This document shows positions 1 to 37,146 of a stretch of DNA of 37,146 nt, one piece after another (within the stretch, counting starts at the first letter, position 1; each line of letters begins with the position of its first letter). The translations under genes were made by a program, and so were the position numbers. The stretch is from a virus. The DNA lies in IMG/VR virus record IMGVR_UViG_3300025120_000196, positions 1-37,146 of that record; one strand, given 5' to 3'. The notes beneath the pieces are model-generated. The model worked only from the letters and a program-made list of their open reading frames with translations, was not told the DNA's origin and did not search any database.

Positions 1-1
1 A

Positions 2-1300
2 TCCACAGGAACCACTACAAATAATGGAACTGCTACTGCAGTTTTTGATATTAGTATTGCTCCACCCTTTTCTACTTTTGGTTATGGTTGGGGTACATCA
101 ACTTGGAATACAGAAACATGGGGCACCGCTCGTTCAACATCTTCTGTAACATTAGATGGTCGAGATTGGTCCTTAGATAATTTTGGTGAACTATTAATTG
201 CAACTGCATTAAATGGGTCAACGTTTCAATGGTCACCCACTACGGACGGATTGACAGGTAAAGCAAGTTTAGTCACAAATGCACCAACAACTTCGAAGTT
301 TTCTTTAGTGTCTACACCCGATAGACATTTAATTTTATTTGGTACAGAAAAAACTGTAGGCACAGGTTCCTCACAAGATCCTTTGCTTTTACGTTTTTCA
401 TCACAAGAAGATATTAATACATATCAACCTGCTGCAGAAAACACGGCAGGATCACTGCGAATACAAGATGGTTCTAGTATTGTAGGAGCAGACAAAGCTC
501 GTGGTCAAATATTAGTATGGACAGATACATCACTACATGGCTTACAATTTATTGGTCCACCCTTTACCTTTGGATTAAATCAATTAGGTCGTAACTGTGG
601 ACTATTGGGACAACACTCTACCGTGAAAAAACTACCTTGTAGTGTTGATGATTTTGTTTTTGAAAATTTAGATTTAACACAATCAGATCAAATCTTTGCT
701 GGTGTGAATACAGAGTTTGCAGAAATTATTTGGTTCTATGTAACCAATCCTGATAACATTGCACAACCACAAGTAAATCGTTGTGTTGTGTATAATTACT
801 TAGAACAAACTTGGTCTATAGGTACACTCAATAGAACATCGTGGGTTGATCGTGGTGTCTTTCAGTTTCCTTTAGCAACAGAATATTTAACAAATACTGC
901 TACTAATACAACACCCACCGTGATTGGTTTATCGAATGGTGCTTCCAATTATTATGAACAAGAGTTTGGCACAGATGATGATGGTTCTGCTATGCAATCT
1001 TTTATTCAAACAGGAGATTTTACCATTGATCAGTCTGGAGAAAACCCTATGAGAATTTCTAGATTTGTTCCTGACTTTAGAGATCAATTAGGTAATTTAA
1101 CTGTAACATTTAGTTTTAAAGACTATCCTTATGGAAATGTTGTTAGTCAAACAGCTTTGACAGTAGCAACAACAGATACAAAAAAAGATATGAGAGGTAG
1201 AGGTAGACAAGCTAATTTTAGAATAGAAAGTAATACTGCAGGTGGTAACTTTAAAGTAGGAACGTATCATATAGATGCAGAACCTGATGGAGGACGATAA
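2..1300 (+). CDS. Tail hub/stabilization-type structural protein (5' partial)
   Basis: The reading frame is open from the first bases of the window, so the gene begins upstream and only its C-terminal ~432 residues are present. Visible marks include a WGTSTWNTETWGTARS stretch, DGRDWSLDNFGE, PDRHLILFGTE, GQILVWTDTSLHGLQF, IGPPFTFGLNQLGRNCGLL and a C-terminal IDAEPDGGR. This pattern recalls the beta-rich tail protein (P22 gp10-like hub or stabilization protein) found beside internal virion proteins in marine podoviruses; that match is from memory. It probably sits at the tail-portal junction. A segment normally rich in aromatic residues (YWM...FF.YDG) that I expect between GLLGQHS and VKKLPC appears to be missing in frame near base 625. 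The gene runs into the next with a TAATG overlap, as expected for one late operon. Confidence 0.75.
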   Translation, partial: STGTTTNNGTATAVFDISIAPPFSTFGYGWGTSTWNTETWGTARSTSSVTLDGRDWSLDNFGELLIATALNGSTFQWSPTTDGLTGKASLVTNAPTTSKFSLVSTPDRHLILFGTEKTVGTGSSQDPLLLRFSSQEDINTYQPAAENTAGSLRIQDGSSIVGADKARGQILVWTDTSLHGLQFIGPPFTFGLNQLGRNCGLLGQHSTVKKLPCSVDDFVFENLDLTQSDQIFAGVNTEFAEIIWFYVTNPDNIAQPQVNRCVVYNYLEQTWSIGTLNRTSWVDRGVFQFPLATEYLTNTATNTTPTVIGLSNGASNYYEQEFGTDDDGSAMQSFIQTGDFTIDQSGENPMRISRFVPDFRDQLGNLTVTFSFKDYPYGNVVSQTALTVATTDTKKDMRGRGRQANFRIESNTAGGNFKVGTYHIDAEPDGGR

Positions 1301-1488
1301 TGGCTAAAATACCTCAAACTAGATTTCCTGATCCACCAGAAGAATATAATCCAAGAGCTTTCGCTGAAATGGTACGACAACTAGAACAGATTGTTTTACA
1401 ATTAAACTCATCCTATCAACAAGATAATAAAGACGAAGTGAATAGAAGAACTACATTCTTTGCAACAGGAGGTACAACTGATGCCTGA
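1300..1488 (+). CDS. Small hypothetical virion-cluster protein (62 aa)
   Basis: The start ATG overlaps the upstream TAA by one base, indicating translational coupling. The protein is hydrophilic and mostly helical, with PDPPEEYNPRAFAEMVRQLE followed by a short amphipathic helix. Proteins of this size and pattern (a proline-rich start, then a helix of about 30 residues) are common just after the tail hub gene in marine phages; no function is known to me. Its last bases contain the ribosome binding site and start of the next gene in another frame. Confidence 0.65.
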   Translation: MAKIPQTRFPDPPEEYNPRAFAEMVRQLEQIVLQLNSSYQQDNKDEVNRRTTFFATGGTTDA

Positions 1489-1837
1489 TCGCTTTAGAAC
1501 CTTTGCTCTCAGTCCTACAAATACAGTAGCTAATACTTTATTTACAGTTCCTTTAGCTGATGTGGCAGCGACACCACCCATTCCTGTGACTACCTTTATG
1601 GTTAAAACCATTGTTTTACATAATGATTCAGGATCTGGAACACTCAATGCAGTATTAACTTATAATAACGGAAGCACTGATTTTGAGATCAATAATGTAG
1701 CTGTGCAACATCAAGGTACAAAGATTATTAATGGCACCTTTGTTTTTGAAGGTGGCGACAGTTTAAAAGTAACATCAAGTGCAGCTAATGACCTTGTAAT
1801 TAAGGTTTCTGTGCTTGAAATGAAAGACCAACAATAG
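1481..1837 (+). CDS. Small beta-rich structural protein (118 aa)
   Basis: I chose the ATG at 1481 because a perfect AGGAGG lies at 1467-1472, eight bases upstream; a TTG further upstream in the same frame is not needed. The protein starts MPDRFRTFALSPTNTV and consists of alternating hydrophobic strands (TLFTVPLADV, TFMVKTIVLHN, TLNAVLTYNN, GTFVFEGGDSLKVTSSA, DLVIKVSVLEM), which suggests a single beta-sandwich domain. Similar small proteins in tail clusters are thought to be head or tail decoration proteins. Position and fold impression support a virion role, not a specific one. Confidence 0.65.
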   Translation: MPDRFRTFALSPTNTVANTLFTVPLADVAATPPIPVTTFMVKTIVLHNDSGSGTLNAVLTYNNGSTDFEINNVAVQHQGTKIINGTFVFEGGDSLKVTSSAANDLVIKVSVLEMKDQQ

Positions 1838-1854
1838 TACAAATAAAGGTTAAT

Positions 1855-2106
1855 ATGAATAAAATAGTAGAAGAACCAAAGCTTTTAGGACACAAAGAAG
1901 TTAATGGTCAACAGGTTCCTGTTTACAGTTGTAAAACAGAAACAGTTCTTACAAATAAAAATACTAGTGAAACTTACGAATCAGAAGAAGCGTGCACTGC
2001 AGACGTTGAAAATCCAGATACAGATACTGCAGAAGAGCATATTCAAAGAGATGTAACAATTTTCGCACCACGACTTGCTAGTTTGGGTGCATCAAATAAA
2101 AAATAA
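1855..2106 (+). CDS. Small hypothetical protein of the virion cluster (83 aa)
   Basis: An AAAGG at about 1843-1847 lies upstream of the ATG. The N-terminal part (LGHKEVNGQQVPVYSCKTE) is followed by an acidic middle (YESEEACTADVENPDTDTAEEHIQRDV) and a short hydrophobic end. It has two cysteines and no membrane segment. It is conserved in position in related gene clusters as far as I recall, but no function is known. The gene lies between a beta-rich structural protein and the first internal-type protein. Confidence 0.6.
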   Translation: MNKIVEEPKLLGHKEVNGQQVPVYSCKTETVLTNKNTSETYESEEACTADVENPDTDTAEEHIQRDVTIFAPRLASLGASNKK

Positions 2107-2115
2107 AGGTGAAAA

Positions 2116-3198
2116 ATGAATCAAAAAGAGTATGCACAGGTTTATGAACTAGGTCTTGGTTCTCTTGTTGGTGATTTTTTTCAAAATGTTAAAGATACAG
2201 TTACAGGTGTTGCTAAAGCTGTAGCTCCTATTGCACCTTATGTTTTACCTTTTATTGCTCCAGGTATTGGAAGTTTAGTCGGTGGTTCCCTTGGTTCCTT
2301 TCTTGCAAGTAAGCCAGGTCAATATTTATTAGGTGCAGGTATTCAAGGATTAGCAGGAAAAAAGCCTGCTGACATAGCAAAAAATTTAGCTCTTCAAGTA
2401 GCAACTTCAGGTATTCAAGGAGCTCTGAGCAATAAACCAGGAAACGTTGGTGAAAGATTCATGAGTGGTGTAACAGGAAAAGATTTACCGATACCTAATC
2501 AACCAGGTGGAGTAAATCAACCAAGTTTTGGTGAAACTGAAAAAGGTTTTTTTGGAAAAGCAACAGAAAAATTAAATCAACAGCTTAATCCTACTGCAAG
2601 AGCAGTTAATCCTGAGTTTAAAAAAGCTAAATTATTAGGAAAAGTATCAGGAATAGATTTAACTGATGAAGATATTGTAGGTTTAGGAATTCCTAAAGAA
2701 TCAAGTTTCATGTATCAATATGGTCCTTCAGCATATGCTGGACTATCTGCATTACCTCTGGCTGAACAATTATTAGGTTCAAAACAAGAAGAACAAGAAG
2801 AAGAAGAGGAATATGTTCGAGAGGATTTATACACTCCTAATTATGCTCAATATCAATTGGGAGATATAACAGGTCCTCAAGGATATGATCCGACCGTATA
2901 TGCTGCCATGGGTGGTGAAATAACAGGTTTTGCATCTGGAAGTGGTCAACAAATAAAACATCCTGATGGTAAAGTAAAAGAGCATCCAAAGCGTATCGGT
3001 GAAATTGCAGGCCCTGGGACAGGAACTTCTGATGATATTCCTGCGATGTTAAGTGATGGTGAGTTTGTAATGACTGCTCGAGCTGTGAGAAACGCGGGTG
3101 GTGGATCGCGAAAAGTGGGAGCAAAAAACATGTATAAAATGATGAAAAGTTTAGAAAACGGTGGTAGTCTATCACAGCAAAGTATAGGTATGGCATAA
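2116..3198 (+). CDS. Internal/tail-associated virion protein with GTGTSDDIPAMLSDGEFV motif (360 aa)
   Basis: The N-terminal third carries a glycine/proline-rich hydrophobic stretch (about residues 29-60, VAPIAPYVLPFIAPGIGSLV) that could insert in a membrane. The middle is low-complexity with an acidic run (EEQEEEEEY). The C-terminal ~80 residues contain GEIAGPGTGTSDDIPAML, SDGEFVMTARAVRNAGGG and a terminal KMMKSLENGG. That C-terminal block is a widespread signature of marine phage virion proteins, often annotated as tail tape-measure-like or internal proteins. A role in DNA ejection or tail assembly is inferred. It is preceded by AAAGGTG and overlaps the next gene through ATAATG. Confidence 0.65.
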   Translation: MNQKEYAQVYELGLGSLVGDFFQNVKDTVTGVAKAVAPIAPYVLPFIAPGIGSLVGGSLGSFLASKPGQYLLGAGIQGLAGKKPADIAKNLALQVATSGIQGALSNKPGNVGERFMSGVTGKDLPIPNQPGGVNQPSFGETEKGFFGKATEKLNQQLNPTARAVNPEFKKAKLLGKVSGIDLTDEDIVGLGIPKESSFMYQYGPSAYAGLSALPLAEQLLGSKQEEQEEEEEYVREDLYTPNYAQYQLGDITGPQGYDPTVYAAMGGEITGFASGSGQQIKHPDGKVKEHPKRIGEIAGPGTGTSDDIPAMLSDGEFVMTARAVRNAGGGSRKVGAKNMYKMMKSLENGGSLSQQSIGMA

Positions 3199-4097
3199 TG
3201 GCAACAACAGAACAAATAGTAAGAGAAGCACCTGAAATAGAAGCTAGGAAACTAGGACTTTTAGATACTGCTAAATCCTTAGCAGACAAGCCTTTAACAT
3301 TACCTGAGCAACAAATAGCAGGATTAACTCCTGAACAATTACAAGCTATTCAATTAGGCCAACAAGGTATAGGTGGTTATCAACCTTTTTTAACCTCTGC
3401 TCTTCAATCACAGGCCGCGGGCCTTGGAACATTAGGTCAAGCAGCACAAGCTTACACAGATATTGGTACAGCTCCAACTATGGAACAGATTCAACCTTTT
3501 ATGAATCCTTATCAACAATCAATTCAAGATGAAATTAATCGTGCATATAACATAGCTCAACAAGGTCAAGCAGCACAAGCAATTCAAGCAGGTGCCTTTG
3601 GAGGTGGAAGAGAAGGAGTTGCACAAGCAGAATTAGAGCGTAATCGTGCGTCAGCGCTAGCTCAAGCTCAAGCTCAAGCATTTTTAAATGCACAACAACA
3701 ATTAGGTCAAAGACAACAAAGTTCAGCAGCAGGTCTTGGTGCACTCGCTCCTCAGTATGGAACATTTGCAGGACAACAAGCTCAATTAGGAGCAACAGGA
3801 CAACAATTAGGTGGCCAAGATATTAACACTTTATTAGGGTTGGGTTCTTTAGGGCAACAACAAACTCAATCAGAGTTAGAGGCTCAAAGACAAAATCAAT
3901 TACAACAAATGTATGAACCGTATAAAAGAGTAGGTTTCTTATCTGATATTTATCAGGGAGCACCAACATCACAACAAACAATTCAAACATCGACTGCTCC
4001 CACAGGTTCTTCAGTCTCTCCTCTTCAACAAATTGCAGGTTATGGTATTGCAGGTCTCAGCGCTTTAGGTGGATTACAAAGTGGAGGATTGTTTTAA
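3198..4097 (+). CDS. Gln/Ala-rich internal virion protein (299 aa)
   Basis: The protein is unusually rich in Gln, Ala and Gly (e.g. QAQAQAFLNAQQQLGQRQQ), and is predicted to be mainly helical with possible coiled coil between about residues 105 and 230. It contains the segment FMNPYQQSIQDEINR and a GGGREGVAQAELERNRA stretch that recur in internal virion proteins of marine podoviruses (family recollection). A hydrophobic glycine-rich tail (IAGYGIAGLSALGGLQSGG) ends it. It has one-base TAATG overlaps with both neighbours, so it is part of a strictly coupled block of ejection-type proteins. No enzymatic motif is visible. Confidence 0.65.
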   Translation: MATTEQIVREAPEIEARKLGLLDTAKSLADKPLTLPEQQIAGLTPEQLQAIQLGQQGIGGYQPFLTSALQSQAAGLGTLGQAAQAYTDIGTAPTMEQIQPFMNPYQQSIQDEINRAYNIAQQGQAAQAIQAGAFGGGREGVAQAELERNRASALAQAQAQAFLNAQQQLGQRQQSSAAGLGALAPQYGTFAGQQAQLGATGQQLGGQDINTLLGLGSLGQQQTQSELEAQRQNQLQQMYEPYKRVGFLSDIYQGAPTSQQTIQTSTAPTGSSVSPLQQIAGYGIAGLSALGGLQSGGLF

Positions 4098-6472
4098 TGA
4101 TGAATCAAGTTATGCAACGACCTTTGTTTAGGCAACAGGGAAGCCCCATGGGTGGTGAACAAGCTTTTATGCAATATTTACAAACAACCTTGTCTCCTGA
4201 ACAATTACAATCTTTAATGCAAAACCCTAATAGAGACCAAATCATAGGTCAGCTATATCAAAAATTTATGTCTGAACAACAAGTTCAATCTAGTCCTATA
4301 GCAATGAGACAAACAGGGTCTCCTGATACAGGTGAAATGACTGTTCCTTCTTTTTTACAATTTAATATTTTAGATAAATTAGGAGTTATTGATAATTCAA
4401 GTTTAAATAGAGAAGTTCCTGACAAGTCTTATAAAATTAATCTTGATGATGCGATGACTAATCCTCAATTATTAAACACAGTTTTTGAAATGATAACAGG
4501 GTCTACTGATTTTGACCTTGGTGCATTTATGAATATGGGTAGTGATCAACAAGACGACTATTTAAAAACTATTAAAGGAAGAATTATATTTGGCAAAGCT
4601 GAGGGTGGTGAAATGAACTCTGATGCTGTTGGCATTGCTGATGGATTAGATCAAGAAGAACCGATGACCGAGAACCGTGATCCGTCTCAAGAAGGTATCG
4701 CTAAGGTTTCTCCTGATCAATATGTTGAATTAATGAATGAGATTCGTGGTGATGAAGTTCCTATGGATGGTAGAGTTCAAGAACTAGCAGGCGTTGTTGG
4801 TGAAAAGGATGCTACTGACACTCCTTTATCTGTTCTAGCTTTAGTGCAACCAGTGTTTGAATTACAAGAACAAAAACAGCAAGGTATTGCTAACGCTCCT
4901 CAAGGACAAGAAATGATGGCCCAAGGACCGATGCCAATGGCTTCTGATCAATTAGCTAATCCACAAAATATGGGAATTGTAAGAGCTAACACAGGGTTAA
5001 TTGTTGATGCACCTTTTAATTATAGAAACATACCTTCTACTAGTCTTCAAGGTGATCCTAGTTTTCTTCCAAGAACAATGAATACTACTTCTGCTCCTAC
5101 TCCTAGTTACACTGATATGTCTAGTGCTTTAATTTCTGATTTTATGAAAGAATATATTACTCCAGTAAAAATGGATGCAGAAACTCTTCAAAATGAAATT
5201 AATTTATTAAGACAAGTTACAGGAGACGGTAAAGAAGAGGCAAAAAGAGCTTTAGCTTTGACAGGAATTCAAAGAGGTTTAGATATTGCCACTGGAGCAG
5301 ATATCAATGAAGTTTTAAAACAAACAGCAGGAGATATTTATAAAATAACAGGAGCAGTGAAAGCTCAAGATAAGGCAATTGCAATGCAAGCTTATAAATC
5401 TTTATTATCCAAAAAAGCTTCAATGTCGGAGAGAGAATTTAATCTAGCTAAACTAGGGTTAGAGAATCAATTAAAAATGCTTTTTGAACAGTCAAAGGGC
5501 ATGGAAAAACCAACGTATCTTAGAGACCCAAACTCAGGTAGGGTCATCGTTTTAGACCAAGTAAGAGATGCTAGAAAAATAGCAGACTTATTAGATGGTG
5601 GATTTGTCCCTGTTTCAGCTACAGCGCAACAGCCTTTAGTTGAACAAACTTTTACAACCACATCTGTAGAGGGAAATAAAGACGGTGGTGAAATAGTAAA
5701 AAGATCAACAGGAAGCACTCAAAGTGGTGAAAAAAGTGGTGGAAGTTTAACTTATGAGGAAGCCATGGAAGGTATTGAAAGTGGAGATATGGGCGTTCCT
5801 TTTGAACAACAATCTGGTAAAGGTGGTATGGAACTTATTAAAGACAAGAACACAATTACCAAATATCAAAACAGAATTATTTTAAGTCAAGAATTAGAAG
5901 ATTTATTAGAAGAGTCTATTGGATTGATTGAAACCAATCCTAAACTAGCAGGTTTAGTGGGTGATGCGATACAGGTAGCACAAAAAGGAGTTTTACCTAT
6001 AAATCAACTGTTTGAGGTATTTGGTGGAACAACTCCTATTCCCTCACGTGTTACTGAATTTTTATCTGATCCATCTATTCAAAGATTATCAACTCTAGAA
6101 CAATTGATACCTGAAAAACTTATAAACTTTCAAAAAGATATTTCTTCCACTCGTATTCCAGCGATGAATAGAATTGCTGATCAAAGAGGTAAGTTAAACA
6201 TTTCAGGATTTAGTGATGCTACCAGAGCAATTAATACCTTAAAAGGTATTTTATCAGATGTAAGAGACGGAGCTAATATGATGAGAGAAGCCATTGGAAG
6301 AGGAAAAATTTCTTATGGATCTAAAATAGATCAAATTTTACAACAGTTTAATTTAACAAAAGATGATGATTTAGTAAAACAAGCTTTAAGTGCAATAGAG
6401 CAAATGCCTGAGTCTGAGTCACAAATATTAGATTCTTTATTAGAAAAACTTAAACAGCAGTCAGGTCGATAA
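4097..6472 (+). CDS. Large internal virion protein (791 aa)
   Basis: The N-terminal half is Gln/Met-rich. A conserved block reads DGLDQEEPMTENRDPSQEG, VSPDQYVELMNEIRGDEV and QELAGVVGEKDATDTPLSVL, typical of a big internal protein family in marine podoviruses. The C-terminal half is helical (about residues 590-790) and includes LEQLIPEKLINFQKDIS and SQILDSLLEKLKQQSGR. The first two start codons are ATG ATG; the first overlaps the upstream TAA. I see no transglycosylase or peptidase motif. The MTENRDP codons are formed by a copy of the GC-rich dispersed repeat (4663-4680). Role in genome ejection is inferred from position and size. Confidence 0.65.
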   Translation: MMNQVMQRPLFRQQGSPMGGEQAFMQYLQTTLSPEQLQSLMQNPNRDQIIGQLYQKFMSEQQVQSSPIAMRQTGSPDTGEMTVPSFLQFNILDKLGVIDNSSLNREVPDKSYKINLDDAMTNPQLLNTVFEMITGSTDFDLGAFMNMGSDQQDDYLKTIKGRIIFGKAEGGEMNSDAVGIADGLDQEEPMTENRDPSQEGIAKVSPDQYVELMNEIRGDEVPMDGRVQELAGVVGEKDATDTPLSVLALVQPVFELQEQKQQGIANAPQGQEMMAQGPMPMASDQLANPQNMGIVRANTGLIVDAPFNYRNIPSTSLQGDPSFLPRTMNTTSAPTPSYTDMSSALISDFMKEYITPVKMDAETLQNEINLLRQVTGDGKEEAKRALALTGIQRGLDIATGADINEVLKQTAGDIYKITGAVKAQDKAIAMQAYKSLLSKKASMSEREFNLAKLGLENQLKMLFEQSKGMEKPTYLRDPNSGRVIVLDQVRDARKIADLLDGGFVPVSATAQQPLVEQTFTTTSVEGNKDGGEIVKRSTGSTQSGEKSGGSLTYEEAMEGIESGDMGVPFEQQSGKGGMELIKDKNTITKYQNRIILSQELEDLLEESIGLIETNPKLAGLVGDAIQVAQKGVLPINQLFEVFGGTTPIPSRVTEFLSDPSIQRLSTLEQLIPEKLINFQKDISSTRIPAMNRIADQRGKLNISGFSDATRAINTLKGILSDVRDGANMMREAIGRGKISYGSKIDQILQQFNLTKDDDLVKQALSAIEQMPESESQILDSLLEKLKQQSGR
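4663..4680. repeat. GC-rich dispersed repeat copy
   Basis: GATGACCGAGAACCGTGA lies inside a plus-strand virion gene. It matches 14727-14744 at 17 of 18 bases, although that copy is in a minus-strand gene. Confidence 0.6.
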
Positions 6473-6473
6473 A

Positions 6474-9026
6474 ATGGTCGATAAAAATGTTTTTTTAGAA
6501 GAGCTAGACGATCTTCAAAAGAAAAGAGATGAAAGAATAGAAGAGTTACAAGAGTTTGAAACAACAAAGACTCCTAATATTTTTTCAGAATTATTAAGAT
6601 CATTAACAAAACCAAATATAGCTCTTCAAGATCCTGAAGCCTATGAAGGAGGATTATTAGATCCTAAGAGCTTAGAGAAGATTTTTTCACAAAGAGAAGG
6701 TATGGAAAAGTATGGACTAAATAGAGAAACATTTGAAGCTGTAGGTGGTATCTCAGGTTTAGCAGTAGGAACCAAAGCCTTAACGTTAAGAGCTCTTCCT
6801 TATGTCCCTAGTGTCCCAGGTAAAATACTATCTTTAATTCTGTATGATGCTTTAGGATCCACGGCAGGTGCTCAAGCTTTTGATATAATACAAAGTCAAT
6901 CTACAGGGGAAGAAATGAGTCTTTGGGAGCAATTAGAAGTGTTGCCTGAAGATATTAAAACAGGTTTAACTTGGGCTGCAGTAGGTCCTATGGCTGAGGC
7001 TGCTATTCAAGCTTTTAGAGTTTCCTTATCTAGTGGTGTATTAAAAGATAAAAATCTTAAAGAAGCTTTTCAAAAATCAAAAGAATATTTAGGAGATAAA
7101 CTAGCTTTTACTATAGGAGATTTGGATAATAAAACCTTAACAGGTAAATTCATAAATGTTGCTAGAATGGGTTTTGCTCAGATTCCATTTTTAGGAACTA
7201 AGTTAAAAGGTGCAACAGCAGAAAGATCAGCCAAACTCTTTGATTTGTTAGGAGACTTTTCTAATAAAATGGGTAAAGGATTGGATGACGATACTCTTGC
7301 AAGAAAAATTTTTGAACAATCAAACAAAGCCTACGGTACTTTTAAAAAAACCATGGGTAGAATTAGTGATGAAATAGTCAAAACAGAAAAATTAGTCCCT
7401 AATAACGGAAAAGTTATTCCTGTTAATAATATGAGAAATTTTTTAACAGAGTACGTTGATGATTTTGAAAAAACATATGGTAAAAATGTGTCTACAACAA
7501 CTGACCCAGGCTACAGTGAGTTTTATAATTTTGCTAAAAGATTTTTAAAAATATATCCTGAAAACGCTAGAATAAATTACACAGGTTGGAAAGCTGTAAT
7601 GGAGCAATTAGAAAATGCAGTCAAAACTTCTAGAGGAAAACCAGGAACTTCAAAACAAAAATTAGGTCAGTCATTTGATGAAATGAGAAAATTGTTAGAT
7701 AACGCTAATGCTGATGATTTCTTAGCTAAGTTTTCAAAAGAAGATCAAGTTATAGTCAAAAATTACATACAACAAATTCAAGATTTCAGACAAATATACA
7801 CGACAGCTAGAGAACCTTTTGAAAGAGTGGTGGCTGGAGAAATTGAAAAAGTAGATGATATTTTTACTGCTTTGAGTGGTAAATTTAAAGGAGAGTCAAA
7901 AAAATATGTTGATGATTTAGTTGCTCCTTTACTTCGAAGAATGTCTCCTTCAGCAGTTGATGATTTAGTTCGAATAACTGGTGGTGATAGAAAATTAGCA
8001 GGCGAATTAGTAAGAACTTGGTTTGATGACGCTTTTGCTGCTTCAACAAAAAACATTAAAGAATCAGGAATGGATGTCTTAGACACAGGAACATTGTTAA
8101 AGAAACTAGGATTGGATGGCTCAGGAGGTAAGGTAAAAGGTAAGGCTTTTAATCAATTGGTAGATTTGGTAAACGAGTCCCTTCCTAAATCTCAAAGATT
8201 ACCTAGTAATTATGTTGGTGATTTAATTGAGATGTTAACGAGACAACAAAATATTAATATACCAGCAACAGGAACTTTCTTGAGAAGAAGTATCGCTATT
8301 GGTGGTATGGGTGGAGCAAGAGCCATTACTAACAACCCATTTGCTAGAATTGCTAAAGTAGTTCTTGGTGGTCCTTTAGGAGTTGTAGGATCTCTTATAG
8401 GTGTTAGAAGCTTTTCTAATTTTTTAACAAGTCCTGAAACATTAAAATTTGCTATTCAAGGGTTTGACTCAACTTTACCTGCTATACAAAGAAAGACCGC
8501 ATACGTACAATTTTTTAGGGCATTATCAGCAGATTTAGAACAAAGAGGGAAGGACTCTGCTATTAACACGGAATTACAAGCTTTAGATCCTAGTTTTAAT
8601 CCAGATGTATTAGAAGATGCACAAAATAAAATAGATACTTTATTAGACAATATTCAGTTATTCGAAAAAGATCCAAGTAAGACTGATCAATTAGATCAAA
8701 TAATTAAAGAAGTCGATATCTTTCAAGGAGACTCAAACATATTCTTAGATGAACTTAATAATATAGAAGAAAGCACAGAAGATACTTTACCAAGTGGAGG
8801 CACAGTCACCTTTTCAGAACCTCAGGTTAGCAGAGGAGATACAGGAGTCGATGTTATTGCTCCTATTGAGATTCCTCAAATGGATATAGCTTCTATTGGT
8901 GGAATAAATCCACAAACTATGGCTAGCTTAGAATCTGTTGGATTACCTTTGTTCAATGCAGCAGAGGGTGGTATCGTGGATCTCTATGAATCTAAAAAGT
9001 TTAAAAAACCACAGGTGGTAGCATAA
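6474..9026 (+). CDS. Large internal/ejection-type virion protein (850 aa)
   Basis: The start ATG is one base after the previous stop. The protein begins with a charged coiled-coil-like helix (EELDDLQKKRDERIEELQE), then hydrophobic segments (about residues 88-130, SGLAVGTKALTLRALPYVPS and following) and another near residues 610-660 (GGMGGARAITNNPFARIAKV, LGGPLGVVGSLIGVRSFSNF). Such paired hydrophobic regions in a long helical protein fit a membrane-spanning ejection protein. No lytic motif is visible. It is one of five coupled genes from 2116 to 10060 that I interpret together as the internal virion or ejection apparatus. Confidence 0.6.
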   Translation: MVDKNVFLEELDDLQKKRDERIEELQEFETTKTPNIFSELLRSLTKPNIALQDPEAYEGGLLDPKSLEKIFSQREGMEKYGLNRETFEAVGGISGLAVGTKALTLRALPYVPSVPGKILSLILYDALGSTAGAQAFDIIQSQSTGEEMSLWEQLEVLPEDIKTGLTWAAVGPMAEAAIQAFRVSLSSGVLKDKNLKEAFQKSKEYLGDKLAFTIGDLDNKTLTGKFINVARMGFAQIPFLGTKLKGATAERSAKLFDLLGDFSNKMGKGLDDDTLARKIFEQSNKAYGTFKKTMGRISDEIVKTEKLVPNNGKVIPVNNMRNFLTEYVDDFEKTYGKNVSTTTDPGYSEFYNFAKRFLKIYPENARINYTGWKAVMEQLENAVKTSRGKPGTSKQKLGQSFDEMRKLLDNANADDFLAKFSKEDQVIVKNYIQQIQDFRQIYTTAREPFERVVAGEIEKVDDIFTALSGKFKGESKKYVDDLVAPLLRRMSPSAVDDLVRITGGDRKLAGELVRTWFDDAFAASTKNIKESGMDVLDTGTLLKKLGLDGSGGKVKGKAFNQLVDLVNESLPKSQRLPSNYVGDLIEMLTRQQNINIPATGTFLRRSIAIGGMGGARAITNNPFARIAKVVLGGPLGVVGSLIGVRSFSNFLTSPETLKFAIQGFDSTLPAIQRKTAYVQFFRALSADLEQRGKDSAINTELQALDPSFNPDVLEDAQNKIDTLLDNIQLFEKDPSKTDQLDQIIKEVDIFQGDSNIFLDELNNIEESTEDTLPSGGTVTFSEPQVSRGDTGVDVIAPIEIPQMDIASIGGINPQTMASLESVGLPLFNAAEGGIVDLYESKKFKKPQVVA

Positions 9027-10060
9027 TGGCTCCTATACGTATGAAAACAAAAACTAGTGGACCTATCTCTCCTGGTACATCTTCCACAGGGAAATCAAGA
9101 GATGTCAGAGCAATATCAAAAGAATTAGATAAAGCAATACAAAGAAGAGAGAGTCTTAATAAAACTAGAGAAGATTATTTTGGAGGTAGAAAAGATATTA
9201 CTGATGATCGTTTAGAAAGAAGACAAAAACAAGCAGATTTAGTTAATCAATTTAAAAAAGACTTTTTAAATCCAATTAAAGAAGTTACCCAAGGACCTGA
9301 GGGTTTTGGTAGGTTTACAAGAAACCTTGGAGCTAATGCTCCTATGAGTTTACGTGATTTTCAAATGCAAACAGCTAACAAATATGGACCTACAAACAGA
9401 GAAGTTATGGGAGATATAGGATTTGGTTTAGGTAACATAGCACAGGGTTTTGGTGATTTTGCAGCTAGAGGTGGAGCTATCGGATCTGTTTTATCTGATC
9501 TTTTTAGCAGAGTTAAAAGTGGAACTACACAAGGAATAGAGTCTGTGAAAGGTGTGTATGATAATTTAAGAAAAAATCTCTCAGGAGAGCCCACCGTAAC
9601 AACAGGTGGTGGCAGTACAATTTTTACTACTACAGAAGAACCTTTTAAGGACTTAACTCCTAGAAATGATATTTTAGTAGAACCTTTGGAAAATCTTCCT
9701 AGTCAAATGTCAGATGAAGAAAATGCTTATCCTTTTTTATCAGATAGAACAGCATATAAACCAATAAGAGTAAGTGATATGAATATGGAAGGTGTTATGG
9801 CAAGCAATATAGGTCAAAATGTGATTGGTAATTTACAGAATTTACAAAATCTAGCTAACAAATATAACTTAAATAGAATTCAATTTGACCCATTAAATCC
9901 AAATAGAATAGGCTACTCGGATCAATTTATGTTTAACCAAACTCCTGTTAATTACAATCTTTCTGCTACACCTGAAGGAGTACAGGGTGGACTAAATTTC
10001 ACATTTAAAGATGGTGGAAATGTAGACAAATACGCTGGTTTAGGTTATAAACTTAAATAA
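9026..10060 (+). CDS. Virion-cluster protein (344 aa)
   Basis: The start overlaps the previous stop by one base (TAATG). The N-terminal ~90 residues are strongly basic and helical (KELDKAIQRRESLNKTRED and onward). The middle is glycine-rich (GDIGFGLGNIAQGFGDFAARGG), and the end contains NRIQFDPLNPNRIGYSD and a glycine-rich tail FKDGGNVDKYAGLGYKLK. The FKDGGNVDKYAGLGYKLK ending resembles the short glycine tails of the neighbouring virion proteins. Function unknown; a structural role is inferred from its place in the operon. Confidence 0.55.
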   Translation: MAPIRMKTKTSGPISPGTSSTGKSRDVRAISKELDKAIQRRESLNKTREDYFGGRKDITDDRLERRQKQADLVNQFKKDFLNPIKEVTQGPEGFGRFTRNLGANAPMSLRDFQMQTANKYGPTNREVMGDIGFGLGNIAQGFGDFAARGGAIGSVLSDLFSRVKSGTTQGIESVKGVYDNLRKNLSGEPTVTTGGGSTIFTTTEEPFKDLTPRNDILVEPLENLPSQMSDEENAYPFLSDRTAYKPIRVSDMNMEGVMASNIGQNVIGNLQNLQNLANKYNLNRIQFDPLNPNRIGYSDQFMFNQTPVNYNLSATPEGVQGGLNFTFKDGGNVDKYAGLGYKLK

Positions 10061-10150
10061 ATGAAATTAATTCAATTTATTATAAATATATTTAAACGAA
10101 AGGTAGAAAAAGATCCTCATGAAGAACATTGGGGTATAGGTGCATCATGA
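10061..10150 (+). CDS. Tiny hypothetical protein (29 aa), coupled to lysozyme
   Basis: The ATG follows directly after the TAA of the upstream gene and the stop overlaps the lysozyme start (ATGA at 10147-10150). The peptide has a hydrophobic N-terminus (MKLIQFIINIFKRK) followed by a charged HEEHWGIG tail. It could be a minimal membrane peptide acting with the lysozyme, or simply a coupling leader. There is no clear ribosome binding site, so translation would depend on re-initiation. Confidence 0.4.
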   Translation: MKLIQFIINIFKRKVEKDPHEEHWGIGAS

Positions 10151-10596
10151 TTGAAATTACAGATGAATTAAGAGCTAGAGTCACTTCTGCGGAAGGAATT
10201 GTTGACCACGTATATTTGGACAGTTTAGGAAAAGCCACAATAGGAATTGGGCACCTTATTAAACCACATGAAAGAGAAAGATTTCCTGAAGGAAAAAAAA
10301 TTTCTAGAGAAGAAATAGATGAACTATTTGATTTAGATTTAAACAGAGCAGCAGCGGGAGCTGATGCTTTAATTGAGGAATGTATTGGTCACGATTTACC
10401 TGTTCATATAGAACACGTTATTGTGGAAATGGTTTTTCAACTAGGAACTCAAGGTGTCCGAAATTTCTCCAAGATGTGGAAAAACATGAGAAACAAGAAG
10501 TGGAAAGAAGCTTCGGATGAAATGAAAGATTCTAGGTGGCATAAGCAAACCACCAACAGATGTGAACATCTAGCTGAAATAGTAGCTAATACTTAA
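10147..10596 (+). CDS. Endolysin, T4-type lysozyme (GH24 muramidase)
   Basis: The protein (149 aa) hydrolyses the MurNAc-GlcNAc bond of peptidoglycan to release progeny. The catalytic triad pattern is clear: Glu16 in SAEGIVDHVY, Asp25 in YLDSLGK and Thr31 in ATIGIGH, giving spacings 9 and 6, the same as Glu11-Asp20-Thr26 of T4 lysozyme. Length is normal for the family. I place the start at ATG 10147, in an ATGA overlap with the preceding tiny ORF; an in-frame TTG at 10129 is less likely. No signal peptide or N-terminal anchor is visible, so export needs a holin; a 3-TM holin lies at the far right end of the window. The gene ends head-on against a minus-strand gene with a 4-bp overlap. Confidence 0.88.
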   Translation: MIEITDELRARVTSAEGIVDHVYLDSLGKATIGIGHLIKPHERERFPEGKKISREEIDELFDLDLNRAAAGADALIEECIGHDLPVHIEHVIVEMVFQLGTQGVRNFSKMWKNMRNKKWKEASDEMKDSRWHKQTTNRCEHLAEIVANT

Positions 10597-10769
10597 AGAG
10601 TTCTTCTAATAAAATTAGGGAACTGACCTTCTTCTTTGTAAAATCTATACGCTGCATACCAATCTTTTTTGTACTCTGCTTGGCAGAATTCTTTGATGGA
10701 TTCATCTTTATCTTCTTGCTTAAACAAGTTTAAGAAATGATCTTTTGCTTTGTTGGTTAAGTTAAACAT
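10593..10769 (-). CDS. Small hypothetical protein (58 aa), last gene of replication operon
   Basis: A good ribosome binding site (AAGGAG, 10776-10781 on the plus-strand scale) precedes the ATG at 10769. The protein starts MFNLTNKAKDHFLNLFKQE and has an aromatic C-terminal half (YKKDWYAAYRFYKEEGQF). It is predicted helical. It is the last gene of the leftward operon, and its stop codon overlaps the lysozyme stop. No function recognised. Confidence 0.65.
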   Translation of the reverse strand: MFNLTNKAKDHFLNLFKQEDKDESIKEFCQAEYKKDWYAAYRFYKEEGQFPNFIRRTL

Positions 10770-10807
10770 TATTATCTCCTTGGTTTATTTCGAGGAGAAT
10801 ATAATAC

Positions 10808-11038
10808 TTATTCTTCTTTTTTACTTATGCTTTTTTGAGACGCTAGGTGTTCTTCTATGGCTTCCCACACTTCTATATTAGACCAGTGTGCTTTGACACA
10901 ATCAGATATATCCTCATGTAACACTTTCAACATTTTAATATCCATAGTCACTGGACTACCTGTGTTGTCTACAATGTGTTTTATTTCTTGTTTTGTTAAG
11001 CTAAGTTTAAGTTCTCCGTTTTGATACATTATTCTCAT
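10808..11038 (-). CDS. Small hypothetical protein coupled to DNA polymerase (76 aa)
   Basis: The ATG at 11038 overlaps the polymerase stop as ATGA, so I prefer it to upstream non-ATG starts. The protein begins MRIMYQNGELKLSLTKQE and continues with a helical acidic part (ISDCVKAHWSNIEVWEAIEE). It has no recognisable motif. Tight coupling to polymerase suggests an accessory or host-interaction role, which is inference only. Confidence 0.6.
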   Translation of the reverse strand: MRIMYQNGELKLSLTKQEIKHIVDNTGSPVTMDIKMLKVLHEDISDCVKAHWSNIEVWEAIEEHLASQKSISKKEE

Positions 11039-12915
11039 TTTGCTTCTCCCCAATTGTTTCCTATTGCTACATCGACCTTGGAAGGAACACTCATTTCAAT
11101 CGTGTTTTCCATAATATCGATAACTTTTTTCTCCACTTCAGGATCGCCATTAAGACTAATGGCTAGTTCATCGTGAATTTGAATCATAGGATTGATACCT
11201 TCTTTATCTAAATCAATCATGGCTTTTTTTGTTTGATCAGCCGCTGACCCTTGTATCAACCTATTTAAAGCTTTATACGTCCCTGATCTTTTCAAAGGAG
11301 TATATTCACCATACTCTTCTTTAGCTCTATCCAAAGGATAAGCCTTGTAAGAACCAAATGCTTTTGGCTCCCATAATTCAAAACGACATCTTCGACCTAA
11401 GAAAGTCTTCACTGCACCTTTTTTATTCGCATGATCAGATACTGCATTAGCTAACTGTCGAACAAAAGGGACTCTCTCATTATATTGTTTAATCAAAGAC
11501 TTGCCTTCCTCAGGATCAATACCTAATTGATCAGATAATTTTCCTACACCCATACCATAAAATAGTCCTAAATTTATTGTTTTAGCGCTCTTACGAGGTA
11601 TGTTTCCTATTTCAGCCATGATTGTATGAAAATCTGTTTCTTTATTTTCGTTATAAGCTTTCACAATTTTTTCAGCACCCTCTAGTTTCACGATATTTGC
11701 ATAGTGACTAACGAGTCGTGGCTCTTGTTGAGAGTAGTCAAAAGAACCCCACTTCTCTCCTTCTTCAGGCAAAAACAATCCTCGAACTAAAGAACCGATT
11801 TTAATATCTGATTGAGCATCGTCTTTCGCAGGAATTTGTTGAAGATTAGGGTTAGAATAACTAAATCGACCTGTCAACGTACCACCATTTTCTGTTCGTA
11901 GCTGATTAATATTTGCATGTATTCTTCCATTATGTTGATATTTTTCTATCGTATGAAGGAACGTGGTCCGTGCCTTGTTGAAATTTCTGGCCTGAACAAT
12001 TGCCTTGGGTACAGGATGAGGATGAAACTCTAAAAAGCTTTTTGTAAAACTAGGATTACCTTTATCTGTTTTAGGATATTCAATCTTACATTGATCAAAA
12101 ACAGTGGCAATAGAACGAGCAGCCCATATATCACATTTGAGCTCTGTCTTATCGAAAATAAATTTCATTAAATCGTTTTCTTTTCTAATAAAAGTTTTTT
12201 CAGCTTTCTTTAATTGTTCTAAATCAACTCTTACGCCTTTTTTTCTCATCTTCATAAGAATAGGTATAAGGTCAGTTTCTAAATCAAAAACTGTTTCAAG
12301 ATCTTGTTGAACTATTTCAGGTTTTAATCTATCCCAAAGTTTTAAAGATAGCACTGCATCTTGTTCAGCATATTCTCCTACATATTGAGAAGGTATTTTA
12401 AACATTTCGCTTTTAGGATTAACACCCCATTGTGCTGCTGTTTCATTTAAAAGAAATTCGTTTTTACTTTCAGCTAAATACTCTTTTGATACTGCATTTA
12501 AAGAATAACTAAATTTGTTTTCATTAATTAATGGAGCAGCAATCATTGTATCAATGATACGACCATTCCATTTGACTCCTTCAGCTTCTAACCAACCAAA
12601 GTCATAGGTAGCGTTATGAGCTATCTTTTCTCCTTCGCCTGAAAGCATTTCATTTAGCCAGTCAAACACGACTCGTGGATCGTGATTAAATCCTGTCTCA
12701 TGTCGAATAGGATAGTACCCCTTCCAACCGTCTACAGCTATAGCAACACCAATTATTTCTCCGTCATTAGTAGCCCAACCTGGGCCCTTCTCTATAATGT
12801 TTGGATCCTTAGTCTCTAAATCTATTGCAATTTTATCTGCGTCTTTGATATTTGGAAAATCCATAGGTGGAACCCACTCGGATTTCGGTTTAAACATCCC
12901 TATTTGTTTACTCAT
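11035..12915 (-). CDS. polA: Family A DNA polymerase with 3'-5' exonuclease
   Basis: The phage replicative DNA polymerase, 626 aa. The exonuclease domain (about residues 25-200) shows Exo I Asp32/Glu34 (AIDLETKD), Exo II Asn101...Asp105 (HNATYDFGW) and Exo III Tyr182...Asp186 (YAEQDAV), so proofreading should be active. The polymerase domain has motif A Asp393 (SFDYSQQEPR), the O helix RKSAKTINLGLFYG (441-454) and motif C HDE (581-583). The residue matching E. coli Phe762 is Leu449, a type found in many uncultured marine phages. There is no 5'-3' exonuclease domain, as usual for phage enzymes. ATGA overlaps occur on both sides. Residues NHDPRV (77-82) are encoded by a copy of the GC-rich dispersed repeat. 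Confidence 0.95.
   Translation of the reverse strand: MSKQIGMFKPKSEWVPPMDFPNIKDADKIAIDLETKDPNIIEKGPGWATNDGEIIGVAIAVDGWKGYYPIRHETGFNHDPRVVFDWLNEMLSGEGEKIAHNATYDFGWLEAEGVKWNGRIIDTMIAAPLINENKFSYSLNAVSKEYLAESKNEFLLNETAAQWGVNPKSEMFKIPSQYVGEYAEQDAVLSLKLWDRLKPEIVQQDLETVFDLETDLIPILMKMRKKGVRVDLEQLKKAEKTFIRKENDLMKFIFDKTELKCDIWAARSIATVFDQCKIEYPKTDKGNPSFTKSFLEFHPHPVPKAIVQARNFNKARTTFLHTIEKYQHNGRIHANINQLRTENGGTLTGRFSYSNPNLQQIPAKDDAQSDIKIGSLVRGLFLPEEGEKWGSFDYSQQEPRLVSHYANIVKLEGAEKIVKAYNENKETDFHTIMAEIGNIPRKSAKTINLGLFYGMGVGKLSDQLGIDPEEGKSLIKQYNERVPFVRQLANAVSDHANKKGAVKTFLGRRCRFELWEPKAFGSYKAYPLDRAKEEYGEYTPLKRSGTYKALNRLIQGSAADQTKKAMIDLDKEGINPMIQIHDELAISLNGDPEVEKKVIDIMENTIEMSVPSKVDVAIGNNWGEAK
12670..12687. repeat. 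GC-rich dispersed repeat copy
   Basis: GACTCGTGGATCGTGATT inside the polymerase gene. The 14-base core GACTCGTGGATCGT recurs exactly at 25287-25300. Confidence 0.65.
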
Positions 12916-14516
12916 ATTCTATATGCCTCCCGCGATTGTGGCGTTATTATAAATAAGTTTTCTTTAGCTCTAGAAAAAGCAACATAAAATAATCTATGTT
13001 CGCTAATCGGATTAATACGATATTCTTCGTATGCCATTTTTCCTATATCTAATGAAACAATAACATTGTCTGCTTCACCACCTTTTTGTTGATGAATAGT
13101 AGATAATGTTACTCTTGGTTCTAAGGCTAAGTCTTCACCTCTTGTTTCTAAGTTTTCTAAATACGCTTTTGTTTCTGTATTAATTGTTGTCATTACTTCT
13201 GTCCAAGGCGTTTCAAAGTCAACTGTTAATCCAAAATCATCTTTCAGATCTTTAAAAGATAATTTCTTATCAGGAAAAGCTTTTCTTTGTTCTGCGATAA
13301 GTTTTTTATTACCACGAACTACGTATTCTTTTCCTAAACACTTGTATAAATTTTCGATCAGCCTTATAGGAACTTTATTGTTTTCATTTCTCATCAAATC
13401 TTTCCAAGTAAGAATAGCATTTCTTTCCTTACTTCCAATAGAATATCTGTATTTACTGTCTTTTAATTTAACTCTAAAAAATATATTTTTCTTTCTCATG
13501 ACTTCTTCCATGTCATCACGAATAGTTCTTGTTCTACCCATTATTAACCATGAACCTTGGTTCATATCTAAGTGATACATGCCTCTAATAAACTCAACAG
13601 ATCCATCTCTGTTAGCAGGAGACCATTTAATATCATCATAACCTATGATCTGTTCTTCAACACGATTAACAATTTCCCAGACTTTTCTTGGAACTCTTTT
13701 TGATTTATCCAAAACAATTATATTTTTAGCTTCATCTTTAACTTGTATTGCTTTTGATACGTCTGCATCTGCCCAAGTATAAATAGCCTGATTAGGGTCC
13801 ATGGCGAGGTAACTTTTTTCTGAGTTTCTCCATATTTTTTCTGCCATTTTCCACTGTATCGTAGACATATCTTGAGACTCATCAAAGAAAACAACTTTAA
13901 AAGCCTTATAAAAGCTTCCATTAACATAGTTAGTAATTAAGTCAGTAAAATCTACTTTTGGTCCTTGGTCCTTAACTAAATACCCATTAGTTCCATTTGT
14001 AAATTTTTCATAACCAAAGTTTTTGTAGTCTCTTAATCCCTTATCTATGTACTCTAGTTTGTGCCAAATAATATCTTTTGCAAACATGGCCCAACAATCA
14101 CGTAAAGGTATGTCTCTTCTTTTTGCTTTTTCTATAAGATCAACATATTTGTCGTCATAGTTGTTGAAAAATATGTCATCATCATTATTAACGTTAATAT
14201 TAATCCTAAGTTCATTTGATATATTCCTCCAATCATTATTACTTAGTATGTGCTCTCTCGTAAGACCCATTTGCCTTAATGCGAAAGAGTGTAAGGTACT
14301 AAAATTTTCTAACTGATTTAATGGTACTTTAAATTTTTGAGAGGCTCTTTGTTTAGCCTCATCAACTGCTTTATTAGAAAAAGAAAAAAAAGCTATCTCA
14401 TCTATGTTTATTTCATTAGATAAATATTCTTCTATTTTATCTAAAATAAAAGTTGTCTTACCTGTCCCTGGAGGACCAATAACAACAGTAGGAGTTTTCT
14501 TATCCAATAAACTCAT
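12912..14516 (-). CDS. SF1A (UvrD/Rep-like) DNA helicase
   Basis: A 534-aa ATP-dependent DNA translocase. Motif I is GPPGTGKTTF (from residue 14), motif II DESQDM, motif III-like AMDPNQAIYTWADA, motif V STIHQQKGGEADNV and motif VI LFYVAFSRAKENL, the standard UvrD/PcrA order. It is shorter than bacterial UvrD (about 720 aa), mainly through smaller 1B/2B insertions. No DnaB-type helicase is visible in the window, so this protein may unwind DNA at the phage fork together with the polymerase and the primase encoded in the same operon. It overlaps both neighbours by a few bases (ATGA with polymerase; 17 bp with the ABC/GNAT gene). Confidence 0.9.
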   Translation of the reverse strand: MSLLDKKTPTVVIGPPGTGKTTFILDKIEEYLSNEINIDEIAFFSFSNKAVDEAKQRASQKFKVPLNQLENFSTLHSFALRQMGLTREHILSNNDWRNISNELRININVNNDDDIFFNNYDDKYVDLIEKAKRRDIPLRDCWAMFAKDIIWHKLEYIDKGLRDYKNFGYEKFTNGTNGYLVKDQGPKVDFTDLITNYVNGSFYKAFKVVFFDESQDMSTIQWKMAEKIWRNSEKSYLAMDPNQAIYTWADADVSKAIQVKDEAKNIIVLDKSKRVPRKVWEIVNRVEEQIIGYDDIKWSPANRDGSVEFIRGMYHLDMNQGSWLIMGRTRTIRDDMEEVMRKKNIFFRVKLKDSKYRYSIGSKERNAILTWKDLMRNENNKVPIRLIENLYKCLGKEYVVRGNKKLIAEQRKAFPDKKLSFKDLKDDFGLTVDFETPWTEVMTTINTETKAYLENLETRGEDLALEPRVTLSTIHQQKGGEADNVIVSLDIGKMAYEEYRINPISEHRLFYVAFSRAKENLFIITPQSREAYRI

Positions 14517-15594
14517 GTGCGTAGCAAACCCTTTCTTTATGTTTTTCTCTTAATTCTTGACTATAACCACCAAAATTAGAAGTCTTTTTTCCTGTAGCTA
14601 TTCTATTTAATTCTTTTTCATAATCGTCTTTTCTATTTTGTTTATTATGAGTTGTTGGTCTCCATTTTTCAGGATGAGCTTCTCGATATTCACCGAAACG
14701 AGGATGAGCTGTTTTAGAAAAGAAGCGATGACCGAGGACCGTGAATTGTTTTGCCACTGCCTCAGACAAACGAACGCCTAAGCCTAATCCTTGAAAATCA
14801 GGAAGTATCACTGTCCTGTGTTCCCTCCACGCTTTTTCTTTGATTGTTCCTGAGGGAAAAAAGATAACTGATGAAAATCCGACTGGGGTTCCGTTCCATG
14901 TGGCAACCCAACATCGTGTAGCTGTACTGATGTTTCCTGTGAGATAGTGATGCTCAGCGAAGTATGACCAAATTTTGTGGGAACAAGGAACGACTTCCAA
15001 AACAATCTTGGGTCGCCTAAGAGACCCCCGTGATACCACCTTACTAGAGTTTGTATCAAACACCCAGTCAGGTTGTAACCAGTCAATGATATCATAGTGA
15101 CATGACGCAAAGACAACATTTTTAATATCTTTATTTCGAATAAATTTTTGCAAAGCATTAGAACAAGACTTCGCTACATTACGATCCACCACACTAGTGA
15201 ATTCATCAATAACTGCATTATCTTTTACTCTCCTAGCTAAATCAGATCGAAATCTTTCTCCTGTACTTAAAACGTGATAAGGTCTCATCCAAGAAGGAAT
15301 AGAATTAAATCCAACAGAAGATAATCTTTCTTGCGCTTCTTCTGGTGTATCAAAGTGAGAACAAACAGCTTTGTTTGAGTCCCACTGAATATTTTCTTCT
15401 TCTCCATATTCTTTTAACAAACTTGATTTACCACTTCCTGAAGCTCCAACAATTAAACCAATATTAAATCCTTCTTTTGGTTTTTGAAACTCTGGTAGAG
15501 TAAACTCTGTTTGACCATCAAATTGATAGTCAAACATTCTACTGATCTCATTAGTAATGTTATCAGTTTGTACTTGTGATTTTAGTTTTTTCAA
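14500..15594 (-). CDS. ABC-type ATPase fused to a GNAT acyltransferase domain
   Basis: A 364-aa two-domain protein. Residues ~40-195 form an ABC ATPase with Walker A GASGSGKS (50-57), signature LSTGE (109-113), Walker B NAVIDEF (126-132) and His166 in the H-loop (FASCHYD). Residues ~200-320 form a GNAT fold with HHYLTG, VATWNGTPVGF and acyl-CoA motif A VILPDFQGLGLG (262-273). There are no membrane segments, so it is not a transporter. The start is TTG at 15594 in a TTGA overlap with the primase stop, with AGGAGG upstream inside the primase end. Substrate unknown: acylation of a protein or of DNA (the Mu Mom base-modification enzyme is also GNAT-like) are both possible. Placement between primase and helicase suggests action on DNA or the replisome. 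Confidence 0.8.
   Translation of the reverse strand: MKKLKSQVQTDNITNEISRMFDYQFDGQTEFTLPEFQKPKEGFNIGLIVGASGSGKSSLLKEYGEEENIQWDSNKAVCSHFDTPEEAQERLSSVGFNSIPSWMRPYHVLSTGERFRSDLARRVKDNAVIDEFTSVVDRNVAKSCSNALQKFIRNKDIKNVVFASCHYDIIDWLQPDWVFDTNSSKVVSRGSLRRPKIVLEVVPCSHKIWSYFAEHHYLTGNISTATRCWVATWNGTPVGFSSVIFFPSGTIKEKAWREHRTVILPDFQGLGLGVRLSEAVAKQFTVLGHRFFSKTAHPRFGEYREAHPEKWRPTTHNKQNRKDDYEKELNRIATGKKTSNFGGYSQELREKHKERVCYAHEFIG
14727..14744. repeat. GC-rich dispersed repeat copy
   Basis: GATGACCGAGGACCGTGA inside the GNAT part of the ABC/GNAT gene, antisense to it. Confidence 0.6.
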
Positions 15595-17147
15595 AACGGT
15601 ATTTCCTCCTCTATATTTTCTTTTTTCATATCAGGAACATCTAACTCTACATCTTCTATGTTTAATTGCTTTATTTTCCATAGTCTCATTCTTGTGTTCT
15701 TAACACTCCTGATAGTGTCGTCAGCATTATATTCTTCTTTTAGTCTCATTGTTACCCAAGGTCTTGACTCTTTAAAATCATTTCTTTTTAAATGATCCAT
15801 TAAGTCTTTGAGAGCAAAATAAGTAAATCCTTCTTCAGTGTAAGATTTACCTAAAAATATATCTGCTATTGTTAGAGCCTCGCCTTGATGTAAACAAAAC
15901 TCTTCTAACAATTCTTTAAACTCACCCTTCTTTGTTACTTCTTCAGGTGGATGATCAATAGAAATAGACTCAAATAAATCACTGTATGTTTGATTCCATT
16001 CTGCTGAACTCATATTCATGATGCCTTTATTAAGCTGTTCAAGACAAGCTTGAATAATCTTTTTATGTGTCATCAAATCTTCTGTATTAGCTATCTCTAT
16101 TCTTCTGTCATCGACATTTAAAAAATAACGAGGAGGATCTGACTTATATACTTTTAAATCGGAATAAACTGGATGATCTCTATCACCTTCACTTCCAATA
16201 CCAAATTTTCTTTTTTTACAAAGTCTCTTATTACATAAAGACTCAATAGGAGGTTGAGAACAACGATACATATATTTCGGTGCGCCATTGTTATCGCTTT
16301 GACTTACTTGTTTTATCACTATCAAAACTTCATCAGACTTTAATGGGGGCTCAATATAGTTTCTGTTGTATTCTTCGACTAATTCCTTGTAATTATCAGG
16401 ATCAGCTTTACGATAATAAACGCCTACATTGAACAGAGCGTTATTACGTGATCCGTCAGAAACACCCTGTTCAGTTAGTATTTGTAGGCATGGAGGTCCG
16501 TCTTTAATAACCTCGTTCTTGAAATCGGTTTTAATCGACTTGAGAGCACCAACAACGAGACTATCGTAGTGAGAAAGAAATTCTTCTAAACTTAACGCGT
16601 TACCATTTTGATCTAATCCATATCGACTTCTTCCATGGTAAGGCAAATTAATCCAACTGCCTGTATCTCTTTTTTCTTCTCCCTCTCTTTGATACAGTTC
16701 AATTTGTTTTGGAAAGACTTCAGCTTTTGGATAACCCAAAGCTGTTGCCATTTCACTTAACTTGGTTTGTATATCTTTTGCTGTGACATACGTTTTTGTG
16801 AATAAATATAAATGTGCTCCACCACTTTTTGATAGACACATGATTAAAGGAAACTTTTTTTGTTTTACTATTTTTAGTAAAGCTTTGTGATCAAGAGGAT
16901 AAACATCGATATCAATAACGCCAAACTTACATTTGTCTTCGTCATTAATAGGAACAATACCCATGGCAGGATATTCTCCTTTTAGGTGTTGTTCAAATTT
17001 TTCCAAGGTCGGTGGCTCGTGGACCGTGGTCATTTTAGCCTCTACCTTTAACCCTTCTTGTGGCTCGTTCTTTTTATAAAAGACACCATGAGCCCTCTCA
17101 AGACCTGTAAAGACCTCTTTAAACTTCTTAATTAATTCTAATTCCAT
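15591..17147 (-). CDS. Archaeo-eukaryotic primase (AEP, TOTE type) with PriCT-like region
   Basis: A 518-aa primase. The AEP core shows the metal site Asp79-x-Asp81 (GVIDIDVYP), the SxxxH motif SKSGGAHLYLF (Ser108, His112) and then VFPKQIELYQREG and SWINLPYHGRSRYG, an arrangement typical of TOTE conflict-system primases. Residues ~225-275 (RNNALFNVGVYYRKADPDNY and onward) look like a PriCT helical domain, followed by a Cys cluster CSQPPIESLCNKRLC that could bind zinc. The C-terminus is acidic and ends EEEIPF, like the protein-recruiting tail of bacterial SSB. It probably makes primers for the downstream polymerase. GAGAGG precedes the ATG, just after a nested stem structure at 17161-17288. 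Confidence 0.85.
   Translation of the reverse strand: MELELIKKFKEVFTGLERAHGVFYKKNEPQEGLKVEAKMTTVHEPPTLEKFEQHLKGEYPAMGIVPINDEDKCKFGVIDIDVYPLDHKALLKIVKQKKFPLIMCLSKSGGAHLYLFTKTYVTAKDIQTKLSEMATALGYPKAEVFPKQIELYQREGEEKRDTGSWINLPYHGRSRYGLDQNGNALSLEEFLSHYDSLVVGALKSIKTDFKNEVIKDGPPCLQILTEQGVSDGSRNNALFNVGVYYRKADPDNYKELVEEYNRNYIEPPLKSDEVLIVIKQVSQSDNNGAPKYMYRCSQPPIESLCNKRLCKKRKFGIGSEGDRDHPVYSDLKVYKSDPPRYFLNVDDRRIEIANTEDLMTHKKIIQACLEQLNKGIMNMSSAEWNQTYSDLFESISIDHPPEEVTKKGEFKELLEEFCLHQGEALTIADIFLGKSYTEEGFTYFALKDLMDHLKRNDFKESRPWVTMRLKEEYNADDTIRSVKNTRMRLWKIKQLNIEDVELDVPDMKKENIEEEIPF
17007..17031. repeat. GC-rich dispersed repeat copy
   Basis: Within the primase gene: GGTCGGTGG followed by CTCGTGGACCGTGGTC. 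It encodes part of TTVHEPPT near the primase N-terminus. Confidence 0.6.
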
Positions 17148-17160
17148 ATTAACCTCTCAA

Positions 17161-17288
17161 ATTAATAGCCTCTCCTTTAATTAAGTTGGGGCATGGTCCG
17201 AAAGGAGGCTCGAAAAAACCACACCCCAACCTATTAAGAGTGGGAATAGGAGGATAAGACCACTCTTAACTTTACGCGGGCTATTAAT
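17161..17288 (-). ncRNA. Candidate structured leader RNA (three nested helices) before the primase gene
   Basis: On the minus-strand RNA three helices nest. P1: ATTAATAGCC (17288-17279) with GGCTATTAAT (17170-17161), 10 perfect pairs. P2: TTAAGAGTGG (17269-17260) with CCACTCTTAA (17243-17234), 10 perfect pairs, 16-nt loop. P3: 13 pairs between 17230-17218 and 17097-17085 (+100; i.e. 17197-17185), including two adjacent G-U pairs that would be C-A mismatches on the plus strand. The P3 loop has CTCCTTT, complementary to AAAGGAG just before the 3' strand of P1, so a pseudoknot is possible. P1 starts at the SSB-like stop codon and the primase ribosome binding site follows it within 10 nt. It could be a cis-regulator or a processed small RNA. 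Structure seen; function inferred. Confidence 0.6.
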
Positions 17289-18130
17289 CAGAACGGTATG
17301 TCGTCACCATTCTGCGAGGCATCCCCTTGAGGGGAACTTTTAGCATCATCCTGTGTCGGAGTGATTTCAATATCACCACTATGAATTGATTTTTCGAATT
17401 GTGTCGCATCTTCAATTATTGTCTGAACACTCTTCAGCCCTAATTCATCAATCCATTTATTTTCAATGATGACCCAACCATGCCAAGAACCCTTTGAGTT
17501 CTTTTCTTTGACCGTGGATAATGTGTATGCACGAGCAAAGTCTTTTGGTTGATAAATTTCATCACCTTCAACACGTCTCTGATTGGACATTAATGAATTC
17601 CATGTCCTTGATTTTTTTAATTGTGTTGATTTCATTTTAATGATCGCTTTACTCCAAGAACCACCTTCTTCAAGTACGATCACATAATGTTCAGCAGTAT
17701 TTTCGATGTAGGTATCGGATTTTCCTACAAAGCGTTCTTTGTTATCATCACCTCGAACAACCTTACCTTCCATTTGGAATTTTTGAAATTGCTCTGGAGT
17801 ATATATGTTAACTGGAGCTCCTGATCCTTCTCCACGCTCTGCCCATTCTACAAATCTTCTGCGATAGTAGACTGGTAAAACGGTTATGGAGTCATAAACT
17901 CTGTTAGTAACAGTATTGAAAATCTGTCCTAACTTTGCGCCTTGAATATACTTACCGTCATCTTCTTCTAGCTGAGGAGCACCCTTACTTAAAATATTAA
18001 AATAAGGAATTTGATAGTCTTCAGCATCTCTCTTTGAGAGTGAGGGACCCGCCTTTAATAGACCACTTAGTGTCGCTACGTCTGTTCCCTTTTCTTGTTT
18101 CGCTACTTGCTTTTTTACTGTCTCTGTCAT
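17288..18130 (-). CDS. Probable single-stranded DNA-binding protein with SSB-type C-terminal tail (280 aa)
   Basis: The N-terminal part contains YQIPYFNILSKGAPQ, and the central part VLPVYYRRRFVEWAERGEG and VIVLEEGGSWSKAIIKMKST, which recall a family of phage ssDNA-binding proteins encoded beside replication genes. The C-terminal ~35 residues are disordered and acidic and end NGDDIPF, almost the same as the DDDIPF tip of bacterial SSB that docks partner proteins. No other SSB is visible, so it likely coats single strands at the phage fork. The ATG directly follows the stop of the upstream gene. Confident about the tail and context, less about the DNA-binding fold. Confidence 0.6.
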   Translation of the reverse strand: MTETVKKQVAKQEKGTDVATLSGLLKAGPSLSKRDAEDYQIPYFNILSKGAPQLEEDDGKYIQGAKLGQIFNTVTNRVYDSITVLPVYYRRRFVEWAERGEGSGAPVNIYTPEQFQKFQMEGKVVRGDDNKERFVGKSDTYIENTAEHYVIVLEEGGSWSKAIIKMKSTQLKKSRTWNSLMSNQRRVEGDEIYQPKDFARAYTLSTVKEKNSKGSWHGWVIIENKWIDELGLKSVQTIIEDATQFEKSIHSGDIEITPTQDDAKSSPQGDASQNGDDIPF

Positions 18131-18673
18131 TTATTTACCTTTCTTGATATTGACTTTATGTCCTACAAATACTCCAAAAGTATCCATAGGAAGTTCTTTT
18201 CCACCCTCGACCATTTCACGAATGAAACCTCTGAGAGTAGACGGTTCGACTTTAACATTTCTGTCAGTGTCTAACCCTTGGTTAGCTAAATCAGAAAAAA
18301 GATTTTTTGCTTTATCATCTTCAGCTCTACCAAATTTTACTATGACTTGATTTTTTATCAAGTCTTCATATCCATTGTCACGCAACCATTCAAAAGCTTC
18401 TTCTTGTTTTTCCTTTGAAATAGTTCCTGTATAAAACGGTTTTATTTCTACATTAGAACCGTCTTTCATTTTTATAGAAGTGACTCCACGCTCTTCAAAC
18501 AATTGAACTAAACTTTCATTTGCTTTTCGAAGAACTTCTTTTTTTACTTTTATAAGAGCCTCTAAATCTTCTACTTCTTTTTCAGCTTTCAAATAATCTT
18601 GAGAACTTTTAGATATAGGATCAACTTCCGTTACTTGAAAATCTTTTTCCTCACGTCTTAAATTAATAGCCAT
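18131..18673 (-). CDS. Conserved phage protein with N-terminal coiled coil (180 aa)
   Basis: AAAAAGGAG precedes the ATG. Residues ~25-65 form a charged coiled coil (EKEVEDLEALIKVKKEVLRK), followed by a mixed domain with GVTSIKMKDGSNVEIKPFY and a C-terminal STLRGFIREMV, LPMDTFGVFVGHKVNIKKG. Proteins with this order occur next to SSB or recombination genes in many phages without an assigned reaction. Coupled directly to the SSB-like gene. A replication or recombination accessory role is inferred from position only. Confidence 0.65.
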   Translation of the reverse strand: MAINLRREEKDFQVTEVDPISKSSQDYLKAEKEVEDLEALIKVKKEVLRKANESLVQLFEERGVTSIKMKDGSNVEIKPFYTGTISKEKQEEAFEWLRDNGYEDLIKNQVIVKFGRAEDDKAKNLFSDLANQGLDTDRNVKVEPSTLRGFIREMVEGGKELPMDTFGVFVGHKVNIKKGK

Positions 18674-18691
18674 GTATTACTCCTTTTTATT

Positions 18692-19039
18692 CTAATTATA
18701 AATGTCAACTCGAATAGGAAAATAATCTTTTTCTATTCTATCGTATTTTAACATATTATATCTACCATTAGATATATTACTTACTACCGAGCAAGTCAAC
18801 CCTATCAATGCTGGATCTCCAACTAAAAGTAAATAATCGTTGTCTTCAAAGTCTTTTAGAAGAGTTCTGAGTTTTCGAATGGTAGGTTGTGGAGACATTA
18901 CGACCTGTTTATTTCCGTCAAACAAAATAATAACTTCTCCAAATCTTTCAGCTTGAGTGTAGTCTAACGATCTCAAAGTTCCGTCAGGATATTTTCTCAT
19001 TACGTTTTGAACAATATATACTTTACTTTTTTGTGTCAT
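18692..19039 (-). CDS. Conserved hypothetical phage protein (115 aa), first gene of leftward replication operon
   Basis: I place the start at the ATG at 19039 (MTQKSKVYIVQNVMRKYPDG) rather than at upstream in-frame codons that would enter the divergent gene. Motif-like segments are FGEVIILFDGNKQVVMSPQP, YLLLVGDPALIGLTC and YFPIRVDIYN. I recall this family next to replication genes of marine phages, without a function. It is compact, probably beta-alpha, and begins only 37 bp from the divergent Snf2 helicase gene. Confidence 0.65.
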   Translation of the reverse strand: MTQKSKVYIVQNVMRKYPDGTLRSLDYTQAERFGEVIILFDGNKQVVMSPQPTIRKLRTLLKDFEDNDYLLLVGDPALIGLTCSVVSNISNGRYNMLKYDRIEKDYFPIRVDIYN

Positions 19040-19076
19040 TTTATTATATTCTCTTATATAGAATAAAATATTATAT
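19040..19076. promoter_or_regulatory. 37-bp divergent promoter region
   Basis: This short gap separates two head-to-head genes and is almost pure A+T, with overlapping TATA-like hexamers on both strands (TATAAT-type on the minus strand near 19070, TATATAG-like on the plus strand). Transcription of both the leftward replication operon and the rightward helicase operon may start here or inside the opposite gene. No clear -35 box is visible. Confidence 0.4.
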
Positions 19077-20537
19077 ATGTTAGTAGAAAAATACAAGTTT
19101 AAAACAAAACCTATGGAACATCAATTGGTTGGTCTTGCTGGAATGATGAATTCTTTTGACAAAGACACGCCTGAGTATGCTTTGTTTATGGAAATGGGTT
19201 GTGGAAAAACAAAAGTTTTAATAGACGGTGTTTCTATATTATTTGATAACGGAAAAATAAATAATCTTTTAGTCATTTGTCCTAATGGAATTAAATATAA
19301 TTGGAAAGAAGAATTAGCAAAACATTTAGCTGATCATATTGAATACGATGTTCATGTTTGGGAAGGCGCGAAAACAAAAAAAGAACAAACTGAAATTAAA
19401 TCAAAATTATTTGCTACCGATAATAAATTAAAAATTTTAATTATGAATATAGACTCTATCATTACAAAGAATGGAAGTTCTATCGCTGAAAAATTTACTT
19501 ACACTGATAAAACTTTAATGTGTGTTGATGAATCTACTATCATTAAAAACGGTTCAGCTAAAAGAACAAAGAGATGTATTAAAATTGGAACATATGCGAA
19601 GTATAGAGTTATCTTAACAGGATCTCCGATTACTAAATCTCCTGAAGATTTATATTCTCAGTGTGCTTTTTTAAACGAGGATCTTTTAGGTTTTAGTTCT
19701 ATTTATACTTTTAAAGCTAGGTATTGCGATCAAATGAAAATGAGTTTTGGTGGAAGAAGTTTTAATAAAGTAACTGGATATAAACGCTTAGATGAACTGA
19801 CAGAGAAAATTAGAAATTTTTCTTATCGAGTCACGAAAGACGAAGCGTTGGATTTGCCTGATAAAATTTATTTAAAGAGACGTGTACCGATGACCGATAA
19901 TCAATTGAAAGCTTATGTGATGATGAAAAAATTAGCTTTAGCTGAAATAGAGGGAGAGCAATTGACAACAGCTACGTTGATCGCTCAATTGAAAAGACTT
20001 CATCAAATAGCCTGTGGTTATATGACAACAGACGAAGGAAACTTAATTGACTTTTCAGAAAATAGAGTCAAAGAGTTGATTGATACAGTTGAAGAAAGTG
20101 GTGGAAAAATAATTATTTGGTGTTCTTATAGACATAACATTAAAACTGTTATTAATGCTCTTGATAAAAAATATGGAAAAGGATCAGCAGAAGGTTTTTA
20201 TGGTCAAACGCCTTCAACAGAAAGACCTAAAATTTTGAACAAGTTTAAGGACCCTGATCATCACATGAGATTTTTGGTTGGACACCCACGAACAGGTGGT
20301 TATGGACTAACTTTAAATATAGCCAATACTATGATATTTTATTCTAACGACTATGATCTTGAAATACGAGAACAAGCTGAAGCTAGAAACCATAGGATTG
20401 GTACAGAGAAGAAAGTAACATATGTTGATCTTATCTGTGAGGGAACGGTAGACGAAAATATTATTAAAAGTCTTCGTTCTAAAATTAATATTGCCTCTGA
20501 AATAATGGGTGAAGAATTTAAGGAGTGGTTAATATGA
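19077..20537 (+). CDS. SF2 Snf2/DEAD-like DNA helicase or translocase (486 aa)
   Basis: Motif I is MEMGCGKTKV, motif II VDESTIIKNG, motif III LTGSPITKSPEDLY. The second RecA lobe shows IIIWCSYRHNIK, motif V PRTGGYGLTLNIAN and motif VI EARNHRIGTEKKV, ending with a typical TVDENIIKSLRSK. This is the compact phage Snf2-like ATPase that moves on double-stranded DNA, probably assisting replication, recombination or removal of proteins. No extra nuclease domain is visible. It starts the short rightward operon of accessory DNA-metabolism genes, opposite the replication operon. Confidence 0.9.
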   Translation: MLVEKYKFKTKPMEHQLVGLAGMMNSFDKDTPEYALFMEMGCGKTKVLIDGVSILFDNGKINNLLVICPNGIKYNWKEELAKHLADHIEYDVHVWEGAKTKKEQTEIKSKLFATDNKLKILIMNIDSIITKNGSSIAEKFTYTDKTLMCVDESTIIKNGSAKRTKRCIKIGTYAKYRVILTGSPITKSPEDLYSQCAFLNEDLLGFSSIYTFKARYCDQMKMSFGGRSFNKVTGYKRLDELTEKIRNFSYRVTKDEALDLPDKIYLKRRVPMTDNQLKAYVMMKKLALAEIEGEQLTTATLIAQLKRLHQIACGYMTTDEGNLIDFSENRVKELIDTVEESGGKIIIWCSYRHNIKTVINALDKKYGKGSAEGFYGQTPSTERPKILNKFKDPDHHMRFLVGHPRTGGYGLTLNIANTMIFYSNDYDLEIREQAEARNHRIGTEKKVTYVDLICEGTVDENIIKSLRSKINIASEIMGEEFKEWLI

Positions 20538-20725
20538 TAAGAGACATAATTTTACCTGACGGTAAAACGATAAGTCATAAAAAACTAAAAGAAGCATGTG
20601 AATGCTTTAATGAATTAATTAAGATGCAAGAAAACTTAGATAAATATGAAAAATGGTCAATGGCGAATGCTGTTCACGAAACTGCACTTGTTTTAGCTGA
20701 AGAAATAGTAAACGAAATAAAATGA
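20534..20725 (+). CDS. Small hypothetical protein (63 aa)
   Basis: AAGGAG at 20520-20525 sits 8 bases before the ATG at 20534, which overlaps the helicase stop as ATGA; the GTG nine bases upstream is less likely. The protein begins MIRDIILPDGKTISHKKLKE and is otherwise a long helix (ACECFNELIKMQENLDKYEK). No known domain. Confidence 0.65.
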   Translation: MIRDIILPDGKTISHKKLKEACECFNELIKMQENLDKYEKWSMANAVHETALVLAEEIVNEIK

Positions 20726-20880
20726 AGTATAAACCTGTTTATGAGTACACAGATAAAAGAGTATCTGTTCGATATGAATTAGAACAAAAACAAAGAAAAA
20801 TAAATAGATTAAAGGCTGATAAAATTTTGACTAAAAATTATTTTACAAATTCAAAGGAGAATAAAAATGAAATATCATGA
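20722..20880 (+). CDS. Small basic hypothetical protein (52 aa)
   Basis: The ATG overlaps the previous stop (ATGA). The peptide MKYKPVYEYTDKRVSVRYE continues as a basic helix (LEQKQRKINRLKADK). It overlaps the methyltransferase start by 14 bases, and its last codons contain the AAAGGAG ribosome binding site of that gene, so it may mainly support coupling. No function recognised. Confidence 0.5.
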   Translation: MKYKPVYEYTDKRVSVRYELEQKQRKINRLKADKILTKNYFTNSKENKNEIS

Positions 20881-21499
20881 AATTCCTGGGTGGTTTAATG
20901 GCCATGAAGAATATGACAAAGCTGTCGATTATTGCCCTACTAATGGAAAAATTTTAGAGATTGGCTGTTTTTACGGAAGATCAACTAATTATATGTGCAC
21001 AAATATTGTAAACACATGGAGAACTGACCTCAAAGTATACGCTTTAGACACGTTTAGAGGATCCTCAGAGCATAGTTTTATTCGTTCTGCTATAGGTAAG
21101 AACGGAACATTTAAAGAATACACAGAGGCTAATTTAAAGCAGTTTATTGACTCAGATATATTGGAGCTCATCGAAAGTCGTTCTGATAATTTAGAAGTTA
21201 TTAATAGATTTGAAGACAAATATTTTGATGTAATCATTATAGACGGAGCACATGAATATGATGCTGTTTTAGAGGATATTGAGAATTGGTGGCCTAAACT
21301 TAAAAAAGACGGAATTATGCTTTTTGATGATATGTATATGAAATCAGTTTCTGAGGCAGTGAGTAAAGGTCTAAAAGATAGGGTTTCTACTTATTCTGTT
21401 ATGGAAGGACGAGAGGCTTATGGCATCGCCTATAATAGTGAAGATCAATCAAAAGCTAAAAAATACCATAAAGTAGTCCCTGAAGATCATTTTAAATAA
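20867..21499 (+). CDS. Class I SAM-dependent methyltransferase (210 aa)
   Basis: Motif I is KILEIGCFYGRST (about residues 28-40), motif II VYALDTF, and the later acidic motif YFDVIIIDGAHEYDAVLED precedes WWPKLKKDGIMLFDD. This is the Methyltransf_24-like pattern of O-methyltransferases and sugar-related methyltransferases, not a DNA N6/C5 methylase (no DPPY or PCQ motif). Substrate unknown; in phages such enzymes may modify surface polysaccharide or virion glycans, or small molecules. AAAGGAG is 8 bases before the ATG. Confidence 0.75.
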   Translation: MKYHEIPGWFNGHEEYDKAVDYCPTNGKILEIGCFYGRSTNYMCTNIVNTWRTDLKVYALDTFRGSSEHSFIRSAIGKNGTFKEYTEANLKQFIDSDILELIESRSDNLEVINRFEDKYFDVIIIDGAHEYDAVLEDIENWWPKLKKDGIMLFDDMYMKSVSEAVSKGLKDRVSTYSVMEGREAYGIAYNSEDQSKAKKYHKVVPEDHFK

Positions 21500-21535
21500 T
21501 TGAAGTATTTCTCGTTTAGAAATAATATTCTAAAC

Positions 21536-21784
21536 ATGAAAAAATCTTTAGAGGATAAAGTTGAAATAGAGTGGATAGACGCGTATGAAATGGAAAGTGG
21601 TTGGCATGATCTAGAAGACGCTGAAAAAATCACACCTCCCACGGTTTTTAGTATGGGCTACATGGTTAAAGACACAAAAGAATATGTTATCATTTGTGCT
21701 GACAAGGGTCGTAAAGGAGACTCTGACTGTGGTCGTGTTCAAGTTATTCCAAAGCCTTGGATTAAAAAAATAGATTTACTGTGA
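21536..21784 (+). CDS. Small conserved phage protein (82 aa)
   Basis: Two starts are possible: a TTG at 21500 just after the upstream stop, and the ATG at 21536. I prefer the ATG because proteins of this type usually begin shortly before the IEWIDAYEMESGWHDL segment. The middle VFSMGYMVKDTKEYVIICAD and VQVIPKPWIKKIDLL complete a small beta-rich fold. Function unknown. Its end overlaps the GTG start of the nuclease gene. Confidence 0.55.
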   Translation: MKKSLEDKVEIEWIDAYEMESGWHDLEDAEKITPPTVFSMGYMVKDTKEYVIICADKGRKGDSDCGRVQVIPKPWIKKIDLL

Positions 21785-22122
21785 AAGAGTTTTTAAATAA
21801 AAAACATATATCAGGAACCGTCTCCGAATACTCAGCAATTAATAAACTTTTACAGTTAGGATTTTTAGTTTTTAAAAACGTAGCCCAACATGGTTTAATT
21901 GACATTATAGCTATTTCTCCTGAGAATGAAACTTTTCGCATTGATGTAAAAACAATTTCTAGAAGAACTAAAAAAACAAACTATAGAGAAGAGGGGGACC
22001 GAATTTATAGAACTCCCTCAAGTGATCAAAAAAAATATGATGTTGTGTTGATGATCGTGGACCGTGATAAATTTAAAATTCATCCAACTCGTTCTAAATT
22101 ATCAAAGTGGTTAAAACTTTAA
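21781..22122 (+). CDS. PD-(D/E)XK nuclease, resolvase-like (113 aa)
   Basis: A GTG start at 21781 overlaps the previous stop. The catalytic pattern is Asp41 (HGLIDIIAI) then Asp55-x-Lys57 (FRIDVKT), preceded by a helix with Glu16 (GTVSEYSAINKLLQLGF), as in Holliday-junction-resolvase-like and small endonucleases of the PD-(D/E)XK fold. It likely processes branched DNA in replication or recombination, or cuts host DNA. A copy of the GC-rich repeat lies inside (22050-22067, encoding MIVDRDK). Confidence 0.75.
   Translation: MKEFLNKKHISGTVSEYSAINKLLQLGFLVFKNVAQHGLIDIIAISPENETFRIDVKTISRRTKKTNYREEGDRIYRTPSSDQKKYDVVLMIVDRDKFKIHPTRSKLSKWLKL
22050..22067. repeat. GC-rich dispersed repeat copy
   Basis: GATGATCGTGGACCGTGA inside the PD-(D/E)XK nuclease gene. 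Confidence 0.6.
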
Positions 22123-22326
22123 AAGATAGTCTTCTAAAACACCTGAGCTAACACAAGTTAATTTCATTTCTACGTCTTCGACTTTTGATAACTCTTCCAA
22201 AACAAGATTATAATGTTGTTGACAACTTTCTAAAGAAAGATGAATAACCTCAGAGCCCATTCTAACACAACTTGTTTCAGTGCTAGAGTAGACACAGGCC
22301 CAACCAATCAAGAAAAATTTAAGCAT
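22111..22326 (-). CDS. Small secreted Cys-containing protein (71 aa)
   Basis: The N-terminus MLKFFLIGWACVYSSTETSC looks like a signal peptide, followed by a short domain with cysteines (CVRMGSEVIHLSLESC, MKLTC). Similar tiny exported proteins with 3-4 cysteines occur in many phages. Export to the periplasm and a disulfide-bonded fold are inferred. It runs opposite to the nuclease gene and overlaps its end by 12 bases. No clear ribosome binding site. Confidence 0.5.
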   Translation of the reverse strand: MLKFFLIGWACVYSSTETSCVRMGSEVIHLSLESCQQHYNLVLEELSKVEDVEMKLTCVSSGVLEDYLLKF

Positions 22327-22353
22327 GGAACAATGCTATCATAAAAGTCAAAT

Positions 22354-22382
22354 CATTTATTTGATAAAATCAAAAATAAATG
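22354..22382. repeat. AT-rich inverted repeat in divergent spacer
   Basis: CATTTA TTTGAT AAA ATCAAA (AA) TAAATG: 12 pairs with a two-base bulge, located between the divergent starts at 22326 (minus) and 22445 (plus). It could be an operator or a hairpin at the 5' end of the minus-strand transcript. There is no T-run, so a terminator is unlikely. Confidence 0.4.
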
Positions 22383-22405
22383 TGTGGCTTTTTATACACC
22401 AAGTT

Positions 22406-22414
22406 TGATATGAT
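22406..22414 (+). promoter_or_regulatory. Possible extended -10 promoter
   Basis: TGATATGAT gives an extended -10 (TGn + TATGAT, five of six consensus). No good -35 is visible. It lies 30 bases before the ATG of the 41-aa gene at 22445, which has AAAAAGGAG. Confidence 0.35.
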
Positions 22415-22444
22415 GATCTTTCACGCTAAAAAAAAGGAGATTTA

Positions 22445-22570
22445 ATGACCGAAGAACAAGAAAACAAGCTAGTTATAGCCTACTTACAGGACGTAATAGC
22501 TCAAATGACTGCATATAAGGAATATAAACCAGAAGACAGTCAAACAGAAGAGAGAGCAAGAACTATTTAA
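22445..22570 (+). CDS. Small acidic hypothetical protein (41 aa)
   Basis: A strong AAGGAG and a possible extended -10 promoter precede it. The peptide MTEEQENKLVIAYLQDVIAQ is a helix with a charged tail (PEDSQTEERARTI). It is a lone rightward gene in a leftward region and overlaps the next minus gene's stop by 4 bases. Function unknown. Confidence 0.55.
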   Translation: MTEEQENKLVIAYLQDVIAQMTAYKEYKPEDSQTEERARTI

Positions 22571-22773
22571 GTTCTTCTTCTCTCTAAAATTTCTTTACCT
22601 TTTTCAACTAATTTTTTCCAAAAACTAAAATCATAAAGCTTCTCTGAACCGTCCGTAAATTCAACTAATACTTTTTGAACAATATTTTCCTCTTCGTCAG
22701 GTACGTCAACGTATTCGACTTTATAGACAGTCTTCTGAAAGAAGTGTGGATTATCTTTTAATATCTCCAACAT
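22567..22773 (-). CDS. Small hypothetical protein (68 aa)
   Basis: Begins MLEILKDNPHFFQKTVYKVE, with a beta-like VQKVLVEFTDGSEKLYDFSF and a basic helical tail (KLVEKGKEILERRRT). No recognised domain. There is no close ribosome binding site, but codon use matches its neighbours. Confidence 0.55.
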   Translation of the reverse strand: MLEILKDNPHFFQKTVYKVEYVDVPDEEENIVQKVLVEFTDGSEKLYDFSFWKKLVEKGKEILERRRT

Positions 22774-22808
22774 TCTTAAAAAATATCATAATTTATCAAT
22801 AAATTATA

Positions 22809-22964
22809 CTAAACTTTTTCTAATTTTTCGTAATATTCTTTAACAATTATATGTAATTGAGTCGGTTTTGTTCTCATTGTATCTTTACAAATTCTTTCTA
22901 ATAACTTTTGTGTGTCTTTAGAAATTATTTGAGACACCCATTTTTGTTCTTCTTTTTTAGACAT
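22809..22964 (-). CDS. Small hypothetical protein (51 aa)
   Basis: AAAGGA lies 7-8 bases before the ATG at 22964. The peptide MSKKEEQKWVSQIISKDTQK continues LLERICKDTMRTKPTQLHII and is all-helical and basic. It lies downstream of the hairpin terminator at 23031-23055, so it may have its own promoter in the AT-rich stretch 22970-23030. Confidence 0.55.
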   Translation of the reverse strand: MSKKEEQKWVSQIISKDTQKLLERICKDTMRTKPTQLHIIVKEYYEKLEKV

Positions 22965-23030
22965 TGTTCATCCTTTCATAAAATGAATTATTTATTTATA
23001 TAATATTTAAACAGATAGTAAAATAGATTT

Positions 23031-23055
23031 AATGAGGGGGTCTTTCCCCCTCATT
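23031..23055 (-). terminator. Hairpin terminator of the accessory operon
   Basis: AATGAGGGGG - 5-nt loop - CCCCCTCATT is a perfect 10-bp stem, the strongest GC hairpin in this region. It lies just after the stop of the gene ending at 23061. On the minus strand it is followed by AAATCTATTTTACT, a weak U tract, so termination may be partial or it may protect the RNA 3' end. Confidence 0.65.
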
Positions 23056-23060
23056 ATGAA

Positions 23061-23252
23061 TTAGATGACATCAAGTAACTTATTGATGTTAGTTAATTCG
23101 TTTCGAAGTTTCTCTATTTCATAATCAAACTTCTTGTTTACTATATCAATTTTAGATTGATTTCTCACTTTGATATATTTTTCTAGTAATGATAAAATAT
23201 CAAGCTTTCTTTTTGAATGACGATTCCTCCAATATTGTTCTTCATCAATCAT
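23061..23252 (-). CDS. Small helical hypothetical protein (63 aa)
   Basis: GGAGAGATAAAAT precedes the ATG. The protein MIDEEQYWRNRHSKRKLDIL continues as a coiled-coil-like helix (VNKKFDYEIEKLRNELTNIN). Last gene before the hairpin at 23031-23055. Function unknown. Confidence 0.6.
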   Translation of the reverse strand: MIDEEQYWRNRHSKRKLDILSLLEKYIKVRNQSKIDIVNKKFDYEIEKLRNELTNINKLLDVI

Positions 23253-23433
23253 ATTTTATCTCTCCTTCTCTGTTTTGTAGTTCTTTTTCAATAACATATT
23301 TTAATTCTACATCTAAATCACAGTGAGCAGAATTATTAATTATGTTTTTTATTTTGTTGAGTCGAGCCAATAGTTCTTCATTAGAGTATTGGCTCAACGG
23401 AATTTCAACAAAGCCTTTAATATAAATTGACAT
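23245..23433 (-). CDS. Small hypothetical protein (62 aa)
   Basis: I use the ATG at 23433 (MSIYIKGFVEIPLSQYSNEE), inside the end of the upstream gene; an in-frame TTG lies 21 bases upstream. The rest is helical (LLARLNKIKNIINNSAHCDL). The start lies 17 bases before the upstream stop, so coupling is likely. Function unknown. Confidence 0.5.
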   Translation of the reverse strand: MSIYIKGFVEIPLSQYSNEELLARLNKIKNIINNSAHCDLDVELKYVIEKELQNREGEIKYD

Positions 23434-23665
23434 TACCAACTTTGTTTTTTGCAATACGAATAATTTCTTTTATTCGTGCTACTTTTAGTTCTTGTGCGTT
23501 ATCAATATACTCAGGATCAACACGAGGAATTTTTGTTTTAAACAAATAATTTCCGTGATCATAAACGTAAACCTCTTGTTTATTGATTTGAATCAAATGA
23601 AAATCAAACGGTCCTTCGATATGACCGTGATTGATTGTATTGTTGAACGCGTGTTCTTGTTTCAT
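23417..23665 (-). CDS. Small hypothetical protein (82 aa)
   Basis: GAAAGGAATAATAACT precedes the ATG. Contains a beta-like FDFHLIQINKQEVYVYDHGN and a helical end (AQELKVARIKEIIRIAKNKV). Its 5' part overlaps the next upstream gene by 62 bases in another frame. Function unknown. Confidence 0.55.
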   Translation of the reverse strand: MKQEHAFNNTINHGHIEGPFDFHLIQINKQEVYVYDHGNYLFKTKIPRVDPEYIDNAQELKVARIKEIIRIAKNKVGNVNLY

Positions 23666-23780
23666 AGTTATTATTCCTTTCTTGTTTTCTTTCTTGGTCT
23701 TGTGGTACCCACCATGGCACTCTTAACCAACCGTCTCTATAAAGAAGTATATCGATTATATGATCAAACTTATATTTCAT
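23604..23780 (-). CDS. Small Trp/Arg-rich protein (58 aa) overlapping its neighbour
   Basis: A strong AAGGAG sits 7 bases before the ATG at 23780. The peptide MKYKFDHIIDILLYRDGWLR, VPWWVPQDQE, then a very basic tail (QSRSYRRTV). The last 62 bases overlap the 82-aa gene out of frame, a longer overlap than elsewhere in this genome; the basic tail could be read-through of the other frame's sequence. Function unknown. Confidence 0.5.
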   Translation of the reverse strand: MKYKFDHIIDILLYRDGWLRVPWWVPQDQERKQERNNNYETRTRVQQYNQSRSYRRTV

Positions 23781-23992
23781 TCTTTCTCCTTTTCTAGCGC
23801 TAACTTTTGCACCTCGTCTAACCTACGTTCTTTTTCTTCTAAAGGTAAACTATCCCAATCGTCAGGAAAACTTATCCCATTGATTGTTTCAAAAAATCTT
23901 TTTTGATGTTTTACCTTACCTTCTTTATCGTCTCCAGACATAATACCAAACAAAGCTGATACCATGCTCACTGTCTTTAATTGATCGTTCAT
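23777..23992 (-). CDS. Small hypothetical protein (71 aa)
   Basis: Begins MNDQLKTVSMVSALFGIMSG and has a DDWDSLPLEEKERRLDEVQK helix at the end. The stop overlaps the next start (ATGA), and the start overlaps the upstream stop in the same way. Function unknown. Confidence 0.6.
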   Translation of the reverse strand: MNDQLKTVSMVSALFGIMSGDDKEGKVKHQKRFFETINGISFPDDWDSLPLEEKERRLDEVQKLALEKEKE

Positions 23993-24099
23993 TTTCTTCT
24001 TCCTTTCTTTTTATTTTTTTTCTTTTTAGCTTTTCGCTTCAACCGAGCCACCCCTGTAGATTTTTCGTCATAGCGAACGCCTCCAAATACAATAGCCAT
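23989..24099 (-). CDS. Very basic 36-aa protein
   Basis: MAIVFGGVRYDEKSTGVARL is followed by a Lys/Arg run to the stop (KRKAKKKKNKKKGRRK). It starts in a TAATG overlap and ends in an ATGA overlap, and GGAGACTAAATA lies upstream of the ATG. The basic tail suggests nucleic acid or ribosome binding; that is inference. Confidence 0.55.
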   Translation of the reverse strand: MAIVFGGVRYDEKSTGVARLKRKAKKKKNKKKGRRK

Positions 24100-24215
24100 T
24101 ATTTAGTCTCCTTCCATTTATCTATTACCTGTTCTCCTGTTGAGTCATCAATATAATAAACAACTCCATTGATTGTGATATAAACACAATCCTTTGATCT
24201 TACGTCTATGATCAT
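24099..24215 (-). CDS. Tiny beta-rich protein (38 aa)
   Basis: MIIDVRSKDCVYITINGVVY continues YIDDSTGEQVIDKW; it looks like a small beta hairpin. AAAAGGAGAAAGA precedes the ATG. Coupled on both sides by ATGA/TAATG overlaps. Function unknown. Confidence 0.55.
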   Translation of the reverse strand: MIIDVRSKDCVYITINGVVYYIDDSTGEQVIDKWKETK

Positions 24216-24529
24216 TCTTTCTCCTTTTCTAATTGTGACTCTAGAAACTTTTTGATTTCTAAAGTTCTCGTGCTTTTATTGAAAATTTTGTCCATAAAAT
24301 TATCGTCAGGACTTAGAAAATTTTCAACTTGTTCTTTACTCCAAGATTTTGGACTCGATAAATAATCGAAAAGTTTATCTTTGTCCTTCTTGTAGTAATT
24401 ACGATGTTCTCCTGTATATAAAGCGATTGCCTCATAGCTTCTCTCTTTATGTTTAACAAAGATCAACGTATCTGCTATTGGAAGACCTTTAGGGTCTCCC
24501 AAATAACCTTGATGTATAGTCCACGTCAT
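24212..24529 (-). CDS. Hypothetical protein (105 aa)
   Basis: Contains MTWTIHQGYLGDPKGLPIAD, TLIFVKHKERSYEAIALYTG and a helical C-terminal half (SWSKEQVENFLSPDDNFMDK). The start shows a mixed beta region, the end an acidic/basic helix (LEIKKFLESQLEKEKE). Coupled to the 29-aa gene upstream (TAATG). No recognised domain. Confidence 0.6.
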   Translation of the reverse strand: MTWTIHQGYLGDPKGLPIADTLIFVKHKERSYEAIALYTGEHRNYYKKDKDKLFDYLSSPKSWSKEQVENFLSPDDNFMDKIFNKSTRTLEIKKFLESQLEKEKE

Positions 24530-24618
24530 TAGTCCTCCAATTCTTCTAAGATATCATCAATATCATCTAAAGATAAATCTGAGCCTAATAAATCGTCTAA
24601 GGTTGGTTTCTTGTTCAT
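24529..24618 (-). CDS. Tiny highly acidic protein (29 aa)
   Basis: MNKKPTLDDLLGSDLSLDDI is followed by DDILEELED; 12 of 29 residues are Asp or Glu. GGGAG lies 8 bases upstream, and both ends overlap neighbours by 1-4 bases. Such acidic peptides can mimic DNA or bind basic host proteins; here that is speculation. Confidence 0.55.
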   Translation of the reverse strand: MNKKPTLDDLLGSDLSLDDIDDILEELED

Positions 24619-24890
24619 TCTCGCTCCCTTCTTGGATTTACTGTTGGTAAATTATCCAATTGCTTATTAACAGATTTTCTTTTCTCTGCTCTGATCTCAA
24701 CCCCTTCAATAATCCATTTTTGAATTTCTTCAATTATATTTTCAGAATTATTTTTTTGTAGATATTCGATCTTCTTTTGTAGCCATTTGACTGTATCGTC
24801 TTGAGCTTTCAACTTAACTAAAATATTTTTTAAATTGTGACGCTCAATAGCTAAGTCTGTTTTACTTTTCTTAAACCACACTATCGCCAT
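24615..24890 (-). CDS. Coiled-coil hypothetical protein (91 aa)
   Basis: I use the ATG at 24890 because AGGAG lies 8 bases before it; longer non-supported starts exist upstream. MAIVWFKKSKTDLAIERHNL leads into a long helix (KLKAQDDTVKWLQKKIEYLQ) and a basic end (NPRRERE). The first residues MAIV are shared with the 36-aa basic protein at 23989. Function unknown. Confidence 0.6.
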   Translation of the reverse strand: MAIVWFKKSKTDLAIERHNLKNILVKLKAQDDTVKWLQKKIEYLQKNNSENIIEEIQKWIIEGVEIRAEKRKSVNKQLDNLPTVNPRRERE

Positions 24891-24891
24891 T

Positions 24892-25119
24892 TTATTCTCC
24901 TTTCTTAAAATGTTCTTTTGCTTGTTCAAAGGCATGGCTATCTTCGATTGGTAAATACTTTTGTTTCCAATCTTTTAAAGATTTAGCGGTTTTTATTCCT
25001 CTAATCGCTCTCTTGTACTCTATTGCAGAATGTAAAAGATAATCAAATTGCTCTTTTAATTCATTTAACTCATCGATAGTGTAGTTATAAAAATTATTTA
25101 CTTCAAATTCATTACTCAT
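24892..25119 (-). CDS. Small helical hypothetical protein (75 aa)
   Basis: GGAGG lies 7 bases before the ATG at 25119. MSNEFEVNNFYNYTIDELNE, then IEYKRAIRGIKTAKSLKDWK and an acidic end. Function unknown. Separated by one base from the next gene's start codon. Confidence 0.6.
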   Translation of the reverse strand: MSNEFEVNNFYNYTIDELNELKEQFDYLLHSAIEYKRAIRGIKTAKSLKDWKQKYLPIEDSHAFEQAKEHFKKGE

Positions 25120-25363
25120 TGTTATTCCTCCCTTTCTGATTAAGTTTCCTTTCTGATAGATATCGCTCATAAAAACGTCTATCCATTCCGTCTATCTTCA
25201 CTCTTAGCGTTTCTTTACCCAAATACTTTGAGTGAGTGAAATCTAAAAGTAAATAGCCTTGTTGCTCTCGTAGTCTTTGGAGCGTGACTCGTGGATCGTT
25301 GGTCTTGTATTTAAGATTGCGACCTACAATCATTCTTCTTTTTTCTTGTACGCCTGATGTCAT
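25112..25363 (-). CDS. Basic hypothetical protein (83 aa) containing a repeat-encoded segment
   Basis: GGAGGAACAAGA precedes the ATG. The protein is Arg/Lys-rich (KRRMIVGRNLKYKTNDPRVT, YERYLSERKLNQKGRNNNE). TNDPRVTL is encoded by a copy of the GC-rich dispersed repeat at 25284-25304, whose core also encodes HDPRV in the polymerase. Function unknown. Confidence 0.55.
   Translation of the reverse strand: MTSGVQEKRRMIVGRNLKYKTNDPRVTLQRLREQQGYLLLDFTHSKYLGKETLRVKIDGMDRRFYERYLSERKLNQKGRNNNE
25284..25304. repeat. GC-rich dispersed repeat copy
   Basis: Contains GACTCGTGGATCGTTGGTC within the 83-aa basic protein gene; shares a 14-base core with the polymerase copy. Confidence 0.65.
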
Positions 25364-25551
25364 TCTTGTTCCTCCTTATCTAGTATTATAATATTATAAC
25401 CTAAAAGTCCAATCCAATTTAATTCATCTTCATTTAAGGTTAGTTTTCTTGTTAATAAAGCAAAAGTTTCAGCCCTAGCACAGTAAGGGTGAAATCTTTT
25501 TGAGTCGACCGAATTGCGTTTAACAAGTAGGTCTTGTTTTTCTTTAGTCAT
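25360..25551 (-). CDS. Small hypothetical protein (63 aa)
   Basis: AAAAGGAGAGCAA precedes the ATG, identical to the leader of the next gene upstream. MTKEKQDLLVKRNSVDSKRF, then TFALLTRKLTLNEDELNWIG and LLGYNIIILDKEE. Coupled by ATGA on both sides. Function unknown. Confidence 0.6.
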   Translation of the reverse strand: MTKEKQDLLVKRNSVDSKRFHPYCARAETFALLTRKLTLNEDELNWIGLLGYNIIILDKEEQE

Positions 25552-25868
25552 TTGCTCTCCTTTTCTTCTAGTTTATTTTTAAAAACAAATAATTGTTTTT
25601 TGAGTGTCGGTGTAATTTTGATACCGTCAACATCATAAGTTTTATTATCAAGCGTAATGTGATTGATCAAAAAAGAAATAAACTCGTCTCCGAATTCATA
25701 TCTTTTTTTATTATCATTCCAATATTCCCAAATTTCTTGAGAAGTATAACCACACCATTGATCAAAAGATTTGAGAAGATACTCAATCTCTTCAAATAGC
25801 TTGTCTTCATCGTATGCTTTATCAAAAAGATAATTCCACACGAGTTCATGTATGTCTTGTTTAGTCAT
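25548..25868 (-). CDS. Hypothetical protein (106 aa)
   Basis: AAAAGGAGAGCAA lies directly before ATGACTAAA, as for the following gene. The protein is acidic and aromatic (ELVWNYLFDKAYDEDKLFEE, FDQWCGYTSQEIWEYWNDNK) with a beta-like end (DVDGIKITPTLKKQL). No recognised domain. First gene after the structured gap 25869-26177. Confidence 0.6.
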   Translation of the reverse strand: MTKQDIHELVWNYLFDKAYDEDKLFEEIEYLLKSFDQWCGYTSQEIWEYWNDNKKRYEFGDEFISFLINHITLDNKTYDVDGIKITPTLKKQLFVFKNKLEEKESK

Positions 25869-26177
25869 TTGCTCTCCTTTTATTTTAAAAAGTTTTGGTC
25901 AGTGGGACTTGTGAAGATTGATAACGAAAGCCAAGGTGATGATCCTTGTAACTTAGGAAATCCTTTTGGTTCACTTTAGACAGTCCCACGTGCCTTGCAG
26001 TTTAAGTTTGCTTTTTTTAAAGTGGTTGTGAAAAACTAGGGGCCACCCCTGAAACCAATCCACTACAATGAAAGGGACCATAGACACGTCTATTGATTGA
26101 GGGATCAAATTCAATCTCAATCGTGCTTAGTTTATACATTGTCTAAGACCCCAAATCGGAGTCTTAGAAAATGTATA
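25869..26177 (-). ncRNA. 308-nt structured gap, candidate noncoding RNA
   Basis: No gene fits here, but perfect stems fill it. From 5' on the minus strand: a long hairpin at 26133-26177 directly after a stop codon (8 + 11 pairs around one mismatch, 5-nt loop, one G-U only on the minus strand); GATTGAG/CTCAATC (26095-26101/26116-26122); ATAGA/TCTAT (26080-26093); an 8-pair helix with one bulge (26021-26028/26056-26064) enclosing AGGGG/CCCCT (26038-26050) followed by five T; and a closing stem GTGGGACT/AGTCCCAC (25902-25909/25982-25989) around GTGAA/TTCAC and CAAGG/CCTTG stems. Such density is unlike the rest of this gene-packed genome. It may be a free RNA, a processed leader or an attenuator. 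Confidence 0.5.
26031..26050 (-). terminator. Possible intrinsic terminator inside the structured gap
   Basis: On the minus strand AGGGG-TGG-CCCCT is followed after AG by TTTTT. The stem is only 5 bp but GC-rich. It may end or attenuate transcripts between the genes at 26178 and 25868. Confidence 0.35.
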
Positions 26178-26639
26178 TTAGAACGAAGGGTCCCAATACT
26201 CGGACCGATGTCCCAAGGTGATACGATTACCGTCTTTTCTAAAACGGTTCGTCTTAGGGTTAAATTCTCTAGGTTCGAGAATAAACCCTCTTTCACCCTC
26301 TGAGGTTTCGATGTCGATAACCTCAGCGTAATGTTTACGCCCCTCAGGGTTAGGCGTAAATTCATAGGTCTGACTTTCTGAAAAGCCATTACTATCGGTA
26401 CGCTTAGCATAGTCCATTTGAACCACAATAAAGCGTCTACCGTTTTTTTTAGTGATAACGTCAACTAACGTACCACTATGGCGATCGGACCAATAATAGA
26501 CCGTAGCACCGTTACCAATGGTTAAAGCGTCAAGCTTAAACCATGAGCGAGAACGTGACCAATTAATCACGCTTCCAAAATGTGTACCTAATTTATTAGG
26601 TAACAACTTTTGGTTTTTGTCGATAATTCTAATTTCCAT
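26178..26639 (-). CDS. Conserved hypothetical phage protein (153 aa)
   Basis: AAAGGAGAGCAAA precedes the ATG at 26639; longer in-frame extensions cross the structured gap and are rejected. The protein has NGATVYYWSDRHSGTLVDV, RRFIVVQMDYAKRTDSNGFS, YEFTPNPEGRKHYAEV and FNPKTNRFRKDGNRITLGHR, a beta-rich pattern found in hypothetical proteins of unrelated phages. Its codons are visibly more GC-rich than those of its neighbours, which suggests separate ancestry. Function unknown. Structured RNA lies on both sides. Confidence 0.65.
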   Translation of the reverse strand: MEIRIIDKNQKLLPNKLGTHFGSVINWSRSRSWFKLDALTIGNGATVYYWSDRHSGTLVDVITKKNGRRFIVVQMDYAKRTDSNGFSESQTYEFTPNPEGRKHYAEVIDIETSEGERGFILEPREFNPKTNRFRKDGNRITLGHRSEYWDPSF

Positions 26640-26835
26640 TTTGCTCTCCTTTGTTAAACGTTGGACACTGAAAGACATTGTTTGACTCAGTATTAAAAAG
26701 GATACTGCGATCCAAAGATCAAACCGTTTTCTTTCTAAGGGTGGTGTCCTCACACCGTTTTGAGTTACTCGTCAGTAGGCTCTTTCAACTCGTGAGCCTA
26801 GACACGGACCGTTTATCGTGGACCGTGTTTCGTGG
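26640..26835 (-). other. 196-nt gap with several stems and a GC-rich repeat
   Basis: No gene is visible. Perfect stems are TAGGCTC/GAGCCTA (26776-26782/26794-26800), GGTGT/ACACC with a CCTC loop (26743-26756), CAGTAT/ATACTG (26688-26693/26702-26707) inside GTTTGA/TCAAAC (26680-26685/26719-26724), and ACACGG/CCGTGT around the dispersed repeat at 26803-26835. It forms the 5' leader of the 153-aa gene. Confidence 0.4.
26803..26835. repeat. GC-rich dispersed repeat copy, palindromic
   Basis: CACGGACCG, TATCGTGGACCGTG and TTCGTGG follow each other in the structured noncoding gap; ACACGG/CCGTGT form a stem. Confidence 0.6.
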
Positions 26836-26961
26836 TTAGTGTTTTACTTGTTTATCTTTTTCTAGTTCTTCTAGTCGTCTAGCAACCTCAAAAAGACAAT
26901 CTTGAATTGTCTGGATGCTTTTAACTATTGCCAAAAGATATTTTTTTTCTGTTTCTTTCAT
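26836..26961 (-). CDS. Small helical protein (41 aa)
   Basis: MKETEKKYLLAIVKSIQTIQ, then DCLFEVARRLEELEKDKQVK: one long amphipathic helix, possibly a coiled coil. The ATG overlaps the upstream TAA (TAATG), and GGAGGACTA lies just before it. Function unknown. Confidence 0.55.
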   Translation of the reverse strand: MKETEKKYLLAIVKSIQTIQDCLFEVARRLEELEKDKQVKH

Positions 26962-27155
26962 TAGTCCTCCAATCTTTCTATTGACTCAATCTTTCCTTCT
27001 TTGTGTTGAGTCACTAAATGCTCAACGCCATTAACGTCTTTTTGTAGATATACTTTATGATCGTGTACGCTGACATAATCATAACCCTCTCTTAACAATC
27101 TAATGATTGCCCAAGTTTTTTTAGTTACAGGGTGTTTACTTGATAATACTCTCAT
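26961..27155 (-). CDS. Small hypothetical protein (64 aa)
   Basis: MRVLSSKHPVTKKTWAIIRL is followed by beta-like YDYVSVHDHKVYLQKDVNGV and an acidic end. GGAGG is about 7 bases upstream of GCTAATAAA-ATG. Function unknown. Confidence 0.6.
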   Translation of the reverse strand: MRVLSSKHPVTKKTWAIIRLLREGYDYVSVHDHKVYLQKDVNGVEHLVTQHKEGKIESIERLED

Positions 27156-27159
27156 TTTA

Positions 27160-27264
27160 TTAGCCTCCGATTAATATTAAATAAGCAACCCAAATTGCTT
27201 TGAACACAAGTAGACCGATAATAAACCGATCTACTATAATTTCTGCTTTTGGTTTTCTATACAT
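27160..27264 (-). CDS. Tiny single-pass membrane protein (34 aa)
   Basis: MYRKPKAEIIVDR leads into a hydrophobic segment FIIGLLVFKAIWVAYLILIG that spans a membrane, with positive charges at the N-terminus (inside). The ATG overlaps the upstream TAA (TAATG). It could be a membrane-acting accessory factor; a holin role is not supported because a 3-TM holin lies elsewhere. Confidence 0.55.
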   Translation of the reverse strand: MYRKPKAEIIVDRFIIGLLVFKAIWVAYLILIGG

Positions 27265-27509
27265 TAAAGCACCTGTCTCGCTTCGTTGTATAATTTTACA
27301 AATTCATCATGAGGAATTCTTGATTTTTTAGCGCCTCCGTCAATTTGTGTTAAGTGTTTGGCAGTCGTTACGGACCAAACGTTTTCGCTCACGAAAAGTT
27401 TCCCATATCTTTCGAATGCAACTGGAGTTGCATAAGAGTAATAAGTGTTGAAGCCCCATGCGAATTCTTTTCTTAGGCTCTTAGTCGTGTTTAAATATGA
27501 TGTAGTCAT
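27264..27509 (-). CDS. Conserved small phage protein (81 aa)
   Basis: AAAGGAGACAAAAAA precedes the ATG. The core SYATPVAFERYGKLFVSENV, WSVTTAKHLTQIDGG and PHDEFVKLYNEA matches a small family I recall from many phages (short proteins with a WSxTTxKHL motif), of unknown function. Preceded by copy A of the two-hairpin leader. Confidence 0.6.
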   Translation of the reverse strand: MTTSYLNTTKSLRKEFAWGFNTYYSYATPVAFERYGKLFVSENVWSVTTAKHLTQIDGGAKKSRIPHDEFVKLYNEARQVL

Positions 27510-27538
27510 TTTTTTGTCTCCTTTTGTTTGTTGTTACT

Positions 27539-27590
27539 GAATATATAAATATTCATGATTACCCAATAACGAGTAATCAAAAGTATTTAT
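27539..27590 (-). repeat. Two-hairpin intergenic RNA module, copy A
   Basis: On the minus strand: AATACTTTT, hairpin 1 GATTACTC/GGGTAATC (27578-27571/27564-27557, one U-G pair, 6-nt loop), ATGAAT junction, hairpin 2 GAATAT/ATATTC (27554-27549/27544-27539). It differs from copies B-D in the stretch after hairpin 2, where AAAGGAG replaces the GAGAG-type site. Confidence 0.7.
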
Positions 27591-27803
27591 TTAAATATCT
27601 ATTTTAAAACCTTTTTTTTCTAAATACTCACGACACCATTTTGGCAATTCATAAATGTCAGAGTAATCAACCACGACATCACCGTCCAACATTACATAAA
27701 ATGAAAAACCGTCATATTGGTCTTCAAATGCAATTGTAGATGATGTAGTGAACACAGTATGGTTGTTTACATCTTGTAGGTTTAAATCGTCTATTTTATT
27801 CAT
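27591..27803 (-). CDS. Small acidic hypothetical protein (70 aa)
   Basis: I choose the ATG at 27803 (MNKIDDLNLQDVNNHTVFTT); an in-frame ATG at 27839 lies inside the leader hairpins and is probably not used. The protein is beta-rich and acidic (FEDQYDGFSFYVMLDGDVVV, DYSDIYELPKWCREYLEKKG). Function unknown. Leader copy B precedes it. Confidence 0.6.
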   Translation of the reverse strand: MNKIDDLNLQDVNNHTVFTTSSTIAFEDQYDGFSFYVMLDGDVVVDYSDIYELPKWCREYLEKKGFKIDI

Positions 27804-27819
27804 TGTTTGCTCTCTTTCT

Positions 27820-27871
27820 GAATATTCATAAATATTCATGATTACTCAAAGCGAGTAATCAAAAGTATTTA
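27820..27871 (-). repeat. Two-hairpin intergenic RNA module, copy B
   Basis: Begins at the stop codon of the upstream gene: TAA ATACTTTT, hairpin 1 GATTACTC-GCTTT-GAGTAATC (27860-27840), ATGAAT junction, hairpin 2 GAATATT-TATG-AATATTC (27837-27820), then AGAAAGAGAGCAAACA and the ATG. It fills the whole gap between the two genes. Confidence 0.75.
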
Positions 27872-28393
27872 TGCTGATTGTTTAGCTTGTTTTTTAGAAA
27901 TAAGATAAATTCTGTTGATAAGAATGTCTTTCCACTTACTGTGCAATTTATGTTGTAAGTCAAAAGCTTCGATTTCCCAAGGTCTTTGTTTATAAGGAAT
28001 TCTTCTCTTTGGACCTAGTTCCTTACCTTCCCAACGTGTGTGAAGTTCGTTATCAGATTTCCACCAACGTTGTTGATATTGCTTTGTAGCAATTTGTTTA
28101 ACGTGCACTAATTCGTGTGCCAAAGTTTTGAAAATATCAGCAGTATGATCAATTATGATCTTGTGATTTTTTTCAGGGCTAGAACCTTTTGCGTTGGCTA
28201 AGTGAACACCTTGGCAATTATCTCCCCACTTTTTTTTGACTGTGGTCTTTCTTACGTGAATTTTGATCTTCAAAGTGTTTTGAAGTCTTTTAGATACTAA
28301 CTCACTAAGAAACAAGTTTGTTGCTTCTGTAAGGTCGTCAACTAATTCCTGATCTCTCTCATTTCTTGGTAGAGATATTTCTAGTTTTTTCAT
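27869..28393 (-). CDS. SprT-like zinc metallopeptidase (174 aa)
   Basis: The zinc site is HELVH (residues 93-97, LAHELVHVKQ) with a likely third ligand Glu140 or Glu142 in RPWEIEAFDLQ, and an upstream strand HKIIIDHTADIF. This is the SprT/gluzincin-type pattern. Host SprT relatives cut DNA-crosslinked proteins; a phage enzyme might clear proteins from DNA or act on a host target, but the substrate cannot be read from the sequence. No signal peptide, so cytoplasmic. It is the largest gene of the accessory operon and has a copy of the hairpin module on each side. Confidence 0.75.
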   Translation of the reverse strand: MKKLEISLPRNERDQELVDDLTEATNLFLSELVSKRLQNTLKIKIHVRKTTVKKKWGDNCQGVHLANAKGSSPEKNHKIIIDHTADIFKTLAHELVHVKQIATKQYQQRWWKSDNELHTRWEGKELGPKRRIPYKQRPWEIEAFDLQHKLHSKWKDILINRIYLISKKQAKQSA

Positions 28394-28409
28394 TGTTTGC
28401 TCTCTTTCT

Positions 28410-28459
28410 GAATAAATAAATATTCATGAATACTCAAAGCGAGTATTCAAAAGTATTTA
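28410..28459 (-). repeat. Two-hairpin intergenic RNA module, copy C
   Basis: Begins at the upstream stop: TAA ATACTTTT, hairpin 1 GAATACTC-GCTTT-GAGTATTC (28448-28428), ATGAAT junction, hairpin 2 GAATA/TATTC (28425-28410), then AGAAAGAGAGCAAACA and ATG. Relative to copy B the third pair of hairpin 1 changes from T-A to A-T on both strands together, a compensatory change. Confidence 0.75.
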
Positions 28460-28681
28460 TACGTCTTCTTGCTCAGCCCAATCAACATTACTAACTGTAA
28501 ATGCGTTCGAATATTTTGGGGTCGGTTGATTTTCATCATCGTCCAACTGATTGTAAATGCGTTCGAATATCTTATCGATACCGAGAAAATCATCTTTAAA
28601 TCTTTTTTTGTCTTCTTGGCTAAGATTATAATAAAATGATGTTGTTTTTACGTTTAAGTCTAATAGTTCTTTTTTAGTCAT
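28457..28681 (-). CDS. Small acidic hypothetical protein (74 aa)
   Basis: The ATG at 28681 (MTKKELLDLNVKTTSFYYNL) follows the GAGAG-type site of leader copy D; a longer ATG start inside hairpin 2 is rejected. Helical middle (SQEDKKRFKDDFLGIDKIFE) and acidic end (NVDWAEQEDV). Function unknown. It is the first clear gene of the leftward accessory operon. Confidence 0.6.
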   Translation of the reverse strand: MTKKELLDLNVKTTSFYYNLSQEDKKRFKDDFLGIDKIFERIYNQLDDDENQPTPKYSNAFTVSNVDWAEQEDV

Positions 28682-28696
28682 GATTGCTCTCTTTCT

Positions 28697-28741
28697 GAAT
28701 GCTTTATGCATTCATGATAAGGCTAACTTAGTAGCCCTATC
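28697..28741 (-). repeat. Two-hairpin intergenic RNA module, copy D
   Basis: Hairpin 1 is GATAGGGCTA/TAGCCTTATC (28741-28732/28725-28716, 10 pairs with one G-U on the minus strand), then ATGAAT, then hairpin 2 GAATGC-ATAAA-GCATTC (28713-28697), followed by AGAAAGAGAGCAATC and ATG. Both stems have wholly different inner sequences from copies A-C while the shape and flanks are kept. Confidence 0.7.
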
Positions 28742-28941
28742 AAAAATACATAATTTGAATTCTGTTTGACTGTTTCCTTATCGGTGTCACCGATTGAGCT
28801 CATTGCTCTGAAGACTTGCTCTCAGCGTCTCAAGATAAGGTTTGGAAGCTTACCCTGATTGGTTCGAGTTATCTACGCACTAAGGGGCAAATATGTAGGG
28901 CCCAACCTTAGCAACCCACCGAGTCCGAAGACCCAAGAAAC
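28742..28941 (-). other. Structured leader region upstream of the accessory operon
   Basis: No convincing gene. Two mutually exclusive helices are visible: ATCGGT/ACCGAT (28780-28785/28789-28794) and CCTTATC/GATAAGG (28776-28782/28834-28840), which share bases. Further stems are CTAAGG+GGC/GCC+CCTTAG (28880-28888/28900-28911) and AAGAA/TTCTT (28935-28939/28946-28950). More GC-rich than the genes around it. It could be a long 5' leader or a free RNA. Confidence 0.4.
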
Positions 28942-29070
28942 TTAATTCTTTGAGTGTTTTAGCACCTTAGACCTGAAGACTAGAATATCGTGGGCATTAG
29001 ACCTACCGTCAAAAGACGCGCTTGGCTTATTGTTTTCTAGTGCAGTTTCTAAAGTATGGTTTGTTGTCAT
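28942..29070 (-). CDS. Doubtful 42-aa ORF at the start of the accessory operon
   Basis: ATG at 29070 with an AAGG 12 bases upstream gives MTTNHTLETALENNKPSASF, then a basic end (VFRSKVLKHSKN). A perfect 7-bp stem ACTAGAA/TTCTAGT (28979-28985/29035-29041) and a CGTC-AAAA-GACG hairpin lie inside it, so the stretch may be RNA rather than coding. No family recognised. Confidence 0.3.
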   Translation of the reverse strand: MTTNHTLETALENNKPSASFDGRSNAHDILVFRSKVLKHSKN

Positions 29071-29175
29071 CTAAGTAAGACCTTAAAGATATTTATGATA
29101 AAGTCAAACATTCTTAGATAAAAAAAGATAAATAATTAAGAAAAAAATGGTCACTTTTGTCGCATCTAAGTGAAG

Positions 29176-29184
29176 TTATCCACA
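29176..29184 (+). promoter_or_regulatory. Perfect DnaA box
   Basis: TTATCCACA matches the strict bacterial DnaA-box consensus. It is followed by a T-rich tract and two GCGTTTTAA repeats. Use of host DnaA by the phage is inferred. Confidence 0.55.
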
Positions 29185-29365
29185 GGCATTTTTTTGCGTT
29201 TTAAGAGCGTTTTAAAAAGGTCCGTGTATGTTTTTATTAGATAATTTATTATATGCTATATGGCTCTTAAAAGAGGTTTAAAGGGTGTTTTCTTTTTGGC
29301 GAATGTTGTTCGATATACCGAATGTAGTGCTAAAGTGAACAAAGTATGAACGTTTCAGGGTTTGA

Positions 29366-29399
29366 GGGTCGTGAGGCGTGGATCGTGGGACGCGGACAG
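29366..29399. repeat. GC-rich dispersed repeat copy
   Basis: GGGTCGTGAGGCGTGGATCG, then TGGGACGCGGACAG, in the candidate origin region just before the A-rich tract. Confidence 0.6.
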
Positions 29400-29452
29400 T
29401 ACTAGAGGTTTTTTGAAAAAATAAAAAAAAAATAAAAAAATATTTTAAAACA

Positions 29453-29546
29453 AGTGTGATAGTGTCCGCTTATGTGTTTTAGCTTTAATCAGGTGGGTTT
29501 TACCTATCACACTACTACTTTTTAGAAGTGTGCATAGTGTCCGCTT
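29453..29546 (+). repeat. Iteron-like direct repeats with TGTCCGC core
   Basis: AGTGTGATAGTGTCCGCTT (29453-29471) recurs as AGTGTGCATAGTGTCCGCTT (29527-29546), 74 bases apart with one extra base. A related inverted core (ACTGTCCGCG on the minus strand) lies at 29400-29391. They are candidate binding sites for an initiator or repressor. Confidence 0.6.
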
Positions 29547-29623
29547 GTTTATTGAAAAATAAAGCTTTTTTATACCCTCTAGGTAATTAGACACTTTTTC
29601 CAAATTGATTATTTAAAAAGAAG

Positions 29624-29650
29624 TTGTCAGAAAATCTCTAGTACCATAAT
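29624..29650 (+). promoter_or_regulatory. Possible sigma70-type promoter for late rightward genes
   Basis: TTGTCA (29624-29629, five of six) and CATAAT (29645-29650, five of six) are 15 bases apart, slightly short. They overlap CTCTAGTAC (29636-29644), which is the inverse of GTACTAGAG at 29399-29407. The predicted RNA start is about 40 bases before the VRR-NUC gene. Confidence 0.35.
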
Positions 29651-29695
29651 TGTAAATCGTTAAATTTTCTCTATTGTGTAACGGTGTATTTTTAA

Positions 29696-30088
29696 ATGAG
29701 TGCAGAAAAAAACTTATATAAAATGGTGAAGGATAAACTACCTGAATTTAATCCAATTAGGATTGAAACAACTACAATAAACGGTTTTCCTGATTTGATA
29801 TTGTTCAATAAAAAGAAACGTGTTTTGTTTATCGAATGTAAGGTCTGTGAGCGTTCTAGATTGTTACAGAGCCTGAGACCACATCAAAAAGCTTTTCATC
29901 ATAAATACAAACAGATTATGAACGGACTGTTCATCTTGCAACGCTCCCTCAAAGAGAGAGCGTTTTTTCTGTATAGGTCCACGGATATCGACTTTCTTGC
30001 AGAAAATGGCGAGTTTCCACCACTTTGCACGGTCCAAGTGGGGCAACCATGGTCCACGATCAGCGAAATTTTGCATGAATACCACTAG
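29696..30088 (+). CDS. VRR-NUC type endonuclease (130 aa)
   Basis: The PD-(D/E)XK site is Pro32-Asp33 (INGFPDLILF) and Glu47-x-Lys49 (LFIECKVCE), with RPHQKAFHHK downstream, as in stand-alone phage VRR-NUC proteins. These cut branched or flap DNA structures and may help replication, recombination or packaging. The start has no ribosome binding site (TATTTTTAA before ATG), so leaderless or weak initiation is possible. The C-terminal part is partly encoded by GC-rich repeat copies (30027-30061), giving CTVQVGQPWSTISE. Confidence 0.75.
   Translation: MSAEKNLYKMVKDKLPEFNPIRIETTTINGFPDLILFNKKKRVLFIECKVCERSRLLQSLRPHQKAFHHKYKQIMNGLFILQRSLKERAFFLYRSTDIDFLAENGEFPPLCTVQVGQPWSTISEILHEYH
30027..30061. 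repeat. GC-rich dispersed repeat, two adjacent copies
   Basis: GCACGGTCC (30027-30035) and CCATGGTCCACGATC (30047-30061) in the 3' part of the VRR-NUC gene. Confidence 0.55.
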
Positions 30089-30301
30089 ATATAGATCATA
30101 TAATACGCGAGACGCGAAAAACGTTGATAAATATAGCGTTTTGGTGGCTTATAATATAGATTATGCAACAATAGGGCCTAGGTACTTAGGGCCAACGGTC
30201 CGAGGTTCGCGGAGATCGAGCACCGACCCCCAAAAATTTGGCCCCGGTCCGCATGACGCTGGCCTTGTCCTGGCAACATACACACACTATAGGGGTGAAA
30301 T
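30089..30301 (+). other. GC-rich spacer before terminase
   Basis: Unlike the AT-rich genes, bases 30170-30290 are strongly GC-rich. It contains TAGGGCC twice (about 30172 and 30185), GGTCCGAGG, GAGCACCGACC and GGCCCCGGTCCGC, which belong to the GGTCC/GGACC-rich repeat family or its decay products. A frame is open on the plus strand but its protein looks random. AGGGGTG lies 5 bases before the terminase ATG. Confidence 0.45.
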
Positions 30302-31771
30302 ATGCACATAGACTATAAAAACTTAGATGCTAACCAATTAAAGGCGATGGTATTGCTTAGAAAGCGTATTGAACAAGAACATGCACGTGGAAACTTCATG
30401 AGATTTGTCAAAGCAGTGTGGCCTGAGTTCGTTGAAGGCAATCATCACATCAAAATCGCGCAACAATTTCAAAAATTTCTGACAGGAAAGAACCAAAGGC
30501 TAATTGTCAACATGCCCCCACGTCATACAAAAAGTGAGTTCGCCTCATTTTTATTCCCGGCATGGATGATGGGGCAAAATCCGAGACTCAAGATCATTCA
30601 AGCGACTCACACTGGTGAATTAGCGATAAGATTTGGTCGTAAAGTAAGAAACTTGATGAATACCAAAGAATACAAAGGAATATTTCCTAATGTTAACCTT
30701 AGAACTGATAACCAAGCGGCGGGAAGATGGGAAACTAACCTAGGAGGCGAGTATTACGCGGCAGGTGTGGGTGGTGCCATCACAGGTCGTGGTGCTGACC
30801 TACTAATTATTGATGATCCACATAGTGAACAAGATGCTTTGTCTGAAAATGCGATGGATAACGCCTATGAGTGGTATACATCTGGTCCTCGACAGCGTAT
30901 GCAACCAGGGGGAAGTATTGTAATCGTTATGACTCGATGGTCTGACAAGGATCTGACTGGTCAATTGATTAAAAAGATGGGTGATCTCAAAGCTGACAAA
31001 TGGGACATCATAGAATTCCCGGCAATTTTAGATGACGATGACGAAGAAAAGCGTACACCTATTTGGCCTCAGTATTGGAAGCTTAATGAACTAGATAAAG
31101 TGAAAGCTTCTCTTGTTCCTACCAAGTGGAGCGCTCAGTGGCAACAAAATCCAACACACGATGGCACGAGTATCGTGAAACGCGAATGGTGGAACATTTG
31201 GGAGAAGGAAGACCCACCCCTTTGTTCTTATAAAATTCAAAGTTATGATACTGCATTTTCCAAAAAGGAGTCTGCTGACTATTCAGCTATTACAACTTGG
31301 GGTGTCTTTCATCCTGATGAAGGACCTGAAACACATTTGATCTTATTGAATGCAAGAAAAGGACGTTGGGACTTTCCTGAGTTAAAACAAGTAGCAAAAG
31401 AAGAACTTCAACTCTATCAACCTGATAGTGTCATCATTGAAGCTAAGGCATCAGGGACACCCTTGATACAGGAGCTTCGGCGATTCGGAGTATACGCGAC
31501 AGCTTTCTCTCCCAACAGAGGTCAAGACAAACACGTACGATTAAATTCTGTTTCTCCTATTTTTGAAGCTGGTCACGTTTGGCGACCTGACACAGAATGG
31601 GCTGAAGATGTTCAAGAAGAGATAGCCTCATTTCCTTATGGAGAGCATGATGATTTAGTTGACGCAACAACATTAGCCTTGTTAAGATATAGACAAGGTA
31701 GCTTTGTCTCTTTGTATGATGATGAAGATGACATGGAACCAAGGAGTAAACGTAAATATGAGTACTATTAA
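30302..31771 (+). CDS. terL: Terminase large subunit (489 aa)
   Basis: The packaging motor ATPase and nuclease. The ATPase domain has a terminase-type Walker A MPPRHTKSEF (about 71-80), Walker B ADLLIIDDPHSE (Asp171/Asp172) and motif III VIVMTRWSD. The nuclease domain has Asp316 (QSYDTAFSK), Glu380 (SVIIEAKASGTP) and the terminal acidic pair in EHDDLVDATTLALLR. Length is standard. It cuts concatemers and pumps DNA through the portal encoded downstream. Unusually the small subunit follows it. The next gene starts inside its last codons. Confidence 0.95.
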   Translation: MHIDYKNLDANQLKAMVLLRKRIEQEHARGNFMRFVKAVWPEFVEGNHHIKIAQQFQKFLTGKNQRLIVNMPPRHTKSEFASFLFPAWMMGQNPRLKIIQATHTGELAIRFGRKVRNLMNTKEYKGIFPNVNLRTDNQAAGRWETNLGGEYYAAGVGGAITGRGADLLIIDDPHSEQDALSENAMDNAYEWYTSGPRQRMQPGGSIVIVMTRWSDKDLTGQLIKKMGDLKADKWDIIEFPAILDDDDEEKRTPIWPQYWKLNELDKVKASLVPTKWSAQWQQNPTHDGTSIVKREWWNIWEKEDPPLCSYKIQSYDTAFSKKESADYSAITTWGVFHPDEGPETHLILLNARKGRWDFPELKQVAKEELQLYQPDSVIIEAKASGTPLIQELRRFGVYATAFSPNRGQDKHVRLNSVSPIFEAGHVWRPDTEWAEDVQEEIASFPYGEHDDLVDATTLALLRYRQGSFVSLYDDEDDMEPRSKRKYEYY

Positions 31772-32306
31772 AAAATTAATTAATCCTGAAGATAGGAGAT
31801 TGAAACAGAAACTAACACCGAAACAGATGATTTTTGTTTATGAATACGTACACAAAGTTTTACTCGGAGAATGTTCCGCTGCCGAAGCGGCGCGCAGAGC
31901 TGGCTATTCTCAGAATAGAGCTAGACAAACAGCCACTGATCTATTAAACCCTAATCATAATCCTTTCGTAGTGGAGGCCATTAATGAGATGAAACAAGAT
32001 CTTCATCAAATGTATGGGGTATCGACAGCGTCTCATTTGGCCTCTTTAAAACAAATCAGAGAAGAAGCGCGAGAACATAAACACTATTCGGCGGCCGTGG
32101 CTGCTGAAGTCAACAGAGGTAAGGTTGCTGGTTATTACGATAACAAAGTTCAAACGGACACGCCTTTAGAAAATATGAATAAGGATGAACTTATTAAAGT
32201 CTTAGAGAATTACGACAAGAATGGTATAACTCATGATACCAAATTAATTATTGACGATGATAAAGAAGCCATGACTCGAGGCCCATTGATCGTGGAAGGA
32301 GATTAA
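31758..32306 (+). CDS. Terminase small subunit-like DNA-binding protein (182 aa)
   Basis: I choose the ATG at 31758, with AAGGAG 11 bases upstream, overlapping the TerL end; an earlier in-frame start is not supported. The N-terminal half LTPKQMIFVYEYV, CSAAEAARRAGYSQNRARQT, ATDLLNPNH is the helix-turn-helix of small terminases, followed by helices for oligomerisation (ASLKQIREEAREHKHYSAAV). It would recognise the packaging site. The order TerL-TerS is reversed from the common one. Confidence 0.75.
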   Translation: MSTIKKLINPEDRRLKQKLTPKQMIFVYEYVHKVLLGECSAAEAARRAGYSQNRARQTATDLLNPNHNPFVVEAINEMKQDLHQMYGVSTASHLASLKQIREEAREHKHYSAAVAAEVNRGKVAGYYDNKVQTDTPLENMNKDELIKVLENYDKNGITHDTKLIIDDDKEAMTRGPLIVEGD

Positions 32307-33751
32307 TGATACAACAGTTACTAATGAGAGCAAGTCCCACGGTCCTCGGATCGTTGCTCGTGGGTGCTGTGGGATCGCAACAAGCCAGTCAGATTCAAAA
32401 AGAATTAGCTCTCGGTAATATATCTTTAGATGATGTATACAATCTTATCACAAATTTAGCGGCGTCACCTTCGGTGACAGCATTAAAAGATTTAGAGAAG
32501 TCTAATCAAGTTCCACCGAAAAAGGATGACGACAAAACTCCGACTCCTCCTGAACCTGATCCATTAGACTTGCTGAACCTTATAAATATTGATAGAAAGG
32601 AAGAAGATGAAACAAAGCCTATTACAACTAGCCAAAGCGAAGAGACAAAAGAAACAGTCTCGTCCAACCTCGAATCGCAAACCACGGACCGTGGATCAGA
32701 CATACAACAGCCTGACCAAAGAAGAGAAACAACGATTAGTGGCAACCTACCTTTAGTAAAAGCTTCTCAAGAACAAGGTGTTACTTTTTTTTCAGATATT
32801 TTAGGTGGGGAATTATATGTTCCTAAAGAAAATTATAAACAGTTGTTGGATACTTCTGATGCTTTAGAGGCAACAGAAATATTTGATGAAAAGAGAATAG
32901 GTAATTTTGAAAATCACATTTACACGAGCATACCAGTTTTTAAGGAGGCTCAAATAGCAACTGCTGAGGCAATATCTAAGACTCTTCCTAAAGGAGGAAC
33001 TATTATTGATATTGGAGGAACCGAAGGTGGTTTTGTTAATACAATAGCAGAGCTTAATCCTAGTATTGAAGGTATCGTTTTAGATCCTAATCCCAAGGCT
33101 GAAGAATCTTTTTTACAACAAAAATTACCCAACACAGAATTTATTCTTGAAGCGTTTACAACTAATCCTGAAGAGTTCGGTAAATACGCTTTTACAGAAA
33201 AAGGAATTGATGTAGATTATTTTGATCCTAAAGATATTCCAGATAACTCTGTTGATGCTTTTTCGGAGAAAATGGTATTTCAATTTATTGATAACGAGAG
33301 AGTTTCTAAAATTAAATTGATTGCTGACAAACTAACAGATACTGGCTTTGCTGTCTTTGAAGAAAAATTTTTTACATCGAAACAAGATCCTGTGTGGAAT
33401 GCCAATGAGGCAAAGAAGAATGAATTTAAGTCTCAGTATTATGATCCTGAACAAATGACTGAAAAAGAAGAGATTGTTTTAACAGGTATGAATGAGAGAC
33501 AGGTGACTTCTGAATCTTTTGAAAAGATACTAATGAATAACTTTAATAATGTAGTTCAGTATTGGGATTCAGGAAACTTTGGAGGATATGTTGTATCTGA
33601 CAGCGCAGATACAATTACAAAATTTTTAGATAATATGGTGGATCTTAACAGTGACTTTTCTAATGTGGAAACTCCTAGATTTGTGACACCTAAAATAAGC
33701 AAAAAGAAAAAAGGAGGACCTATATCGATACCAAAAATAGACATGTTGTAA
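32306..33751 (+). CDS. Methyltransferase-domain protein between TerS and portal (481 aa)
   Basis: After a low-complexity N-terminal part (about residues 1-150, with a Pro/Asp/Lys-rich KKDDDKTPTPPEPDPLDLL) comes a class I methyltransferase-like domain: motif I GGTIIDIGGTEGGF, then IEGIVLDPNP, and IPDNSVDAFSEKMVFQFID. The C-terminus is basic (KISKKKKGGPISIPKIDML). The N-terminal region is partly built from GC-rich repeat copies (32334-32364 and 32682-32697). ATG overlaps the TerS stop. Location among packaging genes suggests a virion-associated or DNA-packaging-linked enzyme; the substrate is unknown. Confidence 0.65.
   Translation: MIQQLLMRASPTVLGSLLVGAVGSQQASQIQKELALGNISLDDVYNLITNLAASPSVTALKDLEKSNQVPPKKDDDKTPTPPEPDPLDLLNLINIDRKEEDETKPITTSQSEETKETVSSNLESQTTDRGSDIQQPDQRRETTISGNLPLVKASQEQGVTFFSDILGGELYVPKENYKQLLDTSDALEATEIFDEKRIGNFENHIYTSIPVFKEAQIATAEAISKTLPKGGTIIDIGGTEGGFVNTIAELNPSIEGIVLDPNPKAEESFLQQKLPNTEFILEAFTTNPEEFGKYAFTEKGIDVDYFDPKDIPDNSVDAFSEKMVFQFIDNERVSKIKLIADKLTDTGFAVFEEKFFTSKQDPVWNANEAKKNEFKSQYYDPEQMTEKEEIVLTGMNERQVTSESFEKILMNNFNNVVQYWDSGNFGGYVVSDSADTITKFLDNMVDLNSDFSNVETPRFVTPKISKKKKGGPISIPKIDML
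32334..32364. repeat. GC-rich dispersed repeat copy, palindromic
   Basis: CCCACGGTCCTCGGATCG then TTGCTCGTGGG; the ends CCCACG/CGTGGG are complementary. Near the start of the methyltransferase-domain gene. Confidence 0.6.
32682..32697. repeat. GC-rich dispersed repeat copy, perfect palindrome
   Basis: CCACGGACCGTGG is a perfect palindrome around one central base, followed by ATC. It encodes TTDRGS in the low-complexity part of the methyltransferase-domain protein. Confidence 0.6.
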
Positions 33752-33780
33752 ATGGTCGATTAGGTGATATAAATTAAATT

Positions 33781-36180
33781 ATGGCAGATAATATTGATAA
33801 AGGACTCTATCAAACAGGAGCTCCTGAACTAGAGATTATTAAATCAGATACAGAAGTACAGATTGATGGACAATCAATTCCCACTCCTGAGGGAATGGAA
33901 ATTGAAATAGATGAAGATGGAGGAGCAACTCTTGACTTCGATCCAATGTCCGAGATTCCTGAAGAAGTAGAATTTTATTCGAACTTAGCTGAAGTGATGG
34001 ACGACAGAGATTTAGATCAGTTGTCCGATGAATTGTTGAGTGAATTAGAAAACGATCGCTCAGCTAGAAAAGATTGGGAAGAATCTTACATTAAAGGATT
34101 AGATCTATTAGGATTAAAATACGAAGAGAGAACCAAACCCTTTGCAGGAGCAAGTGGTGTGACTCATCCTTTATTGGCTGAAAGTGCTACACAGTTCCAA
34201 GCATCAGCATTCAAAGAGTTATTACCAGCGAATGGTCCTGTTCGAACAGCAGTTATGGGAGAAGAGACTCCTGAAAAATATTCTCAGTCACAACGTGTTC
34301 AAGAGTTTATGAATTTTCAGTTAATGAATAAAATGGAAGACTATACTCCTGAGTATGATCAGATGTTATTTTATTTACCTCTTGCAGGTTCGACATTTAA
34401 AAAAGTTTATTACGATGAGTTAATGGATAGAGCTGTTTCAAAGTTTGTTCCAGCAGAAGATTTGGTTGTAAATTATATGGCTAGTGATTTAGATTCTTGT
34501 GAAAGAATTACTCAAATCATTAACATGAGTTACAATGATTTTAGAAAAAAACAAGTTTCAGGGTTTTATAAAGATATTGAAATAATGCCTTCAGACTCAG
34601 ATCCTTCTAAAGTGCAAAAAAAATATGATGAGATGGAAGGTCTTCGTCCTTCTTATATCGATAAATCTATTCGACTATATGAGTTTCACGTGTCTTTAGA
34701 TCTAGAAGGTTTTGAAGACAAAGGCATGGATGATGAGCCTACAGGAATTAAAATACCATACATTGTAACTATTGAAGACAACTCAGGTAAAGTAGTAGGT
34801 ATTAGAAGAAACTATGAAAAGGGTGATGATAAAAAATTAAAGAAAAGATATTTTGTGCATTACAAGTTTTTACCAGGGCTTGGTTTCTATGGCTTTGGTT
34901 TAATTCATTTAATTGGTTCTTTATCAAGAACAGCTACAAAAATTTTAAGACAATTAATAGACGCAGGTACTTTGGCAAATTTACCAGCAGGATTCAAGTC
35001 ACGTGGACTTCGAATGAGAGACGATGATCAACCTATACAGCCAGGAGAATTTAGAGACATTGATGCACCTAATGGTGATTTAAGAAATGCTCTCTTACCC
35101 CTACCTTACAAAGAACCCTCTCAAACTCTATACAGTCTTTTAGGATTTGTTGTTCAATCTGGGCAAAGATTTGCTGCCATTACTGACATGCAAGTTGGTG
35201 ATGCAAATCAAAACGCTCCAGTTGGTACAACAATGGCATTATTAGAGAGGGGCTCAAAAGTAATGTCAGGTATTCACAAAAGATGTCATTACTCTCAAAA
35301 AAGAGAATTCAAATTATTGTTTGATGTCTTTGCAGATTATTTACCTGAAACATATCCTTATTCTGTAGAAGGTGCAGATCGAACTGTAAAAGCTGAAGAC
35401 TTCAGTGATCGTGTTGATGTATTGCCAGTCTCTGATCCAAACATATTTTCTACAACTCAAAGAGTAACTCTAGCTCAAACAGAATTACAACTAGCACAAA
35501 GTGCACCTGATATCCATAATATCAAAGAAGCTTATAGAAGAATGTACGAAGCTTTAGGTGTCAAAGATATTGATCAAATTTTAAGAAAAGATAGTCCTAA
35601 TGAACCTAAAGATCCAGCCACGGAGCACGCTGATTTACTCGATGGTAATTTACTGAAAGCCTATGAGGGACAAGATCATGATGCTCATATTCAAAATCAT
35701 TTAATTTTTGGAACAAACCAAATGGTTCTTGGTAATCCTCCAATGGCAATGAAATTACAGAAACACGTCTTAGAACATATTTCTTTAAAAGCAAAAGAAC
35801 AGACAGCATTCCTAGTACAACAACAACAAGTTTCTGAAGATCAAACAGACAATGTTATTGCTAAATTAGAAGCACAATTTATGGCAGAAATAAAACAAAT
35901 GTCAGCTCAGTTAAGTGGTCAAGGTAAGCCTGATCCTGTCATACAGTTAAAGCAACAAGAACTACAACAAGACGCACAAAAAGATCAAATAGATGCGCAA
36001 GTAGATCAAGCAAAGCTACAATTAGATGCAGAAAAACTTAAACAGAAGACAGCGACTGATCAAGCAAGAATACAAAAAGATTATGATATTGCAGATAAAC
36101 GTGCTGAAGTTCAGTACGACAAGATGACAACGCAAACATTAAATCAGGAAAGAAGAGATGCCACTAACAAACAAAGGTAA
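33781..36180 (+). CDS. Portal protein, P22-like (799 aa)
   Basis: The ring at the capsid vertex through which DNA is packed and ejected. Typical segments are PFAGASGVTHPLLAESATQF, YLPLAGSTFKKVYYDELMDR, DLVVNYMASDLDSCERITQI, a glycine-rich PGLGFYGFGLIHLIGSLSRT with the long crown-proximal helix, and VGDANQNAPVGTTMALLERG. The Gln/Lys-rich C-terminal ~120 residues form a helical barrel-like extension, as in P22-type portals. The size is typical of this type and supports podovirus-like morphology. The spacer before it is 29 bp. Confidence 0.92.
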   Translation: MADNIDKGLYQTGAPELEIIKSDTEVQIDGQSIPTPEGMEIEIDEDGGATLDFDPMSEIPEEVEFYSNLAEVMDDRDLDQLSDELLSELENDRSARKDWEESYIKGLDLLGLKYEERTKPFAGASGVTHPLLAESATQFQASAFKELLPANGPVRTAVMGEETPEKYSQSQRVQEFMNFQLMNKMEDYTPEYDQMLFYLPLAGSTFKKVYYDELMDRAVSKFVPAEDLVVNYMASDLDSCERITQIINMSYNDFRKKQVSGFYKDIEIMPSDSDPSKVQKKYDEMEGLRPSYIDKSIRLYEFHVSLDLEGFEDKGMDDEPTGIKIPYIVTIEDNSGKVVGIRRNYEKGDDKKLKKRYFVHYKFLPGLGFYGFGLIHLIGSLSRTATKILRQLIDAGTLANLPAGFKSRGLRMRDDDQPIQPGEFRDIDAPNGDLRNALLPLPYKEPSQTLYSLLGFVVQSGQRFAAITDMQVGDANQNAPVGTTMALLERGSKVMSGIHKRCHYSQKREFKLLFDVFADYLPETYPYSVEGADRTVKAEDFSDRVDVLPVSDPNIFSTTQRVTLAQTELQLAQSAPDIHNIKEAYRRMYEALGVKDIDQILRKDSPNEPKDPATEHADLLDGNLLKAYEGQDHDAHIQNHLIFGTNQMVLGNPPMAMKLQKHVLEHISLKAKEQTAFLVQQQQVSEDQTDNVIAKLEAQFMAEIKQMSAQLSGQGKPDPVIQLKQQELQQDAQKDQIDAQVDQAKLQLDAEKLKQKTATDQARIQKDYDIADKRAEVQYDKMTTQTLNQERRDATNKQR

Positions 36181-36295
36181 AAAAATTATAAAATCTATGA
36201 AGAAAGAATATGGAAAGAAAAAAGGAGAACAAGTGTTTTACGCTTCTAAAAACAAAGGTACAATAAAGAAAGTAGAAAAGAAAAGTGGAAAGTAA
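36158..36295 (+). CDS. Small basic conserved protein (45 aa)
   Basis: MPLTNKGKKIIKSMKKEYGK, then KKGEQVFYASKNKGTIKKVE: a short Lys-rich protein of a type often found beside portal genes in phages and sometimes annotated as a capsid- or DNA-associated peptide. It overlaps the portal end by 23 bases in another frame. Function unknown, but the KKGExVFYAS pattern is one I have seen repeatedly. Confidence 0.65.
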   Translation: MPLTNKGKKIIKSMKKEYGKKKGEQVFYASKNKGTIKKVEKKSGK

Positions 36296-36551
36296 ATTAA
36301 AAGCAAAGTATGTTATGGATGTTATGGATGAAACAACAAAACTAAGAGTTCAAAAAATTATTGATAGCACAAGAGATTTTGTTCAAGAACAAGCTGAACA
36401 AGGTATTGATCTAATAGAGTTAGCGCAAGTTATGCTTTCAATGAGTCGAGAGGCTATGGTTGATGTTTATGGAGAAGTTGTTGCAGATAGTTATATTTCA
36501 CAGCAAATTAGTTATTTGAAAAATCCTGAAAATAGTCTAACATTACACTAA
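36285..36551 (+). CDS. Small helical hypothetical protein (88 aa)
   Basis: A GTG start at 36285 overlaps the previous gene; an ATG at 36315 is an alternative. The protein has a long helix (TTKLRVQKIIDSTRDFVQEQ) and a second (ELAQVMLSMSREAMVDVYGE). No known domain. Part of the coupled chain of small genes between portal and holin. Confidence 0.6.
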   Translation: MESKLKAKYVMDVMDETTKLRVQKIIDSTRDFVQEQAEQGIDLIELAQVMLSMSREAMVDVYGEVVADSYISQQISYLKNPENSLTLH

Positions 36552-36721
36552 TGACTAAACGATTAACAAAAACAACTCCTCCTAAAAAAGGACCTAAGTC
36601 ACAAGGTATGGATATTCCTTATGGAAAAATAGTACCAGTTGGCTCTGTCCCTGAGGATAAGAAAAGTAAACGTGGCTATGGAATAGCATCAAAAGGACTT
36701 AAATTCGAAGGAGTATTCTAA
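36551..36721 (+). CDS. Small basic hypothetical protein (56 aa)
   Basis: MTKRLTKTTPPKKGPKSQGM, then DIPYGKIVPVGSVPEDKKSK and RGYGIASKGLKFEGVF. It is basic and probably disordered. The stop overlaps the following ATG by one base. Function unknown. Confidence 0.6.
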   Translation: MTKRLTKTTPPKKGPKSQGMDIPYGKIVPVGSVPEDKKSKRGYGIASKGLKFEGVF

Positions 36722-36819
36722 TGCAAAAATGGATTAAGGACCTTTGGGAACAACACCCAAAGAAAAAATGGCTCATAATCGGTGTAGTAATCGGTTGGGT
36801 AATCGCTCAATATATCTAA
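36721..36819 (+). CDS. Tiny single-pass membrane protein (32 aa)
   Basis: MQKWIKDLWEQHPKKKW is followed by a transmembrane segment LIIGVVIGWVIAQYI. AAGGAG lies 9 bases upstream of ATG. It precedes the holin and could assist lysis; that is inferred from position. Confidence 0.6.
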   Translation: MQKWIKDLWEQHPKKKWLIIGVVIGWVIAQYI

Positions 36820-36822
36820 TCA

Positions 36823-37146
36823 ATGTTATCTAAATTATTAGGCGGATCTTTAGTAGACACTGTCGGTAAAGTTATTGACAGTGTCCACACTTCAGAAGAA
36901 GAAAAAGGTCAAATTAAAATAAAACTTCAACAATTAGAAAACGAAATTAATTCCAAACAAATGGATATTAACTTAGCTGACGCTAAGTCTACTGCTACAG
37001 GTTTTGGTGGTATGATGCAACGGTCGTGGCGCCCCCTCATCGGAATGAGTTGTGCCCTAGCTATATTGTGGGAGTACGTATTAAAACAATTTATCATGTT
37101 TATACTTGCAGCGTTTAGTGTAGAACACGATCCTTTACCTGCCCTA
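36823..37146 (+). CDS. Holin of the 3-TM GTA/phage type (3' partial)
   Basis: The frame stays open to the window edge (108 codons). The N-terminal part is an amphipathic, acidic helix (SEEEKGQIKIKLQQLENEIN), followed by DAKSTATGFGGMMQRSWRPL and hydrophobic segments IGMSCALAILWEYVLKQFIM and FILAAFSV. The RSWRPL motif before the first membrane helix is characteristic of the 3-TM holin family (GTA_holin_3TM). It would form membrane lesions that release the lysozyme, whose gene lies about 26 kb away in this layout. Confidence 0.75.
   Translation, partial: MLSKLLGGSLVDTVGKVIDSVHTSEEEKGQIKIKLQQLENEINSKQMDINLADAKSTATGFGGMMQRSWRPLIGMSCALAILWEYVLKQFIMFILAAFSVEHDPLPAL

Follow-up and report, generated by a model that had tools for sequence, protein, structure and literature searches.

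A phage RNA repeat of about 60 letters that pairs in two ways, with a probable part in RNA processing and in cassette-like gene exchange

We describe a repeated RNA of about 60 letters, lying between the genes of a small-gene phage operon, that can pair in two ways. Judging from its sequence, it probably takes part in RNA processing and allows genes to be exchanged as cassettes. The DNA analysed is the IMG/VR virus record IMGVR_UViG_3300025120_000196, taken over its whole length of 37,146 nucleotides (the window). The DNA polymerase encoded in the window is closest to those of HTVC023P-type pelagiphages, phage 023Pt_psg01 and a lake phage, with an identity of ~50%, and by this kinship a SAR11 host is likely.

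Results

Repeat copies fill successive gaps of a leftward operon

On the minus strand of the window, a leftward operon of small genes has one copy of the repeat in each of four consecutive gaps (Table 1). A first-pass annotation had reported four copies in these gaps, with a shared design of hairpin 1, a junction and hairpin 2, with AGAAAGAGAGCAA ahead of the ATG in copies B, C and D, and with stems that include G-U pairs and change in sequence while pairing is kept. We found each copy at its reported position and the design and stem changes as described, and AGAAAGAGAGCAA has exactly three exact copies in the record. The boundaries given for copy D left out its lead at 28742–28753, however, and the count of four omitted a fifth, divergent copy at about 26180–26065. 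In this fifth copy the loop between strands B and C (defined below) appears to contain a 60-nt insertion: B and the likely C are ~60 nt apart, as compared with 4–6 nt in L022, L143, L175 and L190, and the close relative L022 is compact. Annotation of the cassette ORFs gave nothing beyond weak metallopeptidase-like matches.

Table 1. Positions of repeat copies, their parts and the adjoining ORFs in the window
Feature	Position	Strand	Details
Copy D (leader copy)	28697–28753	-	No upstream gene; lead UUAUG, without the UAA of intercistronic copies
Copy D, strand A	28753–28742	-	
Copy D, hairpin 1	28741–28716	-	
Copy D, strand B	28713–28704	-	
Copy D, strand C	28702–28697	-	
Copy D, ribosome-binding segment	28684–28696	-	AGAAAGAGAGCAA; ATG at 28681
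74-aa cassette ORF after copy D	28457–28681	-	No PHROG or Pfam match
Copy C	28410–28460	-	Stop codon TAA 28459–28457 within strand A
Copy C, strand A	28460–28449	-	
Copy C, hairpin 1	28448–28428	-	
Copy C, strand B	28425–28416	-	
Copy C, strand C	28414–28410	-	
Copy C, ribosome-binding segment	28397–28409	-	AGAAAGAGAGCAA; ATG at 28393
174-aa cassette ORF	27869–28393	-	Weak metallopeptidase-like match: PHROG 10499; sub-threshold Peptidase_M91
Copy B	27820–27872	-	Stop codon TAA 27871–27869 within strand A
Copy B, strand A	27872–27861	-	
Copy B, hairpin 1	27860–27840	-	
Copy B, strand B	27837–27828	-	
Copy B, strand C	27826–27820	-	
Copy B, ribosome-binding segment	27807–27819	-	AGAAAGAGAGCAA; ATG at 27803
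70-aa cassette ORF	27591–27803	-	No family match
Copy A	27539–27590	-	Stop codon TAA 27593–27591 adjoins strand A on its 5' side; RBS differs, AAAGGAG ahead of ATG 27509
Copy A, strand A	27590–27579	-	
Copy A, hairpin 1	27578–27557	-	
Copy A, strand B	27554–27545	-	
Copy A, strand C	27544–27539	-	
81-aa ORF after copy A	27264–27509	-	PHROG 5643, unknown function
Fifth, divergent copy	26065–26180	-	Stop codon TAA 26180–26178
Fifth copy, strand A	26177–26170	-	TATACATT
Fifth copy, hairpin 1	about 26168–26143	-	
Fifth copy, strand B	26142–26133	-	ACAATGTATA
Fifth copy, likely strand C	26070–26065	-	CATTGT

Several other features of the window were recorded. The ~650 nt upstream of copy D (28742–29400, minus strand) hold no plausible gene and are 74–92% conserved in relatives; this stretch is probably the operon leader or promoter region and is possibly structured. 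The 74-aa ORF contains a 28-nt imperfect direct repeat (28490–28517 and 28546–28573, spacing 56 nt). Dispersed CACGG..CGTG-rich repeats occur at 26803–26827, which is palindromic, and at 29356–29380, 17004–17028 and 32338–32362, and a strong terminator-like hairpin of 11 bp, six of them G-C, lies at 23056–23030 (minus strand), near the end of the leftward operon.

Two helices compete for the same strand

Each copy begins with a T-rich lead (strand A; ATAAATACTTTT in copies A, B and C, TTATGTATTTTT in copy D) whose complement is the 5' half of hairpin 2 (strand B); lead, hairpin 1 and strand B can therefore fold into one long hairpin of ~20 bp, a two-turn structure with an internal loop and arms of 20–23 nt. 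Hairpin 2 is strand B paired with strand C, and is located right before the Shine-Dalgarno segment. The A:B and B:C helices share strand B and exclude each other. The two-hairpin module of the first-pass annotation is therefore a real state but only half of the structure, the exclusive long hairpin made with the lead being conserved too. Similarly, the lead had been placed from the upstream stop codon on in copies B and C, where the UAA in fact lies inside it, but it also pairs with strand B, and the supposedly constant junction ATGAAT, common to the copies, is mostly the start of hairpin 2.

For all four copies the long hairpin is the predicted fold of minimum energy; z-scores range from −5.3 to −6.8, and none of 200 dinucleotide shuffles folds as well. 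The two-hairpin alternative lies 0.1–0.2 kcal/mol away in copies A and C (in copy C the two states are predicted at −14.7 and −14.5 kcal/mol), with a larger gap in B and D. Across the wider family described below, the predicted energies of the A:B and B:C states are often close, and in some copies the long hairpin is preferred by several kcal/mol. The Shine-Dalgarno segment is unpaired in both predicted folds. Only in the two-hairpin state do two stems directly abut. The internal loop between hairpin 1 and A:B is symmetric and varies in size (1x1, 2x2 or 4x4). At least one copy in the family (L177:550) lacks strand C.

The repeat forms a family in related phage contigs

A pattern scan for ATTCAGAAAGAGAGCAA, a protein query with the 174-aa product and, in IMG/VR, three scans for degenerate patterns together gave several dozen contigs. 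We built a covariance model, R1, from 17 non-leader copies chosen by sequence patterns, with A:B and hairpin 1 modelled as paired and B:C not. A model from non-leader copies was used to align the leader type as well because MAFFT alone misaligned leader copies. R1 gave 131 matches, 104 of them distinct, with E of 5e-5 or better; the distinct matches are the 104 rows of alignment A4. As many as nine copies occur within about 3.1 kb of one operon (L010).

A shape-only scan asked for hairpin 1, A:B and B:C without regard to sequence. Its matches that are followed by an RBS and a start codon come to 118 non-redundant copies in 54 loci, some of these loci on one contig. The 5' and 3' arms of the long hairpin are equally long in 117 of the 118, about two helical turns, and measure 20–23 nt with the exception of two 5' arms and one 3' arm. 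The scan rate was 422 per Mb in module contigs, which had been picked for having modules. Two other phage sets gave 13–37 per Mb, and neither the HTVC023P group nor the genome contigs gave a match; a slightly looser version of the scan gave two matches in 66.5 kb of shuffled sequence.

Neither R1 nor the shape scan found a copy in HTVC023P, HTVC027P, 023Pt_psg01 or bases 1–50000 of DSL-LC04. Pattern scans of bacterial and archaeal genomes gave 19 matches, none module-like by R1 apart from L209, whose single weak match (E 0.0014) we took as chance. The module region of the window had no DNA match among 50,697 phage records, and we found no isolate with modules in the phage collection. In agreement with the earlier statement that no described family has this form, Rfam 15 had no match at the window modules or in L010, L106, L160, L161, L186 and L188; a mir-2068 match overlapping the L161 module was far below the gathering score, and the other Rfam matches listed were also sub-threshold. 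We found nothing in the literature on pelagiphage hairpins, and a survey of HTVC023P-type genomes does not mention intergenic hairpins. In L106 (858–911, downstream), L160, L186 and L188, a candidate hairpin, GGGGCCTGACGGATTGATACGAATAGGAAACAAAGCGAAAAGGCCC, recurs after the module in place of a gene; it too has no Rfam match.

Both helices are maintained by compensatory change

In alignment A4, 14 of the 19 pairs of the long hairpin show double-sided compensatory change (13 of 19 in an earlier, smaller alignment), and 96.4% of its cells are paired, as compared with 82.2% in shuffles; the R1 matches lean towards A:B and hairpin 1 pairing because R1 modelled those pairs. Sliding the partner strand by 1–3 columns as a control lowered pairing to 38–49%. 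For B:C, which R1 left unpaired, all 495 cells are paired, two of the five pairs change on both sides and three never vary. At the sixth position of B all three strands covary, as G-C-G (43 copies), A-T-A (38), G-T-A (10), A-T-T (7) and G-C-A (1), the G-T-A copies corresponding to a G-U intermediate.

The GAAT/ATTC core of B:C, otherwise invariant, is swapped for complementary pairs in divergent subtypes: CCAATAC/GTATTGG (L161, L162, L168, L171 and L178) and CAATAAC/GTTATTG (L168:5188), both first seen as weak R1 matches, ACAATGT/ACATTGT (L022 and L175) and CTTAGG/CCTAAG (L143). In copies found only by R1 or the shape scan the pairing is partly selected, since the search models required those helices, and divergent copies from the pairing-demanding scan are the weaker evidence for the same reason. 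Invariant U-A, U.G and U.U positions mark the border of hairpin 1 and B, and strand A, reverse-complemented B and C have a common core, AAATATTY. G-U combinations occur in 11 paired columns and A-C in three, two of which are a helix end and a tolerated C.A position.

On the evidence of the alignments, both the A:B and the B:C helix have been maintained in evolution. The covariation and the G-U bias point to an element that acts as RNA of the sense strand. The first-pass annotation had suggested a repeated cis-acting RNA and proposed a covariance-model search of related phage contigs; that search did find further copies with strong covariation, and the G-U bias is towards the transcribed strand.

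The repeat spans the interval from stop codon to start codon

Among the 85 copies with an upstream gene, the upstream stop codon falls between −9 and +3 of the first base of strand A in 83 and at or inside strand A in 63, and it is UAA in 84. With the stop placed at A, the repeat spans the distance from one gene's stop codon to the next gene's start codon. Of the 33 copies that have no ORF upstream, nearly all belong to the leader type, with a lead, UUAUGUAUU, that lacks UAA. At the other end, strand C mostly ends 13–16 nt ahead of the start codon. The ribosome-binding segment varies in the family: AGAAAGAGAGCAA, correctly noted ahead of the ATG in copies B, C and D, gives way in many relatives to AGAAAAGGAGCAA or another Shine-Dalgarno sequence. 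We found no terminator-like site at the window modules. A scan limited to sigma-70-type promoters, from which host promoters may differ, found none at copies A and C; copy D has one hexamer pair of the kind expected by chance, and a weak pair starts at the end of copy B.

Genes are exchanged at the repeats

The stop-to-start repeat also marks the boundaries of gene exchange, a feature that had gone unnoticed in the first-pass annotation. In L005, the match to the window runs to the start codon after module D and resumes with base 1 of module C; between the two, another ORF takes the place of the window's 74-aa ORF. In L007 and L008 the 74-aa ORF is absent, and homology jumps from module D to the part of module C that comprises strand C and the RBS. 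In L032 the order of the 174-aa gene and the 74-aa gene family is the reverse of that in the window, and ORF families reappear behind different modules in varying orders. Based on the breaks at modules and the reordering, we conclude that genes are exchanged, lost and reshuffled as module-ORF units. The homology breakpoints lie at the modules themselves in these comparisons; recombination would be the mechanism.

Relatives without the module carry a different folded spacer

Relatives that lack the module (G012, G013 and G010, that is L133–L140, and L210–L236) have another start-associated two-hairpin repeat, GTGTCTRTRGC-n-GGAGGCYAY, laid out as a variable stem, GTGTCT, RTRGC-loop-GGAGGCYAY and the start codon; nine copies each were found in G012 and G013. 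Over 87 distinct copies, one varying stem pair is A-T in 49, G-C in 36 and G-T in 2, and another is A-T in 55, G-C in 25, G-T in 6 and A-C in 1. An upstream stem of at least 7 bp is present in 72 of the 87, as compared with 76 of 400 random windows. This sister repeat resembles the module in its variable upstream stem, constant link, covarying second hairpin, following start codon and many copies per genome, but differs in sequence and in having the Shine-Dalgarno GGAG in or at the loop of hairpin 2. The shape scan found no A:B-type alternative in sister-repeat phages. Start-associated folded spacers are a recurrent habit of the lineage and not one family. As these phages have an unrelated repeat at a comparable position, it seems that one marine phage lineage has evolved or replaced such spacers more than once. 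Separately, in L052 (HTVC023P) positions 12887–17235 contain small ORFs, each behind a promoter-like TTGAC..ATGGGATAT and an AACTAACAAA..GAG segment; some of these spacers have a strong stem, making a third, PeSL-like kind of repeated spacer.

Discussion

The nearest known kinds of element are the PeSLs of T4-type phages, the SAS/ESAS of cluster K mycobacteriophages and the RNase III sites of T7, and none fits all features. PeSLs are promoter-terminator composites that serve T4-type phages as mobile regulatory cassettes (Arbiol 2010; Comeau 2014; both cited in PMC4503421). The modules resemble them as repeated intergenic stem-loop elements of early regions linked to small-gene shuffling, but differ in having no consistent promoter (by our sigma-70-type scan) or intrinsic terminator, in that two of their helices compete and in that a stop codon is embedded in them. 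SAS/ESAS are repeats at the translation starts of many non-structural genes; the SAS is a 13-mer resembling an RBS, its consensus is lineage-specific, and in about half of the cases imperfect inverted repeats of 17 bp lie upstream (PMC3203893). Like SAS, the module has an RBS-like repeat (AGAAAGAGAGCAA or AGAAAAGGAGCAA) directly ahead of the ATG. By contrast, the 13-mer GGGATAGGAGCCC is not in the modules, whose sequence differs on inspection of the copies, and overlap with the stop codon is not described as a rule for SAS/ESAS; according to the ESAS authors, the changes seen in those inverted repeats give no support to pairing as RNA (PMC3203893), whereas module pairing is kept by compensatory change. 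A precedent for processing is T7 R1.1, an RNase III substrate of 60 nt that lies between cistrons and has an internal loop, and the module resembles it in its length, intercistronic position, two-turn duplex and internal loop (PMC6121014). The R1.1 loop is asymmetric (4/5 nt) whereas the module loop is symmetric, and R1.1 as described has no third strand competing for B and no cassette behaviour (PMC6121014).

We favour, tentatively and at slightly less than even odds, a combined reading in which the A:B hairpin is an RNase III-like processing site, freed B refolds with C, and the repeats aid cassette exchange. The repeat would be a cis-acting RNA family of an early phage operon, located on its sense transcript between the stop codon and the next RBS. 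The long A:B hairpin would be an intercistronic site cut near the internal loop where hairpin 1 borders B, probably by the host's RNase III. The upstream mRNA would then end with its stop codon followed by hairpin 1 as a protecting 3' stem, and freed B would refold with C into a stem at the new 5' end of the downstream mRNA, before the RBS. A cut followed by refolding would explain why B needs two partners, A and C. Upstream translation could also tip the balance between A:B and B:C, since a ribosome that halts at the UAA in A would open A:B. The repeats would supply the homology for gain, loss and reshuffling of cassettes, because each gene carries a whole unit. We found no phage-encoded RNase III in six phage records searched, so a host enzyme must be assumed; an alphaproteobacterial RNase III, that of Sinorhizobium, reportedly requires longer duplexes than E. 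coli RNase III does (PMC6121014).

The main rival is switching coupled to the ribosome through the stop codon in A, without RNA cleavage: a terminating ribosome would melt A:B and let B:C form, changing the next initiation, and A:B would re-form when upstream translation is absent. The stop codon in or beside strand A in nearly all intercistronic copies and its absence from leader copies, the conservation of two helices that are near-isoenergetic in many copies, and the spacing of strand C from the start codon all agree with such a bistable switch. We nevertheless consider it rather unlikely, given that leader copies keep both helices though they have no upstream gene; moreover, an effect on initiation is not obvious because the Shine-Dalgarno segment is unpaired in either predicted fold. 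A phage or host RNA-binding protein that co-regulates the module genes, through translation or mRNA stability, would account for many copies of one shape per operon, and could contact the invariant positions at the border of hairpin 1 and B. Hairpin 1 and both outer helices vary freely in sequence among subtypes, however, so recognition would have to be by shape, and we regard a protein-binding site as improbable.

It is less probable still that the repeats are kept for recombination only, with a structure that is incidental or a DNA-level recombination site. The homology breaks in L005, L007/L008 and L032 and the varying order of ORF families would be expected of such boundaries, but homologous recombination needs no pair of covarying helices, and the stems diverge among copies with pairing retained. 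HK022 put is a ~70-nt nascent phage RNA with two stem-loops (PMC9378689), to which the two abutting stems of the two-hairpin state and the copy in the leader can be compared. A similar antitermination element acting on RNA polymerase is nonetheless very doubtful: put is present in two copies per genome downstream of early promoters, with no embedded stop codon or A:B alternative described (PMC9378689), and works once near a promoter over kilobases, whereas here there is a copy at every gene, and A:B and the embedded stop codon would be left unexplained. We give equally little credence to palindromic sites bound by a DNA-binding protein. The core common to A, reverse-complemented B and C is what half-sites would share, but an operator alone does not explain compensatory change in most stem pairs, the excess of G-U over A-C columns, or a fixed stop-to-start location in gene orientation; on this point the first-pass annotation's preference for an RNA role stands.

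Overall, the original observation is confirmed and its interpretation partly supported; as far as sequence goes, a processing site, a stabiliser, a protein-binding leader and a translational operator are all candidate roles. It is possible, though we would not expect it, that the repeat belongs to a new class of RNA, extending from stop to start with two maintained and exclusive helices, that excises protected cistron mRNAs (or is toggled by ribosomes) and makes genes into plug-in cassettes.

Phage early regions hold many tiny exchangeable genes, which raises the question of how these are gained, lost and kept in expression. In these phages the sequence itself shows the unit of exchange, a gene between structured RNAs that supply one gene's stop and the next gene's start region. 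That two competing helices have been kept over large sequence change suggests that each of the two shapes matters, so that a mechanism of switching, or of processing and refolding, can be put to a direct test.
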